From assembly GCA_032881465.1 (NCBI GenBank), contig CP126168.1, forward strand, positions 2,728,001-2,792,000: a stretch of 64,000 nucleotides of DNA, read 5' to 3'. Numbering within the stretch: the first letter of the stretch is position 1; the number at the start of each line of letters is the position of its first letter. Made by a program: the position numbers and the translations under genes. Below the pieces are notes generated by a model. That model was not told the DNA's origin and did no database searches. It saw only the letters and a list, made by a program, of their open reading frames with translations. Positions 1 to 64,000 of the stretch are shown here, piece after piece. Origin of the DNA: Parvibaculaceae bacterium PLY_AMNH_Bact1 (GTDB taxonomy: Bacteria; Pseudomonadota; Alphaproteobacteria; Parvibaculales; Parvibaculaceae).

Positions 1-387
1 CATCGACTGCGCCCGCGTGATACGTGGCATGAATTCCATGGCAATGGCCACAATGCCGGCATCTGCATATTTCTGAACGCGTTCTTTGTCCCCATAAGGG
101 TTCAGGATCGCAGCAAGCAGCGCACCTTTTTTCATGGCACCCAGCTGCTCATCATCCAGACCACGCACGGCAAAGACCGCATCTGCGTCCTTGATAGCGT
201 CCGCAGATGACCCAGCTATGCTGGCACCAGCTTCTTTAAACACTGCGTCAGAGATGTGAGACCCAGCACCGGCACCGGTTTCAACGACCACGTCAAAACC
301 AAGCCCAGCGAGTTTCTTTACCGTTTCAGGAGACGCCGCAACACGCGGTTCCCCTTCCATTCTTTCCTTGGGAATTGCGAGCTTCAT
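1..387 (-). CDS. pntA: NAD(P) transhydrogenase subunit alpha (part 1), N-terminus, cut by window edge
   Basis: The reverse strand reads MKLAIPKERMEGEPRVAASP from an ATG at 387 and stays open for 129 codons to the window edge. This is the N-terminal NAD(H)-binding domain I of proton-translocating transhydrogenase; the last visible residues, ITRAQSM, match the conserved core of the family. The enzyme couples the proton gradient to NADPH formation at the inner membrane. In Alphaproteobacteria the alpha chain is commonly split into two genes, and the rest would lie beyond base 1. The gene follows a small oxidase-subunit gene on the same strand, a frequent alphaproteobacterial order. It is truncated only by the window, with no sign of damage. 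Confidence 0.93.
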   Translation of the reverse strand, partial: MKLAIPKERMEGEPRVAASPETVKKLAGLGFDVVVETGAGAGSHISDAVFKEAGASIAGSSADAIKDADAVFAVRGLDDEQLGAMKKGALLAAILNPYGDKERVQKYADAGIVAIAMEFMPRITRAQSM

Positions 388-437
388 GGATTAATCGCCA
401 CCCTTTCACCACGGACGTTCTTGATGACGTCGTTGTC

Positions 438-460
438 TGTTTGTGGAACGTCGACAAACA
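438..460. promoter_or_regulatory. Inverted repeat upstream of pntA
   Basis: TGTTTGT at 438-444 and ACAAACA at 454-460 form a perfect 7-bp inverted repeat with a 9-bp spacer. It lies 51 bp upstream of the pntA start, in the 170-bp gap after the small oxidase-subunit gene. Its position and size suit a dimeric regulator site or a weak leader hairpin. No regulator can be named. Confidence 0.3.
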
Positions 461-557
461 CACGCCCCACGTCGATTGCACAATGCTAATGCTTGAACCA
501 CATGAGGCGCCGCACGGAAATCCGCAACCGACCTCACGAAAAAGAGACCTGACCTGA

Positions 558-707
558 CTAGAGGAGAAACACAGCCATCAGGATCAAAAGAACCGTGCAC
601 CCGATGGTGCCGTACTTCGTGAAAGCGACAAAACCGTCAAACGTGCGTTCGTGTTCTGCCTCGTCCATGGTGTCACTCCAAACGCTGTCGGATTTTCCTT
701 CGCTCAT
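558..707 (-). CDS. aa3-type cytochrome c oxidase subunit IV-like small membrane protein
   Basis: This 49-residue protein begins MSEGKSDSVW and carries the HERTFDGFVAFTKYGTI block followed by a single C-terminal membrane helix rich in I, L and V. That is the pattern of the short bacterial aa3 oxidase subunit IV family (COX4_pro_2). Such subunits are small, non-catalytic helices of the terminal oxidase. I chose the ATG at 707 because AGAGGG precedes it closely and because the family is about 50 residues; a longer frame starting at 785 would add 26 unlikely residues. It lies upstream of pntA on the same strand, an arrangement seen in many Alphaproteobacteria. Confidence 0.78.
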   Translation of the reverse strand: MSEGKSDSVWSDTMDEAEHERTFDGFVAFTKYGTIGCTVLLILMAVFLL

Positions 708-828
708 TGCCCTCTGCCTTTCAAAAAACCGCGTATTTGCGCGGACTATAGCAAAAGCGGCCCCTCCGGCAACCTTCGCCCTCACACTTATTCTAGTCGA
801 AAATGATCAGACAGGAGAGCATAGGTGA

Positions 829-1827
829 TCAGCCAACCCTATGGGTCGGGTCAGAATGCTCCCAATCCGCCAAAAGCGCCCGGATCGCAGCCACAAAGGC
901 GAGCGGCTGGTCCAGCATAACGTGGTGCCTGGCCTGGGGAATCTCGATCACCGGAGCTGCTCGACCCAGCAAATCAAACATATATTCCCCGATTTCCACC
1001 GGCATTAGGACTGAATATTCGCCCCTCATCAGCGCGATTCGACATTTTGTGGCCCTCAACCGGCCAGCCGTGTCCCCGATCTCGAACCTTTGCCAGATTT
1101 TCGGGTCAAATTTCCAGGTCCACCCCCCTTCAACCCGTTTGAGCGATGTTCGGGCAATATAGTCGGCCGCATAAAGGTTTTCGCAGGGCTGCGGCGGCGC
1201 CAGCCTGAAACGCGAAACCGCCTCATCCAGCGTCTTGTAGACCCTGTGAGGGCGGACTTTTCGGTCGGGTGGACCGCCAGGGCGGTCTGGTGGGTTCACC
1301 GGACTGTCCACAATGACCGTACCCGCCAGCCGGTCTCCATAGAGAGCACCCGTCAGAATGGTGATAAATCCGCCAAATGAGTGGGCAACAATGATCGGCG
1401 GCTCAGAATTCTCAAAAAACCCAGCGGCCTCACAGACAGCCATCTGTTCTTCAGCGAACATCTCGACGGAGTAGGTCTCCCGAAACCCGCTGTCGCCCAT
1501 GCCGGACATATCCATGGCGACGACGGAATATTCCCGCGCGAGGAACGGTGCAATGAAGGACCACCAGCGCGCATGCGCCCCGTTGCCATGAACCAGCAAG
1601 AGACCTGGTTTCGTGCGTTCGCCCCATTGAAGATAGTGAATGGCGCAGCCACTAACATCAACAGTGTGGCTTGTCGGTTCCGTGTCCAGCGCTCGCGTGA
1701 ACCAGGAGGGCGGCTGAATAACGTCAGGGCCAACACTATCGCCCGGCGCCAGATCAAACGCCTTTTTGTCGACAGGCTGATCAACAACCAACCCGTCCTT
1801 GCGCTTGTTCTCTAAATCGTCGTTCAT
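829..1827 (-). CDS. Alpha/beta-fold hydrolase
   Basis: This 332-residue cytosolic hydrolase has the usual landmarks in order: the oxyanion-hole segment [13 protein letters not shown] near residues 77-89, a nucleophile elbow AHSFGG with Ser150, an acidic candidate near E270, and a late His in [10 protein letters not shown] near 301. The substrate is unknown; small-ester or epoxide-type chemistry is possible. Its ATG overlaps the stop of the upstream thioesterase by 4 bp, so it is the last gene of the pepF-ABC1 kinase-thioesterase-hydrolase operon. A clear paralogue lies at 25726-26742 and shares the HGNGAHARW and HHxMLDQP segments. Coupling to a thioesterase and an ABC1 kinase hints at lipid or isoprenoid-related metabolism. 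Confidence 0.82.
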
Positions 1828-2261
1828 GGCCGTTCTCCAAGCGCTTTGAAGACACCGCTTCCGGTCATAACAGTGCGCTCCCCAACCCAGATTTTGCCTG
1901 ACACCGTGATGAAGCCATCTTCTTCCCCGGTTATCTCAGCCGAGCCTTCTACCCAGTCACCGAGATGGGCCGCGGAGACAAAGTCTGTCAACAAGCGGAC
2001 CGTTACCCAATAGCGATGATGCGCGACGGTGACCGCATGACCAAAGGCCGTGTCTGCAAAAGCCATCAACATGCCGCCATGGCAATTGCCCATGCCATTG
2101 GTGTGATGCTCTTCCACCCGAAACGCCCGCGAATAAGCCTGCCCCTCTCCCCGGCGCTCATAAAGAGGGCCGATCTGGCGACCAAATCCCCGCGACCAGT
2201 TCATCTGCTCATAGCCCTCAGGCACAGGCAGCAGTGTTTCTTCTAAAAGATCGTCAGTCAT
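1824..2261 (-). CDS. PaaI-like hotdog-fold acyl-CoA thioesterase
   Basis: The 145-residue protein has the single hotdog domain of the PaaI/YigI-type thioesterases. The diagnostic segment [20 protein letters not shown] at about residues 55-74 contains the Asn-x-x-Gly-x-x-H-G-G core and the helix acidic residue that activates water. Members hydrolyse acyl- or aryl-CoA thioesters in the cytosol, usually as tetramers. Its 3' end overlaps the next gene by 4 bp, and it follows the ABC1-kinase gene after 15 bp, so all appear cotranscribed. The chain-length or aromatic preference cannot be read from sequence. Confidence 0.82.
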
Positions 2262-2276
2262 GAGATACCGTTTGCG

Positions 2277-3644
2277 TTAGGAAGCTGAAAAATCGGGAGT
2301 TGGCACGCCTGCCTTTTCGAGCGCTGCGGCCTGGCGCTGCTCAAGCTGCGCGAATTCAAAATCTGCGATCGTCTCATTGAAAAGCCGATAGAAATTGAGC
2401 TCAGCGCCGAGATGCAGGAACACACCGCCGAGGCCAATCGCCGCCCGGTCCATAAAAACAAATTCGCGTGGTGGCGTCACCGGCCCATGTTCTTTAAGCG
2501 CAGCGTGCACAGAGCTCGCTTGCTTGCGTCCATAGTCTCCTGGCGAGATCCCATCCGCAATCGAGCGAACACGATCATCAAGCAGCGGCCCGTAGATAAA
2601 GCCCGCCCAGAGATTGAGAATATCAATCAACTCGTTCGACAGGTTCCGGAAGCCCCAAGTCTCATAGGCCGCAACGGACCGGTCCCGATCATCCGCTTCC
2701 AGCGACCGATAAAGCTCAATCACGCCCTGCACGAAGGTTGGTGGAAAAATGCGAATGCAGCCATAGTCGAGAAGATTGATACCGAGGTCTGGCCTGACGC
2801 TGTAATTGCCAAGGTGCGGGTCGCCATGAATCACACCGTAGTGACTAAAGGGATACCACCAGGCCGTGAACATGGCCTCAGCAATCGCATTGCGATCGTG
2901 CAGCGAATGCTCAGTGAAGTCGAGGAGCGGTTTGCCCTCCAGCCAGTCCATCGTCAGCAATCGCTCGGTTGATAGACCATCATGAACACCGGGAACCTGA
3001 ATGCACGGCTCTGCGTCAAATATGTCCGCATAAAGACGCATATGCGCAGCTTCACGAGCATAGTCCAACTCTTCGCGAAGCCTGAGACCAATCTCATCGG
3101 CCATCTCGCTTGTGTCGATGGACGTATCCATCCGCCGGTGAATAGAGAAGATCAGAGCCAACTGACTGAGATCGGCTTCCACTGCCGACTGCATATCCGG
3201 ATATTGCAGCTTGCAGGCGACGGCCTCGCCCTCAAGCGTCTCTGCTTTGTGGACTTGTCCGAGAGACGCAGCAGCAGCCGCTTCGCGGTCAAACGCGGTA
3301 AATTTTTTCTTCCAACCAGGTCCAAGTTCCGCCGCCATACGGCGCTTAACAAACGGCCAGCCCATCGCCGGCGCCATAGACTGAAGCTGAGAAAGCTCGG
3401 CAGCATATTCCTTTGGCAACGCTTCTGGGATCGTCGCCATCATCTGAGCGACCTTCATGATGGGCCCTTTGAGACCACCAAGCGCCGCCTTCAGATCCTG
3501 CGCATTCTTGTCAGATGAGCCATCGCCGCCCATGAGCCGTTGACCAGCCACTTTGGCTGCAACACCGCCCACATTGACGCCAACTTTCGCATAGCGGGCG
3601 ACTCGGGCGCTTAGCCTGTTTTCTTCAGCATCGCGTTTGCTCAA
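2277..3644 (-). CDS. ABC1/UbiB (ADCK)-family atypical kinase
   Basis: The 455-residue protein matches the ABC1/ADCK family. The visible motifs are a KxGQ-like segment (LKGPIMKVAQMMA, residues 58-70), the alanine-rich loop with ASLGQVHKA near 126-134 that replaces a glycine loop, a catalytic HGDPHLGN and a metal-binding LLDYG. Relatives such as UbiB and Coq8 support ubiquinone or other isoprenoid-lipid homeostasis and behave more like ATPases than protein kinases. UbiB proper is usually longer with C-terminal membrane helices; I see none here, so the Coq8/ADCK-like group is the better label. It starts within the stop of pepF (4-bp overlap). Confidence 0.85.
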   Translation of the reverse strand: MSKRDAEENRLSARVARYAKVGVNVGGVAAKVAGQRLMGGDGSSDKNAQDLKAALGGLKGPIMKVAQMMATIPEALPKEYAAELSQLQSMAPAMGWPFVKRRMAAELGPGWKKKFTAFDREAAAAASLGQVHKAETLEGEAVACKLQYPDMQSAVEADLSQLALIFSIHRRMDTSIDTSEMADEIGLRLREELDYAREAAHMRLYADIFDAEPCIQVPGVHDGLSTERLLTMDWLEGKPLLDFTEHSLHDRNAIAEAMFTAWWYPFSHYGVIHGDPHLGNYSVRPDLGINLLDYGCIRIFPPTFVQGVIELYRSLEADDRDRSVAAYETWGFRNLSNELIDILNLWAGFIYGPLLDDRVRSIADGISPGDYGRKQASSVHAALKEHGPVTPPREFVFMDRAAIGLGGVFLHLGAELNFYRLFNETIADFEFAQLEQRQAAALEKAGVPTPDFSAS

Positions 3645-5449
3645 GAGAGCGTCTCCAACTCATCAATAAAGCCTTCTATCACGCCAAGCCCCTTGTTCCA
3701 GAAGGCAGGGTCTGATGCATCAAGACCAAACGGTGCCAACAATTCCTTATGACGTCGAGATCCGCCGGCCCGTAGCATATCGAAGTACCGCTCTTGGAAC
3801 CCGCCTTCTGAGGATTCATAAACCGCATAGAGCGAGTTCACCAGACAATCACCAAAAGCGTAGGCGTATACATAGAAAGGCGAATGAATGAAGTGGGGAA
3901 TGTAGCACCAGAAGGTCTCATACCCCTCAGACAAACGCACGGAGGGCCCGAGACTTTCGGTCTGCACCTCCATCCAGATTTTCCCGATATCCTCGGATGT
4001 GAGCTCGCCCTCACGTCGCGCGACATGCAGCCGGCGCTCAAATGTATAAAACGCAACCTGGCGAACACAGGTGTTGATCATGTCCTCCACTTTGGAGGCA
4101 AGCATGGCCTTGCGCGAGGCTGCGTCCGTCGTCTCAGATAGTAGGCGTTTGAAAGTAAGCATCTCTCCAAAGACAGAAGCCGTCTCTGCAAGCGTCAGCG
4201 GCGTTTCTGCCATCAAGGCACCCTGATCGGCAGCGAGCACCTGGTGCACCCCATGCCCCAACTCATGCGCTAGTGTCATCACATCGCGCGTACGGCCCAT
4301 GTAGTTGATCAGGATGAAGGGGTTTGCGGACGGCACTGTAGGATGAGAAAACGCCCCACCCGCTTTGCCTTCTCGTGGTGCTGCATTAATCCATCCCCGA
4401 TCAAAGAAAGGTTCTGCCTGAGCCGCCAGATCCGGCGCAAAATCGCCATAGGCAGAGAGCACAATATCTTTCGCTCTGTCCCAGGGAATGAGATCCGTCT
4501 TCTCTTCAGGCAAAGGCGCATTTCGGTCCCAGGTCTCCAGCTTGTCGAGACCTAACCATTTAGCTTTCAACGCATAATACCGGTGAGACAGTCTGGGATA
4601 GGCTTGCTGCACCGACTTGGTAAGGGCATCGACGACCGGCGCCTCGACCCGGTTGGCGATATGACGAGCACCGGCCACGTCGCCATAGCCGCGCCACCTG
4701 CCCTCAAGCTCAAGATCTTTGGACAGCGTGTTGGTGATATGGGTGAAGAGCGGTTGATCCGCCTGAAAACGCGCCGTCAAAGCCTCAACAGCCTTCTGGC
4801 GTAATGCGCGATCAGGATCTGCGAGCTTGTCCAGCACCTGCTCAAGGGAGGCTGTGCGTCCTTCGAACTCAAACTGCATCCGAGCCATCGTCTCATCAAA
4901 GAGCCGCGTCCAGGCTGAGCGCCCGGTCAGAGACTTGTCTTGCATGAGCTGCTCAGATTCCGTCGAAAGGTCATGCTCCCGGTGCAATCGCAGATCATTC
5001 ACCCACGGCAGATAGCGAGCAAAGGCTGGAGAGGAGGCCACCAAATAGTCAATCTGCTCTTCAGTAAGCCCATTCAGCTCCAATCCAAAAAACAGAAGCT
5101 CGGAATTGAGTTCAGTCAGCGCAGACTGCATGTCGCCATAGAAACGCGCATGCTCTGGAACCATTGATGAAGAGGCAAACACCAAACCTGCATAGGAAGC
5201 GATCCGTCCCATACGGTCTTCCAGAGCTTCATATACGGTGATCGCGTCGGCAAGCGCATCGCCACCATTCGAAGCTGCGGCCATCTCTGCGAGCTTTCCA
5301 CGATAGGATTTCGCAAAATCCGACACCGTCTCTCTTAGAGAAGCCATATCAACGGCGATTTGAGGGTCTTTGACCCCTTGGTAGAACACACGGAGGTCCC
5401 ACTCCGGCAAATTGCCCAATTCTTTGGTGGGAGATGCACTCATATCCAT
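3641..5449 (-). CDS. pepF: M3-family oligoendopeptidase F
   Basis: This is a zinc metallopeptidase of about 602 residues. The HExxH zinc site reads HELGH at 395-399 within MTLAHELGHGVHQ, and the overall length matches PepF/M3B enzymes. These cytosolic enzymes cut short peptides. I set the start at the ATG at 5449; a second ATG two codons later and a TTG at 5470 are alternatives, none with a strong ribosome-binding site. It is the first gene of an overlapping operon and follows a 230-bp leader region that contains a nested inverted repeat. Confidence 0.88.
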   Translation of the reverse strand: MDMSASPTKELGNLPEWDLRVFYQGVKDPQIAVDMASLRETVSDFAKSYRGKLAEMAAASNGGDALADAITVYEALEDRMGRIASYAGLVFASSSMVPEHARFYGDMQSALTELNSELLFFGLELNGLTEEQIDYLVASSPAFARYLPWVNDLRLHREHDLSTESEQLMQDKSLTGRSAWTRLFDETMARMQFEFEGRTASLEQVLDKLADPDRALRQKAVEALTARFQADQPLFTHITNTLSKDLELEGRWRGYGDVAGARHIANRVEAPVVDALTKSVQQAYPRLSHRYYALKAKWLGLDKLETWDRNAPLPEEKTDLIPWDRAKDIVLSAYGDFAPDLAAQAEPFFDRGWINAAPREGKAGGAFSHPTVPSANPFILINYMGRTRDVMTLAHELGHGVHQVLAADQGALMAETPLTLAETASVFGEMLTFKRLLSETTDAASRKAMLASKVEDMINTCVRQVAFYTFERRLHVARREGELTSEDIGKIWMEVQTESLGPSVRLSEGYETFWCYIPHFIHSPFYVYAYAFGDCLVNSLYAVYESSEGGFQERYFDMLRAGGSRRHKELLAPFGLDASDPAFWNKGLGVIEGFIDELETLS

Positions 5450-5523
5450 AAAACCACTCGCTGCTTTCAAACTCTGAGAACAAGGAATATGGCCCTGTGA
5501 TCGCGAGTCTCAAAGGGCAGAAA

Positions 5524-5567
5524 GCACTTTCAGCAAAAGTTGCCAGACTTTTGCGGTTCGAAAGTGC
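5524..5567. repeat. Nested inverted repeat upstream of pepF
   Basis: An outer pair, GCACTTTC at 5524-5531 and GAAAGTGC at 5560-5567, encloses an inner pair, GCAAAAGT at 5533-5540 and ACTTTTGC at 5547-5554, with a TGCCAG loop. Both arms are perfect 8-bp matches. It sits 75 bp upstream of the pepF ATG, so it could be a leader hairpin, a cruciform or a double operator. No U-run follows it on either strand, so it is not a simple terminator. Confidence 0.6.
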
Positions 5568-5670
5568 GCTAGCAAATATGCATGTTTCCGAAAAGCACCA
5601 AATCATCCCTTGGGGTTGCGGCGAAAAACACGCGCAGGCAAGAGGCCCCAGTAAGCAGGAAAACCGTTTC

Positions 5671-5707
5671 GCCAAAAGAAAAGGCCCCGGTTTTCCAACC
5701 AGGGCCT
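5671..5707 (-). terminator. Rho-independent terminator of the OmpA-type lipoprotein gene
   Basis: On the minus strand a stem AAGGCCC/GGGCCTT plus GGTT/AACC, broken by one mismatch and closed by a four-base loop, is followed by TTCTTTT. It begins 24 bp after the stop of the OmpA-family lipoprotein gene. Confidence 0.85.
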
Positions 5708-5730
5708 TCCTGAAGTCTATGTGTGTCGGC

Positions 5731-6573
5731 TTAGTCGACCGTCACAACCGCACGGCGGTTGAGCGGCTCACGCACACCATCACCTGTTGAGACAGCAAGA
5801 TTGCTCTCACCAGATGTTGTTGAGCTTGACACGCCTGCGTTACGAGCCTGCAGAGCGCTAGACACTGCATTGGCACGACGCTGACCAAGAGCCTCGTTGT
5901 AAGCTGAGCTACCGGACGTATCGGTGTGACCGACAACGTTCACGGAGCGGCTTCCAACTGTGTTGGCAATTTCGTCAACAACAGACTGAGCTGCAGCTGT
6001 CAGGTTCGACTTGTTGAAGCCGAAATAGATGGTCCAAGGACCAGCTGGAGCTTGTTCGCATTCAGCAAGAGCTTCGTAGAAAGCTGCTTTTTCTGCTTCA
6101 ACACGGTTTGGCTGTACTGGACCGCCAACGCCACCGAAGTATGAGCCATCAATGCCCATGTCGTTGTCGCTAGACTGTTCCACCCAACCATCATAGTAGC
6201 GCTGAGCTTTTGCACACTGACAAGCGTTGTCGCCTTCGCGACCACCATTGTCGAGCGCAGCAAGAAGACGTGCACGGCCTTCCTGCAATTCGCCAAGAGC
6301 TTCAGGCAGAACTGCGAAATTCGCTGGGTCATACGGCATTACCGTCTGACCGGCAGCTGCAGCGCGGCCTTTTTCTACGATGCGTGCTGTATCGATCCAG
6401 TCGCAATCAACATATGCTTCTGAAGTAGCACGGTCTTGATATTCCCGCGCGAGACAGGCGTTAAAGTCACTACCTGAAATTTCCTCGCTGAGGTAGGACT
6501 CAGCATGCCAGGTACCGCAAGCGGCCAAACCCAACATCGCCCCTACCGCAATCATCCGGGATAGAATTTTCAT
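5731..6573 (-). CDS. OmpA-family outer-membrane lipoprotein
   Basis: The 280-residue precursor begins MKILSRMIAVGAMLGLAACG, a lipoprotein signal peptide with lipobox LAAC and lipidated Cys19. A middle region of unclear fold contains a CQCAKAQRYYDGWVEQ segment seen in some alphaproteobacterial OmpA-like proteins. The C-terminal third is an OmpA peptidoglycan-binding domain (IYFGFNKSNLT..., then NVVGHTDTSGS...N..LGQRRANAV). It should tether the outer membrane to the cell wall. The ATG at 6573 is preceded by GGAGAGTGGG, and the signal peptide supports it; an upstream in-frame extension to 6666 is rejected. It is a single-gene unit ending in a strong terminator. Confidence 0.88.
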   Translation of the reverse strand: MKILSRMIAVGAMLGLAACGTWHAESYLSEEISGSDFNACLAREYQDRATSEAYVDCDWIDTARIVEKGRAAAAGQTVMPYDPANFAVLPEALGELQEGRARLLAALDNGGREGDNACQCAKAQRYYDGWVEQSSDNDMGIDGSYFGGVGGPVQPNRVEAEKAAFYEALAECEQAPAGPWTIYFGFNKSNLTAAAQSVVDEIANTVGSRSVNVVGHTDTSGSSAYNEALGQRRANAVSSALQARNAGVSSSTTSGESNLAVSTGDGVREPLNRRAVVTVD

Positions 6574-6988
6574 CCCACTCTCCGTCGTCGTTTTAAGCAC
6601 ACCCCCCGTACATACGGAGGACCCGGACCCCACCGGACTGCCATTCATGAAACCAATTGGTCGCACGTATCGGCAGGTTCCTTCAAGGTGGTTTCAGGTT
6701 TTAGCCTTAATTGCGAGCGCAGAGTCACCCCTCCGCAACACCTATGGACCAAAATGTGACAGTTTTACGCACCCCGCCCACACATTAACCATTATTGGCA
6801 GCGTTCGGCGAAAAAAACGGCGTCGAAACAATCGAATCTCCCCCTCTTTAAACCCGCCTTTACCTGTCTGACCCATATTGGGTCACAGCCGCTGATGGTG
6901 CGATCACTCGCTTTCTTCCTCAGCGGCCTCGTTTTGTGATTCGTCGCCCGCGGTCTTAAGCGGACCCGCAGGGGAACTAGAGGTAGGC
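6574..6988. other. 415-bp divergent intergenic region
   Basis: This region separates the lipoprotein gene (minus) from the NtrC-class regulator gene (plus). It must contain both promoters. I see a TTAACCAT element at 6785-6792, which equals a CtrA half-site but lacks the second half, and a 17-bp palindrome at 6869-6885. No convincing gene or RNA was found; a 14-codon frame at 6894-6938 has no further support. Confidence 0.5.
6869..6885. promoter_or_regulatory. Palindrome upstream of the NtrC-class regulator
   Basis: TGACCCA-TAT-TGGGTCA is a perfect 7-bp inverted repeat about 100 bp upstream of the regulator start. That position suits a dimeric transcription-factor site, possibly autoregulation. 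The binding protein is unknown. Confidence 0.4.
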
Positions 6989-8491
6989 ATGGCTCAAACG
7001 GTATTGGTCGTCGATGATGACCCAGCACAGCGGCGTATTCTGGAAGAAGTCGTCAGCCGTGATGGCTACCGGGTTGTGAGCGCTGACGGGGGCGACCCAG
7101 CTCTCGACATCCTCAATGGTCCCAACGGCAAGGACATATCCTGCATGATCCTTGACTTGGTAATGCCAGGCATGGACGGCATGGAAGTACTCGATGCGAT
7201 CGCCCCGACACACAGTGAGTTACCGGTCATCGTGTTGACAGCCCAGGCAGGGGTGGAGACAGTCGTAAAGGCCATGCGGGCAGGCGCCGATGACTTTGTC
7301 ATGAAGCCTGTGAGCCCGGAGCGGCTCTATGTCTCTATACGTAATGCCCTGAAAGTCACTGCCCTCGCCGGCGAAGTAAACCGACTCCAGAAGAAGGCCA
7401 AAGGCCAACTTACTTTCGACGACATTATTGCAGGCGCTCCTTCCATGAGCTCCGTGCTCAAGCTGGGCCGACGCGCCGCACAGTCCAACATCCCCGTCCT
7501 TATTGAAGGTGAAAGCGGTGTCGGTAAGGAATTGATCGCCAGCGCCATCCAGGGCGAAAGCGACCGGGCCGGTGGCCCCCTCATCACGGTCAACTGCGGT
7601 GCGATCCCTGAAAACCTCATTGAAAGCATTCTCTTCGGTCACGAAAAAGGCGCCTTTACCGGAGCATCAGAAAAACACGCTGGTAAATTCGTCGAGGCCA
7701 ATGGCGGCACCCTCTTTCTAGATGAGATCGGTGAACTACCTCTGGATATGCAGGTAAAGCTGCTCCGCGCCATCCAAGAAGGGGAAGTGGACCCCGTCGG
7801 TGCCAAACGACCCGTGAAAGTCGACATCCGCCTCATCTCTGCGACCAACCGGGACCTCATCCAAATGGTCACCGATGGGCGCTTCCGTGAAGACCTCTAT
7901 TACCGATTGAACGTCTTCCCCATCTTTCTGCCGCCTGTGCGCGACCGTAAAGAAGATGTGCCGGACCTCGTCACCCACTTTGTTCAGCGCATCGCTGCTG
8001 AAGAGGGCAAGAAGGTTGCTGGTGTTGCCGCCGATGCAATGGGCATGCTCGCCGCGTATGACTGGCCCGGCAATGTCCGCCAACTCGAAAACACTGTCTT
8101 CCGGGCCATCGTCCTATGTGATGGCGACATGCTGACCATTGCCGATTTCCCTCAGATCGCCGCACAGGTCGAGGGATATGACCCAATTGTAGCGACAGCC
8201 CCTGCCTCGCCAACTGTTCAAGCTGAACCCCAACCTGCCATGATCACAAGTGATCCGGCGACCCCATCAAATGGGATTGCAGCGTTTGCCCGCTCGACTT
8301 TTGGAGAGGGCATTACAGTGACGGACGACGGAGGTGAACTCCGCAAGCTGGAAGACATTGAAGCCGATCTCATCCGCATGGCCATCGACAAATATAAAGG
8401 CCATATGTCCGAAGTCGCCCGACGGTTGGGAATTGGGCGCTCGACGCTCTACCGCAAAGTTCGCGATCTCGGCCTCGACGTAACGCGGTAG
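6989..8491 (+). CDS. Sigma-54-dependent NtrC-class response regulator
   Basis: The 500-residue protein has three domains. A receiver domain (1-120) carries phospho-acceptor D56 in LDLVMPG and K106. An AAA+ sigma-54 activation domain follows at about 145-380, with Walker A GESGVGKE at 174-181, GAFTGA at 221-226 and Walker B LFLDEIG near 242. A Fis-type helix-turn-helix ends the protein (EVARRLGIGRSTLYRKVRDLG). It should activate sigma-54 promoters after phosphorylation by an unseen histidine kinase. A Pro/Ala-rich linker of about 60 residues separates the AAA+ and DNA-binding parts. No kinase gene is adjacent, so the signal is unknown. AGAGGT precedes the ATG. Confidence 0.93.
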   Translation: MAQTVLVVDDDPAQRRILEEVVSRDGYRVVSADGGDPALDILNGPNGKDISCMILDLVMPGMDGMEVLDAIAPTHSELPVIVLTAQAGVETVVKAMRAGADDFVMKPVSPERLYVSIRNALKVTALAGEVNRLQKKAKGQLTFDDIIAGAPSMSSVLKLGRRAAQSNIPVLIEGESGVGKELIASAIQGESDRAGGPLITVNCGAIPENLIESILFGHEKGAFTGASEKHAGKFVEANGGTLFLDEIGELPLDMQVKLLRAIQEGEVDPVGAKRPVKVDIRLISATNRDLIQMVTDGRFREDLYYRLNVFPIFLPPVRDRKEDVPDLVTHFVQRIAAEEGKKVAGVAADAMGMLAAYDWPGNVRQLENTVFRAIVLCDGDMLTIADFPQIAAQVEGYDPIVATAPASPTVQAEPQPAMITSDPATPSNGIAAFARSTFGEGITVTDDGGELRKLEDIEADLIRMAIDKYKGHMSEVARRLGIGRSTLYRKVRDLGLDVTR

Positions 8492-8544
8492 CGCCCCGCC
8501 AAAAAACCAGTTGCTCTTTCTTGACAGCATGTGCCGCCCCACTT

Positions 8545-8563
8545 AAACGTATGTTATACGTTT
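8545..8563. promoter_or_regulatory. Palindromic operator (probable Zur box) in the zur promoter
   Basis: AAACGTAT-GTT-ATACGTTT is a perfect 8-bp inverted repeat just upstream of zur. A TTGACA (8521-8526) lies 17 bp before TAAACG (8544-8549), so the palindrome covers the likely -10 element and transcription start. This is where an autorepressing Fur-family protein would bind. That it is bound by Zur is inference from position. Confidence 0.6.
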
Positions 8564-8578
8564 TCTTTGGAGACACCC

Positions 8579-8965
8579 ATGGCGCGTGCGCGAACCATCA
8601 ATGACGAACAGCTGATCGAGGCGATGAAGAAAGCAGATCAGCCGCTGTCTGCCTACGATCTGCTGGACCTACTGCCTGAGGGGCCGAAACCCAAGCCGCC
8701 CGCAATTTACCGGGCGCTGGACAGGTTGAATGCAGAAGGTCGCGTGCACCGCATTGAAAGTCTCAAAGCATTTATCCCCTGCGATGGGCACAACCATGCC
8801 CACGAAACTGTTTTTGCGGTCTGCAGTGACTGCAATCAGGTGCAGGAAATAGAGGATCACCAACTCTGCAATTTACTTGGCGAATGGAAAAAGAAGACCG
8901 GCTTCATGCCGTCACAAAAGACATTTGAAATTCTCGGTCAATGTGCCGAGTGCAGACCCGCATGA
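8579..8965 (+). CDS. zur: Fur-family zinc uptake regulator
   Basis: The 128-residue protein has a winged-helix N-terminal half, including PAIYRALDRLNAEGRVHRIE at 41-60, followed by a His-rich regulatory segment (HNHAHE, 71-76). Two Cys pairs at C82/C85 and C122/C125 form the structural zinc site of the Fur family. It lacks the HHHxH-type Fur segment, and the downstream gene is a ZnuD-like receptor, so Zur is the best assignment. When zinc is plentiful it should repress zinc import. The ATG at 8579 has GGAGA five bases upstream; an upstream in-frame ATG at 8531 lies before the promoter palindrome and is unlikely. Confidence 0.82.
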   Translation: MARARTINDEQLIEAMKKADQPLSAYDLLDLLPEGPKPKPPAIYRALDRLNAEGRVHRIESLKAFIPCDGHNHAHETVFAVCSDCNQVQEIEDHQLCNLLGEWKKKTGFMPSQKTFEILGQCAECRPA

Positions 8966-9057
8966 CGGTCTGACCTAAGCGGCTAGCCCGCAACTCTGAA
9001 ATTGAACCATCCCCTTCATCGGGGACACGAACTCGCATGTCACAACAGGGGGTAAGG

Positions 9058-11151
9058 ATGAAACACGCCTACAAATCCAAACATAGAAACTTAAAACGAG
9101 GAGCAGCAGCGCTAGCCTGCGCATCTCTCGCCTTTCCATTTGGTGCCAATGCAGAACCTGCAAATGCACCATCTATTGTTGTCAGCGCGACGCCTCTTGA
9201 ACGAACAACAGACAACCTGGCAACACCAATCACCATCATCAACCGCGACACCATCAACAGAAGCGGGGCCGCGACTATTGGGGGTCTCGTCGGCGACAAG
9301 CCAGGCATTGCTCAATCTTCCTTTGCGCCGGGTGCCAGTCGCCCAGTCATCAGAGGTCTGGACAATACCCGCGTCCGCATTCAGGAAAATGGCATCGGCA
9401 CGCATGATGTATCAGCGGTCAGCGAAGACCACGCCGTGCCCGTCAATCCGCTGTCGGTGGACAAAGTGGAAGTCATCCGGGGCCCAGCGGCGCTGCGCTA
9501 TGGTTCCTCAGCGATTGGCGGCTTGGTGAGCGTTTTAAATGAGCGTATCCCCACGAAAGCACCCGAGGGAGGTTTAGAGGCAAGCGCACTTGTGGACCAC
9601 ACAACAGTGGACAAGGGTTTTCAAGGCGCTGGCAATGTAAACTTTAGTGCGGGGCCCATCGTAATCCATGCCGACGCATTTGCACGCGAGGCAGACGACT
9701 ACGATACCCCCCAGGGCACTCAGTTAAATAGCGCCCATGAAAGCGTTGGCGGCTCCGTTGGCGCAAGCTTCATGCATGACATGGGTCATGTCGGTTTTGC
9801 GATCAGCCAGTTTGACAGTGAGTACGATGTGCCAGGCGGCGAAGCTGAAACAAACCAGCTCTTCATCGACCTGGAGCAAACCAAATATGCCGGGTCTGCA
9901 GTGTTTGAAGATCTCGAAGGTCTGATTTCCAGTGTCAAACTGGACGCAGGGTATACAGACTATACCCATGATGAAGTATCACGCATCACAGGTGCCGTTG
10001 GATCTCGCTTTGACAATGAAGAATGGGAAGCGCGTGCGGAACTGATCCACACACCCATCGGCGCGCTTGAAGGCGCAGTGGGCATTCAACTGTCCGGACA
10101 AGACCTAAGCGCCACCGGTGAAGGGGGCGAACTTATTGAGCCATCAGAGCGCGATGTCGTGGCTGGCTTCTTCTTTGAAGAGTGGAAAGCAAACGACAAC
10201 CTGACACTTCAGTTTGGTGGACGAGTTGAACAGGTCACCTTGGACGGTGTCGGCGTTGTTCTGCCAACACTTGCAGGTGTCACTCTGCCTGCTGGAACTG
10301 AAACAGGGGACTTCGGCACTCGGCGCGAACTGGATTTCACGCCTTTGAGCGGGTCCATTTCAGCCGTGTTCGGTCTAACTGAAGAAACCAAACTTGGGGC
10401 GACGGTGCAATATGTTGAACGCGCACCTGACCTTTTGGAGCTCTTTGCAAAAGGACCACATGAAGCAACAGAAACATTTGAGGTTGGTAATCCGAACCTC
10501 GGAAAAGAAGCGGCAACCTCTTTTGAACTGACCCTCTCGCAGCAAGGAAGCAATTACGGCTTTGACATTGCCGGGTTCTATACCTCGTTCAACGACTTCA
10601 TCTTCAAAAGCAATACAGGCTTCGTCTGCGGGGAAGAATTTACCAGCTGTGGAACAGATGGTGCCCCAGGCGTTGAAGACGAACTGACCCAAATCGCATA
10701 CTCACAGTCAGACGCCGATTTTCATGGGTTCGAAGTGTCAGGCTATTGGGATGCGTTCCCAATCGCTGGCGGCACAGTCGGCTTTGATAGCCAATTTGAC
10801 TATGTAGACGCTGAATTCAGCAGCGGCGGCAACGTGCCCCGCATCACACCAATGAGATATGGTGCAGGCACTTACTTCAAAGATGATGCTTTCTTTGCCC
10901 GCATCGGTTTGTTGAGAGCCGAGGAGCAGGACGATGTAGCGGCAAATGAAACGGCAACCAATGGCTATACAGACCTGAGGGCCGAAGCGACCTACACATT
11001 CTTCCTACCTGACTCAGATCGTGAGATCGAGCTGGGCGTGGTTGGCACGAACCTGCTGGATGACGACATTCGTAACCATGTCTCGTTCAAGAAAGATGAT
11101 GTTCTACAGCCTGGCGCAAGCGCACTCTTTTTCATTCGCGCAAAACTCTGA
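9058..11151 (+). CDS. znuD: TonB-dependent outer-membrane receptor, ZnuD-like zinc receptor
   Basis: The precursor is about 697 residues with a basic N-terminus and signal peptide ending near FGANA. A plug domain follows (VVSATPLERTTDNLATPITI as TonB-box region, then IRGLDNTRVRIQENGI and VEVIRGPAALRYGS), then a 22-strand barrel ending in a terminal aromatic-rich strand. Segments YTDYTHDEV, RAELIHTPIGALEG and SGQDLSATGE resemble the zinc receptor ZnuD group. Its gene lies 92 bp downstream of zur on the same strand, and I see no separate operator, so it may be cotranscribed and zinc-repressed. The ATG at 9058 has GGGGGTAAGG upstream. Iron-chelate uptake is the alternative. Confidence 0.8.
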   Translation: MKHAYKSKHRNLKRGAAALACASLAFPFGANAEPANAPSIVVSATPLERTTDNLATPITIINRDTINRSGAATIGGLVGDKPGIAQSSFAPGASRPVIRGLDNTRVRIQENGIGTHDVSAVSEDHAVPVNPLSVDKVEVIRGPAALRYGSSAIGGLVSVLNERIPTKAPEGGLEASALVDHTTVDKGFQGAGNVNFSAGPIVIHADAFAREADDYDTPQGTQLNSAHESVGGSVGASFMHDMGHVGFAISQFDSEYDVPGGEAETNQLFIDLEQTKYAGSAVFEDLEGLISSVKLDAGYTDYTHDEVSRITGAVGSRFDNEEWEARAELIHTPIGALEGAVGIQLSGQDLSATGEGGELIEPSERDVVAGFFFEEWKANDNLTLQFGGRVEQVTLDGVGVVLPTLAGVTLPAGTETGDFGTRRELDFTPLSGSISAVFGLTEETKLGATVQYVERAPDLLELFAKGPHEATETFEVGNPNLGKEAATSFELTLSQQGSNYGFDIAGFYTSFNDFIFKSNTGFVCGEEFTSCGTDGAPGVEDELTQIAYSQSDADFHGFEVSGYWDAFPIAGGTVGFDSQFDYVDAEFSSGGNVPRITPMRYGAGTYFKDDAFFARIGLLRAEEQDDVAANETATNGYTDLRAEATYTFFLPDSDREIELGVVGTNLLDDDIRNHVSFKKDDVLQPGASALFFIRAKL

Positions 11152-11212
11152 GGACGCTTTAGCTCACCTGCTTCTAAGGGTGAGCATATGATGCTGCACC
11201 TCGCAACAGCAA

Positions 11213-11241
11213 GAAGGCCGTGTCTTTTAGACGCGGCCTTC
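11213..11241. terminator. Hairpin between convergent znuD and LuxR-type genes
   Basis: GAAGGCCGTGTC and GACGCGGCCTTC form a 12-bp stem with one G-T wobble and a five-base loop. It contains the stop codon of the minus-strand LuxR-type gene. No long U-run follows, so termination efficiency is uncertain. Confidence 0.5.
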
Positions 11242-11673
11242 GTCATACCCAAGCAAGGCTATGCGAACAACATCCGCCTGATCGCGGGCACCGAGCTTGC
11301 CCCTTACCTGAACAAAATGTGTGCGGACCGTATTGATGGTTACGCCCTGACTGGCGGCGATTTCCTGTAACGACTGACCGGCAAGAAACGCGCTGAGCAC
11401 GCGCGCCTGTGCTGAGGTCAGATCAAACCGCACCGCCAGAAAATCTTCGGGTGGAATTTTCCCGTTAAGCGCATCCGGGTCATTCTGCTGGATGGCTTTT
11501 GACCGTGCGTTCAGGAACTCAAATATCCAATGCTGCTCGTTTGCGTCTGCCCATTCCATGATCTCAGAAAGACGGCTGTCGGTTTCAGGCACAAGGCCTT
11601 CGTGAATACCGGGCCAGACACGCGCACTGAGATGATCCTTGGAGCGCCGGTCTTTAGCGGATTTATCTGCCAT
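11227..11673 (-). CDS. Short LuxR-type helix-turn-helix regulator
   Basis: The protein has 148 residues. The C-terminal 65 form a LuxR/GerE helix-turn-helix: LTSAQARVLSAFLAGQSLQEIA, then TINTVRTHFVQVRGKLGARDQADVVRIAL. The N-terminal half has a charged stretch and a WIFEFLNARS segment but no recognisable sensor or receiver domain. The ATG at 11673 lies 4 bp after the stop of the esterase gene, so the two appear translationally linked; the purine-rich GGGAG is directly adjacent to the ATG, which is unusual, and a TTG nine bases upstream is an alternative. An adjacent esterase could supply or remove its signal. Target genes are unknown. Confidence 0.65.
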   Translation of the reverse strand: MADKSAKDRRSKDHLSARVWPGIHEGLVPETDSRLSEIMEWADANEQHWIFEFLNARSKAIQQNDPDALNGKIPPEDFLAVRFDLTSAQARVLSAFLAGQSLQEIAASQGVTINTVRTHFVQVRGKLGARDQADVVRIALLGYDEGRV

Positions 11674-11677
11674 CTCC

Positions 11678-12682
11678 CTAGCCAACCCGTCGCTTGTCTT
11701 CGCGTCGCCCCGGAAGCATCTCGCAGAGAAAATCACCAATCTCTTTGATGGAGCGCTTTGTCTCCGGCAGCAATGGACCCAGGCGGTGCCAAACATGAGG
11801 CATCCGTGGGTAGACATCACACCAGGCCTGCACCCCGGCCTCGCGCAGCCGCGTCGCAAGCCTCGTGGAATCATCTCGAAGAATTTCCGGCGCCCCGACA
11901 TGAATGAGAGTGGGCGGCAGATCAGTGAGATCAGCAAATAGAGGCGACGCCAGCGGGTCCGTTGGGGCATGCCCCTGCAGATAAAGCCTGGAACACATGT
12001 TAAGCCCCTCCAAAGAGCTCACCATCGGATCATTCTCTAGATTGCTCAGGATGGAATTGCCGGAAAGTGTCATATCCACCCAAGGTCCGAGCAGGACCAT
12101 AGCACCAGGCATCGCAACACCCTCATCGCGCAGCGCAATCAGCGCAGCGAGCGCGAGCCCGCCTCCTGCAGAATCGGCAACAACACCCAGATTTTCCGGC
12201 ACCGCTCCCTGGTCTATCAACCACCGATAGGCGGCCTTCACGTCCTCTATGCCAGCGGGAAACGGGTTTTCCGGCGCCAACCGATAGTCCAGCACGAATG
12301 CCGATGCGTTGGCCTGATTGCAAATATTTGCGATCAAGGCGTCATGCACACCAGATCGTTCAAGAATAAAGGAGCCGCCATGGACATATAGCAACGTGCG
12401 CTCTGGTGTGCTCGCGTCCATCTGCACCCAGGGACCAGCTACCGGCGCTCCTGTCTCTTCGGTAAAAGTCACATTTGAAGGAACCATGGCGATGATGTTC
12501 TCGAGAAACTTGACGCGCTTACGGGCGGCGACCACGTCGAATGGCTTTTTCTCAGCGCCTTCAGCACCAACTGATTTGCGCAGCAGCTTGTTCACGGTCT
12601 GAACGAGCCCGATCCAAAACCGCGCGCGCAGGCTTGCTGCGTTGACCTGGGGACGCCAACTCGGAAGTTCTTGTTGCGCCAT
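11678..12682 (-). CDS. Hormone-sensitive-lipase-type alpha/beta esterase
   Basis: About 334 residues with the class IV esterase signatures: HGGSF (oxyanion hole), DYRLAPENPFPAGIED, GVVADSAGGGLAL (nucleophile Ser), a late Asp in GAPEILRDDS and a His in PRMPHVWH. Such enzymes cleave short-to-medium acyl esters in the cytosol. An in-frame ATG at 12751 exists, but it lies inside a palindrome and lacks a ribosome-binding site, so I prefer 12682, which has AGGAGG 13 bp upstream. It is followed immediately by the LuxR-type regulator gene. Confidence 0.78.
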   Translation of the reverse strand: MAQQELPSWRPQVNAASLRARFWIGLVQTVNKLLRKSVGAEGAEKKPFDVVAARKRVKFLENIIAMVPSNVTFTEETGAPVAGPWVQMDASTPERTLLYVHGGSFILERSGVHDALIANICNQANASAFVLDYRLAPENPFPAGIEDVKAAYRWLIDQGAVPENLGVVADSAGGGLALAALIALRDEGVAMPGAMVLLGPWVDMTLSGNSILSNLENDPMVSSLEGLNMCSRLYLQGHAPTDPLASPLFADLTDLPPTLIHVGAPEILRDDSTRLATRLREAGVQAWCDVYPRMPHVWHRLGPLLPETKRSIKEIGDFLCEMLPGRREDKRRVG

Positions 12683-12747
12683 CTGATCCAGAACACCCTC
12701 CTCACCAAGTACGACCTTTGGAGTAGAGGCTAAAACATGCCCTCGCC

Positions 12748-12763
12748 TCATACAAATGTATGA
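12748..12763. promoter_or_regulatory. Palindrome between divergent esterase and outer-membrane protein genes
   Basis: TCATAC-AAAT-GTATGA is a perfect 6-bp inverted repeat in the divergent control region. The LuxR-type regulator encoded just downstream of the esterase is a reasonable candidate ligand, but this is only positional inference. Confidence 0.4.
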
Positions 12764-12792
12764 CGAAGCCCCAATTTTCGCTTCGTAGGTTC

Positions 12793-12839
12793 AACCCCTG
12801 TCTCAGGTCAGCGCCCTCAAAGGCGTCACAACAGGGGTT
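12793..12839 (+). promoter_or_regulatory. Leader hairpin covering the ribosome-binding site
   Basis: AACCCCTGT at 12793-12801 pairs perfectly with ACAGGGGTT at 12831-12839. The 29-base loop contains a second stem, GCGCC 12811-12815 with GGCGT 12822-12826. The 3' arm holds the AGGGG ribosome-binding site six bases before the ATG at 12844. The fold would hide the site until disrupted by temperature, a ligand, an RNA or a protein. The trigger is unknown. Confidence 0.5.
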
Positions 12840-12843
12840 TCAC

Positions 12844-14172
12844 ATGGTCCGTCTTATTCAGACACGCCGTTTTGCAGCGTTCAGCGCTGTTGTCGGCCTC
12901 TCATTTGCTTTTTTTACGCCGCCAGCAAGCGCGGTTGACAATAGTCACAATCCGGCACTCCCACAGTTCGAGGTTGGGAGTTCCGGTCTCATGATTCACA
13001 ACAACGTGCGCGCGGAATACTTAACTGAGCCCAGTCAGGCCGCGAACGCAGCATTAGCCAGTTGTGACAAAGAGAAATTTGAAAAAGCAATCAGCCACAT
13101 CTATTCAATCAGCGCTTTGGCCGACCTCGCCCAAAGTGGCTCAGCGGGAAAGATTGTTGTCGACGCGGACAAGGAAGACGAAGACGCAATCGATGACTAC
13201 GCGAAAAAGTTGACCGACATTTGGGAAGTCAAATGTGGCAGGCGAGAAGCGGCAAGCATCGGCGCAACCTTCACAGCAGGTGGCAGCCTGTCCGTCGGTC
13301 AATTGAGCCTTCCCCAGCAGCAATTCCTCGCATTTGAAGCAATAGGCACCCTCATACAATCCTTCGGCATTGTGAATATCGAAGAAGATGCGCGGGCAAC
13401 AGCCGGGTCCTTCGACGGCAGCGCTCACTTTGCCGATGCCGGTATTTTCGGCTCCAAGGGAATATGGACAGCTCTTGGCTATGTCCGCACAACAGCCAAT
13501 GCGTCAGCCAGTGTGGCCAACATTGACCCCAACGGCGACCGTCTTCTGATCCCGGGCCCTCTTGGGGGCGCGTCAGGCTTCTCTCTCGCAAGTGCCGGTG
13601 GTCTTAATGTGGTGACCCAGGCCGACTATGAAGCCCACTATGAATGGAACAGCTTTTACGCCAAAGCAGGTCTGCCGTTTGATTGCGGCGAATGGCTCTT
13701 CATGCCGTTCTTTGGGGCCGCCTATACAGATCAGGAGCAGACCTCGAGTTTCTCCGGCAGCGTTCCTGGTTTCGGCCGAAATTTCGCCTACAACACCCAG
13801 GTCGATGTTGAAACCATTAGTCCCTTTGTCGGCTTCGATGCAGTGCGTCACTTCGATGGCGTCAGCCTGCACGGCGGCGGTCTCTTATCAGCAGACTTCA
13901 ACGACGCCGATGGCTGGGATCGATTGTCCTTCACAGGTGTGGCAGACAGCCAGGCCTCTCTCAGTGGCGATGACACAAGCCTCGGTGGGCGCGCCTGGGC
14001 AGGCATCACCTTCGGCGTACCCGAGTCACCTTTCAAAGTTTCGCTCGATGCATCCTACGTATATGTCGACAACATCCCGGTCATCACACGAGATGGAACC
14101 AACCCGTCCTCACTCGGCTTTGACAGCGCTGACGGTGTCCTGGGAACAATCCGCGCAACATTCCGCTTCTAA
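12844..14172 (+). CDS. Secreted outer-membrane beta-barrel-like protein, unknown family
   Basis: The 442-residue precursor has a signal peptide (MVRLIQTRRF... ending PPASA). An early region of about 120 residues carries a CDKEKFEKAISHIYS helix and two Cys. The rest shows alternating hydrophobic and polar strands, with Gly/aromatic repeats and a C-terminal Phe in the last strand (TIRATFRF), as in outer-membrane barrels. I do not recognise the family; a porin-like or autotransporter-like role is possible. The start was chosen for the signal peptide and AGGGG. It has its own terminator and a structured leader, so expression looks specifically controlled. Confidence 0.65.
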   Translation: MVRLIQTRRFAAFSAVVGLSFAFFTPPASAVDNSHNPALPQFEVGSSGLMIHNNVRAEYLTEPSQAANAALASCDKEKFEKAISHIYSISALADLAQSGSAGKIVVDADKEDEDAIDDYAKKLTDIWEVKCGRREAASIGATFTAGGSLSVGQLSLPQQQFLAFEAIGTLIQSFGIVNIEEDARATAGSFDGSAHFADAGIFGSKGIWTALGYVRTTANASASVANIDPNGDRLLIPGPLGGASGFSLASAGGLNVVTQADYEAHYEWNSFYAKAGLPFDCGEWLFMPFFGAAYTDQEQTSSFSGSVPGFGRNFAYNTQVDVETISPFVGFDAVRHFDGVSLHGGGLLSADFNDADGWDRLSFTGVADSQASLSGDDTSLGGRAWAGITFGVPESPFKVSLDASYVYVDNIPVITRDGTNPSSLGFDSADGVLGTIRATFRF

Positions 14173-14192
14173 GAACGACCCTCAGGCAACAA

Positions 14193-14230
14193 AAAGCCCG
14201 GCAGGAAACTTCCCCTGCCGGGCTTTCTTT
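14193..14230. terminator. Bidirectional Rho-independent terminator
   Basis: AAAGCCCGGCAGG and CCTGCCGGGCTTT form a perfect 13-bp stem with an eight-base loop. It is followed by CTTTT on the plus strand and TTTTTG on the minus strand. It serves the outer-membrane protein gene and the convergent gapR. Confidence 0.92.
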
Positions 14231-14250
14231 TAATCTCTTAGTCCGCTGCT

Positions 14251-14517
14251 TTAGCCGAGCATTCCGAGTGCATGGAGATAGAGCTCCAACATCGCCTCTT
14301 CTTCCTGCCGCTCTGCGGTGTCTTTCTTGCGAAGTGAAATCACCTTGCGAAGAACCTTGGTATCAAAGCCGTTGCCCTTAGCCTCCGCGTAGACTTCTTT
14401 AATATCGGCAGAGAGTGCGGCTTTCTCTTCTTCCAACCGTTCAATCCGCTCAACAAAAGAGCGCAACTGTCCTTGCGCGATCGTTGTTGATCCTTCGGGC
14501 GTGGTGCCATCCGCCAT
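14251..14517 (-). CDS. gapR: GapR-family (DUF2312) nucleoid-associated protein
   Basis: The 88-residue protein consists of the DUF2312 domain: [17 protein letters not shown], then [15 protein letters not shown], then [14 protein letters not shown]. In Caulobacter GapR clamps around overtwisted, AT-rich DNA ahead of replication and transcription. Length and coiled-coil/basic layout match fully. The ATG at 14517 gives the standard family N-terminus; upstream codons to 14607 would be atypical. Its transcript ends at the shared terminator. Confidence 0.92.
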
Positions 14518-14696
14518 GTGTCTGACTTCCTTGAACTGTATCGAAAATAGGGGAGCAAACAACAGCTCCGAGCCGCGCACCATATCGACGAGGCACCATG
14601 CCAGCAAGAGATTGAGGCCATAAAGCTGTGGATTAATTGCAGCGCCAGACGTGCTAGTCTCGCGGCAGAATAACGGGGCCTTGAGGAGAGCAAGAA

Positions 14697-15143
14697 ATGC
14701 GCGCGATTTTAGTCAGTCTGCTATGGGGAGTTTTCACCATGTCCGCCCAAGCCGCGACCGTGGAACGCTACACGGACCCAGCAATGGCAGATGCAAATCT
14801 GCCCTTTTCACAGGCCGTCCGTGTCGGCGACATGCTCTACCTCTCCGGCCAAATCGGCAACATACCCGGCACGCTGGACCTGGCCCCGGGCGGCATGGAA
14901 GGACAAGCCCGCCAGACCATGGACAATATTGAGGCAGTCCTCAATGCGAACGGGGCTTCTTTCGCGAACGTGACCAAATGTCTGGTCATGCTCGCGGACA
15001 TGAGCCAATGGGCCGACTTCAATAAAGTCTATGTAACCTATTTCGAGCCCGGACAGTTCCCGGCCCGCTCTGCCTTTGGGGCCAATGGTCTGGCGCTTGG
15101 CGGCGCACTGGAAGTGGAATGCGAAGCCCATCTGGGCAACTAA
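14697..15143 (+). CDS. Exported RidA-family protein
   Basis: The 148-residue protein begins with a cleavable signal peptide ([19 protein letters not shown]). A full RidA/YjgF domain follows: [32 protein letters not shown], and FPARSAFG with the Arg that positions the imine substrate, ending in EVECEA. Cytosolic RidA deaminates enamine/imine intermediates; the signal peptide places this homologue in the periplasm, where another substrate is likely. It is transcribed divergently from gapR. The start is supported by the signal peptide and GAGGAG upstream. Confidence 0.85.
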
Positions 15144-15174
15144 AGCAAGCCGCAGCCCCTTAGCTGCGCTGCTT
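15143..15174. terminator. Hairpin between convergent RidA and DUF1244 genes
   Basis: CGCAGC 15151-15156 pairs with GCTGCG 15163-15168, and AAGCA 15143-15147 pairs with TGCTT 15170-15174 across small bulges. It includes the DUF1244 stop codon. There is no clear U-run, so this is a weak call. Confidence 0.35.
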
Positions 15175-15468
15175 AAAGGCAACTTCGAATGCGGCCATCT
15201 GCTCAGGCGTGGCTTCTGTCTGGTGTTTTTTCTTCCAGTCAGAAAACGGCTCGCCATAGATGTGCTCACGCGCAGCATCTTTGCTCATCTCTATGCCTTT
15301 ATCTTCAGCCGCGTCTCTGTACCAATCCGCCAGACAATTCCGACAGAAACCTGTTTGGATCATGAGATCAATATTCTGCACGTCGGTTCGTTTCAGCAGG
15401 TGAGACACAAGCCGACGAAAGGCAGCCGCCTCAAGCTCCGTTTGTATTGATTTATCCATTTTCTTCAT
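15160..15468 (-). CDS. DUF1244 family small protein
   Basis: The 102-residue protein matches the DUF1244 family throughout: AAFRRLVSHLLKRTDVQNID, then GFCRNCLADWYRDAA, then AREHIYGEPFSDWKKKHQ. The CRNC pair and a conserved His/Asp suggest a metal or redox site, but the family has no established function. It is encoded just downstream of the YbdK ligase on the same strand (18-bp gap), so the two probably share a transcript. A second Met three codons inside is an alternative start. Confidence 0.85.
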   Translation of the reverse strand: MKKMDKSIQTELEAAAFRRLVSHLLKRTDVQNIDLMIQTGFCRNCLADWYRDAAEDKGIEMSKDAAREHIYGEPFSDWKKKHQTEATPEQMAAFEVAFKQRS

Positions 15469-15486
15469 CCTTCCAAATCCAGCAGC

Positions 15487-16617
15487 TCAAAGCCCCGCCG
15501 CAGTTTCCTCAATAAGGTTGTCAACAACCGCCACAAGAGCATCGCGAGGTCCTGCCCCGCCCTTCAGGGCACCCCCATAAACCCGCCTTTGCTGATCTGC
15601 ACTCGTTCCACGCCGCGCAATTCGTTTGATATGAGATATCTCATTTTCTGATCCAAGCCGGGCAGCATCTTCTGCGATCATCTCGATAATCTCATCGCAG
15701 AGACCATCAAACGACGTAAGTACCCCTTTGCCAAAATCAATAAGCTCCCCTGCGACACCGTACCGCTGCGCCCGCCACCGGTTTTCACCCATGAGCGTGG
15801 CCGGATAGAGCCGCCAGCGTTGGTTCTTCTGACGCAACCGGTAAAGCATAGAGAGTAAAGCCTGGTAGGTGGCGGCAATCGCGATACCATCATCCAGACT
15901 GGTGCAAATATCCGTGATCCGGCTTTCAAGCGTGGGGAAACGCCCCGAGGGTCGGATATCCCACCAGAGCATTGTCGCATCGGGAATGATGCCCGTTGCC
16001 ACCAATTGCTGAACCAGCCGCTGATACTCGGAATAGCCGTCAAACGTGTCTGGCAGGCCAGTGCGCGGCAGCGCGTCCCAGATGGTCAGCCGGTAAGACT
16101 GGAGGCCCATATCCTCCCCCTGCCAGAAGGGAGACGAAGTGGAAAGCGCCAACAAATGTGGCAAGAAATAGCGCACCTGGTTCATGAGATCGATGCGCAG
16201 ATCATCATCCTCAATCCCCACATGCACATGCATGCCCGAAATCACCATTCGTCGCGCGGCCCCTGCCAAATCACGGGCCAGCGTGTCATAACGTTCTTTC
16301 TTTGTGTGTTCCTGCTCATCCCAATGGCTAAACGGATGGGTGCTGGCCGCAATGGGCGCATATCCGAACCCGTCTGCCACCTCGACAACCAACCCTCGCA
16401 AACGCACAAGTTCGGCCCGTGCCTCTCCGATCTCGGTACAGACCTTGGTGCCCACCTCAACCTGACAGCGAAGAAACTCCGATGTAACCTGCTCGCCGAT
16501 CGCTTTGTGGAGCTGATCCATCAGAGCATCCGGCGGGTTACGCACCAGGTCACGAGTCTCCCTGTCCACGAGAAGGTATTCTTCTTCAATTCCAAGGGTG
16601 AGGGAGGGAGCATCCAT
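15487..16617 (-). CDS. ybdK: YbdK-type carboxylate-amine ligase
   Basis: The 376-residue protein belongs to the glutamate-cysteine ligase type 2 (GCS2) family. It begins SLTLGIEEEYLLVDRETRDL and has QVEVGTKVC, STHPFSHW, GMHVHVGI and ESRITD, the usual blocks for ATP, metal and amino-acid binding. YbdK has weak glutamate-cysteine ligase activity in E. coli; the real substrate is unsettled. It lies between an N-formylglutamate amidohydrolase gene upstream and DUF1244 downstream, all on the minus strand, so glutamate-related chemistry is a reasonable shared theme. Confidence 0.88.
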   Translation of the reverse strand: MDAPSLTLGIEEEYLLVDRETRDLVRNPPDALMDQLHKAIGEQVTSEFLRCQVEVGTKVCTEIGEARAELVRLRGLVVEVADGFGYAPIAASTHPFSHWDEQEHTKKERYDTLARDLAGAARRMVISGMHVHVGIEDDDLRIDLMNQVRYFLPHLLALSTSSPFWQGEDMGLQSYRLTIWDALPRTGLPDTFDGYSEYQRLVQQLVATGIIPDATMLWWDIRPSGRFPTLESRITDICTSLDDGIAIAATYQALLSMLYRLRQKNQRWRLYPATLMGENRWRAQRYGVAGELIDFGKGVLTSFDGLCDEIIEMIAEDAARLGSENEISHIKRIARRGTSADQQRRVYGGALKGGAGPRDALVAVVDNLIEETAAGL

Positions 16618-16642
16618 CGTGTCTCGTTCCTAGGCTGATCCG

Positions 16643-17545
16643 TTAGGCTGGGTCTGTTCGTGACCCATAATGGGTGATTTCGCGCACACCGTCTGCAGCA
16701 ATCAGGTCTGGCAATATCCGGGCAAGGCGGCCCGCCCACTCAGCCTGGCCTTCCTCTGTATCGATCAGATCCTGCCTGATCTCCAGAAGCGCATGCGGCA
16801 ACCCCCTCTTTGTGCAATGCCGGTAAAGCGTGTCGCCTTTAAGAAACCCACCATAAGGCTCATTATCTCCAACGGTGAGTCCTTCCTGGTCCGCCAAAGC
16901 CCGCAATAAAGGCATCGCCAGGCGCGGGTCTTTATCCCAAAGCACACCTGCATGCCATTGTCGGGCCTTGCCCCGCCAAAACGGTGTGAAACTGTGGATT
17001 GAAACAATCACAGGCACATGGTCTTGAGCGAGCGCTGACTTTATCTGAGCATCAACAGCACTGTGATACGGCTCATGATAGTGCGCAATCCGGGATTGGA
17101 ACTCTTGCCGATTCCGGAAGAAGTCCACATCTGCGTTGGCGGGGACCACCGACCCATCAGACAGCTTCATCACAATCGTCGGGTCATCAGGCCCGCGGTT
17201 CAAATCCACCAAGAGCCGCGAAAATCGTCCAAGAATTGCGGGACAGTTCAGGTGAGACGCCAAAGCACGAACCACCTCAGCGCATCCAATGTCGTACGCA
17301 ATATGGCGATGAAATTCCGTCGCAGGGAGGCCCAGTGTGCCATGCTTCGACGGCAGCGCCGCTGATGCATGATCACAGAGGATCAAAATATCAGGATTGC
17401 CTTCTGCGTTAACCAGTTCAAAAGGTGATCCATCTACGGCTGAATCAAGTGGCGCTTTGCTGGTAGACTTGTGCGAACTCATATCGGGCATGGCCGGACT
17501 ATAATCGGACAAAACCGGGAATGCGACACCAGGCTTCATCTCCAT
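16643..17545 (-). CDS. N-formylglutamate amidohydrolase family protein (first copy)
   Basis: About 300 residues of the N-formylglutamate amidohydrolase fold. Visible blocks are ILCDHASAALP, AYDIGCAEVVRALA, LVDLNRGPDD and PVIVSIHSFTP. The His and acidic residues in these blocks form the zinc-dependent active site. Family members release formate and glutamate in histidine breakdown or act on other N-acyl amino acids. I chose the ATG at 17545 (GAGGTG eight bases upstream); other ATGs at 17491 and 17482 remain possible. It is divergent from the glycerate kinase gene, 39 bp away, and precedes ybdK. Confidence 0.8.
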   Translation of the reverse strand: MEMKPGVAFPVLSDYSPAMPDMSSHKSTSKAPLDSAVDGSPFELVNAEGNPDILILCDHASAALPSKHGTLGLPATEFHRHIAYDIGCAEVVRALASHLNCPAILGRFSRLLVDLNRGPDDPTIVMKLSDGSVVPANADVDFFRNRQEFQSRIAHYHEPYHSAVDAQIKSALAQDHVPVIVSIHSFTPFWRGKARQWHAGVLWDKDPRLAMPLLRALADQEGLTVGDNEPYGGFLKGDTLYRHCTKRGLPHALLEIRQDLIDTEEGQAEWAGRLARILPDLIAADGVREITHYGSRTDPA

Positions 17546-17584
17546 TGCCCACACCTCGCTTGCCAAGAAAGAGCACCGTTCAGA

Positions 17585-18871
17585 ATGACCCTTCATGAAG
17601 ACCCGAGAAGATTTCTGCTGAACCTGTTCGAGGCCGCCGTTCGGGCCGTTCAGCCAGCCGCGTGCCTGCGCAAACATTTACCCGCGCCACCTGAAGGACG
17701 CCTGGTCATTTTGGCAGCAGGTAAGGCAGCAGCAGCGATGGCGGCGGAGGCCGAAGCCTTCTACGAAGAAAGATGGCCCGGCACAGAAATCGAAGGCATT
17801 GCAATCACACGGTATGGCCACACAGTCCCGACAACCCACGTCGCTGTTCATGAGGCTGGACACCCATTTCCAGACGGTGCCGGCGAAAATGCCAGCCGCG
17901 GCATGCTCTCCCTCGCAAACTCACTGCGAGAAGAAGATTTAGCTGTCGTGCTCCTGTCGGGCGGTGCCTCAGCCCTCCTCTCCCTGCCACCCGTCGGCGT
18001 CAAGATTGAAGAAAAACAGAAGCTCACCCGCGCCCTGTTAGCAACAGGCGCCCCCATCGCAGACATTAACTGCGTGCGACGACATCTATCCTGCATCAAA
18101 GGTGGCAGATTGGCAGAAGCGATCCATCCAGCGCGCTCCATCACCCTTGCCATCTCTGATGTCGCTGGCAACGACCCGAGCGTTATAGCCTCCGGCCCGA
18201 CAATGCCTGCCCACACCACGGCACTCGATGCATTGCACATCATCGAACGGTTTCGGGTACCCATCGCCGAACCCATCATTGAATGCTTCAAACAAAACCA
18301 GCCCCTACCAGCGTACGATGCCCCGTGTTTTGAACGCGCCGAATTCAGGATCATCGCAACCGGGTCTCACGCATTAAGCGCTGCGGCCGCCCTGGCCCGG
18401 GAAGCCGGTTGCGAAGTATCTATCGTCGGCGACGAACTTGAGGCAAGCGCACTAGAACTGGCGACCTCCCACGCCCGCATGGCAAGGTCCCATACCAATC
18501 CAGGCGTTCCGCGGATCATCCTGTCCGGCGGCGAAGCAACGGTCGCGCTGGGAAAAGACCATGGCGCTGGAGGCCCCAACCAGGAATTTGCCCTGGCGCT
18601 CGCCCTGGAACTTCAGGGAGAGCGCAACGTCCACGCGCTGGCTTGCGATACGGACGGGATTGATGGGGGGTCAGGCGCTGCAAGTGATCCGGCAGGCGCC
18701 GTCATTTCATCAAGAACTCTGTCACGGGCAAAAAGACTGGGACTTGATGCCGAAATGGCCCTAGCAGACCACGATGCGGGCACCTTCTTTCAGACATTGG
18801 GAGATCTGATCACTACGGGCCCCACACTCACAAATGTAAACGACTTCAGAGCCATACTCGTCTCCGCGTGA
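17585..18871 (+). CDS. Glycerate 2-kinase (MOFRL/DUF4147 family)
   Basis: The 428-residue enzyme has the N-terminal DUF4147 domain (VILAAGKAAAAMA, VLLSGGASALLSLP, CVRRHLSCIKGGRLA, SDVAGNDPSVIASGPT) and a C-terminal MOFRL domain (GGEATVALGKDHGAGGPNQEFAL, then DTDGIDGGSGAA and GDLITTGPTLTNVNDFR). It should phosphorylate D-glycerate to 2-phosphoglycerate, feeding lower glycolysis; pyruvate kinase lies 0.8 kb away. Older annotation calls such proteins hydroxypyruvate reductase. The ATG at 17585 was chosen because upstream sequence overlaps the divergent promoter. Confidence 0.88.
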   Translation: MTLHEDPRRFLLNLFEAAVRAVQPAACLRKHLPAPPEGRLVILAAGKAAAAMAAEAEAFYEERWPGTEIEGIAITRYGHTVPTTHVAVHEAGHPFPDGAGENASRGMLSLANSLREEDLAVVLLSGGASALLSLPPVGVKIEEKQKLTRALLATGAPIADINCVRRHLSCIKGGRLAEAIHPARSITLAISDVAGNDPSVIASGPTMPAHTTALDALHIIERFRVPIAEPIIECFKQNQPLPAYDAPCFERAEFRIIATGSHALSAAAALAREAGCEVSIVGDELEASALELATSHARMARSHTNPGVPRIILSGGEATVALGKDHGAGGPNQEFALALALELQGERNVHALACDTDGIDGGSGAASDPAGAVISSRTLSRAKRLGLDAEMALADHDAGTFFQTLGDLITTGPTLTNVNDFRAILVSA

Positions 18872-18923
18872 GATGAATTGGGGGCCTAGAAGACATTTTC
18901 AACAGACACTCCTCACCCCGTCA

Positions 18924-19439
18924 TTACCGGTAGGCTGTCGCACCGCCTGCCATTGCGTCATGCCACATCAATTCGTGCTGCTCAGAATATAGCGGTGGCT
19001 TGTCATCAGCACTGCAATAGCGCAGGTCGAGCGTCTCATGCCCATCAACCGTCAGGTCACCACCAAGAGTTTCAACTTCGAAGAAGAATGAGATGTTCTG
19101 ACACTCGTCGCCATTGGGACATGTTTCAAAGAACTGGGTGTAGATCCCAACCAGGCGGGTTGGCGCCACATCCAAACCAGTCTCTTCCTTGATTTCCCGA
19201 ACAACAGTCTGAGCCGCAGACTCGCCAAGTTCCATAATTCCACCAGGAAACCCCCAAGCCTCTGTGTTACCCGACCGCCTTTGCAACAGAACACGACCTT
19301 GTTGATCCTTTATCCAGGCGCCTGCGGAGTTTACAAAAATGAGATCATTACCAACCTTCTCGCGGATCCACGGGATCCAACCTCCCTTATCAACGGACGG
19401 GGCAATAAGGCGCGGCTTCCCTGACAAATCCATGCTCAT
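18924..19439 (-). CDS. Nudix hydrolase
   Basis: The 171-residue protein has an intact Nudix box: Gly67, Glu73 and R81-E-x-x-E85-E86-x-G88 within GGIMELGESAAQTVVREIKE. These residues bind the metal that drives hydrolysis of a nucleoside diphosphate linked to X. The N-terminal WIPWIREKVGND block is seen in a subgroup acting on ADP-ribose-like or nucleotide substrates; exact substrate is unknown. It is monocistronic and converges with the glycerate kinase gene. Confidence 0.85.
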   Translation of the reverse strand: MSMDLSGKPRLIAPSVDKGGWIPWIREKVGNDLIFVNSAGAWIKDQQGRVLLQRRSGNTEAWGFPGGIMELGESAAQTVVREIKEETGLDVAPTRLVGIYTQFFETCPNGDECQNISFFFEVETLGGDLTVDGHETLDLRYCSADDKPPLYSEQHELMWHDAMAGGATAYR

Positions 19440-19714
19440 CTGCTATTCCTCCAAGCCACACCCCAAAAGCACGCCCGCGACGAGCGCTCATCTAGCTTAA
19501 GGTGATAGCAGCGCCAAAATACGGCGTTTTTACGAAGCCGACGTCGCGTTCTTAACAAGACATTGACGGCTCGCCGCTAGTCTGACGGAAACAGGCCTGT
19601 TTTAAATCCGTGACATTTGACCTTCAGGGTCAAGAAGCGCAAGAAGAAGGGACTATTCCCTATAGGTCACCGGAGAGGCCAATCTCGGTGGCTGAAGAAG
19701 GAGCGAAAGAAAAT

Positions 19715-21151
19715 ATGCGGCGCCGAAACGTCAAAATCATCGCTACACTTGGACCCGCCTCAAGCTCAGCGGAAATGATCCGCACACTTTTCGCGACAGG
19801 TGCAGACGTGTTCCGGCTCAACATGAGCCACCTGGATGCCGATGGCCTCCGAGAAGTCCACAGCACAGTACGCCGCGTTGAGGAAGAACTCGGGCGCCCG
19901 ATCGGCATTCTTGCAGACCTTCAAGGCCCCAAATTGCGCGTCGGCACCTTCGCAGATGACAGCGTAGATCTGAAATCAGGAAACAATTTTCGGATTGATC
20001 TGGATGAAACGCCCGGCGACGTGACCCGTGTCTGCGTTCCTCACCCGGAAATCTTTGCAGCCATCGAAGAAGGCAGCCAACTCTTACTAGACGATGGGCG
20101 CATCCGATTGCGTGTGAAGGAGGTCCAAAAGGACCACGCTACGACAGAAGTCACCATAGGAGGGAAGCTGTCCAATCGGAAGGGTGTCAACCTACCAGAC
20201 ACGCTTCTGCCGCTAACCGCTCTTACCGACAAAGACCGGCGGGATGCAGAACTCGCCCTGGAGTTGGGTGTGGACTGGCTGGCGCTTTCCTTCATCCAGC
20301 GGCCCGAAGACGTCGCTGAAGCCCGGAAGATTGCGCGAGGACGCGCCGCCATTATGGCCAAGATCGAAAAACCCCTCGCTCTCACACATCTGCAGGAAAT
20401 AGCGGATATTGCTGACGGCATGATGGTGGCTCGTGGCGATCTTGGTGTGGAACTTCCCATCGAACAAGTGCCAGGCTGGCAAAAACAAATCACCCGTCTT
20501 TGCCGCAGAAACGGCAAACCAGTTGTGGTCGCCACACAGATGCTGGAATCCATGATCTCATCTCCGTTGCCAACACGTGCGGAAGTCTCTGACGTGGCCA
20601 CCGCCGTGTTTGAAGGCGCTGACGCCGTAATGCTGTCTGCGGAATCCGCTGCCGGTGAATTCCCGGGCGAGGCAGTCGAGATGATGAACCGGATCGGCGC
20701 TCAGGTGGAATCCGACCCCACCTATCCAAGCATCATGTACGCCCGCGAGACGCAGCCCGAGGCAACAGGAGCTGATGCCATCAGTGCAGCAGCTCATTCG
20801 GTTGCCAACACACTGAATGCTGCAGCCATCGTCTGCTGGACGAATTCCGGCTCAACGGGCTTGCGCGCAGCAAGAGAACGCCCTCAGCTTCCGATCGTGG
20901 TCCTAACCCCGATTGTGGAAACAGCACGGCGGCTGGCTCTGGTGTGGGGCGTTCACTGCGTATTGACCGAAGACGCAAAGGACCTGGACGATATGGTCGA
21001 CCGCGCCAGCAACATTGCCTTTAAAGAGGGCTTTGCTCAGCCAGGCCAACGCATTGTTGTCATGGCCGGTGTACCACTGGGGACCCCGGGGGCAACCAAC
21101 ATGCTCCGCGTCGCCTATGTTGGCTCATCTGCTGCGGCAATTCCCGAGTAA
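19715..21151 (+). CDS. pyk: Pyruvate kinase
   Basis: The 478-residue enzyme shows the full set of pyruvate-kinase blocks: KIIATLGPASS, FRLNMSH, ILADLQGPKLRVG, the active-site segment IMAKIEKPLALTHL, GDLGVELP and TRAEVSDVATAVFEGADAVM. The C-terminal allosteric domain is also present (CWTNSGSTGLRAARERP). It converts phosphoenolpyruvate and ADP to pyruvate and ATP. The ATG at 19715 gives the standard N-terminus and has AAGGAG upstream; a GTG at 19610 would add 35 atypical residues. Confidence 0.95.
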   Translation: MRRRNVKIIATLGPASSSAEMIRTLFATGADVFRLNMSHLDADGLREVHSTVRRVEEELGRPIGILADLQGPKLRVGTFADDSVDLKSGNNFRIDLDETPGDVTRVCVPHPEIFAAIEEGSQLLLDDGRIRLRVKEVQKDHATTEVTIGGKLSNRKGVNLPDTLLPLTALTDKDRRDAELALELGVDWLALSFIQRPEDVAEARKIARGRAAIMAKIEKPLALTHLQEIADIADGMMVARGDLGVELPIEQVPGWQKQITRLCRRNGKPVVVATQMLESMISSPLPTRAEVSDVATAVFEGADAVMLSAESAAGEFPGEAVEMMNRIGAQVESDPTYPSIMYARETQPEATGADAISAAAHSVANTLNAAAIVCWTNSGSTGLRAARERPQLPIVVLTPIVETARRLALVWGVHCVLTEDAKDLDDMVDRASNIAFKEGFAQPGQRIVVMAGVPLGTPGATNMLRVAYVGSSAAAIPE

Positions 21152-21158
21152 GTCTGCG

Positions 21159-22163
21159 TCAAGCTACGGCAGCTTTTTGTGCGTCACTTTGTGGTGGATA
21201 CACATGGGTACCTGCAGCAGGTACTGTACCACTTGCAAGACGCTCAAGCGCATCAATGACAATATCAGGCCGCACATGATGGGGCATATGTCCCACGCCC
21301 TGAAGTTTGATGAGCTCTGAGCCTGAAATCTGCTCATGCAGTGCATAGGAGTGAAGTTTCGCCATCACTGTCTGATCGCGATTGCCGGTAACAATGATCG
21401 TCGGAACAGTGATCTCGTCATACTTCGTCGACTGCCGCGCGAGGTGCGTCCGAAGGTTTGACGTATCAACACTATTGTTCCGAAAATGGGCGGGTCGAAA
21501 CAATAGAGACAGGCCAAGCGCCTCCTCATACCCCTCCGGTGCACTGTCAGGTGTAAATGTAGACTGCACACCAGCAGTCGCTAGGAGACGCCCAAAGGGC
21601 AGTACGACCAGCCAAAGAAAGATTGAGCCAAGGACCGGCTTGGCAAGCACACGGTGATACCAGGAAACAGGCCCTTTCCAGGGATGGGTGGCACCGGCAA
21701 GCACCAAAAGGCCGGACATAGCGGTTGCAAATTGCAGAGCATAGGCCGTCGCCACAGCCCCACCCCAGGAATGGCCAAGCACGACAGGCCGTTCAACACC
21801 AATTTTTTTCAAGGCAGCATGGATCAACGCTGCCTGCCTTGAAGGATCATGCGCATCAGGCGAATCCGGACGGGCACTCCAGCCATGGCCAGGCCTGTCA
21901 AACGCCAGCACGCGATGGGATTTCGCGAGTTCAGGAAGAATACTCGCTTCAAAGTCGCGCAAATTTCCGCTTGCACCGTGAATGAGAACGATGGGGGCTT
22001 TGTCCTCAGTCGCCAAGTCACCGGGCCCTACATCCACATAGTGCAAATCCACACCATCGACTGTCACCAAGTGCCCGTGCCGCCCGAAGCGGCGTTCCGC
22101 ACGCCAAACATTGACCCACGCAAACGCAATGACGGCAAGAACCGCAATCAATATCCAATTCAA
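21159..22163 (-). CDS. Membrane-anchored alpha/beta hydrolase
   Basis: The 334-residue protein starts with one hydrophobic helix (WILIAVLAVIAFAWVNVW), probably an inner-membrane anchor. The hydrolase domain has IVLIHGASGNLRDF, LAFDRPGHGWSARP, the nucleophile elbow VLGHSWGGAVA, and a late His in GVGHMPHHV. Together they indicate a serine hydrolase of the epoxide-hydrolase/haloperoxidase branch; substrate unknown. It follows a TPR-protein gene by 3 bp and is likely cotranscribed and partnered with it. Confidence 0.82.
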   Translation of the reverse strand: MNWILIAVLAVIAFAWVNVWRAERRFGRHGHLVTVDGVDLHYVDVGPGDLATEDKAPIVLIHGASGNLRDFEASILPELAKSHRVLAFDRPGHGWSARPDSPDAHDPSRQAALIHAALKKIGVERPVVLGHSWGGAVATAYALQFATAMSGLLVLAGATHPWKGPVSWYHRVLAKPVLGSIFLWLVVLPFGRLLATAGVQSTFTPDSAPEGYEEALGLSLLFRPAHFRNNSVDTSNLRTHLARQSTKYDEITVPTIIVTGNRDQTVMAKLHSYALHEQISGSELIKLQGVGHMPHHVRPDIVIDALERLASGTVPAAGTHVYPPQSDAQKAAVA

Positions 22164-22166
22164 CTG

Positions 22167-22772
22167 TTAGATTCCCCGGCCTTCTATTTCCACAGTCAAC
22201 CGGCTCTCTGCCTCACCGGCACCTTCAAGGTAAGGATAGACCGCAAGCACTCGGCGATAAGCGTCTAGCGCACCTTCCTTGTCACCCAAATCTTCCAGGA
22301 CCAATGCAAGACCAGCAATCGCACCAAAATGACGGGGCTCAAGAGCCAGCGTTGTCTCGAGATCCCCCAGCGCACTTGCATAATCATCGCGTAGAAAATG
22401 AACCGTCGCCCGCTTGTTCCAGCCTTCTGAATAGCCCGGCGCAAGATCGACAACTTCATCCAGGAAGGTCAGCGAATTGTCGTAGTCACCAGCAGCAAGC
22501 GCCTCAAGTGCACGGTCCATCAGCAGATCAACACTGATGCTCCCAGAGCGGTTCCAGACATCCCAGATCAGGTCCTCTATGACCTTGGCGTCTTCCGGTG
22601 TCTTTGATTGCGCCAATTGACTGAACAAACGGTCAAGCTGAACAGACGCCGCACTCGGCGGTGCCATTTCTGGCTCAGAGACAGTCGGCGCCTCGTCCGC
22701 CTGCGCCAAAGACGCAAGGGCTGATGTCGTCAGTCCAATGAGTAAGAAAAAGGATGCGCGTCTGAATTCCAT
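22167..22772 (-). CDS. Periplasmic TPR-repeat protein
   Basis: The 201-residue precursor has a signal peptide (MEFRRASFFLLIGLTTSALASLAQA), then at least three tetratricopeptide repeats from residue 90 (ALAAGDYDNSLTFLDEVVDLAPGY, RDDYASALGDLETTLALEPR, DKEGALDAYRRVLAVYP). TPR proteins act as scaffolds. The ATG at 22772 yields a clean signal peptide; a TTG at 22793 is possible but less likely. It is 3 bp upstream of the membrane-anchored hydrolase gene. Confidence 0.8.
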   Translation of the reverse strand: MEFRRASFFLLIGLTTSALASLAQADEAPTVSEPEMAPPSAASVQLDRLFSQLAQSKTPEDAKVIEDLIWDVWNRSGSISVDLLMDRALEALAAGDYDNSLTFLDEVVDLAPGYSEGWNKRATVHFLRDDYASALGDLETTLALEPRHFGAIAGLALVLEDLGDKEGALDAYRRVLAVYPYLEGAGEAESRLTVEIEGRGI

Positions 22773-22834
22773 ACTCTCGAAGATAGAGTTCAAGACAAAT
22801 TCCGCAAGCGCTCAACATCACACTTTCGCGAGGC

Positions 22835-23890
22835 CTATGCGTTCAAATCCTCACGCACGCACCCATCAAATGTCGTGATGTAATCAGGCCCAAGAAGCGT
22901 TGAGGGCGTTTGAAAACCGGGCTTACCCTCACCTGCCAGCACCCGTTCAACAATATCCAGACCGGTTTGGATAGTCAGCGAATAGCCTTCTGGAGTTCGA
23001 AGATGCGACACAACCTTCTCCCCGGCTTCGTTGGTTGCCTCTCCAATCAGAATACTAGAGCCGGCGGCACGTTCCTGTTCTGTCGGCCCGTCAGGTTCGG
23101 CATCAATCTTTGCTTTGAGCCGTCGTTGCATAAACCCTCGGCTCAAGATGAAACGCATAAAGCCGCCCATGTTTGCCATCTGCTGCAGTTGCGGGCTTGC
23201 CTCAAAATAAACCGTGATATTGGGAATACCGGTCGAGTGGTAGGCCGTAGAGACATCCCCCCAGCCCACACCGACCGACGGCTTGTTGCCATCACCAAAA
23301 TTTATCTCGCGTTGCGGCGCCGTCCCCAGCGAAACGATCCGGCCCTCCCGGCGCACACGAGTGCCAGCACCGATGCTCTCAATCATTGTCTTAGATGTAC
23401 CCCGCGATGCCGTTCCGATCCCGGAAATACCAAGCACCAGATCCGTCGCATCCGGCATCCGGCGCTTCATATGCGCTGCCAGACAATCGCTTGGCACCAC
23501 GTCAAAGCCGACGCCAGGCATAATCATGATACCAGCTTCTTTTGCCGCCTCATCCCGGCGTGCGCAGGCTTCGAAGACACTTATCTCGCCGGTAATGTCC
23601 AGATAATGGGTCCCTGTCCGAAGACACGCATCAACCATCGGCTTCGACGTAGCTGAAAAAGGCCCCGCCGCATGCAGAACGACATCGACATCGTCAAGCG
23701 CTTCATCAAGAGCTTTACGGTCTGAAAGATCAAAAGCACGAAATTCCGCCCCATATTGGTTCGCGAGACTTTTAAGTTTTGCTTCGCTTCGCCCGGCAAT
23801 AATCGGAGACAAGCCCTTGTCGCGAGCTAAGCGCGCCAACAGTCTGCCGGTATACCCCGTTGCCCCGTAGATCATGAACCGGTCAGTCAT
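22835..23890 (-). CDS. Saccharopine-dehydrogenase-like NAD(P)-binding protein
   Basis: The 351-residue protein opens with a Rossmann fold, MIYGATGYTGRLLARLARDK, and continues ...VVLHAAGPFSATSKPMVDACL...HYLDITGE, the pattern of saccharopine dehydrogenase NADP-binding-domain proteins. This group includes trans-acting enoyl reductases of polyketide and lipid synthesis and many uncharacterised reductases. No lysine-pathway genes are nearby, so a lipid or polyketide reductase role is more likely. The ATG at 23890 is preceded by AGGTGGG. Confidence 0.75.
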   Translation of the reverse strand: MTDRFMIYGATGYTGRLLARLARDKGLSPIIAGRSEAKLKSLANQYGAEFRAFDLSDRKALDEALDDVDVVLHAAGPFSATSKPMVDACLRTGTHYLDITGEISVFEACARRDEAAKEAGIMIMPGVGFDVVPSDCLAAHMKRRMPDATDLVLGISGIGTASRGTSKTMIESIGAGTRVRREGRIVSLGTAPQREINFGDGNKPSVGVGWGDVSTAYHSTGIPNITVYFEASPQLQQMANMGGFMRFILSRGFMQRRLKAKIDAEPDGPTEQERAAGSSILIGEATNEAGEKVVSHLRTPEGYSLTIQTGLDIVERVLAGEGKPGFQTPSTLLGPDYITTFDGCVREDLNA

Positions 23891-23938
23891 CCCACCTGTT
23901 CTCTCTGCTATCATGGTCTGGACATATACTCTTGACCA

Positions 23939-24565
23939 TCAACGGTTCTGAAGCAACCCAAGGCCTTCCAACTCATCCCTAAGTGCTTTCGCATTGGTAA
24001 ACCGAATACCATGCAATCCCAATCGATCTGCGGTCGCAATGTTTTCACTCAAATCGTCAACAAAGACGGCTTGCTCTGGCTGTAAGCCAAACTGCTTAAG
24101 CGCATGGTCGTATATGTCCTCATTGGGCTTATGCATCTGCACCTGGCCTGAGACGACAATATCGACGAAATGCTCCAAAAAATCGTAGGCCTTCGGCACG
24201 TCTGCTGGTGGACGTGGAGGCCAGGTTTGGTGAGGCCAGTTGGTGAGACCGTAGAGCGGCACGCCTGCCTCAACCAAGTCATGCAGCACGTCGACCGTCT
24301 CAGTAAGCGGCCCCCGCACAAACTCGTGCCAGCGATGCTCAAACACGTCAATCAAATGAGCCATCTCAGGTTCTTGGCTCTTCAGCGGCGCCAAAGCATC
24401 AGTGAACGAGTCGAGGGAGTCGTGTGCGGTATGATGCATGCGGGGAAACAGGCCCGTGAAGAACATTAGCCGTTCCTGATCGTCGGCAAAATGATGCTGG
24501 TAGACCGCTTGTGGGTTCCAATCGATCAGCACATTGCCCATGTCAAAAATCACTGCATCACGCAT
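23939..24565 (-). CDS. HAD-superfamily hydrolase, second of a tandem pair
   Basis: The 208-residue protein starts AVIFDMGNVLIDW, with D8 as the phosphate-accepting Asp of motif I. Motif II is in GLTNW, and the C-terminal acidic motif in FVDDLSENIATADRLGLHGI. Cap segment layout resembles 2-haloacid dehalogenase or phosphoglycolate-type HADs. Its ATG overlaps the stop of the upstream HAD gene by one base (TGATG), so translation is coupled. The two proteins are paralogues. Substrate unknown; sugar-phosphate or nucleotide phosphatase is typical. Confidence 0.85.
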   Translation of the reverse strand: MRDAVIFDMGNVLIDWNPQAVYQHHFADDQERLMFFTGLFPRMHHTAHDSLDSFTDALAPLKSQEPEMAHLIDVFEHRWHEFVRGPLTETVDVLHDLVEAGVPLYGLTNWPHQTWPPRPPADVPKAYDFLEHFVDIVVSGQVQMHKPNEDIYDHALKQFGLQPEQAVFVDDLSENIATADRLGLHGIRFTNAKALRDELEGLGLLQNR

Positions 24566-25182
24566 CAAGAAGCTCCAAACACGCCAAGTTCCTCAAGATG
24601 GGCTTCCAATCCAACAGCATTCTTGAAGTGATGTGAGATAAGGCCGAGCTCGCCTGCCGCTTCTGCATTCATAAGCGAGTCATCTGCATAAAGCGTTCGG
24701 GCAGGGTCGGTTCCCATACGCTCAACCGCGAGTCGATAGATCTCCAGGTCAGGCTTGCAGACCTTCTCATCCCCCGAGACCACGACGGTCTTAAGTCTTG
24801 CGACAGGTGGAAAAGCTTCTGTGAGCATTGGGTAGACTGATGAAGGCATATTGGTGAGACCATGAAACTCCAGGCCTGCGCTCTCAGCCCGGTCCATGAG
24901 TGTACTCACACCGTCCACTTCGCCCGGTGACATCTCAAGATAGCGAGCGCCCCAAAGGTCAATGAGCTCTGCATGCTCGGGATGCGCCTCCTTAAGGGGC
25001 ACCGCATTTTCTTCAAAAGAGATTCCCTCGTCATGCGCGGCATGCCACTCCAAGGTGCACACGTCTCTCAGGAAGCGCTCCACCGCCTCATCGTCGGGCA
25101 AGAGCTTGCGATAGAGATGCCGTGGATCCCATTGAACCAACACATTGCCTACATCGAATAGAATGGCATCAATCATCGCCAT
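24565..25182 (-). CDS. HAD-superfamily hydrolase, first of a tandem pair
   Basis: About 205 residues, beginning MAMIDAILFDVGNVLVQWD with motif I Asp at residue 10. GLTNM marks motif II and LYADDSLMNAEAAGELGLISH the C-terminal acidic motif. It is a close paralogue of the gene that overlaps its stop codon. I used the ATG at 25182; a frame extending to 25233 would run toward the rpmJ terminator and is less likely. Function beyond phosphatase or dehalogenase activity cannot be assigned. Confidence 0.83.
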   Translation of the reverse strand: MAMIDAILFDVGNVLVQWDPRHLYRKLLPDDEAVERFLRDVCTLEWHAAHDEGISFEENAVPLKEAHPEHAELIDLWGARYLEMSPGEVDGVSTLMDRAESAGLEFHGLTNMPSSVYPMLTEAFPPVARLKTVVVSGDEKVCKPDLEIYRLAVERMGTDPARTLYADDSLMNAEAAGELGLISHHFKNAVGLEAHLEELGVFGAS

Positions 25183-25211
25183 GAAGCCGGACCCCACACT
25201 TGAAAAAAGAC

Positions 25212-25243
25212 ATAAGAAAAGACCGTCTCCCAAAGGAGCGGCC
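25212..25243 (-). terminator. Rho-independent terminator of rpmJ
   Basis: On the minus strand GGCCGCTCC and GGAGACGGTC form a nine-pair stem with one bulged base and a TTTG loop, followed by TTTTCTT. It lies about 80 bp downstream of the rpmJ stop and upstream of the HAD pair. Confidence 0.7.
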
Positions 25244-25322
25244 TCTCAAAACTAATGTCCGTCTTAGATCAAATTAAGGCGCAAAACCTGTCTCAGGCAG
25301 GATACCCCCACCGAAGACCAGC

Positions 25323-25448
25323 TTAGCCTTGACGCGCTTTGAAGCGGCGATTGGTCTTGTTGATAACGTAAACGCGACCTTTGCGACGGACCAAACGGTT
25401 GTCCCGATGGCGATCCCGAAGTGATTTCAAAGAGTTACGGACTTTCAT
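25323..25448 (-). CDS. rpmJ: 50S ribosomal protein L36, cysteine-free form
   Basis: The reverse strand encodes 41 residues starting [18 protein letters not shown] and ending RRFKARQG. This is ribosomal protein L36 of the type without the zinc-binding Cys/His set of classical L36. It is the usual form in Alphaproteobacteria. It sits in the large subunit near the peptidyl-transferase region. The gene is monocistronic with a terminator. Confidence 0.96.
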
Positions 25449-25725
25449 GTGGCTCTACCTTGGGCTCGGACGGGATAAGCGGGTGCCTTGCGGCCCCGGA
25501 CATATCACCGGTAAATGTCTGAAATTTGGCCGGAAACTAAGCCTCGAAAGCGTCCCTGTCAACCGCACATTGGCAGACCTTTGCCTCAATCAACCATGAA
25601 CCTTTGGATCACTTTACAAGGACCCGTCCAGGTCATAGGACTGAGCCCAACCGAAAATGACGCTGGCGCCACTTTTACCCCCTAAAAGGCGAGCTATTTG
25701 CCCAGCACAACTCAAGAGATCACCC

Positions 25726-26742
25726 ATGAGCGAAGAAGAATACGAGAATCAGGGTCCAGATATTGCGCCTTTGCCTGCGGAAGACTTCATTACCCATGAG
25801 CCCCGATGGTTTCAAGACACCCTGGCTGAAAAGCCTGAGACACGCTGGGTAGAATCAGAAGGCACGCAGATCCATTACAGGAAATGGGCCTCAAAGGCTG
25901 AAAACCGCCCGGGATTGCTCTTCGTGCACGGCAATGGTGCCCATGCGCGCTGGTTCGACTTCATCGCCCCGCTCCTGACCGACCGCTATGAGGTCGCGTC
26001 CATCGACCTGCCCGGTATGGGAGACAGCCACTGGCGCGATGAGTACACCCGCGAAACCTATGCGAATGCCATCAAGACCGTGGCATTCGATGCCGACCTT
26101 GGCCCCCGCCCGGTGATCGTCGGTCACAGCTTCGGCGGCTTTGTCACGCTCATCACAGGCGCGCTCTATGGCGCGGATCTCGGCGGGGTGATTCTGGCGG
26201 ACTTCAAAGTGCGTCCAAAGCATGACGCGGTTGAATGGTTTCTGGGCGACCCACCCCGGCGACCAACCCGCATCTATCCAGACCTGGAGACAGCTCTCGG
26301 ACGTTTCCGGCTCTCACCACTGCAGGAATGCGCCAACAAGTTCATCACCGACTATATCGGCAAGCATTCTCTGAGAGAGGTCTCAGTCGGCGAGAATGAA
26401 GGCCGCCGCCCAGCCGAGGAAGCAGGCTGGAGCTGGAAGTTCGACCCGTTCGCATTTGAAGGCCTGCGCATGGGCGGGGAAGAGCATGAAGACGTGTTCA
26501 AGAACCTCGCCTGCAATGTGGGTGTCATGTATGGCGATATCTCTAAAGATCATGATCTTGAAACCATGGCCTTCATGAGAGCTCTGCGCCCGGAAGCGCC
26601 GATCTTCACCATCCCCTTTGCACAGCACCACATCATGCTGGATCAGCCGGTCGCCTTCGCATCCGCGGTGGGCTCGCTCATGGCAGACTGGGAAGCAAAA
26701 GGCGCTCTGTCAGCCTCCGGCAAACAAAGCACAGCCGCTTAA
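25726..26742 (+). CDS. Alpha/beta-fold hydrolase, paralogue of the gene at 829-1827
   Basis: The 338-residue enzyme has [19 protein letters not shown] near residues 65-83, the nucleophile elbow IVGHSFGGFV with Ser135, and AQHHIMLDQP near the C-terminus carrying the catalytic His. Its order and spacing match the paralogue at 829-1827. The start at 25726 is supported by GAGATCACCC and a sensible N-terminus; an in-frame ATG at 25657 would add 23 residues. It converges with an MFS transporter gene, 12 bp apart. Substrate unknown. Confidence 0.83.
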   Translation: MSEEEYENQGPDIAPLPAEDFITHEPRWFQDTLAEKPETRWVESEGTQIHYRKWASKAENRPGLLFVHGNGAHARWFDFIAPLLTDRYEVASIDLPGMGDSHWRDEYTRETYANAIKTVAFDADLGPRPVIVGHSFGGFVTLITGALYGADLGGVILADFKVRPKHDAVEWFLGDPPRRPTRIYPDLETALGRFRLSPLQECANKFITDYIGKHSLREVSVGENEGRRPAEEAGWSWKFDPFAFEGLRMGGEEHEDVFKNLACNVGVMYGDISKDHDLETMAFMRALRPEAPIFTIPFAQHHIMLDQPVAFASAVGSLMADWEAKGALSASGKQSTAA

Positions 26743-26754
26743 GCCATCAGACTG

Positions 26755-28068
26755 TCAATGAGGGTGAAGCTCTGCGTCTTCATCCTCTTCCACATTCGCC
26801 TGAATGCGCCGCACGATGGGATGAAACATCGCCATCAGCAGAATGATGACCATGAGCCCCATGGCAAGCATGAAGGGGGCCTGTGGCATGACCTCCAGGA
26901 GTGGCACACCAATGAAGGGATTCAGGATATGGCCTGTCGCCGCGGTGGAGCCGATGAGACCGGCAATCGCACCCTGATCCCGTGGCGAGACTGAGAGTGA
27001 GGCTCCTGCCATAAGCCCTGGGCGCAACAGACCAAAGCCCACACCGGCAAGAGCCAGTGACGAAACAAACATGCCGTAGGAGTTCGCCACAATCAGTAGG
27101 CCGAACGATCCGATCATCACTGCGGCCCCTACCCGCAAGAGGAACTGAACGGATAGATCGAACCTTTGGATCAGAACCATCTGCGCAAAAATGGTCGCCA
27201 TCGCCATAGCCATCAAGCCGACACTAACGAGCTGGGTCGCCTCATCACCTTCCACATTGAACGTGTCCATATAGTAGAAAGCCACGAGCTGCATGGTGAT
27301 GGACTGCCCAAGCGACAGCACGACACCCAGCACCAACCAGGGCAGCACGCGTGGATCTGTAAGCTTCAATCGACGGCGTTGTTTCTGTTTTTCCGCCAGC
27401 TTCTTGCGCGGTGTTGTGCGCTCCGGCAGCAAAAGCCAGATGAAAAAGGCACCACCGAATGCGAGCACGGAGACCGCGAAGAAAGGCGCCAGTATGTGGA
27501 AGGTGGCAAGCGCAGCAGCAAAACCTGGTCCCACAACCGTCCCCATGCCAAAGGCAGCCCCAATGGAAGCGACGCCTGACGCGCGTTCAGCGCGGCTGGT
27601 CCGATCAGCTACATAGGCTTGTGCCGCCGGCATGGTGCCGGAGCCGAATGTCCCAAAGATCGCCCGAACAGAGATGAGAAGCGGGAACATGAGCGCCAGG
27701 GAAACCCAGCCCCAAAGACCGACCATGACCACCAGCGCGAAACCGAGCGTCGAGACCCCAAAGCCAATAAGCCCCATCAGAATAATGGGCTTGCGACCAA
27801 CGAGATCAGATCGTGTGCCCCAGAAAGCGCTGGTCAGCGTCCACAAGAGAGCTGAGAGCGAGAAGATCATCGTCGTCTCGAACTCACTCATGCCAAGTTC
27901 ACGGGCAATTGGCGGTAGGACCGCGAAGAACAGCGACTGCCCCATCCCCAGGGACAATAGGCAAACAAACAACACCCCAAAGGCCCGCTTGCGTTCCTCC
28001 GGCGTCGTAGCTTTCAGCGCAGGAAGATCGTCTTCTTCTTGCATGTCGCTTTGTGAGTTTCCGGCCAT
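26755..28068 (-). CDS. MFS transporter (TetA/Bcr-like, 12 membrane helices)
   Basis: The 437-residue protein has about 12 hydrophobic helices. The MFS signature between helices 2 and 3 reads GTRSDLVGRKPIILMG, and a central cytoplasmic loop (PERTTPRKKLAEKQKQRRR) divides the two halves. This suggests a proton-coupled drug or metabolite exporter in the inner membrane. It lies downstream of a GST gene on the same strand, but a hairpin terminator separates them. Start: ATG at 28068, with another in-frame ATG at 28080. Confidence 0.88.
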   Translation of the reverse strand: MAGNSQSDMQEEDDLPALKATTPEERKRAFGVLFVCLLSLGMGQSLFFAVLPPIARELGMSEFETTMIFSLSALLWTLTSAFWGTRSDLVGRKPIILMGLIGFGVSTLGFALVVMVGLWGWVSLALMFPLLISVRAIFGTFGSGTMPAAQAYVADRTSRAERASGVASIGAAFGMGTVVGPGFAAALATFHILAPFFAVSVLAFGGAFFIWLLLPERTTPRKKLAEKQKQRRRLKLTDPRVLPWLVLGVVLSLGQSITMQLVAFYYMDTFNVEGDEATQLVSVGLMAMAMATIFAQMVLIQRFDLSVQFLLRVGAAVMIGSFGLLIVANSYGMFVSSLALAGVGFGLLRPGLMAGASLSVSPRDQGAIAGLIGSTAATGHILNPFIGVPLLEVMPQAPFMLAMGLMVIILLMAMFHPIVRRIQANVEEDEDAELHPH

Positions 28069-28078
28069 ACCCCAGCCC

Positions 28079-28118
28079 AAAAGAAAACGCGCCCACCGAG
28101 CAGAAATGCCGGGGCGCG
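28079..28118 (-). terminator. Terminator after the GST gene
   Basis: On the minus strand CGCGCCC and GGGCGCG pair across a 17-base loop and are followed directly by TTTTCTTTT. It lies between the GST gene and the MFS gene. The large loop lowers certainty. Confidence 0.5.
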
Positions 28119-28178
28119 CCCTTCATGTAAGGGAGTTTGACGCAAACGCCAATGGGAAAGGCGAAAAAACTCTCTTGG

Positions 28179-28928
28179 CTAGGCCGGTCTGTGCTTTGCG
28201 TACATCTGCTTAATCCAATGACTTCCCGGGTGGCCCTCCCATCGCTTCATCCAGGCACGGGTCGTTTTGGACATGGGCTCGGGCCGCTTCATATCCGGAT
28301 GATCAGGATTGGCAGTGATTGAGAGAAGCGCCGCTGCCGTCAAATCAGCGACGGAGAACCGGGACCCGACAAGATAGCCCGTGGCTTTGGACCTCTCAGC
28401 CACGAACGTCAGCCCCTCCTCTGTCGCCTTAAGGGCCGCAGTTTGCTTGTCCATTGTGAGATCCATCGCAGAGCGCATGATCGGCCGAACCAGCGGCAGC
28501 ATCGCTCCATAGCTCTTTCGAACAAGCCACGGCTTACCACCTGCGAAAAGGTTCGCCATGTACGCAGCATCACTCATTGTGTCGAGAAACAAAGCCCGGC
28601 GGGCCTCCGGCCCCACATTCTCATCAAAATGGGTCTGAATGCGCAGGGCTTCTTCTTTCTCTGCCGGGTCCGTAGGGTAGAGAGCAGGATCCGGTTGCAC
28701 CCGTTCCAGATGGTCGATGACCTCAGCAGATCCTTGGATATGATCACCGTCCCACTCGAGCACAGGCGTGAAGCTTTCGGGACAGAGATTTCTGATCTGA
28801 CCGCCATGCGGCCCGGGCAAATAGTCTTTTCGTGGCAGGTCGAGACCTTTGAACGCGATTGCCCACCGGGCTTTTTCGTTGAAATTCGAAAATCGAAACT
28901 GATGAAGACACCGTATTGCGTCGCTCAT
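28179..28928 (-). CDS. Glutathione S-transferase family protein
   Basis: The 249-residue protein has a thioredoxin-like N-terminal domain (CLHQFRFSNFNEKARWAIAFKGL, then FTPVLEWDGDHIQGSAEVIDHLE, where the SAE segment contacts glutathione) and an all-helical C-terminal domain (VGSRFSVADLTAAAL). It likely conjugates or reduces electrophilic compounds. It is divergent from a TetR-family gene, and two 22-bp palindromes lie between them, so induction by a lipophilic compound is probable. Confidence 0.88.
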   Translation of the reverse strand: MSDAIRCLHQFRFSNFNEKARWAIAFKGLDLPRKDYLPGPHGGQIRNLCPESFTPVLEWDGDHIQGSAEVIDHLERVQPDPALYPTDPAEKEEALRIQTHFDENVGPEARRALFLDTMSDAAYMANLFAGGKPWLVRKSYGAMLPLVRPIMRSAMDLTMDKQTAALKATEEGLTFVAERSKATGYLVGSRFSVADLTAAALLSITANPDHPDMKRPEPMSKTTRAWMKRWEGHPGSHWIKQMYAKHRPA

Positions 28929-28943
28929 TTTGAACCTACTTTA

Positions 28944-28988
28944 TTGCATGTCGATCAACATGCTACTTGCATGTCATTGAACATGCAA
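28944..28988. promoter_or_regulatory. Two tandem TetR-type operators
   Basis: TTGCATGT-N6-ACATGC occurs twice, at 28944-28963 and 28967-28986. The second copy is extended by two further symmetric bases. The spacing is 23 bp, about two helical turns. They fill the 73-bp gap between the divergent GST and TetR genes, so one regulator could control both. Confidence 0.75.
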
Positions 28989-29001
28989 TGCATAAAGAGG
29001 C

Positions 29002-29595
29002 ATGCGCTATAGCTCAGAACACAAAGCCAAAACCCGCAGCCGAATTCTGGAAAAAGCCGGTCTGCTTTTCCGCCGCAAAGGCTTCAACAGTGTCGGCATC
29101 GATGAGATAATGGGCGCCGCGAAGCTCACCCGCGGCGGGTTTTATGGATACTTCAAATCCAAGGCCGAGCTCTTCACTGAGATCGTCCGCGATGAGGCGG
29201 GTCTTGGACGCATGATGCGCCGCCGTGAAGGAACCTCGCCAAAGGAACTTCACGCGAAAGCATCAGAAACGCTGACAGACTATCTCAACCCCAAACACGC
29301 AAATGTCATCGCTAAAGAGTGTACACTGGCATCTCTGTCAAGCGATGTCGCACGTGCAGGCGTCAAACCGGCTAAGGACGCTTATACTGAGAAGATCCTG
29401 GAATTAGCCCATGAGTATGACCGCACACGAACCGGAACCATGCCTGAACAAGGCGCCCTCCCGAGCCACGAAGCACTAGCAGCCGTGGTTCTGAGCGTCG
29501 GCGGCTTCTCCATTGCCCGCGCCATGAACGATGATGACCTTTCAAAGGCCATGCTTGACGCAGCGCGCGACAAGGCTCTCGAGCTTCTCAAATAG
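29002..29595 (+). CDS. TetR-family transcriptional repressor (divergent from GST)
   Basis: The 197-residue protein has an N-terminal TetR helix-turn-helix (SRILEKAGLLFRRKGFNSVGIDEIMGAAKLTRGGFYGYFKSK, residues 13-54), and a helical ligand domain resembling AcrR-type proteins that respond to electrophiles or lipophilic compounds. The start has AAAGAGG upstream. The two palindromes upstream are likely its own operators, giving autorepression and control of the GST gene. An acyl-CoA dehydrogenase gene follows 88 bp downstream and may be in the same regulon. Confidence 0.88.
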   Translation: MRYSSEHKAKTRSRILEKAGLLFRRKGFNSVGIDEIMGAAKLTRGGFYGYFKSKAELFTEIVRDEAGLGRMMRRREGTSPKELHAKASETLTDYLNPKHANVIAKECTLASLSSDVARAGVKPAKDAYTEKILELAHEYDRTRTGTMPEQGALPSHEALAAVVLSVGGFSIARAMNDDDLSKAMLDAARDKALELLK

Positions 29596-29683
29596 ACATA
29601 CGAAAAGTGTCTGCTCCCCAAGATTGACTTGGGTGCCCCCACCCCTACTCTCCTTCACAATCGACATATTCGAGGAGAGACCC

Positions 29684-30916
29684 ATGGAACTGGGATTAGG
29701 CGCAAAGCATGAGGCGTTCAGGCAGGAAGTCAGAAGCTTCCTCGCGGACGCCATGAGCGACGATCTGAAACAGGCAGGCGCTGGCATGACCAGTGTCTAT
29801 TCAGATTATGAAACGACGCTGAAATGGCACAGGAAACTACACGCCCAAGGCTGGGTCGCTCCCGGCTGGCCCATCGAGCACGGTGGCACCGGCTGGGACA
29901 TTGTTGAACGCTACATCTGGCAAAGTGAGTGCGCAGCCGCAGAAACGCCAAGCCTCTCTCCCATGGGCCTTGGCATGTGCGGACCGGTTCTCATTGGACA
30001 CGGCAGTCAGGAACAGAAGGACTATTTCCTGCCCCGCATTCTTTCAGGTGATGATTGGTGGTGCCAAGGCTATTCAGAGCCAGGCTCCGGGTCAGACCTT
30101 GCCAGCCTGCAAATGACGGCGGTCGAAGATGGCGACGATTTCATCTGCAACGGCACAAAAATCTGGACGACCCATGCTCAGCATGCGAATTGGATTTTTT
30201 GTCTTGTGCGCACCGACAATTCAGACATTCCACAGCGCGGCATTACCTTTCTGTTGATCGACATGAACACGCCAGGCATCACCGTCGACCCCATCGTGAT
30301 GCTGACTGGTGAGCACATTCAAAACCAGATTTTCTTTGAAGATGTCCGTGTGCCGAAAAAGAATGCCGTGGGCAAGGTGGGTGACGGCTGGACGGTTGCG
30401 AAATATCTCCTGCAATTTGAGCGCGGCAATGCCTACGCCCCGAAACTGCATGGCCACCTCAATAAGGTAAGAGCAATGGCCGAAACGGAAAATGGACGCG
30501 ACGGGTCCGCACTCATCTCAAATCCCGAATTCCGAGCGAAACTGGATCAGGCAGAGATCGACATCACGGCCATTGAGTTCACCGAACACCGCATCCTTTC
30601 TGAACTCTCACAAGGCGGTGCACCGGGGGCCGCAAGCTCCATGCTCAAAACCCGTGGCACGGAAATGAGCAACCGGATCACAGAGCTCGCCGTTGAAGCG
30701 CTCCACCATTATATCGCGCCGTTCCAGCCGCACATGACAAGCCCGGGAGGGCCTGTACTGGAAGCGCCAGCCGTGAGTGCCAACGAAACAGCCATTGGAC
30801 CGGACTATGGAACGACGGTCATGCCCAAATACCTGAATGATCGCGCAGGTCCCATCTATGCAGGGTCAAATGAAATTCAGCGCAACATTATGGCAAAGGC
30901 TGTCTTAGGTCTGTGA
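29684..30916 (+). CDS. Acyl-CoA dehydrogenase
   Basis: The 410-residue flavoprotein shows the acyl-CoA dehydrogenase blocks: GWVAPGWPIEHGGTGWD, the FAD/substrate-site segment CQGYSEPGSGSDLASLQ, FICNGTKIWTTHAQHA, QIFFEDVRVP and the terminal AGPIYAGSNEIQRNIMA. It oxidises an acyl-CoA to the enoyl-CoA in the cytosol. Which chain (fatty acid, terpenoid or steroid side chain) cannot be read. GAGGAGAG is at good distance from the ATG. Its 3' end converges with a membrane-protein gene. Confidence 0.92.
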   Translation: MELGLGAKHEAFRQEVRSFLADAMSDDLKQAGAGMTSVYSDYETTLKWHRKLHAQGWVAPGWPIEHGGTGWDIVERYIWQSECAAAETPSLSPMGLGMCGPVLIGHGSQEQKDYFLPRILSGDDWWCQGYSEPGSGSDLASLQMTAVEDGDDFICNGTKIWTTHAQHANWIFCLVRTDNSDIPQRGITFLLIDMNTPGITVDPIVMLTGEHIQNQIFFEDVRVPKKNAVGKVGDGWTVAKYLLQFERGNAYAPKLHGHLNKVRAMAETENGRDGSALISNPEFRAKLDQAEIDITAIEFTEHRILSELSQGGAPGAASSMLKTRGTEMSNRITELAVEALHHYIAPFQPHMTSPGGPVLEAPAVSANETAIGPDYGTTVMPKYLNDRAGPIYAGSNEIQRNIMAKAVLGL

Positions 30917-30932
30917 GCGACTGCCTCACCTT

Positions 30933-32045
30933 TCAAAATAGAAAGTCGATCGCCCGCTCCATCAGCGCGCCGCCAACCCAGGAAATCACTGGGATCGCCA
31001 AGTAAAAGGAAAACGTGCCAAGGGTTGGAAGGTCAATCGGCCATTCAGACGTTCGCTCCAGCCGCCCTTCATAGGCCACAAGACCTGTCAGTCGCTGGGC
31101 TGCGTTGCTCGCGATGGTCGGATTTGTCCCGTGCAAAACCTCATCGCGAAGCTTCACAATCGACGTCCGGACAGTGCGGAGTTCCTTCTTTTTTTCAGCT
31201 GAAATTTTGCGATGGATACCGATGAGGGGCGTAATCAGCGCAGCCGATGCCACCACCATTATCGCAAGCACAAAGGGGAGCAGCGCGGTGGGGTCCACCG
31301 CCTCGTTCAAAAACAAGAGCAGACAGATTGACGATCCAACAATCCACAAAAGCGACCGACGAAGAGCCATTCGCGTAAAGGGACCAAGCTGCTCGGGGTG
31401 AAAGAGATCAATCTTGAGCGACGCGTTCCGAGTTTTTAGATGAAACCGGTCCTCCACAACTGATAAATAGACACCTTTGCCAATGAGCGCAAAATTGAGC
31501 GGCACAAACACAAGAAACCAAGCGGCCGGAACCTGTTGAAACCAGGGGTACAATTCCGGCTCATGCAAATTGAAAACATCAGACGCGCCCGGGATACTGT
31601 TCATAACAATCGCAAAACCAACCATGAAGAAAACGATTGCAACAACGCGGCCGCGTCCCATCCGAGCACGCAGATGGTCCACCCAATCATTGGTCATCTC
31701 GTCCGGGTCTCTGCCAATGACCGTCGCAATTTCCCCCATATCCCTCACATCCTGAACGAGGGCGACCGACGAGGCACTGACACCAAACCCAATCAAAAGA
31801 GACGTCACAAAGGCTGCCCAGGTATAGGGGTCCATTCCAAAAGTCCGCGCAAGGTCTGGAATAACATCACTGTAGACAAGCTCGTAGATACCGAACCCCT
31901 GAGCAAGCGCGAGAAAGCTCAGGAATGCAAACACGGCGATAATCACGCCTGCCCTCCACGGACGCCCGCCCAAAAGACGCACCAGCTTTTGATCCCAGTA
32001 GAACAAATACTTGTCCGGCAGATCCGCCATCGTTTGTGATGTCAC
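30933..32045 (-). CDS. Polytopic inner-membrane protein of unknown family
   Basis: The 370-residue protein has roughly seven hydrophobic segments (for example VIIAVFAFLSFLALAQGFGI, AFVTSLLIGFGVSASSVALV, VVAIVFFMVGFAIVMN, AAWFLVFVPLNFALIG and LLWIVGSSICLLLFL) separated by charged loops, including a long cytoplasmic KKKELRTVRTSIVKLRDEVLHG stretch in the C-terminal half. I do not recognise the family. Its start overlaps the upstream TetR stop by 4 bp, so it is translated with that repressor and probably senses or handles the same compound. A Met five codons inside is an alternative start. Confidence 0.7.
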   Translation of the reverse strand: MTSQTMADLPDKYLFYWDQKLVRLLGGRPWRAGVIIAVFAFLSFLALAQGFGIYELVYSDVIPDLARTFGMDPYTWAAFVTSLLIGFGVSASSVALVQDVRDMGEIATVIGRDPDEMTNDWVDHLRARMGRGRVVAIVFFMVGFAIVMNSIPGASDVFNLHEPELYPWFQQVPAAWFLVFVPLNFALIGKGVYLSVVEDRFHLKTRNASLKIDLFHPEQLGPFTRMALRRSLLWIVGSSICLLLFLNEAVDPTALLPFVLAIMVVASAALITPLIGIHRKISAEKKKELRTVRTSIVKLRDEVLHGTNPTIASNAAQRLTGLVAYEGRLERTSEWPIDLPTLGTFSFYLAIPVISWVGGALMERAIDFLF

Positions 32046-32689
32046 GTCATGTCCCCCCCAAGACCAAGTCCGCTCACAAGCGCCAGTGTCACGTGCGCCA
32101 CCAACGCATCTTGCGTTGCAGTTCCCATGCTCTCAGGGTTAAAGCCTGAATCGATGAGTAAGGTCGCCAGACCATGAACAATAGACCATGCCGCCATCGT
32201 ATCTGCCTCAACATTTCCGGTCTTGGCGCCCACATCTTGCCTGCGTTGTTCTACGGCTGCCCGGATCATCTGAAGGCTCCTGGACGACGCTATGAGAAGA
32301 TCAGGGTAGTTCAATTTCTCTCTGATCAAGGGACCAAACATCAACCGGAAACGACCAGGGTTTGAAGTTGCGAAAGACACGTAAGCACGACCAAGCGCCA
32401 CCATTCTTTCACCCCCCCCAAGCCTGTGGTGTTCTGCCTTCTCCATTTCCGCAGAAAGACCCTGAAATCCCGTCTCTGCCACTGCCGCGAGCAAAGCCTC
32501 TTTGTCGGTAAAGTGATGATAGGGAGCGGTCTGTGACACACCAGCCAGACGCGCAACGCCGCGCAGGGAAAGCGCCATCACGCCGTCTTTCTCGACTATC
32601 TCCGTCGCGGCATCGATCAGTCCTGCGCGCAGATCACCATGGTGGTAACTCGCTGTTTTCTGCGACTTTTTTGGCTGTTTGGAGGTCAT
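32042..32689 (-). CDS. TetR-family repressor (divergent from carotenoid-oxygenase-like gene)
   Basis: The 215-residue protein has the TetR DNA-binding domain (LRAGLIDAATEIVEKDGVMALSLRGVARLAGVSQTAPYHHFTDKE) and a C-terminal WHG-type ligand domain. The gene is divergent from a carotenoid-oxygenase-like gene and overlaps the membrane-protein gene downstream. Two palindromes in the divergent gap are its likely operators, so it should repress itself, the membrane protein and the oxygenase. GGAGG precedes the ATG. Confidence 0.88.
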   Translation of the reverse strand: MTSKQPKKSQKTASYHHGDLRAGLIDAATEIVEKDGVMALSLRGVARLAGVSQTAPYHHFTDKEALLAAVAETGFQGLSAEMEKAEHHRLGGGERMVALGRAYVSFATSNPGRFRLMFGPLIREKLNYPDLLIASSRSLQMIRAAVEQRRQDVGAKTGNVEADTMAAWSIVHGLATLLIDSGFNPESMGTATQDALVAHVTLALVSGLGLGGDMT

Positions 32690-32710
32690 CTTGATCTATT
32701 TTCAGAATCT

Positions 32711-32755
32711 ATCTTGACGATGTCAAGTTATCTCTTATCTTAACATCGTCAAGAT
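32711..32755. promoter_or_regulatory. Paired TetR-type operators
   Basis: CTTGAC-GAT-GTCAAG at 32713-32727 is a perfect palindrome. A second copy, CTTAAC-ATC-GTCAAG at 32739-32753, has one changed base. Their centres are 26 bp apart. The outer bases also form a perfect 13-bp inverted repeat (32711-32723 with 32743-32755). They fill the promoter gap between the TetR gene and the oxygenase gene. Confidence 0.75.
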
Positions 32756-32771
32756 TAAGGGAGATATGGAT

Positions 32772-34274
32772 ATGGAAGACCGACGGACATTTCTCAAGAT
32801 GGGTAGCTGCGCAGTTGCAGCAGGTGCCCTCACCCTGTCAGGGGGCAAAGCAATCAGCGCGCCCGCATCTGTGCCCCAGGAAGCGGGCTGGCGAACCTTA
32901 ATCGGCACCTCGATCTCAGAATCCAATCCGATCAAGCTCACCATTGAAGGCAAAATCCCGGCGGCTCTAAAAGGATCGCTCTATCGCAACGGTCCAGGTC
33001 TTTTTGAACGCGACGGGTATCGCAAAACCAATGCGCTTGATGGCGATGGTCTCGTGCAACGGCTCGCCATAGAAAATGGGCAAGCAACCCACCAAAGCAG
33101 GTTCGTGCGCACAGAAAAATTTCTCACCGAAGAAGCAGCGGGTGCATTCCAATATGAAACCTGGACCACCAGTGCGCCGGGCACATTCCTCAACAATCTG
33201 GGGGCGGATTTCAAAACCCAGGCAGGCGTCACGGTTTACAACGTCAATGGCAGGTTGTTCGCCCTTGATGAAGTGAGCCCAATATATGAACTGGAACCCT
33301 CAGGGCTCAGCACACTTGGCACAGCCAGTTCAGGCATGTCTGATGGCGCTGCAACCAAAGCTCACACCAAGATCGACAGCAAAACCGGTGATTGGATCGT
33401 GATGGGCGGGGAATTTGGTCCCACCATGAAAATCCATGCAGCCATCCACCATCCAGACGGGCGCATAACATCCCTTCCGCCTGTTGATGCCCCCCGGCAG
33501 GTCTACACACATGATTTTTTCGCGACAGAGAACTATCTGATCGTAAATCTCCAGCCCGCAGAAATTGGCTTGGTGTCATTCCTGGGCGGCATGTCGAGCT
33601 TCACAGACAGCTTCAGCTGGAAACCGGAAAAAGGAAACGTGGTCGCGGTGATCCCAAAAGACGGTTCTGCCGCTAAGTTCTTCGAGGCACCTGGTGCTTG
33701 GATGTGGCACGCGGCCAACGCCTATGAAAAAGGCAATACCATCATTGCCGATTTCGCAGGCTATGATGATCCCGGTCATTTCATCGGCGAAGACCCTGTT
33801 CTCACCGCCCTGATGTCTGGGCGCATTGGCGAGGAAGGGGGCCCTGGCACCATGCGCCGCTACGTTATTGACCTCGACGCCAACACATTGAGGGAAGACA
33901 TTGTCGCAACTGGCGCCGTCGAATTTCCCTCAGTCGACCCCCGCACAGCCTGCCATGCCCATCAAACCGTGTATGCGACTTATGGGCCTCGGAACAATTT
34001 CCTGCACACGGGCCTCGCTGCGATCAACATGGAAAATGGAAACGTCGCTACCTATGACTTCGGACCGGCGGCATATGTAGGCGAACCCATCTTTGCGCCG
34101 CACCCCGAATCCGCAAATGCAGGCTGGGTTCTGACCCAGGTGCTAGATGGGACAAGCGGCACGACATTCTTTGCCATCTTCGACTCAGAGCGCATTTCTG
34201 CGGGACCCCTGGCGACGGCGCATCTAACTCATCATCAACCGATCAGCTTCCACGGGCATTGGGCACCCGCTTAA
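32772..34274 (+). CDS. Carotenoid-oxygenase family enzyme with Tat-type signal
   Basis: About 500 residues of the RPE65/carotenoid-cleavage/lignostilbene-dioxygenase family. The four iron-binding His appear as H198 (KAHTK), H247 (YTHDF), H313 (MWHAAN) and H494 (FHGHW); SLYRNGPGLF and DGDGLVQRL are also typical. The N-terminus EDRRTFLKMGSCAVAAGALTL looks like a twin-arginine signal, so the folded iron enzyme may be exported. It should cleave a C=C bond in an apocarotenoid or stilbene-like substrate. GGGAG is eight bases before the ATG at 32772; an ATG at 32766 is an alternative. Upstream operators suggest control by the divergent TetR. Confidence 0.87.
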   Translation: MEDRRTFLKMGSCAVAAGALTLSGGKAISAPASVPQEAGWRTLIGTSISESNPIKLTIEGKIPAALKGSLYRNGPGLFERDGYRKTNALDGDGLVQRLAIENGQATHQSRFVRTEKFLTEEAAGAFQYETWTTSAPGTFLNNLGADFKTQAGVTVYNVNGRLFALDEVSPIYELEPSGLSTLGTASSGMSDGAATKAHTKIDSKTGDWIVMGGEFGPTMKIHAAIHHPDGRITSLPPVDAPRQVYTHDFFATENYLIVNLQPAEIGLVSFLGGMSSFTDSFSWKPEKGNVVAVIPKDGSAAKFFEAPGAWMWHAANAYEKGNTIIADFAGYDDPGHFIGEDPVLTALMSGRIGEEGGPGTMRRYVIDLDANTLREDIVATGAVEFPSVDPRTACHAHQTVYATYGPRNNFLHTGLAAINMENGNVATYDFGPAAYVGEPIFAPHPESANAGWVLTQVLDGTSGTTFFAIFDSERISAGPLATAHLTHHQPISFHGHWAPA

Positions 34275-34317
34275 GGCCAACTTGTACTCTCGCGAAAACA
34301 GACCACCCATGCTATCT

Positions 34318-34343
34318 CCACTCCAACGAAATTTTTGGGGTGG
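34318..34343 (+). promoter_or_regulatory. Leader hairpin covering the nitroreductase ribosome-binding site
   Basis: CCACTCCAA 34318-34326 pairs with TTGGGGTGG 34335-34343 (nine pairs, one G-T wobble) around an eight-base loop. The 3' arm contains the GGGGTGG ribosome-binding site for the ATG at 34348. It may limit translation, or act as a weak terminator after the oxygenase gene. Confidence 0.45.
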
Positions 34344-34347
34344 TTCC

Positions 34348-35010
34348 ATGGACCTTGATAGTGCACTCGACACGCGGCGATCAGCGCGTGCTTTCAAAAA
34401 TACACCAGTTCCAAAGGAGCTGGTTGAAGAACTTCTCACCCGTGCGGCGCGTTCGCCGTCTGGCACAAACGTCCAGCCATGGAAGGTCTATATCGCCATG
34501 GGCGAGACCCGCGATCGCTTATCGAAAGAGCTGCTGGCTTATCGCGAGACACACCCGAAAGACGGTGACAAGGAATGGCCATCGAACGGCAAACGTATCG
34601 AGCCCTATATCTCTCGTATGCGAAAACTCGGAAAGGACATGTACACACTGCTCGAAATCCCCAAAGGCGACAAACAGGCCAACTGGAACCAGTGGGGCCG
34701 CAATTATAAGTTCTTCGACGCTCCCGTCGGCCTCATCTTTACCATCGACAAAGACCTGGATCGCACAAGCTGGCTCGACATTGGCATGTTCATGCAGACG
34801 CTCATGCTCTCAGCCACCGCGCGTGGGCTGGACACATGCGCGCAGGGCGCCTGGAATCAGTTTTGGAAAGTCACCAAAGACGTTCTCGACATTCCAGACG
34901 AGGAGTATGTCGTCTGCGGCATGTCACTCGGCTATGCAGACGAAACAGCACCGGTGAACACGCTGGTTGCAGAACGCGAGCCTCTATCCTCTTTCGCATT
35001 CTTCAAATAA
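34348..35010 (+). CDS. Nitroreductase family protein
   Basis: The 220-residue protein has the nitroreductase fold blocks: DTRRSARAFKNTPVPKELVEELLTRAARSPSGTNVQPWK at the N-terminus, which binds the FMN phosphate, and a central GRNYKFFDAPVGLIFTID. These FMN enzymes reduce nitro groups, quinones or related electrophiles using NAD(P)H in the cytosol. The ATG at 34348 gives the standard N-terminus. It follows the carotenoid-oxygenase-like gene after 73 bp. Confidence 0.88.
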   Translation: MDLDSALDTRRSARAFKNTPVPKELVEELLTRAARSPSGTNVQPWKVYIAMGETRDRLSKELLAYRETHPKDGDKEWPSNGKRIEPYISRMRKLGKDMYTLLEIPKGDKQANWNQWGRNYKFFDAPVGLIFTIDKDLDRTSWLDIGMFMQTLMLSATARGLDTCAQGAWNQFWKVTKDVLDIPDEEYVVCGMSLGYADETAPVNTLVAEREPLSSFAFFK

Positions 35011-35040
35011 CGCAGCGATACCCTACGCGGTGAAGCACCA

Positions 35041-35055
35041 CGACACATCGTGTCG
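35041..35055. promoter_or_regulatory. Palindrome upstream of the DUF35-thiolase pair
   Basis: CGACAC-ATC-GTGTCG is a perfect 6-bp inverted repeat 74 bp upstream of the DUF35 gene, in the 119-bp gap. It is a candidate operator for the pair; the regulator is unknown. Confidence 0.4.
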
Positions 35056-35129
35056 CTTCCACATTTGCCAAACACACTCCGCCCGCTATGCTCCCGCCAA
35101 CAAAAACCAGAACATGAGGGAGCAGTGAC

Positions 35130-35558
35130 ATGGCCGAATTTAAACGCCCGTTGCCAGAACCAACCCCGGAGACAGAACACTTTTGGGAAGGATGCCGTTC
35201 AGGTGAGCTGCGTCTGCAATCCTGCGACGATTGCTCAAAGAGCTATTTCCCCCCGCGCCCCTTTTGCCCGTCTTGTGGCTCACGCAATGTGACCGTGCAG
35301 AAAGCCAGCGGCAAAGCAAAACTTTACTCCTACGTCATCAATCACAGACCCCGCCCGGACTTTGGCGACGAGCCACACTCCATAGCAGTTGTTGAGCTCG
35401 CCGAGGGTCCACGGATGATGACCAATATTGTCGATTGTCCGCAAACTCCTGAGGCTCTGGTGTTGGATATGCCGCTGGAAGTCACATTCGAAAAAGCAAG
35501 TGACACGATCAGCTTGCCGAAGTTTAAACCCGCCAGTTCCGCCCAAACGGGAGAGTAA
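35130..35558 (+). CDS. DUF35 OB-fold/zinc-ribbon acyl-CoA-associated protein
   Basis: The 142-residue protein has the N-terminal rubredoxin-like zinc ribbon with C32/C35 and C46/C49 (CDDC...CPSC), then a DUF35 OB-fold (SYVINHRPRPDFGDEPHSIAVVELAEGPRMMTNIVD). DUF35 proteins form complexes with thiolase-like enzymes and bind or guide CoA substrates; in steroid and polyketide-side-chain catabolism the pair can act as an aldolase. The thiolase-like gene follows after 5 bp, which supports a physical complex. GAGGGAG precedes the ATG. Confidence 0.87.
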   Translation: MAEFKRPLPEPTPETEHFWEGCRSGELRLQSCDDCSKSYFPPRPFCPSCGSRNVTVQKASGKAKLYSYVINHRPRPDFGDEPHSIAVVELAEGPRMMTNIVDCPQTPEALVLDMPLEVTFEKASDTISLPKFKPASSAQTGE

Positions 35559-35563
35559 AACAC

Positions 35564-36706
35564 ATGAAACAGAAATCCATTGCCATTGTCGGGGCGGCAG
35601 AAACCACTGAACTCGGCAAAATCCCAGACATGTCGCAGATTGCACTTCACGCCGACGCTGCGCTCAATGCCATGGCGGATGCCGGCCTGAAGCCGTCCGA
35701 TATTGATGGTGTTGCCACTGCTGGAGAGAGCCCAACTGAAACCGCCCACTATCTGGGCATCACGCCGAAATGGGTAGATGGGACCAGCGTCGGTGGTTGT
35801 TCCTTTATGCTCCATGTGCGTCATGCAGCAGCAGCCATCAATGAAGGGCTCTGCTCCACAGTTCTCATTACCCATGCTGAGTCAGGCCGGAGCCGAGTCG
35901 GCGCGAGGCGTTTCGCCCGGTCCCCTCAAAGCCTGCAGGGCCAGTTTGAACTACCCTATGGCGTCACAAACCCACCGACCATGTTCACCATTCCGGTCCT
36001 GCGCTACATGAAGGAACGCGGTGTCACGGCAGAACAGCTCGCCAATGTCGCGGTGGTTCAACGGGAATGGGCGGCAAAAAATCCGCGCGCAAGCTTTAAA
36101 GACCCAATCACTGTCGACGATGTCCTGAACAGCCGCATGATCGCCTACCCGTTCCGGCTGCTCATGTGCTGTTTGGTCACCGACGGTGGTGGTGCCCTCA
36201 TTCTCACCAGCGCGGACCGTGCCAAGGACATGCCGCAAAAACCAGTCTACATTTTGGGCACAGGCGAAAGTGTCGAAACCCCCATGATCAGCCAAATGGA
36301 AGACTTCACGTCGTCCAAGGCCTTCCGGGTGTCAGGTGCGCAAGCTTTTGCCGAAGCGGGCATCACCCACAATGACGTTGACCATCTCATGATTTATGAT
36401 GCCTTCGCGCATCTTCCACTTTATGGGCTTGAGGATCTGGGCTTCTGCAAGCCAGGAGAAGCCGCCGACTTCATTTGGGAACGCAACACAGAACCGGGGG
36501 GCAAACTGCCTCTGAACACCAACGGCGGTGGTCTCTCCTATATGCACTCCGGCATGTATGGCATGTATGCCCTTCAGGAGAGTGTGCGCCAGATGCGAGG
36601 CCAGGCCCCAGCACAGGTAGATGGTGCCAAAATTTCTGTGTCCCATGGCGTCGGCGGCATGTTCGGTGCCTCTGGCACAATCATCTTCTCAAACGAAGCA
36701 CCCTAA
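35564..36706 (+). CDS. Thiolase-like protein, partner of the DUF35 protein
   Basis: The 380-residue protein has the thiolase fold of the SCP-x group (IAIVGAAETTELG, VGGCSFMLHVRHAAAAI, PMISQM, and GKLPLNTNGGGLSYMHSG). C79 lies in VGGCS. The C-terminal canonical Cys-Gly-Gly segment of thiolases reads HGVGGMFG (H361), so a classical Claisen thiolase is doubtful. Together with DUF35 it may act as an aldolase/lyase or a non-decarboxylating transferase. It probably shortens side chains of lipophilic compounds. The pair ends at a hairpin shared with the convergent DUF1329 gene. Confidence 0.83.
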   Translation: MKQKSIAIVGAAETTELGKIPDMSQIALHADAALNAMADAGLKPSDIDGVATAGESPTETAHYLGITPKWVDGTSVGGCSFMLHVRHAAAAINEGLCSTVLITHAESGRSRVGARRFARSPQSLQGQFELPYGVTNPPTMFTIPVLRYMKERGVTAEQLANVAVVQREWAAKNPRASFKDPITVDDVLNSRMIAYPFRLLMCCLVTDGGGALILTSADRAKDMPQKPVYILGTGESVETPMISQMEDFTSSKAFRVSGAQAFAEAGITHNDVDHLMIYDAFAHLPLYGLEDLGFCKPGEAADFIWERNTEPGGKLPLNTNGGGLSYMHSGMYGMYALQESVRQMRGQAPAQVDGAKISVSHGVGGMFGASGTIIFSNEAP

Positions 36707-36775
36707 AAGCATTTCCAGCTGAAATGGTCCCGGTTCAGCGTCCGGAGATGCAACACACAGGGGCTAAAACAGAAA

Positions 36776-36803
36776 GAGGCCGCCCAGCTTGATGGGCGGC
36801 CTC
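36776..36803. terminator. Terminator between thiolase and DUF1329 genes
   Basis: GAGGCCGCCCA and TGGGCGGCCTC form a perfect 11-bp stem with a six-base loop. On the minus strand it is followed by TTTCTGTTTT, so it mainly terminates the DUF1329 gene; the plus-strand thiolase transcript may also end here. Confidence 0.85.
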
Positions 36804-36825
36804 CAACATTTCAATTCAGAGAAGC

Positions 36826-38199
36826 CTATCGACGCGTCACCCGGCGCCGCAACTCTTGAGGGACAAAAAGCGACTCATTGAGATCTGCCGCCGCGAAGTT
36901 GATGCCTTCTTCCTCATTTTTGAGGTTCTGAACCACATACCGGCCCTCGATCAGGTCATAGACAACATCAGACGCGTTAAAGCAGGTCGGCACGTCATAA
37001 TATTGCATCATATGCGCCTCCTGCACGCGCCAGAGACCGCCACGCGCATCGTATAGATTGCTCGACGCAAGGTTCCAACTGTCTTCATCAAAGTAATTTG
37101 TGCGTCTGGAATAGACGTGACGGGTCGTTGGCTTCAAGGTCGCGTCGACCACCCAAACACGGTGCCGCTCATATCGAATATGATCCTGATTCAGATGCCC
37201 TGCCTGAACAATGTCCGCATAGGTCAGATTCGGAGAACTCAGCCGGTAGGAGTTGTACGCTATGTACTTCTCTTCTTTGCCGAGCAGTGTCCAGTCATAG
37301 CGATCCGGTGGACCTGAAAACATATCGAAATTGTCAGCCGTCGACATAGCATCAGAATAAATCTGAGGATTGTCGTAGGAGACCGCAGTTGTCCGTTGAA
37401 CATTCGGAATTGATTGAGAACGACCAACTGTATATTGCCACGAAATGCGCTGAGCGACGCTCGGATCAATGGTCTCGTGGACCAATAGCAACTGCCCCGC
37501 ACGACGCGCCGGACTCAATGTCTCCTGAATATACTTAAGTGAGATATTGTCCAACTCATCAATCGAAGCGAGCGCAGGATCGGCATAGGAGAACACCAAC
37601 TCATCCTGCACGCGAACGGGCGTAAATGCCCCAGCACGTGAGGGCGCAGCAGAAGCAAATGTCCGCCGGACCTTATGTCCACGAAACCGCAGATTGTGGT
37701 TCCATACAAGCTCCACACCGCTTTGCGGAATGGGGAACGGCACTCCAAGGACGACACCTGAAAGCTGACGTCCATCATCAGAGATACTGCCATTCACTGC
37801 ATTCGCGCGGGTCGCCTCATAGACAGCATTTGGAAATGCGCACGTCCGGCGTGTTTCATACACATCCATCTTGTACGACGGATAGCGCTCCAACATTGCG
37901 CGCTGCCCATCGGTGAGCAGCGAAGCATGCTCTTCTGCATTTGCGCTTGTTATCGTTGCGGCGGGAGCATCATTGGGAAACGGGTCCGGATAGTGCCCGC
38001 CGACAAAGGCAACGCCTTCCGGCACCGCCGCCAATCCCCCGTCCCATGCCGGAATGGAACCATCCGCATTTCCGGACATTTCAGCGCCAATGGGCGTTAG
38101 ATCCTGCCCCAACCGCGCAGCTTCAGATTCAGGCACTCCGGCAACAGAAGCACCGGACCAACAAAGGCTTAACGCCAAAGAAACACTTAAAACCCTCAC
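36826..38199 (-). CDS. DUF1329 family envelope protein
   Basis: The 457-residue precursor begins at a GTG with GGGGAGAG upstream and has a signal peptide ending near SGASVAG. The body matches DUF1329: GADLTP-like GQDLTPIGAEM, DGSIPAWDGG, RWEVHRVWVV-like RYERHRVWVVDATLKPTTRHVYSRR, and YFDEDSWNLASSN. DUF1329 proteins are LolA-fold relatives that lie next to DUF1302 outer-membrane proteins and MMPL/RND transporters, and are thought to carry hydrophobic molecules across the periplasm. Here it is divergent from an MMPL/RND gene, 149 bp away. Confidence 0.85.
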   Translation of the reverse strand: MRVLSVSLALSLCWSGASVAGVPESEAARLGQDLTPIGAEMSGNADGSIPAWDGGLAAVPEGVAFVGGHYPDPFPNDAPAATITSANAEEHASLLTDGQRAMLERYPSYKMDVYETRRTCAFPNAVYEATRANAVNGSISDDGRQLSGVVLGVPFPIPQSGVELVWNHNLRFRGHKVRRTFASAAPSRAGAFTPVRVQDELVFSYADPALASIDELDNISLKYIQETLSPARRAGQLLLVHETIDPSVAQRISWQYTVGRSQSIPNVQRTTAVSYDNPQIYSDAMSTADNFDMFSGPPDRYDWTLLGKEEKYIAYNSYRLSSPNLTYADIVQAGHLNQDHIRYERHRVWVVDATLKPTTRHVYSRRTNYFDEDSWNLASSNLYDARGGLWRVQEAHMMQYYDVPTCFNASDVVYDLIEGRYVVQNLKNEEEGINFAAADLNESLFVPQELRRRVTRR

Positions 38200-38259
38200 A
38201 ACACTCTCCCCCCAACAGATAAATGTGTTTTACTAAGAGTGCCTCAGCGCGCCTGCCTT

Positions 38260-38278
38260 GACCAGTCACAAATTGGTC
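38260..38278. promoter_or_regulatory. Inverted repeat in the DUF1329/RND divergent promoter
   Basis: GACCA 38260-38264 and TGGTC 38274-38278 are inverted around nine bases. TTGACC at 38258-38263 overlaps the first arm and could be a -35 element. It is a modest operator candidate for the divergent pair. Confidence 0.3.
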
Positions 38279-38348
38279 GGTTCACCAAAGTGCGCTGTGA
38301 CGGTGCTGCATCCCCTGGCGAGCGTGGGGGTGCTGGGGAGGGGACCGA

Positions 38349-40697
38349 GTGAAATATGTTGAGTTGGCAGTCTTCAAGCTGCGATTGGTAATCTTGTTGG
38401 CCCTCGCGGCGTTCACAATTGCGATGGGAGTCTACGCGACACAGTTACGTATGGACGCTGGTTTTTTCAAGCAAGTCCCTACGGAACATCCCTACATCCA
38501 GACGTTCTTTGAGTATCAGGACGAAGTGCCGGGTGCCAATCTGGTGCTCGTAGCCGTCCGCGCTAAGAATGGGGATATTTGGCAGCCAAGTTTCCTAAAA
38601 ACACTGCACGCTGTGACAGAAGAGATCACGTTTTTACCAGGTGTGCGGCGCACAAAAGTGCGGTCCCTCTGGGCACCGACGACGCGGGTCACAGAAAACA
38701 CCGAATACGGCATCGAGTCACAACAAGTCATACCCAGCCGTATCACGCCAGATGGCCTGACGCCGAACGATATTCTGGGCATCCGGGACCGCGCCATGAA
38801 CGGCGGCCACCGGGGAACGCTCTTCGCCAACGACAATTCTGGTGCGCTGGTCATAGCTGAACTCCAGGAGATAGACCCGCTTACCCGTGAACGCCTTGAC
38901 TACCTTGATCTCGCCGCGCGCCTGGAAGCGCAAGTCCGAACCCCTTTCCAGTCCGACAATGTTCGTATCGAGATTATCGGGTTCGCAAAATTTGTTGGTG
39001 ACCTCGCAGACGGCGCAGGAGATGTGTTCACCTATTTCGGTTACGCCTTTCTCCTGACAGGCCTTGCCGTTTATGCCTATGTCCGCTCAACCTGGCTCGC
39101 CTTTTTAGCCATCTTTTGTTCGCTCGTTTCTGTCGTCTGGCAATTCGGACTCCTAAATATTATGGGATTTGGGCTCGACCCACTTGCGGTTCTGGTGCCG
39201 TTTCTGGTCTACGCCATCGGTGTGAGCCATGGTGTTCAACAGATCAATCTGATTGCCTCAGAAGTCAGTGATGGCGCTTCATCAATGGACGCAGCAAAAC
39301 TCACCTTCACCAGATTGCTGGTACCCGGCAGCATGGCTCTTGTGACAGACCTTGTAGGTTTCTCTACGCTTTATCTCATCCCGATTGATGTGATCAGAGA
39401 ACTGGCAATCATGGCTTCCTTAGGCGTTGCCCTTAAAATCATTACCAATCTTATCATGCTGCCCTTGTTGGCCAGCTACCTGCCTGCAAATCCTACATAC
39501 GCCTTCACCTATCGACGTGTACGGGTTCGCCGCGAAACAGCCATGCGAATTTTGGCCCGCGTTGCAAAACCCAGAAACGCCACACTGGTCCTGGTGGCAT
39601 TTGCGGTCCTCCTCGGAACCGCGATCTACCAGACACGGGAGCGACACATTGGAGACCTGGTGCCTGGTTTCTCTGAGCTTTGGCCAAACTCGAGGTACAA
39701 TGTAGACACAGCCTCAGTCGTCACCGACTTTTCCATTTCCGTCGACGCCCTCATCATCGTTGTGGAAACACCAGTTGATGGCTGTGTCGACTACCCGGCG
39801 ATGCGTTTGGTCGATCGTTTTTCTTCTCACATGGACAATGTGCCGGGTGTCACTTCCGTCCAATCTTTGCCTATCTCAGCCCGATCTGTTTCCGCCATCT
39901 GGCGGGAGGGAAATTTGAAATGGCGAGACCTCCCCCGCACACAGTCGGACCTCATTCGCACAACATCACACATCGAACCAAGTTCAGGATTGCTCAACGA
40001 GACCTGCACCATTCTACCTGTCATCGTTTACATGGACGATCACATCGCAACGACAATTGATCAGGTTATCGCCGCGGTAGAGAATTTTATCGCCACCGAT
40101 CAAGAACTTGTTGCCCGCGATGACATCCATATCCGACTTGGCATGGGTGGTGTCGGGGTGATGGCTGCAACCAATGAGGTGATTGAGACATCAGAGCTGC
40201 CTATGCTTCTCTGGGTTTACATCGCTATCATCTTACTGGTCCTCATCGCGTACCGGGACTGGCGCGCAGTGATCTGCTGCTGCATGCCTCTACTCCTTGC
40301 CACATTCCTTGGCTACTGGTTCATGACTTGGCTCGGCATCGGCCTGAAGGTTTCGACCTTACCTGTGCTGGTTTTGGCAACGGGCATCGGTGTCGACTAT
40401 GCGTTTTACATATACAGTCGATTGAACATTTTTCTGGAGCAGGGAAAATCGCTTCAGGAAGCCTATACTCTTGCACTTGAACAGATTGGGGTGGCGGTGG
40501 TGTTTACCGCGCTCACCCTTGCCGGAGGGGTCGCGACCTGGGCATCTTCCAGCCTGAAGCTTCAGGCCGACATGGGAATATTGCTCGCCTTCATGTTTAT
40601 GGCCAACATGATCTCGGCAATCTTTGCCCTTCCCGCCTTCGCTGTAACCTTGGATCGTTTCGTGCCGCGTAGCAGGGTCGCCAACTCCCAAGTTTAG
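38349..40697 (+). CDS. MMPL/RND-family transporter (first copy)
   Basis: The 782-residue protein has the MMPL/RND layout: helix 1 near residues 12-31, a large periplasmic loop, about five helices near 220-375, a second periplasmic loop, and a second helix bundle near 620-770. The central GVSHGVQQINLIAS and the late VLATGIGVDYAFYIYSRL match helix-4/helix-10 regions that carry proton-relay residues. Such proteins move hydrophobic lipids or related compounds to the periplasm or outer membrane. It starts at GTG after GGGGAGGGG; a GCATCCCC/GGGGGTGC hairpin (38308-38333) lies just upstream. It is paired with the divergent DUF1329 gene. Confidence 0.87.
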   Translation: MKYVELAVFKLRLVILLALAAFTIAMGVYATQLRMDAGFFKQVPTEHPYIQTFFEYQDEVPGANLVLVAVRAKNGDIWQPSFLKTLHAVTEEITFLPGVRRTKVRSLWAPTTRVTENTEYGIESQQVIPSRITPDGLTPNDILGIRDRAMNGGHRGTLFANDNSGALVIAELQEIDPLTRERLDYLDLAARLEAQVRTPFQSDNVRIEIIGFAKFVGDLADGAGDVFTYFGYAFLLTGLAVYAYVRSTWLAFLAIFCSLVSVVWQFGLLNIMGFGLDPLAVLVPFLVYAIGVSHGVQQINLIASEVSDGASSMDAAKLTFTRLLVPGSMALVTDLVGFSTLYLIPIDVIRELAIMASLGVALKIITNLIMLPLLASYLPANPTYAFTYRRVRVRRETAMRILARVAKPRNATLVLVAFAVLLGTAIYQTRERHIGDLVPGFSELWPNSRYNVDTASVVTDFSISVDALIIVVETPVDGCVDYPAMRLVDRFSSHMDNVPGVTSVQSLPISARSVSAIWREGNLKWRDLPRTQSDLIRTTSHIEPSSGLLNETCTILPVIVYMDDHIATTIDQVIAAVENFIATDQELVARDDIHIRLGMGGVGVMAATNEVIETSELPMLLWVYIAIILLVLIAYRDWRAVICCCMPLLLATFLGYWFMTWLGIGLKVSTLPVLVLATGIGVDYAFYIYSRLNIFLEQGKSLQEAYTLALEQIGVAVVFTALTLAGGVATWASSSLKLQADMGILLAFMFMANMISAIFALPAFAVTLDRFVPRSRVANSQV

Positions 40698-40743
40698 GGT
40701 ATGCTGTCCGCAGTTGACGCCCCGGTGAGACAGAGGATTTCTG

Positions 40744-41232
40744 ATGATTGACGAAAGCAAAGCACAAGAAGAAACCCTTCGGCCGTTCGATATCAGCCCG
40801 AGCCATCCGCTCTGGACCCAGATGGAGCGCGGCATACAGATTATTTTGGGGTTCTCGCTCGTCACCGCATTCCATTTTCTGGGTGAAAGCTGGGGACAGC
40901 CAAATGTGCCCTATCAACATTTATTCCCAGCCATCGGCGCGGTCGGCCTGGCCTTTATCTACAGCATGCTGCTGACCCCCATCGCCGGTTATATCGGCAT
41001 GCTCCTTCGTGCTTTCACCTCACTGCCAGGATATCGGATCAATCAGATCAGGGCGGTCCTGTTCAACATTGCCCTGTTGGGCCTGGTGGTAATCTTTTTC
41101 ACCGAAGCCAGCACGTTCATCGCTGCCCTTGCAGATGCGGCGGGTCTTGATCCAACATCCCCAGAGATGTGGGAACATGATTTCAGCGACGAACTAAGAG
41201 AGCGCACAACAACACCTCAAGGAGACAAGTAG
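40744..41232 (+). CDS. Small inner-membrane protein, unknown family
   Basis: The 162-residue protein has three hydrophobic helices: GIQIILGFSLVTAFHFLG, YQHLFPAIGAVGLAFIYSMLLTPIAGYIGMLL and AVLFNIALLGLVVIFFTEASTFIAAL. The N- and C-terminal tails are acidic and polar. I do not recognise it. It follows the MMPL/RND gene by 46 bp, and its stop overlaps the GTG of the dioxygenase gene by one base (TAGTG), so it is part of a transporter-dioxygenase operon. It might be an accessory subunit of the exporter. Confidence 0.7.
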   Translation: MIDESKAQEETLRPFDISPSHPLWTQMERGIQIILGFSLVTAFHFLGESWGQPNVPYQHLFPAIGAVGLAFIYSMLLTPIAGYIGMLLRAFTSLPGYRINQIRAVLFNIALLGLVVIFFTEASTFIAALADAAGLDPTSPEMWEHDFSDELRERTTTPQGDK

Positions 41233-42077
41233 TGACCTACAAAAATATCGACGTTCAACCAGTCTCCGGCGCGCTCGGCGCAGAGATATCCGGCGCTGAC
41301 CTCAACACTGATCTCGACAATGAAACGTTCGACGACATCCATCAGGCGTTTCTGGACCATCAGGTCATTTTCTTTCGCGATCAAAACCTCTCCCCTGAAA
41401 GACACACTGCCTTTGGACGCAGGTTCGGCTCACTGAATGTCCATCCTTATGTAAAAGGCATGCAGGACCACCCTGAGGTGATGGAGATCATCAAAGAGCC
41501 CGAAGACAAAGTTAACTTTGGCGGCGGCTGGCATTCCGACATGTCATTTCTTGAAGAACCTGCATTGGGGTCCATCCTCCACTCTATTGAAGTACCGTCC
41601 TTCGGCGGCGACACCCTCTTCGCGAGCCAATACAAAGCCTATGAAGCACTGTCTGATGGCATGAAGGAGATGCTGGACGGCATGGTCGCCATCCATACAG
41701 CCGAGCGTGAATATGGTCAGGCGGGTGTCTCAGCCATGAAAAGATCTTCCATGGAAATTGAGAACGCCAGTGACGACGTGCCAAAGTTCGAACATCCGGT
41801 TGTTCGCACCCATCCAGAGACGGGCCGCAAAGCGCTTTATGTGAACATGGCCTTCACAATGTACTTCAAGAACATGACCCGTCGGGAAAGCCGTCCGCTT
41901 TTGAAATTCCTGTTCGACCACTGCACGCAGGAACAGTTCACCTGTCGCTTCCGCTGGACACCGGGCGCGGTTGCCTTCTGGGATAATCGCGCAGTTCAGC
42001 ATTTTGCCCTTAACGACTATCATGGCCAACGGCGGCATATGCGACGCGTCACCGTCAATGGCGACCGCCCGCATTAA
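41232..42077 (+). CDS. TauD/TfdA-family Fe(II)/2-oxoglutarate dioxygenase
   Basis: The 281-residue enzyme starts at GTG with AAGGAGA upstream. Iron ligands are H101 and D103 in WHSDMSF and a distal H257 in VQHFALNDY; an Arg in RRHMRRV should bind 2-oxoglutarate. It is the right length for TauD/TfdA-type alpha-ketoglutarate-dependent oxygenases, which hydroxylate taurine, aryloxyacetates, alkyl sulfates and many other substrates. The sulfur-transport-like YeeE/YedE genes are near, but the MMPL and radical SAM neighbours suggest a lipid-like or natural-product substrate. Its target cannot be fixed. Confidence 0.88.
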   Translation: MTYKNIDVQPVSGALGAEISGADLNTDLDNETFDDIHQAFLDHQVIFFRDQNLSPERHTAFGRRFGSLNVHPYVKGMQDHPEVMEIIKEPEDKVNFGGGWHSDMSFLEEPALGSILHSIEVPSFGGDTLFASQYKAYEALSDGMKEMLDGMVAIHTAEREYGQAGVSAMKRSSMEIENASDDVPKFEHPVVRTHPETGRKALYVNMAFTMYFKNMTRRESRPLLKFLFDHCTQEQFTCRFRWTPGAVAFWDNRAVQHFALNDYHGQRRHMRRVTVNGDRPH

Positions 42078-42162
42078 TTCACCCTCTCTCGCATTTGTGA
42101 AGAGACAAGGTCCCAGGCAACGCTAGGCTCGCGCCTAGAGATGATCTTAGGAGCCTGCGCTA

Positions 42163-43224
42163 ATGGAATCGATTTATTACGTCCTGACCTGGGCCTGCCA
42201 CCGCCGGTGCAAACACTGTTATGATACTCGCTTCCGTCCTTATGTGCGCGAAGCACTTGAGGACGTGCTTGTGGAGAGCGACACTCATTTTGAGCGTGTG
42301 ATCGCCAACCTGCCCAGCACAATGATCTATCAGGATCCGAAAAACCTGACCTCAGAAGGAAAACCGGAAGAACGCATAGGCCGCATCATTCTTGCCGGTG
42401 GCGAAGTCCTTATTGATCCAGTCCGCGAGCGGATTTTTTATCCCGCCCTCGACGCCTTGAATGCGAAATATGGAAAGGGCGGCGTCAACATATCCATCCA
42501 GACCACCGGTGACCTTGTGACACCAAAGATCTTGGATGAGATGCTGGAACGCAATGTCTGGATGATCGCCATTGCCGGTATGGATGATTTCCATGTGGGC
42601 ATGGAAGGCGACAAGCGCCTGCCTCTGATGGAGAAGTTGACGGAGATGTTTGAGAAAGCCGGCATGCAGCCGGTTCCTGACGCCTCTACTGGCCGGGATC
42701 ACCTTACCGAAAAGGGGCCCTTCTATTTCTTCTTCGGCGCACAGCCCGATCAGTGGATCGGAGAGCTCTGGCCGCGCGGACGCGCCTGGGAGAACTCTCT
42801 CACCAAAGCCGATATGAACACCAATTTCTGCGCACGCCATTCGGGCGGGCGCAACTTTCTCAACCATGGAATGGCAGGTTCCGAAGTTGCCATTGAGCCA
42901 GACGGGTCAGTCTTTCCCTGTTGTCTAAAAACCAAAGTGCCCATTGGCAATGTTGCCGATGAACCGCTAATCGACATTCTAGAGAGCCTGAAAGGCCATC
43001 CGGTGTTCGAGGCGTTGAATGATGGGGAACCCCATAAGATGGGGCTCACTCAGGGGTGGTCAGAGGAAAAATTCCATCAGGCTTCCCACACAGAGTTACC
43101 TAACGGAACTCCCTTCGCCAATCTTTGCATCGGCTGCGACAAGTTCCATGAAGAAGTCATGGAACCTGTCATCCGCGACCTCACAGAAAAACGCCGCAGA
43201 GCTCGCGCTCAACCAGCCGTTTAG
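42163..43224 (+). CDS. Radical SAM protein with SPASM-like auxiliary cluster region
   Basis: The 353-residue protein has the [4Fe-4S]/SAM motif C12-x3-C16-x2-C19 in TWACHRRCKHCYD, then an SAM-binding GGE at 79-81. Later Cys at 223, 253/254, 322 and 325 (CARHSGGRNF, FPCCLKTK, LCIGCDKFHE) look like a SPASM/twitch auxiliary-cluster set. FPCCLKTKVPIGNV is the pattern seen in SPASM enzymes that modify peptides or small molecules. AGGAG precedes the ATG. It follows the TauD-type gene by 85 bp with a small hairpin (42123-42138) between. No precursor-peptide gene was seen nearby, so its substrate is unknown. Confidence 0.83.
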   Translation: MESIYYVLTWACHRRCKHCYDTRFRPYVREALEDVLVESDTHFERVIANLPSTMIYQDPKNLTSEGKPEERIGRIILAGGEVLIDPVRERIFYPALDALNAKYGKGGVNISIQTTGDLVTPKILDEMLERNVWMIAIAGMDDFHVGMEGDKRLPLMEKLTEMFEKAGMQPVPDASTGRDHLTEKGPFYFFFGAQPDQWIGELWPRGRAWENSLTKADMNTNFCARHSGGRNFLNHGMAGSEVAIEPDGSVFPCCLKTKVPIGNVADEPLIDILESLKGHPVFEALNDGEPHKMGLTQGWSEEKFHQASHTELPNGTPFANLCIGCDKFHEEVMEPVIRDLTEKRRRARAQPAV

Positions 43225-43258
43225 GTTCACGAGAGATCGCCCGGCAAACTCAAAAAGG

Positions 43259-43840
43259 TTAGCGCTGCGGCCCACAACCCCGTCCATCAAGCTCAGCGCC
43301 AAGCTCACTGGCCGAGGGACGCCACTTTTCCAGCACAAGCAGCGCAACAAACAAGAATGCTGCAAGACCAAGCGCCAGCAGCCAAAACGGCAACTCTGTG
43401 ACATCCGCATAGGTCATTTTTTCTCCACTCGCGAAATAGGGTCCAAAGAGCGGCAGTGCATACCCATAAACAAGCGTACCGAGAAGGCCGCCTGCCAGGA
43501 TCATCCAAGCGTCTCTGTATCCTGCGCCGATTTGCGCGAACACTGTGCCCGGGCATGCGCCTGCGACGACCATGCCGACACCGATCAACCCACCCCCAAT
43601 AATTTGCGCACCGACAGAGAGTGCCTTGGGATGCAGCGTCACAAATCCGAGACCATGGAGGCAAGCCAGGACAATCAGACCTGTAACGATGGCACTGACA
43701 AACACTTTTACCATCGTGAAATTCTGGAGCCTCATTTGGCCCAAGATCATGCCCGGCTCAAAAACGCGCGACTTCTCCAGTGCGACCCCGAAAACCAGCC
43801 CCATGCTTAAACCGAGAAAAACAATCCACAAAAAGTCCAT
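43259..43840 (-). CDS. YeeE/YedE-family membrane protein, C-terminal half of a split pair
   Basis: The 193-residue protein has about five hydrophobic helices and the signature GMVVAGACPGTVFAQIGAG, with the conserved Cys of the YeeE/YedE (DUF395) thiosulfate-transport family. The ATG at 43840 has GAGGA seven bases upstream and follows the partner's stop by 10 bp. Upstream codons overlap the partner and are not used. It should form one functional permease with the adjacent 172-residue protein. Convergent with the radical SAM gene. Confidence 0.85.
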   Translation of the reverse strand: MDFLWIVFLGLSMGLVFGVALEKSRVFEPGMILGQMRLQNFTMVKVFVSAIVTGLIVLACLHGLGFVTLHPKALSVGAQIIGGGLIGVGMVVAGACPGTVFAQIGAGYRDAWMILAGGLLGTLVYGYALPLFGPYFASGEKMTYADVTELPFWLLALGLAAFLFVALLVLEKWRPSASELGAELDGRGCGPQR

Positions 43841-43850
43841 AACGAGTTCC

Positions 43851-44369
43851 TCAAAAACGACGAGTGAAAATAAACGCCACAGCAATGCCACCGGCGAAAA
43901 TAGAAGGAACGACAATTGAGGATGAGACAGCAAGCTGCGCCAACCCAGTCAGGCCATGTCCACTTGTACATCCGCCAGCCAAACGCGCTCCAAAAAGCAA
44001 AATGAACCCACCGAGGAAGGCAAGCCCGTAACGAGCCAAAGGGGACGACACCCCCATCGCCTCTCTCCACACCGGCGATATGTGCTCTCGCCGAGCGCTC
44101 GAAAGACGCATGGAAAGAAATGCCCCCAGCGCAATTCCAATCACCAGAGCAGATTGCCAAACATATTTTGACGAAGTGACGTATTTGCTGAAGTAGGACC
44201 CGTCCACTGCCGTCGGATCAAAAATCAGGACAGCGTGTCCCGCGGCCTTAACAAACGACGAGGACGCACCAAGACCCGTATCCATCAAGAGGAAGGCTGG
44301 GATTTGTAGAAGGCCGATCAGCGCACCAGCCACATAAGGCGACCAAGCCTTGTCCGATAAAGCAATCAT
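43851..44369 (-). CDS. YeeE/YedE-family membrane protein, N-terminal half of a split pair
   Basis: The 172-residue protein has four or five helices and GARLAGGCTSGHGLTGL, a hallmark of the DUF395/YeeE-YedE family. Members import thiosulfate or other reduced sulfur through Cys-lined pores. Many bacteria have the two halves fused; here they are separate genes 10 bp apart. A near-perfect AT-rich palindrome lies about 35 bp upstream, matching the type of site bound by ArsR-family sulfide sensors such as BigR, which control such pairs elsewhere. No ArsR-family gene is in this window. Confidence 0.87.
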   Translation of the reverse strand: MIALSDKAWSPYVAGALIGLLQIPAFLLMDTGLGASSSFVKAAGHAVLIFDPTAVDGSYFSKYVTSSKYVWQSALVIGIALGAFLSMRLSSARREHISPVWREAMGVSSPLARYGLAFLGGFILLFGARLAGGCTSGHGLTGLAQLAVSSSIVVPSIFAGGIAVAFIFTRRF

Positions 44370-44402
44370 GTTGAGCTCCGTTTCTATCGCAGACCAATTA
44401 AT

Positions 44403-44426
44403 ATTATTATATGCGCATATTATAAT
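44403..44426. promoter_or_regulatory. AT-rich palindrome upstream of the YeeE/YedE pair
   Basis: ATTATTATATGC and GCATATTATAAT form a 12-bp inverted repeat with one mismatched position and no spacer. It sits in the promoter gap and resembles ArsR/SmtB-type operators. Binding by a sulfide sensor is inference. Confidence 0.6.
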
Positions 44427-44579
44427 TTAAACAAGCCAACTAACTTCAGGGCCGACAAGGCCCCATGAAACAAAGCGAAACCGTCAGGAAACACCTACGA
44501 CACAAATACCCCTGATCTTTAGACAGTCATTTTTGACCGGCGGCCCTTGACGCTTACGTGAGAGGCACCTAGATACTAG

Positions 44580-44593
44580 ACCAACCGGTCGGT
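44580..44593. promoter_or_regulatory. TetR-type operator before the TetR/RND operon
   Basis: ACCAACC-GGTCGGT is a 14-bp palindrome with a single unpaired position, of the ACCRACCGGTYGGT type used by AcrR/TetR proteins. It lies 18 bp upstream of the TetR start and just downstream of a possible promoter (TTGACG 44547, TAGATA 44570, 17-bp spacing). It probably mediates autorepression of the whole operon. Confidence 0.7.
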
Positions 44594-44611
44594 TTGTGGA
44601 GACGAGGGGCT

Positions 44612-45298
44612 ATGACACAGACACCAAAGACAATCCCAGCTGAAAAAAGCGAGGATGCGCGCCAAATACGTGGCGAACGCACACGCCAGGCCCTATTGGA
44701 AGCCGCTTTTGATGAAATTCATCAGCATGGGTATCGTTCAGCCAGTCTCAACGACATTTTGAAAGCTGCCGGGTGCACCAAGGGCTCTCTCTATCATCAT
44801 TTCCCCGACAAACATGCCCTTGGTCTCGCAGCCATTGTCGACAATATCGACCGGTTCATGGCCACCAACTGGCTGACACCGCTTGCTGACTCCAACAATC
44901 CAATCTCCACCCTTCTCGACATTCTCCAGCGACACGTTGACGGCGACGTCCTCTGTGATGTCCGACTTGGGTGCCCCTTGCAGAATCTCAGCCAGGAAAT
45001 GTCCGGGCTGGACGAAGACTTCCGCACCTATCTGAACGGAATCCACGAGCAATGGCGCACGGCCATTGCCGATGCCCTTAGAAAAGGTCAGAACGCCGGT
45101 CAGGTACGCAAAGACATCTCGGCAGAAGCTGCCGCCACGATGATCATCGCAACCCACCAGGGAACGGTCGGACTTATCAAAACAGCTCAGAGCACCGACA
45201 TCGGCACTTCGAGCTTTGAAGCATTTTACCAATACCTCAACAGTCTGCGGGCCACCGGCAATTGTACGCCTGGCCCCAAAGAAGGACTTGCATCATGA
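44612..45298 (+). CDS. TetR-family repressor of the second MMPL/RND operon
   Basis: The 228-residue protein has an N-terminal TetR domain (RQALLEAAFDEIHQHGYRSASLNDILKAAGCTKGSLYHHFPDK) and a C-terminal helical sensor that resembles the NemR/AcrR-type (CPLQNLSQEMSGLDEDFR). GAGGGG lies before the ATG at 44612. Its stop overlaps the next ATG by 4 bp, so repressor and exporter are co-translated, with the palindrome just upstream as operator. The ligand is probably the exported compound. Confidence 0.88.
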   Translation: MTQTPKTIPAEKSEDARQIRGERTRQALLEAAFDEIHQHGYRSASLNDILKAAGCTKGSLYHHFPDKHALGLAAIVDNIDRFMATNWLTPLADSNNPISTLLDILQRHVDGDVLCDVRLGCPLQNLSQEMSGLDEDFRTYLNGIHEQWRTAIADALRKGQNAGQVRKDISAEAAATMIIATHQGTVGLIKTAQSTDIGTSSFEAFYQYLNSLRATGNCTPGPKEGLAS

Positions 45299-47658
45299 AT
45301 AATGGATGGGTCACGACCTACGCCAATTGGATCATCAAACTACGCTGGCTTGTTGTGCTGGTGACAGTGGCTGGCGCCCTGGCGATGGCATCTGGCGGTC
45401 AGTACATCAAATTTTCAAACGACTACCGCTATTTCTTTACGGATGAAAATCCAAACCTCAAAGCCTTCGAACAATTGGAGCGCACGTACACAAGTCCTGA
45501 CACGCTTCTCTGGGTACTGCGCCCGAATGAAGGCAAGGCGACCGATCCTGAAATCTTGGCAATCGTGAAGGAAATCACGGAACGGGCCTGGCAAACGCCC
45601 TACTCCATTCGCGTAGACAGTCTCACCAATTACCAGCACACGACTGCGTTAGATGATGATCTTTATGTTCGCGACCTAGTGATTGATCCCGCAGAGGTAG
45701 ATCCTGCAGAAGTCCTTCGGATTGGCACAACAGAACCCGCCATTGCCAAGCGGATCATCTCTGACGATGGAACCACCACGGCGATTTTTGCGACTCTCAA
45801 AATTCCCCGAGACGACATAACAGCGACAGCCGCACCGGTCGCCCACGCGCGAGCCATCGTCGCAGATATTCGCGAACGTTTTCCCGACCTTCGGATTGAG
45901 CTGACAGGTTCTGTGATGCTCTCCACTTCCTTCTCGGAAGCGGCAACACGCGACCTCCAAACACTGACGCCAGGCATGTATGTCGTTCTCGCGCTTACTG
46001 TTTGGTTTCTCATTCGTTCCATCAGCGGCACAATCGCGACCCTCATCGTGGTTGGCCTTTCCGCGGCGGCGGCCATGGGCTTTGTGATGGGGTGGATGGG
46101 CATTAGGCTAACGCCGCCCTCCTCCGGTGCCCCCACCATCATTCTGACCGTCGCCGTCGCGGACTCCATTCACATATTGGTCACCGCCCTCGTATCCATG
46201 CAGAAAGGCATGGCCAAACGCGAAGCCATTGTCGAAAGCCTTCGGGTAAATTTCCAACCCGTGTTTCTCACATCCGTGACAACAGCTATTGGCTTTGCAA
46301 GCCTGAACTTCTCTGACGCACCGCCTTTCCGGGATCTGGGCAACACATCGGCTGTTGGCGCTCTGGTCGCGTGGATACTCTCCATCTCCTTCTTGCCGGC
46401 TCTAATGTCAATCCTGCCCATCTCGGCAAAAGGATCACTGAGCAAACAATCCGAATTCATGGAGAGGTTTGGCGAAATGGTGATCGGCAACCGCCGCAAA
46501 ATCCTGGTCGGCATGACCGCGGTTCTGATCGGCTTTGCGTCACTCCTGCCGCAATTCACTTTCAATGACCGATTTGTGGAGTATTTCGACGACCGCATGG
46601 AATTCCGTGTCGCCAGTGATTGGGCATCAGACAACCTGACAGGCATCTACCAGATCAGCTACTCGCTCTATTCCGGCGACACAGGCGGCATATCCGATCC
46701 AGAATATCTGGAGCGGCTGGAAGCCTTTGCAAACTGGTTCCGCGAACAGCCGGAAGTTGTGCACGTAGCGACATTCTCTGACGTCATCAAGCGCGTGAAC
46801 AAAAGCATGCACGGTGACGATGAGAGTTACTACCGCGTCCCAGAGGACCGGCAAAGCGCAGCACAGTTCCTCTTGCTCTATGAGATGTCACTCCCCTATG
46901 GCCTAGATCTAAACGACCAGATCAATGTCGATAAGTCCGCAACCAAACTCACCATCACCCTGACCGACGTTTCGACTGAAGAGATGAAGAGCATTATTGA
47001 TCGCGGTGAAACCTGGCTGAGGGAAAATGCGCCCGATACCATGTACGCCTACCCAGCCGGTCAGGCCGTCATGTTCTCCTTCATCGGTATCAGCAACTTT
47101 GAAGCCATGACAGTAGGAACCGGCATCGCACTCCTGCTTATCTCCGGCTGTTTGATGCTGGCACTGCGGGACCTAAAACTAGGGATCATCTCCCTGGTTC
47201 CAAACCTCACCCCACCCATCGCAGCGTTTGGGGTTCTAGCTCTGTTCAGTACTGAAGTGGGTTTCTGGTCCACCTTTGTGATCGCCACTGCTTTGGGGCT
47301 GATTGTGGACGCCACCGTCCACTTCCTGTCCAAATATCAAAGAGCACGCTCTGAGCAAGGTAAGTCGGCGGAGGATGCCGTGCGCTACGCCTTCTCAACC
47401 GTTGGCACCGCTCTGTGGGTGTCCACCTTCGTGTTGATCATAGGATTCGCGCTTCTCGCTTACTCACCCTTCCGTGTAAATGCGATGCTCGGAATCATGG
47501 TGGCAGTCACCGTAGCCTGTGCGCTCATCATCGACTTTTTGCTGTTACCAGCGCTACTCATTGCTCTAGATGGCAAACGAAAGTCGGACAAAACCACCGA
47601 AGCAGATGCCGACCACGGGTCTGCTGATACCCCACCTGCTGCATCAGCGCCTGCATAG
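45295..47658 (+). CDS. MMPL/RND-family transporter (second copy)
   Basis: The 787-residue protein repeats the MMPL/RND pattern: helix 1 (LRWLVVLVTVAGALAMA), a periplasmic loop from about 50 to 230, five helices, a second loop, and a second helix bundle. GAPTIILTVAVADSIHILV and FVIATALGLIVDATVHFLSKYQRA carry the acidic proton-relay residues typical of helix 4 and helix 10. It is coupled to TetR upstream and is followed by LolA-like and outer-membrane barrel genes, so it likely powers a trans-envelope lipid-like export route. It is a paralogue of the transporter at 38349. Confidence 0.88.
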   Translation: MNNGWVTTYANWIIKLRWLVVLVTVAGALAMASGGQYIKFSNDYRYFFTDENPNLKAFEQLERTYTSPDTLLWVLRPNEGKATDPEILAIVKEITERAWQTPYSIRVDSLTNYQHTTALDDDLYVRDLVIDPAEVDPAEVLRIGTTEPAIAKRIISDDGTTTAIFATLKIPRDDITATAAPVAHARAIVADIRERFPDLRIELTGSVMLSTSFSEAATRDLQTLTPGMYVVLALTVWFLIRSISGTIATLIVVGLSAAAAMGFVMGWMGIRLTPPSSGAPTIILTVAVADSIHILVTALVSMQKGMAKREAIVESLRVNFQPVFLTSVTTAIGFASLNFSDAPPFRDLGNTSAVGALVAWILSISFLPALMSILPISAKGSLSKQSEFMERFGEMVIGNRRKILVGMTAVLIGFASLLPQFTFNDRFVEYFDDRMEFRVASDWASDNLTGIYQISYSLYSGDTGGISDPEYLERLEAFANWFREQPEVVHVATFSDVIKRVNKSMHGDDESYYRVPEDRQSAAQFLLLYEMSLPYGLDLNDQINVDKSATKLTITLTDVSTEEMKSIIDRGETWLRENAPDTMYAYPAGQAVMFSFIGISNFEAMTVGTGIALLLISGCLMLALRDLKLGIISLVPNLTPPIAAFGVLALFSTEVGFWSTFVIATALGLIVDATVHFLSKYQRARSEQGKSAEDAVRYAFSTVGTALWVSTFVLIIGFALLAYSPFRVNAMLGIMVAVTVACALIIDFLLLPALLIALDGKRKSDKTTEADADHGSADTPPAASAPA

Positions 47659-47672
47659 AGAGAGGCCAAAAC

Positions 47673-48611
47673 ATGACTCGCTTTTCAATTCCGGACGCTA
47701 ACCCTATCGTGCGTCTCACGGTAAACCTGAGAGAGGAAAATCAGCCCATGCGTATGAACGCGCTGAACCTACACAATCTGGTCCTAGCCTGGATCATCGC
47801 TGCCATGCTGGTCATCTTGCCCGTTGGCATCTCCACAGCCATCGCAGAAGAACTGGCGGGGCTTGGTACACTTCCCGGCGCTGACGATCCCGTAGCGAGA
47901 GGGCTTGCTATCGCCGAGGAAACAGAGCGACGAGATGTTGGCTTCAATAACACCTCTGCCAACATGCAGATGATCCTCACCAACGCATACGGCGAAACAA
48001 GTGAGCGGGAGCTCCGCAATATGGTGCTTGAGATTACAGAAGAAAATCTGGGCGACTGGAGCTTGATCGTCTTTGACAAACCCCGCGACGTAGACGGCAC
48101 CGCCCTTCTATCCCACGCCCGCATCTTGGATCCTGATGATCAATGGATGTATCTGCCAGCAGTGAAACGCGTAAAACGGATCTCGTCAGTCAATAAGTCC
48201 GGTCCATTCATGGGGTCCGAGTTTGCTTTTGAGGACTTCTCATCACAGGAAGTAGGGAAGTATTCATACAACTGGCTACGCGACGAAGAGTGTGGAGAAC
48301 GCATGTGTCACGTGAGCGAGCGTACGCCGCTCTATGAGCATTCCGGCTACACAAGACAGGTCGCCTGGACGGATACGACAGACTATCAGCCACGAAAGAT
48401 CGAGTATTACGACCGCAAAGATCAGCTTCTGAAAACCCTCACAATGACTGACTATCAGCTCTATGAGGACAAACATTGGCGTGCCCACGATTTGTTCATG
48501 GAAAACCATCAGACTGGCAAAAACACGCGGCTTGTCTGGAGCGATTTCGTTTTCCAGGCTGGTCTCACAGAGTCTGATTTCACAACCAACGCACTGAAAC
48601 GCGCGCGGTAA
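47673..48611 (+). CDS. LolA-like periplasmic lipid-carrier protein
   Basis: Up to 312 residues. After an N-terminal hydrophobic segment (LAWIIAAMLVILPVGISTAIA) the body matches LolA-fold proteins linked to MMPL/RND transporters: NMQMILTNAYGETSERELRNMVLE, then DDQWMYLPAVKRVKRISS and GSEFAFEDFSSQEVGKYSYNW. Such proteins shuttle hydrophobic cargo across the periplasm. I kept the ATG at 47673, which has AGAGAGG; an internal ATG at 47748 would give a more ordinary signal peptide and is a fair alternative. It follows the RND gene by 14 bp. Confidence 0.83.
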   Translation: MTRFSIPDANPIVRLTVNLREENQPMRMNALNLHNLVLAWIIAAMLVILPVGISTAIAEELAGLGTLPGADDPVARGLAIAEETERRDVGFNNTSANMQMILTNAYGETSERELRNMVLEITEENLGDWSLIVFDKPRDVDGTALLSHARILDPDDQWMYLPAVKRVKRISSVNKSGPFMGSEFAFEDFSSQEVGKYSYNWLRDEECGERMCHVSERTPLYEHSGYTRQVAWTDTTDYQPRKIEYYDRKDQLLKTLTMTDYQLYEDKHWRAHDLFMENHQTGKNTRLVWSDFVFQAGLTESDFTTNALKRAR

Positions 48612-48631
48612 CAAATCAAACCGTATTTGAG

Positions 48632-48664
48632 GGCGGGCGAAACCAAGCGCCCGCCTCTATTTTA
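48632..48664 (+). terminator. Intra-operon terminator or attenuator
   Basis: GGCGGGCG 48632-48639 and CGCCCGCC 48648-48655 form a perfect 8-bp stem, followed by TCTATTTT. It lies between the LolA-like gene and the outer-membrane protein gene, so it would reduce expression of the latter. Confidence 0.65.
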
Positions 48665-48687
48665 AGTTGCCCTGCTGGGAGGGGTTT

Positions 48688-49896
48688 ATGAATAATTTTT
48701 CCACAACCTGCGCTGCAAGCGCTCTGGCATGTAGCTTCACAGCAATAACGCCCGCCATCGCTGCTGATTTTGAAGTGACCGGCTTTGTTGAACCAGAACT
48801 CCAGGTGTTCGCAAGCCACGGCAATGTTCCAGGCCAGAAGCGCTTCAATAGCTCCGTCGCACTTGAAGTGACCGCCGAAGCATTTTGGGACAATGGCGAT
48901 CAGTTTGTCGTATTCACGCCTTTCGCACGTCTGGACCAGAATGACGGCAATCGCACGCACGCAGACATACGTGAACTGAAATATGCCTACGTGACAGGTG
49001 ATTGGGAGTTCCGCGTCGGCGTCGACAAGGTTTTCTGGGGCGTAACCGAAGTCGCTCACCTGATCGACATCATCAATCAAACCGACCAGGTTGAAAGCAT
49101 CGACGGCGAAGAAAAGCTCGGACAGCCCATGGTCTCAGTTTCCACTGTTCAGGACTTTGGCGTTTTCGATTTTTACCTCCTGCCCTATTTCCGCGAACGC
49201 ACATTCCCGAGCATGAGCGGACGCCCTGCATCTGATATCCCGATTGATGAAACTCAGACAATGTATGGCAGCGACGACAAACGCCAGCACCTCGACTTTG
49301 CCACGCGCTATTCAAACACTTTTGAAGATTGGGACGTCGGTGTTTCGTATTTCCAGGGAACAGGGCGTGACCCGGTCCTCACCCCCGGTTTCGATGCAGG
49401 CGGCAATCTGGTTCTCATCCCCCTCTATGCGCAAATCAGGCAAACCTCTATCGATGTTCAAGCAACAAAAGACGCATGGCTCTATAAATTTGAAGGCTTT
49501 TGGCGACGAGAATTAGGCGAAGAGTACATCCAGGCAACCGGCGGCATTGAGTATACGTTCTACCAAATTTTCGACACAGCATACGATTTGGGGATCGTCG
49601 CAGAATATATCTGGGACGATCGAGGGGCCAATGCAGCCAATGCATTTGCCAATGACACCGTCGCTGGACTTCGCTGGACCGCCAATGACGAAGCATCAAC
49701 AGCCGTGCTGCTCGCCTCTGTTATCGACATGGACACCCAGGCAACCAGCATCTCGCTCGAAGCAGAGCGGCGCTTTGGCAACGACTATTTCGTGGCACTC
49801 GAGGCTCGTTTTTTCGAAAACATAGAAAGAACTGATCCCCTGTTTTCTTTTGCTGATGATGACTTCATCCAACTTAGGGTCGCGCGCTACTTCTGA
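48688..49896 (+). CDS. Outer-membrane beta-barrel protein linked to the RND operon
   Basis: The 402-residue precursor starts MNNFSTTCAASALACS with a signal peptide ending near PAIAA. The body has repeated amphipathic strands with aromatic girdles (FEVTGFVEPELQVFAS, YAYVTGDWEFRVGVDKVFWG, YFVALEARFFENIE) and a C-terminal LRVARYF, the usual ending of a barrel. It resembles DUF1302-like outer-membrane proteins that accompany MMPL and DUF1329/LolA-like proteins, though the match is not certain. It may be the outer-membrane exit or receptor. GGGAGGGG precedes the ATG at 48688. Confidence 0.77.
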   Translation: MNNFSTTCAASALACSFTAITPAIAADFEVTGFVEPELQVFASHGNVPGQKRFNSSVALEVTAEAFWDNGDQFVVFTPFARLDQNDGNRTHADIRELKYAYVTGDWEFRVGVDKVFWGVTEVAHLIDIINQTDQVESIDGEEKLGQPMVSVSTVQDFGVFDFYLLPYFRERTFPSMSGRPASDIPIDETQTMYGSDDKRQHLDFATRYSNTFEDWDVGVSYFQGTGRDPVLTPGFDAGGNLVLIPLYAQIRQTSIDVQATKDAWLYKFEGFWRRELGEEYIQATGGIEYTFYQIFDTAYDLGIVAEYIWDDRGANAANAFANDTVAGLRWTANDEASTAVLLASVIDMDTQATSISLEAERRFGNDYFVALEARFFENIERTDPLFSFADDDFIQLRVARYF

Positions 49897-49918
49897 CCTG
49901 TTGCATGATGGAAAAATC

Positions 49919-49945
49919 AAAGGCGGCCTTCAGGCCGCCTTTTTT
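49919..49945. terminator. Bidirectional Rho-independent terminator
   Basis: AAAGGCGGCC and GGCCGCCTTT form a 10-bp stem with a four-base loop. The plus strand continues as a U-run and the minus strand has TTTGATTTTT. It ends the outer-membrane protein gene and the convergent flavin-enzyme gene. Confidence 0.9.
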
Positions 49946-49946
49946 G

Positions 49947-50567
49947 TTAGTAGATGTCGTTCTTCTCACTCTCATCGAGCGCCTGGTCAATCACCTCAGG
50001 CGGCACTTTGTCTAGCGCCAACTGATCACGGTACATTGTCCCCGTCGATGGCAGAGCAGAACGATCAACCTGTTTCTCAGCATTCCAAAGTTCTGAACGA
50101 ACAAGCGCCTTAGTGCAGTGGAGATAAACTTCTTCCACATGGATTACCATTACGCTTCTTGGATTTCGGCCGCGCATTTCAAATTGGCCTGTATGCGCTG
50201 GGTCAACGGAAACTTCCGCCCGCCCATTGACACGTAACAAATCATTGAAGCCTGGAATAAAAAACAAAAGCCCAATGCCCGCAGACGCGACAATGTTAGT
50301 GAGGGAGTCCAACCGGTTGTTCCCTGGCCAGTCAGGCAGCAGCAGCGTCTTTGGGTCTTGAACTTTCACAAACCCTGGCTCTCCGCCACGTGGAGAGACA
50401 TCAGGCAAAGCACCTTCACGTGCGGTGCCAATGCAAACAAAAGGCGACAACCCGATGAAGGACATGCAGTGCTTCTCAATATGGTCGAGCTGCTTATCGA
50501 CAGGTCCAGCGCCCGGCATCAGGTAATGCTCACGCAATTCTGCTTCGCTCGTAAGGGTATTGCTCAT
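49947..50567 (-). CDS. Pyridoxamine 5'-phosphate oxidase-related FMN-binding protein
   Basis: The 206-residue protein resembles the MSMEG_1061-type split-barrel flavoproteins: FIGLSPFVCIGTAREGALPDVSPRGGEPGFVKV at about 37-69, then LLLPDWPGNNRLDSLTNI and ILFFIPG-like GLLFFIPGFNDLLRVNGRA. These bind FMN or F420-like cofactors and reduce small molecules. It is divergent from the extradiol dioxygenase gene, so it may help process reactive aromatic intermediates. The ATG at 50567 has GGGAGAG upstream. Confidence 0.82.
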   Translation of the reverse strand: MSNTLTSEAELREHYLMPGAGPVDKQLDHIEKHCMSFIGLSPFVCIGTAREGALPDVSPRGGEPGFVKVQDPKTLLLPDWPGNNRLDSLTNIVASAGIGLLFFIPGFNDLLRVNGRAEVSVDPAHTGQFEMRGRNPRSVMVIHVEEVYLHCTKALVRSELWNAEKQVDRSALPSTGTMYRDQLALDKVPPEVIDQALDESEKNDIY

Positions 50568-50611
50568 CGTCGCTCTCCCATGAAATTCTCAGCCCTCGCA
50601 CAATACTGACA

Positions 50612-50698
50612 GGCTCCTGACAACCTTCTGTCAGGAGCCGAGCCTAGTTATGAGAATAATTATCAACATCACAAGATTTCTTTTCTGATGATATCATC
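50612..50698. promoter_or_regulatory. Three palindromes in the divergent control region of the aromatic island
   Basis: First, GGCTCCTGACA 50612-50622 pairs perfectly with TGTCAGGAGCC 50629-50639. Second, TGAGAATAATTATCA 50651-50665 is a 15-bp palindrome with one mismatch, similar in type to iron-box-like or MarR/TetR sites. Third, GATGATATCATC 50687-50698 is perfect. They lie between the flavin-enzyme gene and the extradiol dioxygenase gene, 74-160 bp upstream of the latter, and suggest control by more than one regulator. Confidence 0.55.
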
Positions 50699-50771
50699 AC
50701 TATTGACTTATCGCTCACATTGACTACGTTCCTAGAAAGGGGGTCACCCCACAAGTTCAGGAGCCAACGAC

Positions 50772-51884
50772 ATGGATTTCTCGCTGGAAGAAGCACTTCC
50801 CGTTGATCCTCACAAAGTAGACCGAGTCGCATCCCCTATCACCAAAGCATGGGATCTCGCCTACCTGCGCTTCGGGAAACCGGACCTAGATGAACAAGCC
50901 GCCTTCTTTAAGGATTTTGGCTTTGTGATCGCCGAACAGACCGCTGACCGACTGTATGTCAGAGGTGCCGGTCAGAGCCCCTATTTCATCGTCGTGGAAA
51001 AGACGCATAAAGCAGCCTATCTCGGACTTGGCGTTGAGATGAAAAGCCGCGAAGACCTTGAAGCTCTTGCGGCCAGCGACAAGGTGATCATTGACGCAGT
51101 CGACGGGCCAGGCGGCGGCGAGCGCGTGCGCCTCACTGACCCGAATGGATTTACAGTTGATGCCCTCTTCAACCGCACTCTTCAAACAGAACAGCCAATG
51201 AGAAAGGCGCGAGCACACAACACGCCAGAACAAAAAGTGCGCATCAATCAGGGACAGCGCGCGCCCTTGTCTCCACCTGACATTGCAAGGCTTGGTCATG
51301 TCGCTGTTTTGACCCCTGACTTCGAGACGTCAATGGATTGGTACAAAACACGGCTCGGACTCATTTCCACAGATGTTCTCTGTCTTGATGATGGGACACC
51401 AGCCCTCGCCTTTAACAGGTTTGATCGCGGCGAACACCCCGCCGACCATCACTCCATTGTTCTGGGCACCTATCCGGTCAAGGGATATGAGCATTCTGCC
51501 TACGAGCTACACGATCTGGATGCCGTCGGCCTCGGGCAACAAGTGCTAAGACAAAAAGGCCATAAACACGAATGGGGCATCGGTCGCCACATCTTAGGCA
51601 GTCAGGTCTTCGACTATTGGTCCGACCAGGATGGCTTTAAGTTTGAGCACTATGCAGATGGTGACGTCTATACATCTGACTATGAAACCGGCTATCACCC
51701 GCTAAGCACGCAAGGCTTGTATCAGTGGGGCCAGGACTTCCCAACGACGTTCACAAAGCCACACCTCAGCCTCGGCTTCATCTTAGAAGCAATCCACAAT
51801 CTGCGAACAATCCCCAGTTTCACCCTCAAGAAAATGAAATTGATGTTGGCGATGACCGGGCGCAAGGCCCGTCCTTGGCTCTAG
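50772..51884 (+). CDS. Two-domain extradiol ring-cleavage dioxygenase (VOC family)
   Basis: The 370-residue enzyme has two vicinal-oxygen-chelate domains. The C-terminal domain carries the Fe(II)/Mn facial triad H176 (RLGHVAVLTPDF), H241 (YEHSAYELHD) and E292 (FEHYAD), as in type I extradiol dioxygenases. It should open a catechol-type ring next to the diol (meta cleavage), giving a yellow semialdehyde product. It is the first gene of the dioxygenase-FAH hydrolase-FAD monooxygenase unit. Substrate class (catechol, biphenyl-diol, hydroxylated steroid ring) cannot be fixed. CAGGAG is upstream of the ATG. Confidence 0.87.
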   Translation: MDFSLEEALPVDPHKVDRVASPITKAWDLAYLRFGKPDLDEQAAFFKDFGFVIAEQTADRLYVRGAGQSPYFIVVEKTHKAAYLGLGVEMKSREDLEALAASDKVIIDAVDGPGGGERVRLTDPNGFTVDALFNRTLQTEQPMRKARAHNTPEQKVRINQGQRAPLSPPDIARLGHVAVLTPDFETSMDWYKTRLGLISTDVLCLDDGTPALAFNRFDRGEHPADHHSIVLGTYPVKGYEHSAYELHDLDAVGLGQQVLRQKGHKHEWGIGRHILGSQVFDYWSDQDGFKFEHYADGDVYTSDYETGYHPLSTQGLYQWGQDFPTTFTKPHLSLGFILEAIHNLRTIPSFTLKKMKLMLAMTGRKARPWL

Positions 51885-51918
51885 CGATCTTCAAATTCAA
51901 AGAAAAGAGAAATGCACC

Positions 51919-52881
51919 ATGGCAATCAATGTTGCGCGTTACGAATTGAATGGAAACATCGGATGGGGTGTTGTCGCTGACGGAGGCATCACACCACTCA
52001 TCGGCACCTATGAGACAACTGGGGATTTCATCCGGCAAGGCCGCGAAGAAGCTCGAAGCATCGCTGCCTCTGGGACTGAGAACAATATCCCCCTCGACCA
52101 CGTCACGCTCCTCTCCCCTGTGACACACAATCAGCAATATGTCTGCCAGGGTACAAACTACGTCTCTCACCTCGTGGAAAGTGGCATCGACCCGGAGACG
52201 CAAACCTTCAATATGATCTTCCGTAAAGCATCGTCCTGCATCGCACCGCCCAATACGGATGTCATCCGGCCTGCGCATGTCAAGTTGCTCGACTACGAAC
52301 TTGAACTCGGTCTCGTTTTTGGGAAGAAGATTGATGGACCGGTCCATGTCACCTGGGACAACCTTGCCGACTATGTGGCAGCCCTCGTTGTCAACAACGA
52401 CATTTCCGCCCGCGACGTGCAACTCCCTCAGTGGCAGTTCTACAAGGGTAAGTCCTACCGCACCTTCGGCCCAACAGGTCCGTGGCTCACACTCATTGAT
52501 CAGGACGACGTTAAACAGATCCCGAAACTGCATTTACAGCTTTTCGTAAATGGCAAAGGCCGTCAGGACGCATTGGCTGATGATCTGTTCTTCCAACCAC
52601 CCGAAACACTGACAGAACTGTCCGGCGTCCAGGATTTTGCAGAAGGTGATCTTTTGGCGACGGGAACACCCGGCGGCGTTGCTATGCAAGCGCCTAAAAG
52701 CAAACTTCTGATGTTTGTTTCCAAGTTGATACCCGAAGCAAAGAAATGGGAAGTGTTCATGAACAAAAATGAGAACAATCCTGACTTCTTAAGACCTGGT
52801 GATGTTATTCAGTCTCGCATCGCGACAGACGACGGAACATTAGACCTCGGCACCCAGACCAATAAAATCATCCAAGGGTAA
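51919..52881 (+). CDS. Fumarylacetoacetate hydrolase family protein (first copy)
   Basis: The 320-residue protein has the FAH C-terminal domain: LLDYELELGLVFGKKI with metal-binding acidic residues, VVNNDISARDVQLPQWQFYKG and FGPTGPWL, then GTPGGVAMQ. These enzymes hydrolyse C-C bonds, hydrate or decarboxylate ring-cleavage products with Mg2+ or Mn2+. It lies 34 bp after the extradiol gene and 14 bp before the FAD monooxygenase gene, so it should process the dioxygenase product. AAAGAGA lies before the ATG. Confidence 0.87.
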   Translation: MAINVARYELNGNIGWGVVADGGITPLIGTYETTGDFIRQGREEARSIAASGTENNIPLDHVTLLSPVTHNQQYVCQGTNYVSHLVESGIDPETQTFNMIFRKASSCIAPPNTDVIRPAHVKLLDYELELGLVFGKKIDGPVHVTWDNLADYVAALVVNNDISARDVQLPQWQFYKGKSYRTFGPTGPWLTLIDQDDVKQIPKLHLQLFVNGKGRQDALADDLFFQPPETLTELSGVQDFAEGDLLATGTPGGVAMQAPKSKLLMFVSKLIPEAKKWEVFMNKNENNPDFLRPGDVIQSRIATDDGTLDLGTQTNKIIQG

Positions 52882-52895
52882 AGCAGGAGGCCATC

Positions 52896-54461
52896 ATGGC
52901 GCGTCAACTCGAAGCCGACATCATCATCAAAGGTGCTGGACCCGTAGGGCTGTCCATGGCCAACCTTCTCGGGGTCTATGGCATCCGCACACTGGTGCTT
53001 GAGCAAAACCCGACAACGGTTCAGGAACCCAGAGCAATTGGCTTGGATGTTGAAATTGGCAGAGCCCTACAAACCATGGGCCTCGAAGAAATCACGTCGG
53101 CTGACATGATGCAAGGGTTTCATCTTGATTATCTCAATGCCAACGGCCGCACCATCATGGACGTGGAGGTAGGAGAGTCCCCGTATGGCAAAGCACAGAT
53201 GTCCAGCTTCATTCAACCCGTCTTCGAACAGCAACTGCTCGATGGCACCGGCCGCTTCGACCATGTGACAGTTCTCTTCAACCACAAAGTTGAAGAAGTG
53301 TCGCAAACTGAAAGCCAGGCGTTAGCGCACGGCGTCACGACAGACGGTGAAGCTTTCGAGGCTCAAGCGAAATATCTCGTAGGGTGTGGTGGCGGTCGAT
53401 CCCTTGTTCGGCGGAGCTCGAACATCCAAATGGAAGGCTTTTCAAATCCCGAAGCCTGGCTGGTGATAGATACGATTGATCCACAGCTGGATGGCTGGGT
53501 CGATTGCCGCTTTTTCTGCGATCCTAAACGCCCCGCCATGACGATGAAAAAGAAGCAACAGCACCGCCGTTGGGAGTGGATGTTGCATGAGGGAGAAACC
53601 GAGGAAGAATTCCTGGACCAAAACCGCATAAACGAGTTGCTGGCACCCCATACCGATCCCTCGCAGGTCACCATGTTGCGGAAATGCGTCTACAACTTCA
53701 ACTCAATCGTTGCCGAGCAATACCGTGACGGACGCCTGTTCATCGCCGGAGATGCAGCACACATGATGCCCCCCTTTGCAGGTCAGGGAATGAATTCCGG
53801 CATCCGCGATGCCGTAAACCTGAGTTGGAAGCTGGCTGCTGTTGTGAAAGGTGATGCAAGCAGTGCTATTCTCGACACATACGAGGCGGAGAGACGCGAT
53901 CATGTTGTCAAGCTCACCAAAGTCGCAAACCGCCTAGGCGCAATCATCATGCCGACCTCAAAGGTCAGGGCGTGGATCCGTGACGTGGTCTTGACTGTGG
54001 TCAGCGCTTTTGAGGTCAGCAGAGAGGCTCTAAGGCGCTCATTCTTTGTGATCCCCAAACTCGACGACGGCTTGTTTGTCTGGGACGAGCCCGGCGCCTC
54101 GGCACATAGTGGTGAGATGATCGTTCAGCCCAAGATCGAAGACGCAAATGGCAAACAAGATTATATGGATGCATTTCTTCCCGAGGGCTTTGTGCTAATG
54201 GGCATTGGTGCTGACCCGGAGGCAGACCTCAACAGCGAGGCCAAGTCCTTGTGCGTGGACCTGGGAGCAGAATTTATTTCTGTTACTGCCGAACAAGCAA
54301 ATGGCTCAACTCTGAAAGACGTGACCGGCGCCCTGACAGAGTGGAGGGGAACCTGTCCGCCATTCGTCCTCTTACGTCCTGACAGGTTCACAGCAGCTAT
54401 GTTCAATGCGGACGATGCAGAGGCCTCGCTCAGGAGTTTTGTGGCGCACTACAAAGCTTGA
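52896..54461 (+). CDS. FAD-dependent aromatic hydroxylase (first copy)
   Basis: The 521-residue flavoprotein monooxygenase has the N-terminal GxGxxG-type fingerprint IKGAGPVGLSMANLL (Gly13-Gly18), a central LVGCGGGRSLVRRSSNI, and the FAD-ribityl segment GDAAHMMPPFAGQGMN with D286. It resembles 3-(3-hydroxyphenyl)propionate- and phenol-type hydroxylases of the MhpA group. It should add a hydroxyl to a phenolic ring using NAD(P)H and oxygen, making the diol cleaved by the extradiol enzyme. It ends 3 bp before a convergent TetR gene. CAGGAGG precedes the ATG. Confidence 0.88.
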   Translation: MARQLEADIIIKGAGPVGLSMANLLGVYGIRTLVLEQNPTTVQEPRAIGLDVEIGRALQTMGLEEITSADMMQGFHLDYLNANGRTIMDVEVGESPYGKAQMSSFIQPVFEQQLLDGTGRFDHVTVLFNHKVEEVSQTESQALAHGVTTDGEAFEAQAKYLVGCGGGRSLVRRSSNIQMEGFSNPEAWLVIDTIDPQLDGWVDCRFFCDPKRPAMTMKKKQQHRRWEWMLHEGETEEEFLDQNRINELLAPHTDPSQVTMLRKCVYNFNSIVAEQYRDGRLFIAGDAAHMMPPFAGQGMNSGIRDAVNLSWKLAAVVKGDASSAILDTYEAERRDHVVKLTKVANRLGAIIMPTSKVRAWIRDVVLTVVSAFEVSREALRRSFFVIPKLDDGLFVWDEPGASAHSGEMIVQPKIEDANGKQDYMDAFLPEGFVLMGIGADPEADLNSEAKSLCVDLGAEFISVTAEQANGSTLKDVTGALTEWRGTCPPFVLLRPDRFTAAMFNADDAEASLRSFVAHYKA

Positions 54462-54464
54462 ATT

Positions 54465-55097
54465 TCAGATTGACGGGATAGGCTTGGAGGTGAGTTTCCT
54501 AGCCTCTTCATGTGTGATCCCCAGATGGGTCACCAGCATCGCCAAACCTTCCGAAACCTGCGCATCGTCAATCACGCCAGACAGACGCGCATTCACAAGT
54601 GACAGCACGCCACCGCCAACTAGGTTCGCGACCACGTCAATATCGCTAACTGTAAAATCACCTGCGTCGACTGCTTTTTCAACATCACGACGAAAACGAA
54701 CCATCAATCCTTCGTTCAGCATATTGAGCGTCTTAGAAGAGCGCAGAACAAACCAGCCCCAAATGGGCTCGGCAACTGTCAAACTTACAACCTGATGCCA
54801 TGCCACGATCTGCGCAAAAAACGGGTCCTTAATAGGCGCAATCAGCTCATCAATCTCATCACCCAAGCGCTCGACCATGTCTGCCATAGCGGCATCTACG
54901 ATCTCATCCTTGGATTTGAAGTGATTGTAGAAGGTGCCAAAGCCCAGATCAGCAGCTTCGGTAATGTCCGCAATTGTGGTCGCATCAACACCTTTGACGC
55001 TCATCGTCTCCCGCGCGGCTTCTATGAGCGCAGCCCGGCTTTTTGCACGGCGTCTTGAACTTCTGTTGGGTGTTTTGGAAGCAGTTTCGGCAGTCAT
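54465..55097 (-). CDS. TetR-family regulator of the aromatic island
   Basis: The 210-residue protein has the TetR helix-turn-helix (AALIEAARETMSVKGVDATTIADITEAADLGFGTFYNHFKSKDE) and a C-terminal helical domain with an EPIWGWFVLRSS segment. It is divergent from the second ring-cleavage module and convergent with the first, so it may control both. Repeated TTGTATCG-CCGAT motifs lie in the 205-bp gap upstream. The effector is likely an aromatic compound or CoA ester. Confidence 0.87.
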   Translation of the reverse strand: MTAETASKTPNRSSRRRAKSRAALIEAARETMSVKGVDATTIADITEAADLGFGTFYNHFKSKDEIVDAAMADMVERLGDEIDELIAPIKDPFFAQIVAWHQVVSLTVAEPIWGWFVLRSSKTLNMLNEGLMVRFRRDVEKAVDAGDFTVSDIDVVANLVGGGVLSLVNARLSGVIDDAQVSEGLAMLVTHLGITHEEARKLTSKPIPSI

Positions 55098-55184
55098 GCT
55101 GAAGCTCGTTCTTTGGATGAAACAGACCCAAATGCTGAAGTTAGGACCAGAATCATATTTGATAATTACATCACCTTAAAGCAG

Positions 55185-55264
55185 TTGTATCGCAGAACCG
55201 ATGGGATTGTTTGTCGCGGAGAAATGACATTCGAAACGATTTGATTCATTTGTATCGATCCGAT
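55185..55264. promoter_or_regulatory. Repeated motif in the divergent TetR/VOC control region
   Basis: TTGTATCG occurs at 55185-55192 and 55250-55257. Each is followed closely by CCGAT (55198-55202 and 55260-55264). The copies are 65 bp apart and flank the likely promoters of the two divergent genes. They are weak candidates for regulator sites. Confidence 0.3.
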
Positions 55265-55302
55265 TATCCTGAGGTCACAGAGGCAAAAAGCAGGACAAAC
55301 CG

Positions 55303-55878
55303 ATGACCGTCGACACAAAACCAGTAACCCCCGCCTTCTTCGCACATGCTGTTCTTAAGACCGGACGCTTCGAAGAGATGGTCGCCTATTGGAAAACACT
55401 GTTGAATGCCACCGTCGCATTCCAGAATCCCATGCTCTGCTTCATGACATTTGACGATGAGCATCATCGCCTGGCCATTGCCGGACTGCCTGGTCTCAAA
55501 GACATGCCCGACCAAACTGCAGGGCTGGATCACCTAGCATATACCTACGCCTCAATTGACGATCTCATTGCCACTTACGACCGCCTCAAAAGTGAGGGAA
55601 TTACGCCTTCCTGGTGCATCAATCACGGCCCAACACTCTCGCTTTACTACACGGACCCAGACGGCAACCGCGCAGAGCTACAGATTGATGTGTTTCATTC
55701 AGCCAAAGAGGTAGACGCCTTTCTGACTTCCGAGGCATTCAGTGAAAACCCAATTGGCATCAAGTTCGATCCTGAAGACCTCTTTGAAAAATACAAAGCC
55801 GGAACGCCCCTTATGGAGCTGACAGAGCGGCGTCGACTAGAAGAGGGTGAATCCTTTTTGGATCATCTCGACCTATGA
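55303..55878 (+). CDS. Single-domain extradiol dioxygenase-like VOC protein
   Basis: The 191-residue protein has a VOC fold with the expected metal triad H15 (FFAHAVLKT), H77 (GLDHLAY) and E125 (NRAELQID). It is similar in length and layout to small type I extradiol enzymes such as third biphenyl-diol dioxygenases. It could cleave a diol ring or act as an isomerase or lyase. Its stop overlaps the next TetR gene by 4 bp, and it begins the second catabolic module. Confidence 0.82.
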   Translation: MTVDTKPVTPAFFAHAVLKTGRFEEMVAYWKTLLNATVAFQNPMLCFMTFDDEHHRLAIAGLPGLKDMPDQTAGLDHLAYTYASIDDLIATYDRLKSEGITPSWCINHGPTLSLYYTDPDGNRAELQIDVFHSAKEVDAFLTSEAFSENPIGIKFDPEDLFEKYKAGTPLMELTERRRLEEGESFLDHLDL

Positions 55879-56477
55879 CCAGTCCAGACACCACACAGCA
55901 GCCAGAGCGCGACGAAAAAAAGAGGATTCAGATCCTCGACTCCGCTGCCGACCTTTTTTCTCGTCGCGGTTTTGACAAGACGTCGATCCGGGGGCTCGCT
56001 TCAGAGGCGCGCGTATCCACATCGACGATCTACGCCCACTTCGCGGACAAAGATGATCTTCTTCTTCAATCAATCGACCGGCGTCTATCACTCGTTGAGC
56101 AGAAGGTCCGAGCGCTTGTTGAAGAGAAAAAGGACCCGCTTCGCCAACTGGCATTGGTCCTGTCCGCCATCCACCACGCACTGAAAGACGACCCCTTCCT
56201 GCGCAAGATTCTAATCTTCGACAGCCAAGTTGTAGACCACCGATTGCACCAACGCACAGGTCTCGCTCGGGAACGCATCAAAAACCTCGGACTCCAGGGA
56301 TTGCGTCATGCGGTAAGCAATGGCGTTCTGGACTGTGACGATGTTGATGCCCTCGAAACAGTTCTTCGGGTCTCGTTTCAGGGATGGGTCTTGAGCATAG
56401 AAAACGGAACAGACGAAATATCAGAAGAGCGCCTGACAAGCATGCTGATCCACCTTGTCGAAGGACGCCGAAAATGA
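55875..56477 (+). CDS. TetR-family regulator within the second module
   Basis: The 200-residue protein has a TetR N-terminal domain (QILDSAADLFSRRGFDKTSIRGLASEARVSTSTIYAHFADKDD) and a sensor domain typical of AcrR-like proteins. It overlaps the VOC gene before it and the FAD hydroxylase after it by 4 bp each, so it is translated with the operon it probably controls. Effector unknown. Confidence 0.88.
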   Translation: MTSPDTTQQPERDEKKRIQILDSAADLFSRRGFDKTSIRGLASEARVSTSTIYAHFADKDDLLLQSIDRRLSLVEQKVRALVEEKKDPLRQLALVLSAIHHALKDDPFLRKILIFDSQVVDHRLHQRTGLARERIKNLGLQGLRHAVSNGVLDCDDVDALETVLRVSFQGWVLSIENGTDEISEERLTSMLIHLVEGRRK

Positions 56478-58231
56478 CCGCGGCGCCCACCACCACCGAA
56501 AAAACGCCTATCCTGATCGTTGGCGGAGGACCGACGGGCCTACTCGCATCCATCCTGCTCTCCCGTCTCCAAATCGACCATGTGCTGATTGAGCAACGTT
56601 TAGCGCCTCAACCTGCGCCTGCGGCCCATGTCATCAACACACGCACTATGGAGATCTTGCGCGCAGCGGGTTTGGACACAGAAGCTTTCTACGCACTCAA
56701 TCGCCATAGTGATGCGAATTTCGTTAGTTGGGTCGGAACCCCGCGGGAACCGGCTATCGGAAAGTTCTCTTTATCTGGCAACCCGGACTCCGTTGACGAT
56801 CAACGCAGACTTGCAGCACGGGTGGCCGCATCCCCAGAGCACATTACAAACATCTCACAAAACCAGTTTGAAGAAGCTCTGCTCAACCAAGCCACTAAGC
56901 TTGAGCATCAAAGCATTCGCTTCGGACATAGCTGGCAAGGCTTCATTGACGGTGATACCCGCCGTGCTGGCGTCACAGCTCCCGATGGGACTGCCTACGA
57001 GATTGCTGCCGACTATGTCCTCGCAGCGGATGGTGCTTCCAGCGGTATCGCGCGCACGTTGGGCATCTCCAAATCCGGGCCAGCTTCAATCGCCACCTTC
57101 CTCAATCTGAGCTGTGAAGTTGACCTCACACAGATTGTGTCTGAGAAACAATCTCTTCTTCTCTGGTGTCTCAACCCAGAAACACCAGGCATTCTCATTG
57201 TTCATGATCCCAAGTCGCTAACCGTCTATATGCGACCCATCCATGAACCCTATGAAACAGCAGAGGATTACACTGATGAGCAGTGTGATGCCCTGACAAA
57301 TGAAATCTTCGGGCACGAAACGCCAGTCCGCATCACCTACAAAGGCGTGTGGAACATGTCCGCACAGATCGCCGATCAATTCTTCATCGACAATGTTTTC
57401 TTGGTTGGAGACGCTGCGCACCGCTTTCCGCCGACCGGCGGCTTGGGGCTGAATTCCGGTGCCGCTGATATCCACAATCTGGTTTGGAAACTCGCAGCGG
57501 TTCTCAAGTGTCAGGCGTCGGCTGAGCTTCTTGCGAGTTATGAAGCTGAACGGAAACCTGTGGCTGAGCGTAACTGTGCCACAAGCGTCAACAATTTTCG
57601 CAAAATGGATGAGGTCGTCGAAGCGCTTGGTCTGGATATGACCAAAGGGCATATCCCCGCCATGCTGAAATCGTCGCCTCTTCTCAACTGGTTACCGGCC
57701 GGTGCAATCAACCGCATCTTGAAAGCAGTCGCCACCCCTGCACGTCGAGCAATCGCAGCCGCTATGGCGGCGACCGATGACGGCAAAGCGCGGAGACAGA
57801 AAATACAAACGGCGATCGACAACCAGGCTGAGCATTTCGACATGCTGGGCGCGGAACTTGGATACATCTATGCAGACAGCAGCGCTGTAGACAAAACCGC
57901 CGCTACCACGCCGCAAAGCACAACACGGGACTATACGCCCACCACCGGCGCCGGCGCACGCCTCCCCCATATCGACCTGCAAGAGGGAGACACCACCCGC
58001 TCCAGTCTCGACATTGTGTCCTATGACACATTCAATCTCCTCACCAACGGCATGGCAACATCACCCCCAAGCGCTTGTCGTATGTTCGGCATGCCCTGCC
58101 GGACCGTGGACTTGAAGTCCTTTGACAACCACACCGCTGCAGCAACCGCATTTGATTTGGGTCCAGGAGACTGGATCTTGGTCCGGCCTGACGGTCATGT
58201 GGCCGAACGCACTCCCCAACGCCCTACCTAG
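56474..58231 (+). CDS. FAD-dependent aromatic hydroxylase (second copy)
   Basis: The 585-residue enzyme has the N-terminal dinucleotide fold ILIVGGGPTGLLASILL, the conserved RxR-type region around AHVINTRTMEILRAAG, DGASSGIARTLG, and the FAD segment FLVGDAAHRFPPTGGLGLNSG. A C-terminal thioredoxin-like domain, ending near LVRPDGHVAER, is typical of phenol/3-hydroxybenzoate-type monooxygenases. It should hydroxylate a phenolic ring. The ATG overlaps the TetR stop by 4 bp; an upstream frame from 56384 is inside the TetR gene and not used. Confidence 0.88.
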   Translation: MTAAPTTTEKTPILIVGGGPTGLLASILLSRLQIDHVLIEQRLAPQPAPAAHVINTRTMEILRAAGLDTEAFYALNRHSDANFVSWVGTPREPAIGKFSLSGNPDSVDDQRRLAARVAASPEHITNISQNQFEEALLNQATKLEHQSIRFGHSWQGFIDGDTRRAGVTAPDGTAYEIAADYVLAADGASSGIARTLGISKSGPASIATFLNLSCEVDLTQIVSEKQSLLLWCLNPETPGILIVHDPKSLTVYMRPIHEPYETAEDYTDEQCDALTNEIFGHETPVRITYKGVWNMSAQIADQFFIDNVFLVGDAAHRFPPTGGLGLNSGAADIHNLVWKLAAVLKCQASAELLASYEAERKPVAERNCATSVNNFRKMDEVVEALGLDMTKGHIPAMLKSSPLLNWLPAGAINRILKAVATPARRAIAAAMAATDDGKARRQKIQTAIDNQAEHFDMLGAELGYIYADSSAVDKTAATTPQSTTRDYTPTTGAGARLPHIDLQEGDTTRSSLDIVSYDTFNLLTNGMATSPPSACRMFGMPCRTVDLKSFDNHTAAATAFDLGPGDWILVRPDGHVAERTPQRPT

Positions 58232-58240
58232 GAAACAAAC

Positions 58241-59122
58241 ATGCGCCTTTATTCGACCGATCGCGGAATTGCGAAGCTGCTGGAAGAGGAGACGCTCGGC
58301 ATCCTCGACCTGCCGCACAACGACCTCGGCGAATTGCTCACAGCTGAGCCTTCGCTCGCCAGCGTAGCAAAAGCTGCGGTTAAAGAGACCGTGGCACTTT
58401 CCGACATAAAACTGCGTCCGCCCGTCCAGCGCCCATCAAAAATCTTCTGCATGAGCGCGAACTATCACAGTCATTTGGACGATGAAGTCGCCGGCGTATT
58501 AAAACTGTTGGACCCGCAGGGCGGTGACGAGCAGATAAAGGCGTTGAAATCGACACCCTCTTTCTTTGGCGTGCCGTCGAGTGCCATCACCGGACCGAAT
58601 GACCCCATCAGGCTGCCCAAGGTGGCGCCTGATCAGGTGGATTATGAGGTGGAGGTCGCAATTGTTATTGGCGAAGGCGGGCGCGACATAGAGCCCTCCG
58701 ATGTCTGGAACCATATAGCGGGATTGACATTGTCCAACGACGTCTCAGCCCGTGATCTGCAACAGCAAGCCATGAGCACACCCTTCTTTGAACTGGGACA
58801 CGCCAAAGGGCTAGATACGTTCAAACCTCTGGGGCCCTGCCTCGTCACACGTGATGAATTTCCACGCCCCCTCGATATCGCCATCGAGACAAAGATCAAT
58901 GGCGAGGTGCGGCAAACAGCCCGCACAACAGGCATGGTCCACTCCATTGAGAACTCTATCGCGGAAATATCGCGCTACTTCACCCTCAACCCAGGCGACG
59001 TCATTTTGACAGGCTCACCAGCGGGCGTCGGCTTCTTTCAGCAGAGCTTCCTGAAACCCGGCGACATGGTTGAAATGACGGCAGAGCACATCGGCACGCT
59101 GCGCAACGAAGTGATTGGCTGA
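58241..59122 (+). CDS. Fumarylacetoacetate hydrolase family protein (second copy)
   Basis: The 293-residue protein has an N-terminal segment and an FAH catalytic domain: IFCMSANYHSHLDDEV, QVDYEVEVAIVIGEGG with metal-binding acids, LSNDVSARDLQ, and GDVILTGSPAGVGFFQ. It should hydrolyse or decarboxylate the ring-cleavage product of the second module. It follows the FAD hydroxylase gene by 9 bp with AGGAAAC upstream. It resembles the 320-residue copy in the first module, consistent with two parallel pathways. Confidence 0.87.
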   Translation: MRLYSTDRGIAKLLEEETLGILDLPHNDLGELLTAEPSLASVAKAAVKETVALSDIKLRPPVQRPSKIFCMSANYHSHLDDEVAGVLKLLDPQGGDEQIKALKSTPSFFGVPSSAITGPNDPIRLPKVAPDQVDYEVEVAIVIGEGGRDIEPSDVWNHIAGLTLSNDVSARDLQQQAMSTPFFELGHAKGLDTFKPLGPCLVTRDEFPRPLDIAIETKINGEVRQTARTTGMVHSIENSIAEISRYFTLNPGDVILTGSPAGVGFFQQSFLKPGDMVEMTAEHIGTLRNEVIG

Positions 59123-59147
59123 CAGCCACCCTAAAATCTAAGAAAAA

Positions 59148-59222
59148 TGGTGGGCGATACTGGGATTGAACCAGTGACCTCCTCGATGTCAACGAGGCGC
59201 TCTCCCGCTGAGCTAATCGCCC
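59148..59222 (-). tRNA. tRNA-Val (anticodon GAC)
   Basis: The minus strand reads GGGCGAT for the 5' acceptor strand, then TAGCTCAGCGGGAGAGC for the D-arm, CCTCG-TTGACAT-CGAGG for the anticodon arm with GAC, then the T-arm with GGTTCAATCC, and ATCGCCC-A-CCA. The acceptor and all arms pair, and CCA is encoded. It is the only tRNA seen in the window. Confidence 0.97.
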
Positions 59223-59355
59223 TTCCATATGGTCAGCGCCAAAAATCGGCGGAATAACTACATTCAGCGACGCTGACCGGACGGCACGTAATATCGGGAA
59301 TAGGATGTGGACGCAAGCCGTCCAGGCGATTTCCGTAAAGAAATCTGCAACAGCT

Positions 59356-59715
59356 CTAGGCCGCCATCAGGCGATCAACTTCGTCGACCAGATCACGCAG
59401 GTGGAAGGGCTTGGAGAGCACTTTCGCATCCTTAGGGGTCTCAGACTCCGGATTAAGCGCAACAGCCGCAAAACCGGTGATGAACATGATTTTGAGTGTC
59501 GGATCGAGTTCAGCAGCGCGACGAGCCAGCTCAATACCATCCATCTCTGGCATCACGATATCGGTTAGCAGAATATCGAATACATCATGCTGGAGCGTTG
59601 CAAAGGCCAGATCGCCCTGCCCGAAAGACAACACCTCATGTCCAGCTGAATCCAGTGCTTTTGCGAGGAAACGCCGCATTGATTCGTCGTCTTCAGCGAG
59701 GATTATCCGTGCCAT
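59356..59715 (-). CDS. cpdR: CpdR-family single-domain response regulator
   Basis: The 119-residue protein is one receiver domain, MARIILAEDDESMRRFLAKA, with phospho-acceptor D52 (LLTDIVMPEMDG) and IMFITGFAAVALNPESETPKDAKVLSKPFHLRDL. This sequence pattern is that of CpdR, which in Caulobacter delivers substrates to ClpXP when unphosphorylated and so controls cell-cycle proteolysis. The ATG at 59715 gives the standard N-terminus. It is upstream of tRNA-Val on the same strand. Confidence 0.93.
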   Translation of the reverse strand: MARIILAEDDESMRRFLAKALDSAGHEVLSFGQGDLAFATLQHDVFDILLTDIVMPEMDGIELARRAAELDPTLKIMFITGFAAVALNPESETPKDAKVLSKPFHLRDLVDEVDRLMAA

Positions 59716-59986
59716 GTGCCAATTCCCGTCTGTCTGGGCTCTGTCCGTCACCTATTTATAGGCGGGAAAGAGTAAACGAGATGTAAAGGCGCTGACCGGA
59801 GAGCCACCAGTAGAAGCCGAACTCAGCGTCAAATTTCAAAGGAAATGCCACACCTCATGGTTAAAAAAGCATGATCAGCACCGGAAAGGCGGCGCCAGCG
59901 ACCAGAATCGCCTAAGCTAGCAGGGCGCCTTCAAAACCGACCGTAGAAGTCGGGAACGCCACTGTTTCAGCTGTTCGGCCTTTTTC

Positions 59987-60961
59987 ATGGATCTCAATCA
60001 AACCCATTCGCATTCAGATCAAGAGCTTGAGGGCCTCAGCGACAATGACGCCCTTGAAAACCGTTCGGCTGCGATAGGGGATTTCCAAGAGCCGTTCGAA
60101 GTGCTCGAGCCACGCAAACAGACACTTCCATTTGTCCTGAATTCACCTCATTCGGGCCGCGTATATCCACCCAGGTTTCTGGCGTCCTCAAACCTCGACC
60201 CGTTAACACTCCGGCGTTCAGAGGACAGTTTCGTCGATGAGATATTCTCAGGTGCAGTTGAGCTCGGTGCCCCTTTGCTGCGCGCCCACTTTCCGCGCGC
60301 TTATCTGGATGTTAATCGAGAGCCTTACGAGCTGGACCCTGCAATGTTCGCAGACCCGCTCCCTCCACATGTCAACACGCGGTCAATCAGAGTAGCAGGC
60401 GGCTTGGGCACCATTGCGCGCATCGTTGCAGAAGCAACAGAGATTTACAGCACACCGCTCCCTTATTCAGAGGCGGAAACACGCATTCGAGACATCTATA
60501 TGCCATTCCACGAGACCCTCAGGGGCTTGCTGGAGAAAACGCACCGACAGTTTGGACAGGCCGTGCTGATTGATTGCCACTCCATGCCCTCAACAGGCGG
60601 CCCGTTCGACGAAGAAATCGATGCGAACCGTCCAGATATTGTGCTGGGTGACCGATATGGCATGTCCTGCGCTCAAGAGCTTGTAGAATCTGCAGAGCGC
60701 ATCCTGAAGTCCATGGGGTACAGAGTGACCCGCAACAATCCCTATGCTGGCGGCTTCAACACTGAGCACTATGGCGCGCCCTCCCAAGGGCTTCACGCCA
60801 TACAGGTTGAAATCAACCGAACGCTTTACATGGATGAGCAAAAGGTCCAGCGCCGCGCGGGCATTACACGACTGTCGAAAGACATGACCCGTTTGGTGCG
60901 CAAACTGGGTCGCGAAATGCGCCGCGCCTCCTGGACGGCATCCCAAAGAAAAGCGTCCTAG
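59987..60961 (+). CDS. N-formylglutamate amidohydrolase family protein (second copy)
   Basis: The 324-residue protein has the N-formylglutamate amidohydrolase motifs PFVLNSPHSGRVYPPRFL, RAYLDVNREPYELDP, VLIDCHSMPSTGGP and HAIQVEINRTLYMDE. His and acidic residues in these segments hold the catalytic metal. It is more similar in layout to classical HutG-like proteins than the first copy at 16643-17545. Being divergent from cpdR is common in Alphaproteobacteria. The start has a weak ribosome-binding site. Confidence 0.87.
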   Translation: MDLNQTHSHSDQELEGLSDNDALENRSAAIGDFQEPFEVLEPRKQTLPFVLNSPHSGRVYPPRFLASSNLDPLTLRRSEDSFVDEIFSGAVELGAPLLRAHFPRAYLDVNREPYELDPAMFADPLPPHVNTRSIRVAGGLGTIARIVAEATEIYSTPLPYSEAETRIRDIYMPFHETLRGLLEKTHRQFGQAVLIDCHSMPSTGGPFDEEIDANRPDIVLGDRYGMSCAQELVESAERILKSMGYRVTRNNPYAGGFNTEHYGAPSQGLHAIQVEINRTLYMDEQKVQRRAGITRLSKDMTRLVRKLGREMRRASWTASQRKAS

Positions 60962-60997
60962 CACCAAGCCTCTTGCAGAGAACTGCCGAAGACTTCC

Positions 60998-61096
60998 AAA
61001 AAAAGGGGCCATACTGTTGCCAGCATGGCCCAAGTCTAGGGAGGAAACGCCCAAGAAGGGCTGCTATCAGGGAGTTTAAACTCACGCCTGATCGCC
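60998..61096 (-). ncRNA. Candidate small RNA with own promoter and terminator
   Basis: This lies in a 405-bp gap without a gene on either strand. On the minus strand TTGATT (61130-61125), a 17-bp spacer and CATATG (61107-61102) form a promoter. The transcript from about 61096 would fold as a stem ATCAGG/CCTGAT enclosing GAGT-TTAA-ACTC, then a GCCC-TTCTT-GGGC hairpin, then unpaired CCTCCC. It ends in a strong terminator: GGGCCAT/ATGGCCC with CTG/CAG and a run of seven T. No minus-strand gene exists upstream for this terminator to serve. The CCTCCC could pair with ribosome-binding sites, as in known anti-Shine-Dalgarno small RNAs. A GGAGG at 61099-61095 could pair with it only if transcription starts at or upstream of 61099; a start at 61096 would exclude most of it. 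Expression is not shown. Confidence 0.6.
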
Positions 61097-61101
61097 TCCG
61101 A

Positions 61102-61130
61102 CATATGCGCGTGCAGTGCACAAAAATCAA
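61102..61130 (-). promoter_or_regulatory. Sigma-70-type promoter of the candidate small RNA
   Basis: TTGATT and CATATG on the minus strand are separated by exactly 17 bp. The -10 is a modest match, the -35 a good one. The predicted start leads directly into the structured RNA. Confidence 0.45.
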
Positions 61131-61366
61131 GAGCTAACACCTGCGACAATTTAGAAAACCTCGAAAAATTCCCATAATATCGGGGGATTTTAACGTTTTA
61201 CTCTGAAATTTTACAGATTGCGTTGCAACAACTCAACAAGTCCGAGGTGCCTGGCACTCAACTCAAATGTAAGCGTTCATTAACTCTTTCAGCGCACCAT
61301 GAGGCAGTTGAAAGATGCAAAGGGACCGAACGCACTGACAAATGTCTGGCGGACGGAAAAAGGCAC

Positions 61367-62095
61367 ATGAAGGCTTGGACACCATCACAGATACTGATTT
61401 GGGGCGTTGCCCTATTCGGCATCACGGTGACCGGCGTGCCAGCCCATGCTGACGATTGGGATGTATGCAGAAATGCGGCTGCCCGCATGGAGCAACAACA
61501 CAACATGCCCAAAGGGATGATGACCTCAATCGCCCTGGTTGAATCTGGACGCAGGTCTCCTACAGGTGATGTCAAATCCTGGCCTTGGACAATCAATGCT
61601 GAAGGCCGCGCCTATTATTTCGCCACCCGCAACGACGCTGTGGACGCTGTACGTCGGCTAATGGCCGACGGCATGCGCACAATCGACATTGGGTGCATGC
61701 AGGTAAACCTGCGATTCCATCCAAGAGCGTTCACAAGTGTTGAAGAAGCATTCGATCCCATGTCGAATGTTGCCTACGCCGCTTACTTTCTGAGAGACCT
61801 GGAAACGCGCAGCGAGAGCTGGGACCAGGCGATCGGACGCTACCACTCCTTCTCCCCTGCTTTGAACGCCAGATATTCTGCCCGTGTCCAGGCGGTATGG
61901 GTGAAAGAGCGCGAGACGGCGCGGGCAAACCCCAACCAACACCCCTCAACTGTCGAGGCAACGTCAGTCGAACATGCAGGCCTGCGCCTCTCATCCTATA
62001 GCGATGAACTGCAGCGGTACTCAGACGACTTCACGGAAGCAAGTGTTATCCCAGGTCCGATCACTTTGACCGAAACAGCTAGCCTTACGCGCTAA
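61367..62095 (+). CDS. Secreted lytic transglycosylase (SLT family)
   Basis: The 242-residue precursor starts MKAWTPSQILIWGVALFG with a signal peptide ending VPAHA. The SLT domain shows GMMTSIALVESGRRSP with catalytic E59, then SWPWTINAEGRAYYF, DIGCMQVNLRFHP and GRYHS. It cleaves the peptidoglycan glycan strand. The C-terminal tail is Ser/Thr-rich. I chose the ATG at 61367 for the signal peptide; in-frame codons to 61223 precede it without support. The gap upstream holds the candidate small RNA on the other strand. Confidence 0.87.
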   Translation: MKAWTPSQILIWGVALFGITVTGVPAHADDWDVCRNAAARMEQQHNMPKGMMTSIALVESGRRSPTGDVKSWPWTINAEGRAYYFATRNDAVDAVRRLMADGMRTIDIGCMQVNLRFHPRAFTSVEEAFDPMSNVAYAAYFLRDLETRSESWDQAIGRYHSFSPALNARYSARVQAVWVKERETARANPNQHPSTVEATSVEHAGLRLSSYSDELQRYSDDFTEASVIPGPITLTETASLTR

Positions 62096-62252
62096 CAGCC
62101 CAACGAAGTCCGGCCATTCTTGGTCGACTACCCCCCACATTTCTGTGACATTATTTGATAGGCCTAAAGTTGCATCAAGGCTTAACTGTTTGTGTGCATA
62201 ATTAGTAAAACTTGTTCGTATGCGTTCAACCCTTTGACCGTGAAAGACCGCC

Positions 62253-63809
62253 ATGGAAACGACTACTGCGCAAGGAGACACACCTTCGTTGGTTCTGTCA
62301 TTCATCGATGTGATGTCCGCTCTTTTCCTTTTTGGCGTAGGTCTCATTTTCCTAGGCCTCATTGTCGCCTATATCGTCGATCGAACACAGACCACCCACG
62401 CCATCCGACGCAACTACCCGATCATTGGACGCTTTCGCTACTTTTTTGAGAGTCTAGGCGAATACTTCCGTCAGTATTTCTTCGCCATGGATCGCGAAGA
62501 AATGCCGTTCAACCGGGCCCAACGCGCCTGGGTATACAGAGCCGCCAAAGGCGCAGATACAACAGTTGCTTTCGGTTCCACCCGCGACCTGAAGCCAAAT
62601 GGTACTATCTTCTTCGTCAATTGCCCCTTCCCAACCCTAGACGAAGATTCGGTATCCCCCAGCCAGATCGAAATCGGTCCCTATTGCGACAAGCCCTACA
62701 ATACGTCCTCCATTTTTAACGTTTCCGGCATGAGCTATGGGGCGATTTCCAAACCTGCTGTGCGTGCCTTGTCAAAGGGAGCCGCAAAGGCTGGATGTTG
62801 GCTAAACACAGGTGAAGGCGCCTTATCTCCCTATCACCTTGAAGGGGGTGCAGACATTGTCTTTCAGATTGGCACAGCAAAGTATGGGGTCAGGGATCGG
62901 ACAGGCAGCCTCTCAGACAAAAGACTCCGCGAGGTAGCCACGCACGACCAGGTAAAAATGTTTGAGATCAAGCTGAGCCAAGGAGCAAAGCCGGGCAAAG
63001 GTGGCATTTTGCCAGGAGCCAAGGTGAGCAAAGAAATCGCTCAGATCAGGGGCATTGACCGGGGCAAAGACTCGATCAGCCCGAACCGTCATCCGGAAAT
63101 CAATAGCCCCGAGCAACTGATCGACTATATCGAACGTGTCCGCTCCGTCACCGGCAAGCCTGTCGGCATCAAATTTGTTCTCGGTGCACAAGGATTTCTT
63201 GATGAACTCTTCTCCATGCTGGAGCACAACCCGCAACTGGCGCCAGACTTCATTACGCTGGACAGCGCTGATGGCGGCACCGGCGCATCTCCTCAGCCGC
63301 TGATCGACTTTGTTGGCATGCCAATATGGGAGAGTCTGCCCATCCTGATCGACAAACTCGATGAATATGGCCTGCGCCCGCGCATCAGAGTGAACGCAGG
63401 AGGCAAGCTCATCAATCCAGGTGATGTTGCATGGGCCCTATCCGTAGGCGCCGATTTTGTCACCAGTGCACGTGGCTTCATGTTCTCACTTGGCTGCATC
63501 CAAGCACTGCAATGCAATCAGAACTCCTGTCCAACGGGCATCGCAACACATCAGAAGAAGCTACAGCGTGGCCTTGATCCAACAGACAAGGCAGAGCGTG
63601 TCCGACGCTACCAGGAACGCATTACAGGCGAAGTCTGCATGATCGCCAGATCATGCGGTGTAAGCGAACCTCGCCTGCTTCAACGCAAGCACGCGCGGAT
63701 CAACACAGCGACAGGCTTCTCCGTAGACCTTGACGAATACTACCGGCGTGTCATGAATGGCGAACTGCAGGCAATTGATGCCCGCCCCAGCGTTGCCGCC
63801 GTCGGCTAA
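62253..63809 (+). CDS. Membrane-anchored FMN-dependent glutamate-synthase-like protein
   Basis: The 518-residue protein has one N-terminal membrane helix (SALFLFGVGLIFLGLIVAYIVD). The rest is the glutamate synthase large-subunit FMN domain: NVSGMSYGAISKPAVRALSKGA, EGALSPYHL, KPGKGGILPGAKVSKEIAQIRG, DSADGGTGASPQPLIDFVG and CIQALQCNQNSCPTGIATH, whose Cys bind a 3Fe-4S cluster. It lacks the N-terminal glutamine amidotransferase part of GltB. Such stand-alone proteins are common but their reaction is not established; an ammonia-dependent glutamate synthase is possible. Confidence 0.87.
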   Translation: METTTAQGDTPSLVLSFIDVMSALFLFGVGLIFLGLIVAYIVDRTQTTHAIRRNYPIIGRFRYFFESLGEYFRQYFFAMDREEMPFNRAQRAWVYRAAKGADTTVAFGSTRDLKPNGTIFFVNCPFPTLDEDSVSPSQIEIGPYCDKPYNTSSIFNVSGMSYGAISKPAVRALSKGAAKAGCWLNTGEGALSPYHLEGGADIVFQIGTAKYGVRDRTGSLSDKRLREVATHDQVKMFEIKLSQGAKPGKGGILPGAKVSKEIAQIRGIDRGKDSISPNRHPEINSPEQLIDYIERVRSVTGKPVGIKFVLGAQGFLDELFSMLEHNPQLAPDFITLDSADGGTGASPQPLIDFVGMPIWESLPILIDKLDEYGLRPRIRVNAGGKLINPGDVAWALSVGADFVTSARGFMFSLGCIQALQCNQNSCPTGIATHQKKLQRGLDPTDKAERVRRYQERITGEVCMIARSCGVSEPRLLQRKHARINTATGFSVDLDEYYRRVMNGELQAIDARPSVAAVG

Positions 63810-63822
63810 AGTCTTTTCTGGA

Positions 63823-63845
63823 AGGTGGGACCTTGGAACCCACCT
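63823..63845. terminator. Weak hairpin after the glutamate-synthase-like gene
   Basis: AGGTGGG 63823-63829 pairs with CCCACCT 63839-63845 around a nine-base loop. It lacks a U-run, so it may only pause transcription before the HAD gene. Confidence 0.35.
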
Positions 63846-63904
63846 AGACCTAGCGGCGACACAGCAGCAAAATTGGGTAAGCACGCCAATTCAAGGAAAG
63901 CCCT

Positions 63905-64000
63905 TTGTCCAATTCTCTTCCGCCGCTCCCAACAGCCATCCTGTTTGACCTGGATGACACACTCATCTCTGCCTACGGCCAACCTCGACAGGCATGGGAA
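63905..64000 (+). CDS. HAD-superfamily hydrolase, N-terminus, cut by window edge
   Basis: A TTG at 63905, with AAGGAAAG at good distance, opens a frame MSNSLPPLPTAILFDLDDTL that remains open to the last base (32 codons). FDLDDTL is the HAD motif I with the nucleophilic Asp. It is probably a phosphatase of the Gph/phosphoserine-phosphatase-like or YjjG type, but only motif I is visible. It follows the glutamate-synthase-like gene after 95 bp. Confidence 0.72.
   Translation, partial: MSNSLPPLPTAILFDLDDTLISAYGQPRQAWE

Follow-up and report, generated by a model that had tools for sequence, protein, structure and literature searches.

An alpha-r8 (MmgR/SisA) small RNA gene with a PhaR-type operator core in a Parvibaculaceae genome, and copies of the RNA in phages

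The closest described systems to the locus reported here are SisA of Caulobacter crescentus and MmgR of Sinorhizobium meliloti, both of the alpha-r8 family of small RNAs. According to the Caulobacter study (PMC12559287), most species have one alpha-r8 copy beside the gene for N-formylglutamate amidohydrolase (FGase), and members of the family are recognised by a single-stranded UUUCCUCCCU that follows a weak hairpin and by a terminator. That study describes SisA as an expressed, Hfq-associated RNA that uses the same 10-mer to pair upstream of the start codon of a target and repress it, as judged by point mutation. For S. meliloti, a 2025 study (PMC12542648) gives the PhaR motif core as YGCRNYGCR and reports that PhaR binds the mmgR promoter by EMSA, the binding being lost when the palindrome was excluded or mutated. 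AbcR (alpha-r15) is described in a review (PMC7143759) as another CU-rich anti-Shine-Dalgarno RNA that partly resembles the suhB model, carries two open motifs and is encoded by tandem genes next to lsrB.

In the window, which is the whole 64,000-nucleotide stretch of Parvibaculaceae bacterium PLY_AMNH_Bact1 that was analysed, the minus strand at 60998-61130 had originally been predicted to encode a new small RNA, about 100 nt long, in which CCUCCC is exposed. Such an RNA is well supported by an Rfam match, conservation and the fold, and the 17-bp-spaced promoter, the hairpins, the exposed CCTCCC and the U-run terminator of that prediction were all located on the minus strand. Its novelty did not hold. 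The original prediction saw no obvious match to a known small RNA, but a covariance search (Rfam scan of 4 kb) gave RF00519 (suhB, described as mmgR) with 64.1 bits against a gathering score of 41 (E 4.1e-12), and the FGase neighbour is the published location of alpha-r8. Judged from its sequence, the segment is a genuine small-RNA gene of the alpha-r8 family (MmgR/SisA), which is known in Alphaproteobacteria. The features of the locus are as follows.

60992..61068, minus strand: RF00519 match (model positions 1-77; 64.1 bits)
60998..61095, minus strand: predicted alpha-r8 small RNA, ~98 nt (from promoter and terminator coordinates and the fold)
61125..61130, minus strand: -35 element TTGATT (conserved in the 38-row alignment)
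61102..61107, minus strand: -10 element CATATG, 17-bp spacer (position backed by conservation)
61112..61120, minus strand: putative PhaR/AniA operator core TGCACTGCA (YGCRNYGCR), between -35 and -10 (motif as given in PMC12542648)
61063..61095, minus strand: predicted 5' bulged hairpin, mostly beyond the Rfam model (fold and family folds)
61049..61061, minus strand: predicted short hairpin GCCC-TTCTT-GGGC (in RNA, GCCC-UUCUU-GGGC; RF00519 match and fold)
61038..61047, minus strand: predicted unpaired 10-mer seed TTTCCTCCCT, anti-Shine-Dalgarno (fold; equal to the family core 10-mer given in PMC12559287)
60998..61031, minus strand: intrinsic terminator, 11-bp stem and seven T (stem-loop 61006-61031; T-run ending at 60998)
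59987..60961, plus strand: convergent FGase gene (N-formylglutamate amidohydrolase; PF05013, 257 bits)

The start of the predicted RNA was placed 7 nt past the -10 element. The sequence marks of alpha-r8 are all present at this locus, namely the covariance score, the exact 10-mer (unpaired in the predicted fold) after a weak hairpin, the terminator and the FGase neighbour. With SisA the locus shares the 10-mer core, the weak hairpin before it, the terminator after it and the position 3' of FGase, whereas Caulobacter is described as having four siblings and the sponge CrfA (PMC12559287). With MmgR it shares RF00519 and a PhaR-type operator core in the promoter (PMC7143759, PMC12542648). However, MmgR is given as 77 nt whereas the RNA of this locus is predicted at ~98 nt, its 5' hairpin lying mostly beyond the model, and MmgR is tied to PHB whereas PhaC (PF07167) was not found in this genome. 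The RNA gene is convergent with the FGase gene and lies 3' of it, in a gap that runs from the FGase gene to a transglycosylase gene and not, as had been supposed, from cpdR. The five genes scanned around the locus encode FGase, SLT, a response regulator, an FAA hydrolase and a glutamate-synthase-like protein. An ordinary tRNA gene (59151-59222, minus strand; Rfam 67.9 bits) adjoins the response-regulator gene.

The folding energy of the 100-nt strand is -42.4 kcal/mol (z -3.94); 200 dinucleotide shuffles averaged -28.5 (sd 3.5), and 0/200 were as low. The predicted fold has an open seed and three stem-loops. Between the short hairpin and the terminator lies the open stretch GUUUCCUCCCUAGACUU (61048-61032, minus strand), which contains the exposed 10-mer. 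Of the 13 predicted pairs of the core, 6 remain paired despite changes on both sides; all six are in the terminator stem, two of them are owed to a prophage copy (described below) alone, and the short hairpin has no compensatory changes in the core alignment. The 5' hairpin is variable and was poorly aligned by MAFFT, so it was judged from single-sequence folds rather than formal covariation. By that measure all 28 distinct family sequences had z < -1 (mean -3.3), with stems that vary among family sequences (GCGGCA/TGCCGC, ATCAGG/CCTGAT, GTGATGAGG/CCTTTATTAC). These folds indicate that the 5' hairpin, most of which is outside the Rfam model, is conserved. The original prediction had named hairpins that are not conserved in close relatives as evidence against the RNA; the hairpins are kept, which favours it.

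A second CTCCC is located inside the 5' hairpin (61063-61095, minus strand), where it is paired in the predicted fold, and it is found in many family rows. It would be a possible second seed if the 5' hairpin opens. This second motif is also what could make the RNA look like an AbcR-type (alpha-r15) RNA instead of alpha-r8, an assignment to which we give next to no credence. The RF00519 match is full-length and over the cut-off, the alpha-r8 10-mer and FGase neighbour are both there, and the predicted fold leaves only one seed open, the other CTCCC being paired. Additionally, there is no LysR-type neighbour among the five genes scanned, and neither the two open motifs nor the tandem genes beside lsrB that are described for AbcR (PMC7143759) are found at this locus.

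In 38 aligned rows, which are the family genomes with RF00519 over the cut-off, columns that were at least 90% conserved made up 15/29 of the promoter and 53/104 of the RNA stretch, compared with 1/77 upstream and 0/20 downstream. The promoter was missed by a generic promoter scan because its -10 element fits the E. coli consensus at only 3/6 positions; the promoter call is one that rests on conservation in the aligned genomes, not on the E. coli consensus. The terminator was listed by the generic scan, yet terminator-like sites were not enriched in the sequence scanned, with 2 found against a shuffle mean of 2.6. Sites of this kind not being rare, the locus could in principle be no more than the terminator of an adjacent gene, or a relic that is not expressed, which we regard as very improbable given that no minus-strand gene runs into the terminator (as originally predicted), that the plus strand has no T-run after the hairpin and that, in the 38 rows, conservation of the promoter and RNA columns far exceeds that of the flanks. 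The plus strand likewise rules out a terminator of FGase, and a chance pairing of promoter and terminator is ruled out by the Rfam match (E 4e-12) and the conservation.

RF00519 was detected in 40/40 family genomes at E <= 0.001 and was over the cut-off in 38, the other two (G027 and G036) having weak matches only. A model built from 20 family rows and the genome's own prophage copy (R1) matched 53 of 80 named FGase loci (E <= 0.01), some of which stop near a contig end where a miss does not equal absence. All 53 matches lay 3' of the FGase gene and on the other strand from it, with gaps between FGase and the RNA of 10-142 nt in 29 loci, 523-729 nt in 21 and >1,200 nt in 3. Some weaker matches were excluded as members: 22 of the 24 own-genome RF00519 matches listed at E <= 10 were below the cut-off, and second matches in same-genus genomes (L139-L143; 18.6 to 26.2 bits) were without CCTCCC.

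The PhaR/AniA operator core was found between -35 and -10 in 38/38 family rows. It was also present within 100 nt upstream in 44/53 FGase-linked homologues compared with 7/154 control windows (200-500 nt upstream of the same homologues), though the 44 core-bearing loci are not independent, since the 53 share members with the family rows and some are closely related; in the other 9/53 the core was absent within that distance. The 44 loci include records named Zavarzinia, Oceanibacterium, Arenibaculum, Minwuiaceae, Sneathiellales, Aquibaculum and Phaeospirillum, and in many of these records the core, by eye, is nearer the RNA, past the presumed -10, and not in the spacer. The genome itself has one PhaR match, with box-like words upstream of the conserved domain of that gene. 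Eight TTGTGCNNTGCA sites occur in the genome, one of which is the promoter of the alpha-r8 RNA, and no PHB genes were recognised by eye adjoining the other seven. The two things to be expected if MmgR is a PhaR target here, an operator core in the promoter and a PhaR gene in the genome, were thus both found. Against this, the Caulobacter authors report no shared motif upstream of sisA-D (PMC12559287). No report of PhaR boxes upstream of alpha-r8 across the class was found in the literature searched, which was mostly open-access.

The name MmgR implies that the RNA limits PHB granules through phasin control. In S. meliloti MmgR does limit PHB according to a review (PMC7143759), and the PhaR operator core in the promoter of the RNA would fit such a role. 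However, PhaC_N (PF07167) and Phasin_2 (PF09361) had no match in this complete genome, the same searches being positive in a Caulobacter control, and PhaC_N, as represented by PF07167, was found in only 1/7 genomes of the genus. We consider it unlikely that the RNA of this locus acts in that way. There being no Phasin_2 match, the targets reported in S. meliloti are therefore not evident in this genome. Across the family, a PhaR gene was found in 37/40 genomes, including 7/7 in the genus (G000, G003-G008), and PhaC_N was found in 33/40, of which 32 were among the 33 genomes outside the genus. The sole genus genome with PhaC_N (G004) is a draft with 9% estimated contamination, and the sole miss outside the genus is a 70%-complete draft. 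The genus keeps the RNA, its operator and PhaR, whereas PhaC (PF07167) appears lost. Since PhaC is found in only one of seven genus genomes, the RNA here cannot be accounted for by PHB control alone, and with PhaC apparently lost PHB granules would hardly release PhaR. That PhaC was not found in 6/7 genus genomes suggests that the RNA has probably been kept for a broader task in carbon metabolism, not for PHB granules.

We favour, with good confidence, a model in which the chromosomal FGase-linked alpha-r8 RNA is the counterpart of SisA/MmgR, a PhaR-repressed RNA that blocks ribosome sites and acts in carbon metabolism. Its family identity, synteny and structure, the conserved promoter and operator core and the presence of the PhaR gene are established from the genome sequences. 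The parts of the model that concern Hfq, PhaR binding, repression and targets are inferred from the Sinorhizobium and Caulobacter work. The vegetative-type promoter would make a ~98-nt RNA that ends at its own terminator, with the 10-mer kept open between the second hairpin and the terminator. This seed would pair, presumably with Hfq, to G/A-rich ribosome-binding sites and lower the translation of target mRNAs, and PhaR (AniA) on the operator inside the promoter would repress transcription. Outside the two RNA genes, the genome contains 7 exact complements of the 10-mer, and one of these is at a ribosome site, 5 nt before an ATG (L039:1495-1510, G000:C1 near 714760). The reading frame is short-chain-dehydrogenase-like by eye and the computed duplex is -26.1 kcal/mol, which makes it a candidate target, though one in seven could be chance.

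The second RNA gene, at 1842788-1842871, is this genome's other RF00519 match above the Rfam cut-off (50.8 bits) and lies inside a prophage of ~56 kb (G000:C1:1841336-1897437). The prophage has 59-bp end repeats (1841336-1841394 and 1897379-1897437), the left one overlapping a tRNA-Ser (GCT) gene and the right one adjoining a 360-aa reading frame that was taken for the integrase by position. PHROGs matches in the prophage include terminase, portal, RecT and repressor proteins. An Rz-like spanin was matched weakly (E 5e-4), and the alpha-r8 RNA is at the left end of the prophage, after this spanin-like gene and on the same strand. Five extra copies were found in related genomes. Four of these were scanned with PHROGs (L149 was left out), and three are beside phage-type genes (L145, terminase and portal; L147, integrase; L148, DarB-like) while L146 is beside families of unknown function only.

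Copies of the alpha-r8 RNA are present in many phages. The 15-mer GGGCGTTTCCTCCCT was found in at least 120 viral stretches compared with 34 in all for the reversed word, and 80 viral loci (IMG/VR, L150-L229) were kept from these. R1 matched 73/80 viral loci (E <= 0.1), part of the bits stemming from the 15 selected letters, compared with 1/34 control loci, where the match was away from the control word. When whole phage records were used (50 of the 73 loci, mostly better-scoring ones, and four isolate records), 47 of the 54 tested passed the Rfam cut-off. In Bradyrhizobium phage ppBeUSDA76-1 the match (62.8 bits) is without an annotated feature and lies upstream of an HNH endonuclease and terminase. 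In Microcystis phage Mwe-JY08 (PP395640.1, L308:5995-6078; 62.8 bits) it is downstream of a peptidase and three hypothetical genes; the listed host is cyanobacterial, but the phage may in fact infect an alphaproteobacterium that lives with Microcystis. Matches in Bradyrhizobium phages ppBdUSDA122-1 and BDU-MI-1 were below the Rfam cut-off. For the isolated phages the prophage-copy query gave only matches of E 0.3, and other alpha-r8 queries were significant. No FGase gene is present in the 80 viral loci, which cover only parts of contigs. Of the 54 phage records, 20 gave a phrog_2 terminase match, and in 18 of these 20 the RNA is on the terminase strand. The PhaR core was not clearly enriched upstream of the phage copies (7/60, these being the copies above 35 bits among the 73 loci, versus 11/168 control windows), and reading-frame overlap in the viral loci was too noisy in GC-rich DNA to use. 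No report of alpha-r8 in phages was found in the literature searched, which was mostly open-access.

A wider reading, offered tentatively and at less than even chances, is that alpha-r8 is a regulatory seed common to hosts and their temperate phages. The bacterial copy would be tied to PhaR in wide parts of the class, including groups that seem to have lost PHB synthesis. Phages of alphaproteobacteria would have acquired the RNA repeatedly, discarding the PhaR operator and mostly setting the RNA in late-gene orientation, and during infection they could impose or disturb host alpha-r8 repression at their own timing.

The RNA described in this study is ordinary in identity, and it is the operator, the missing PhaC and the phage copies that merit specialist attention. 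The promoter suggests that the circuit linking PhaR to alpha-r8, described for one Sinorhizobium, is old and widespread. A genus with PhaR and the RNA but without detectable PhaC would be a natural test of the non-PHB role of this circuit, and the phage copies make phage use of a core host small-RNA seed testable.
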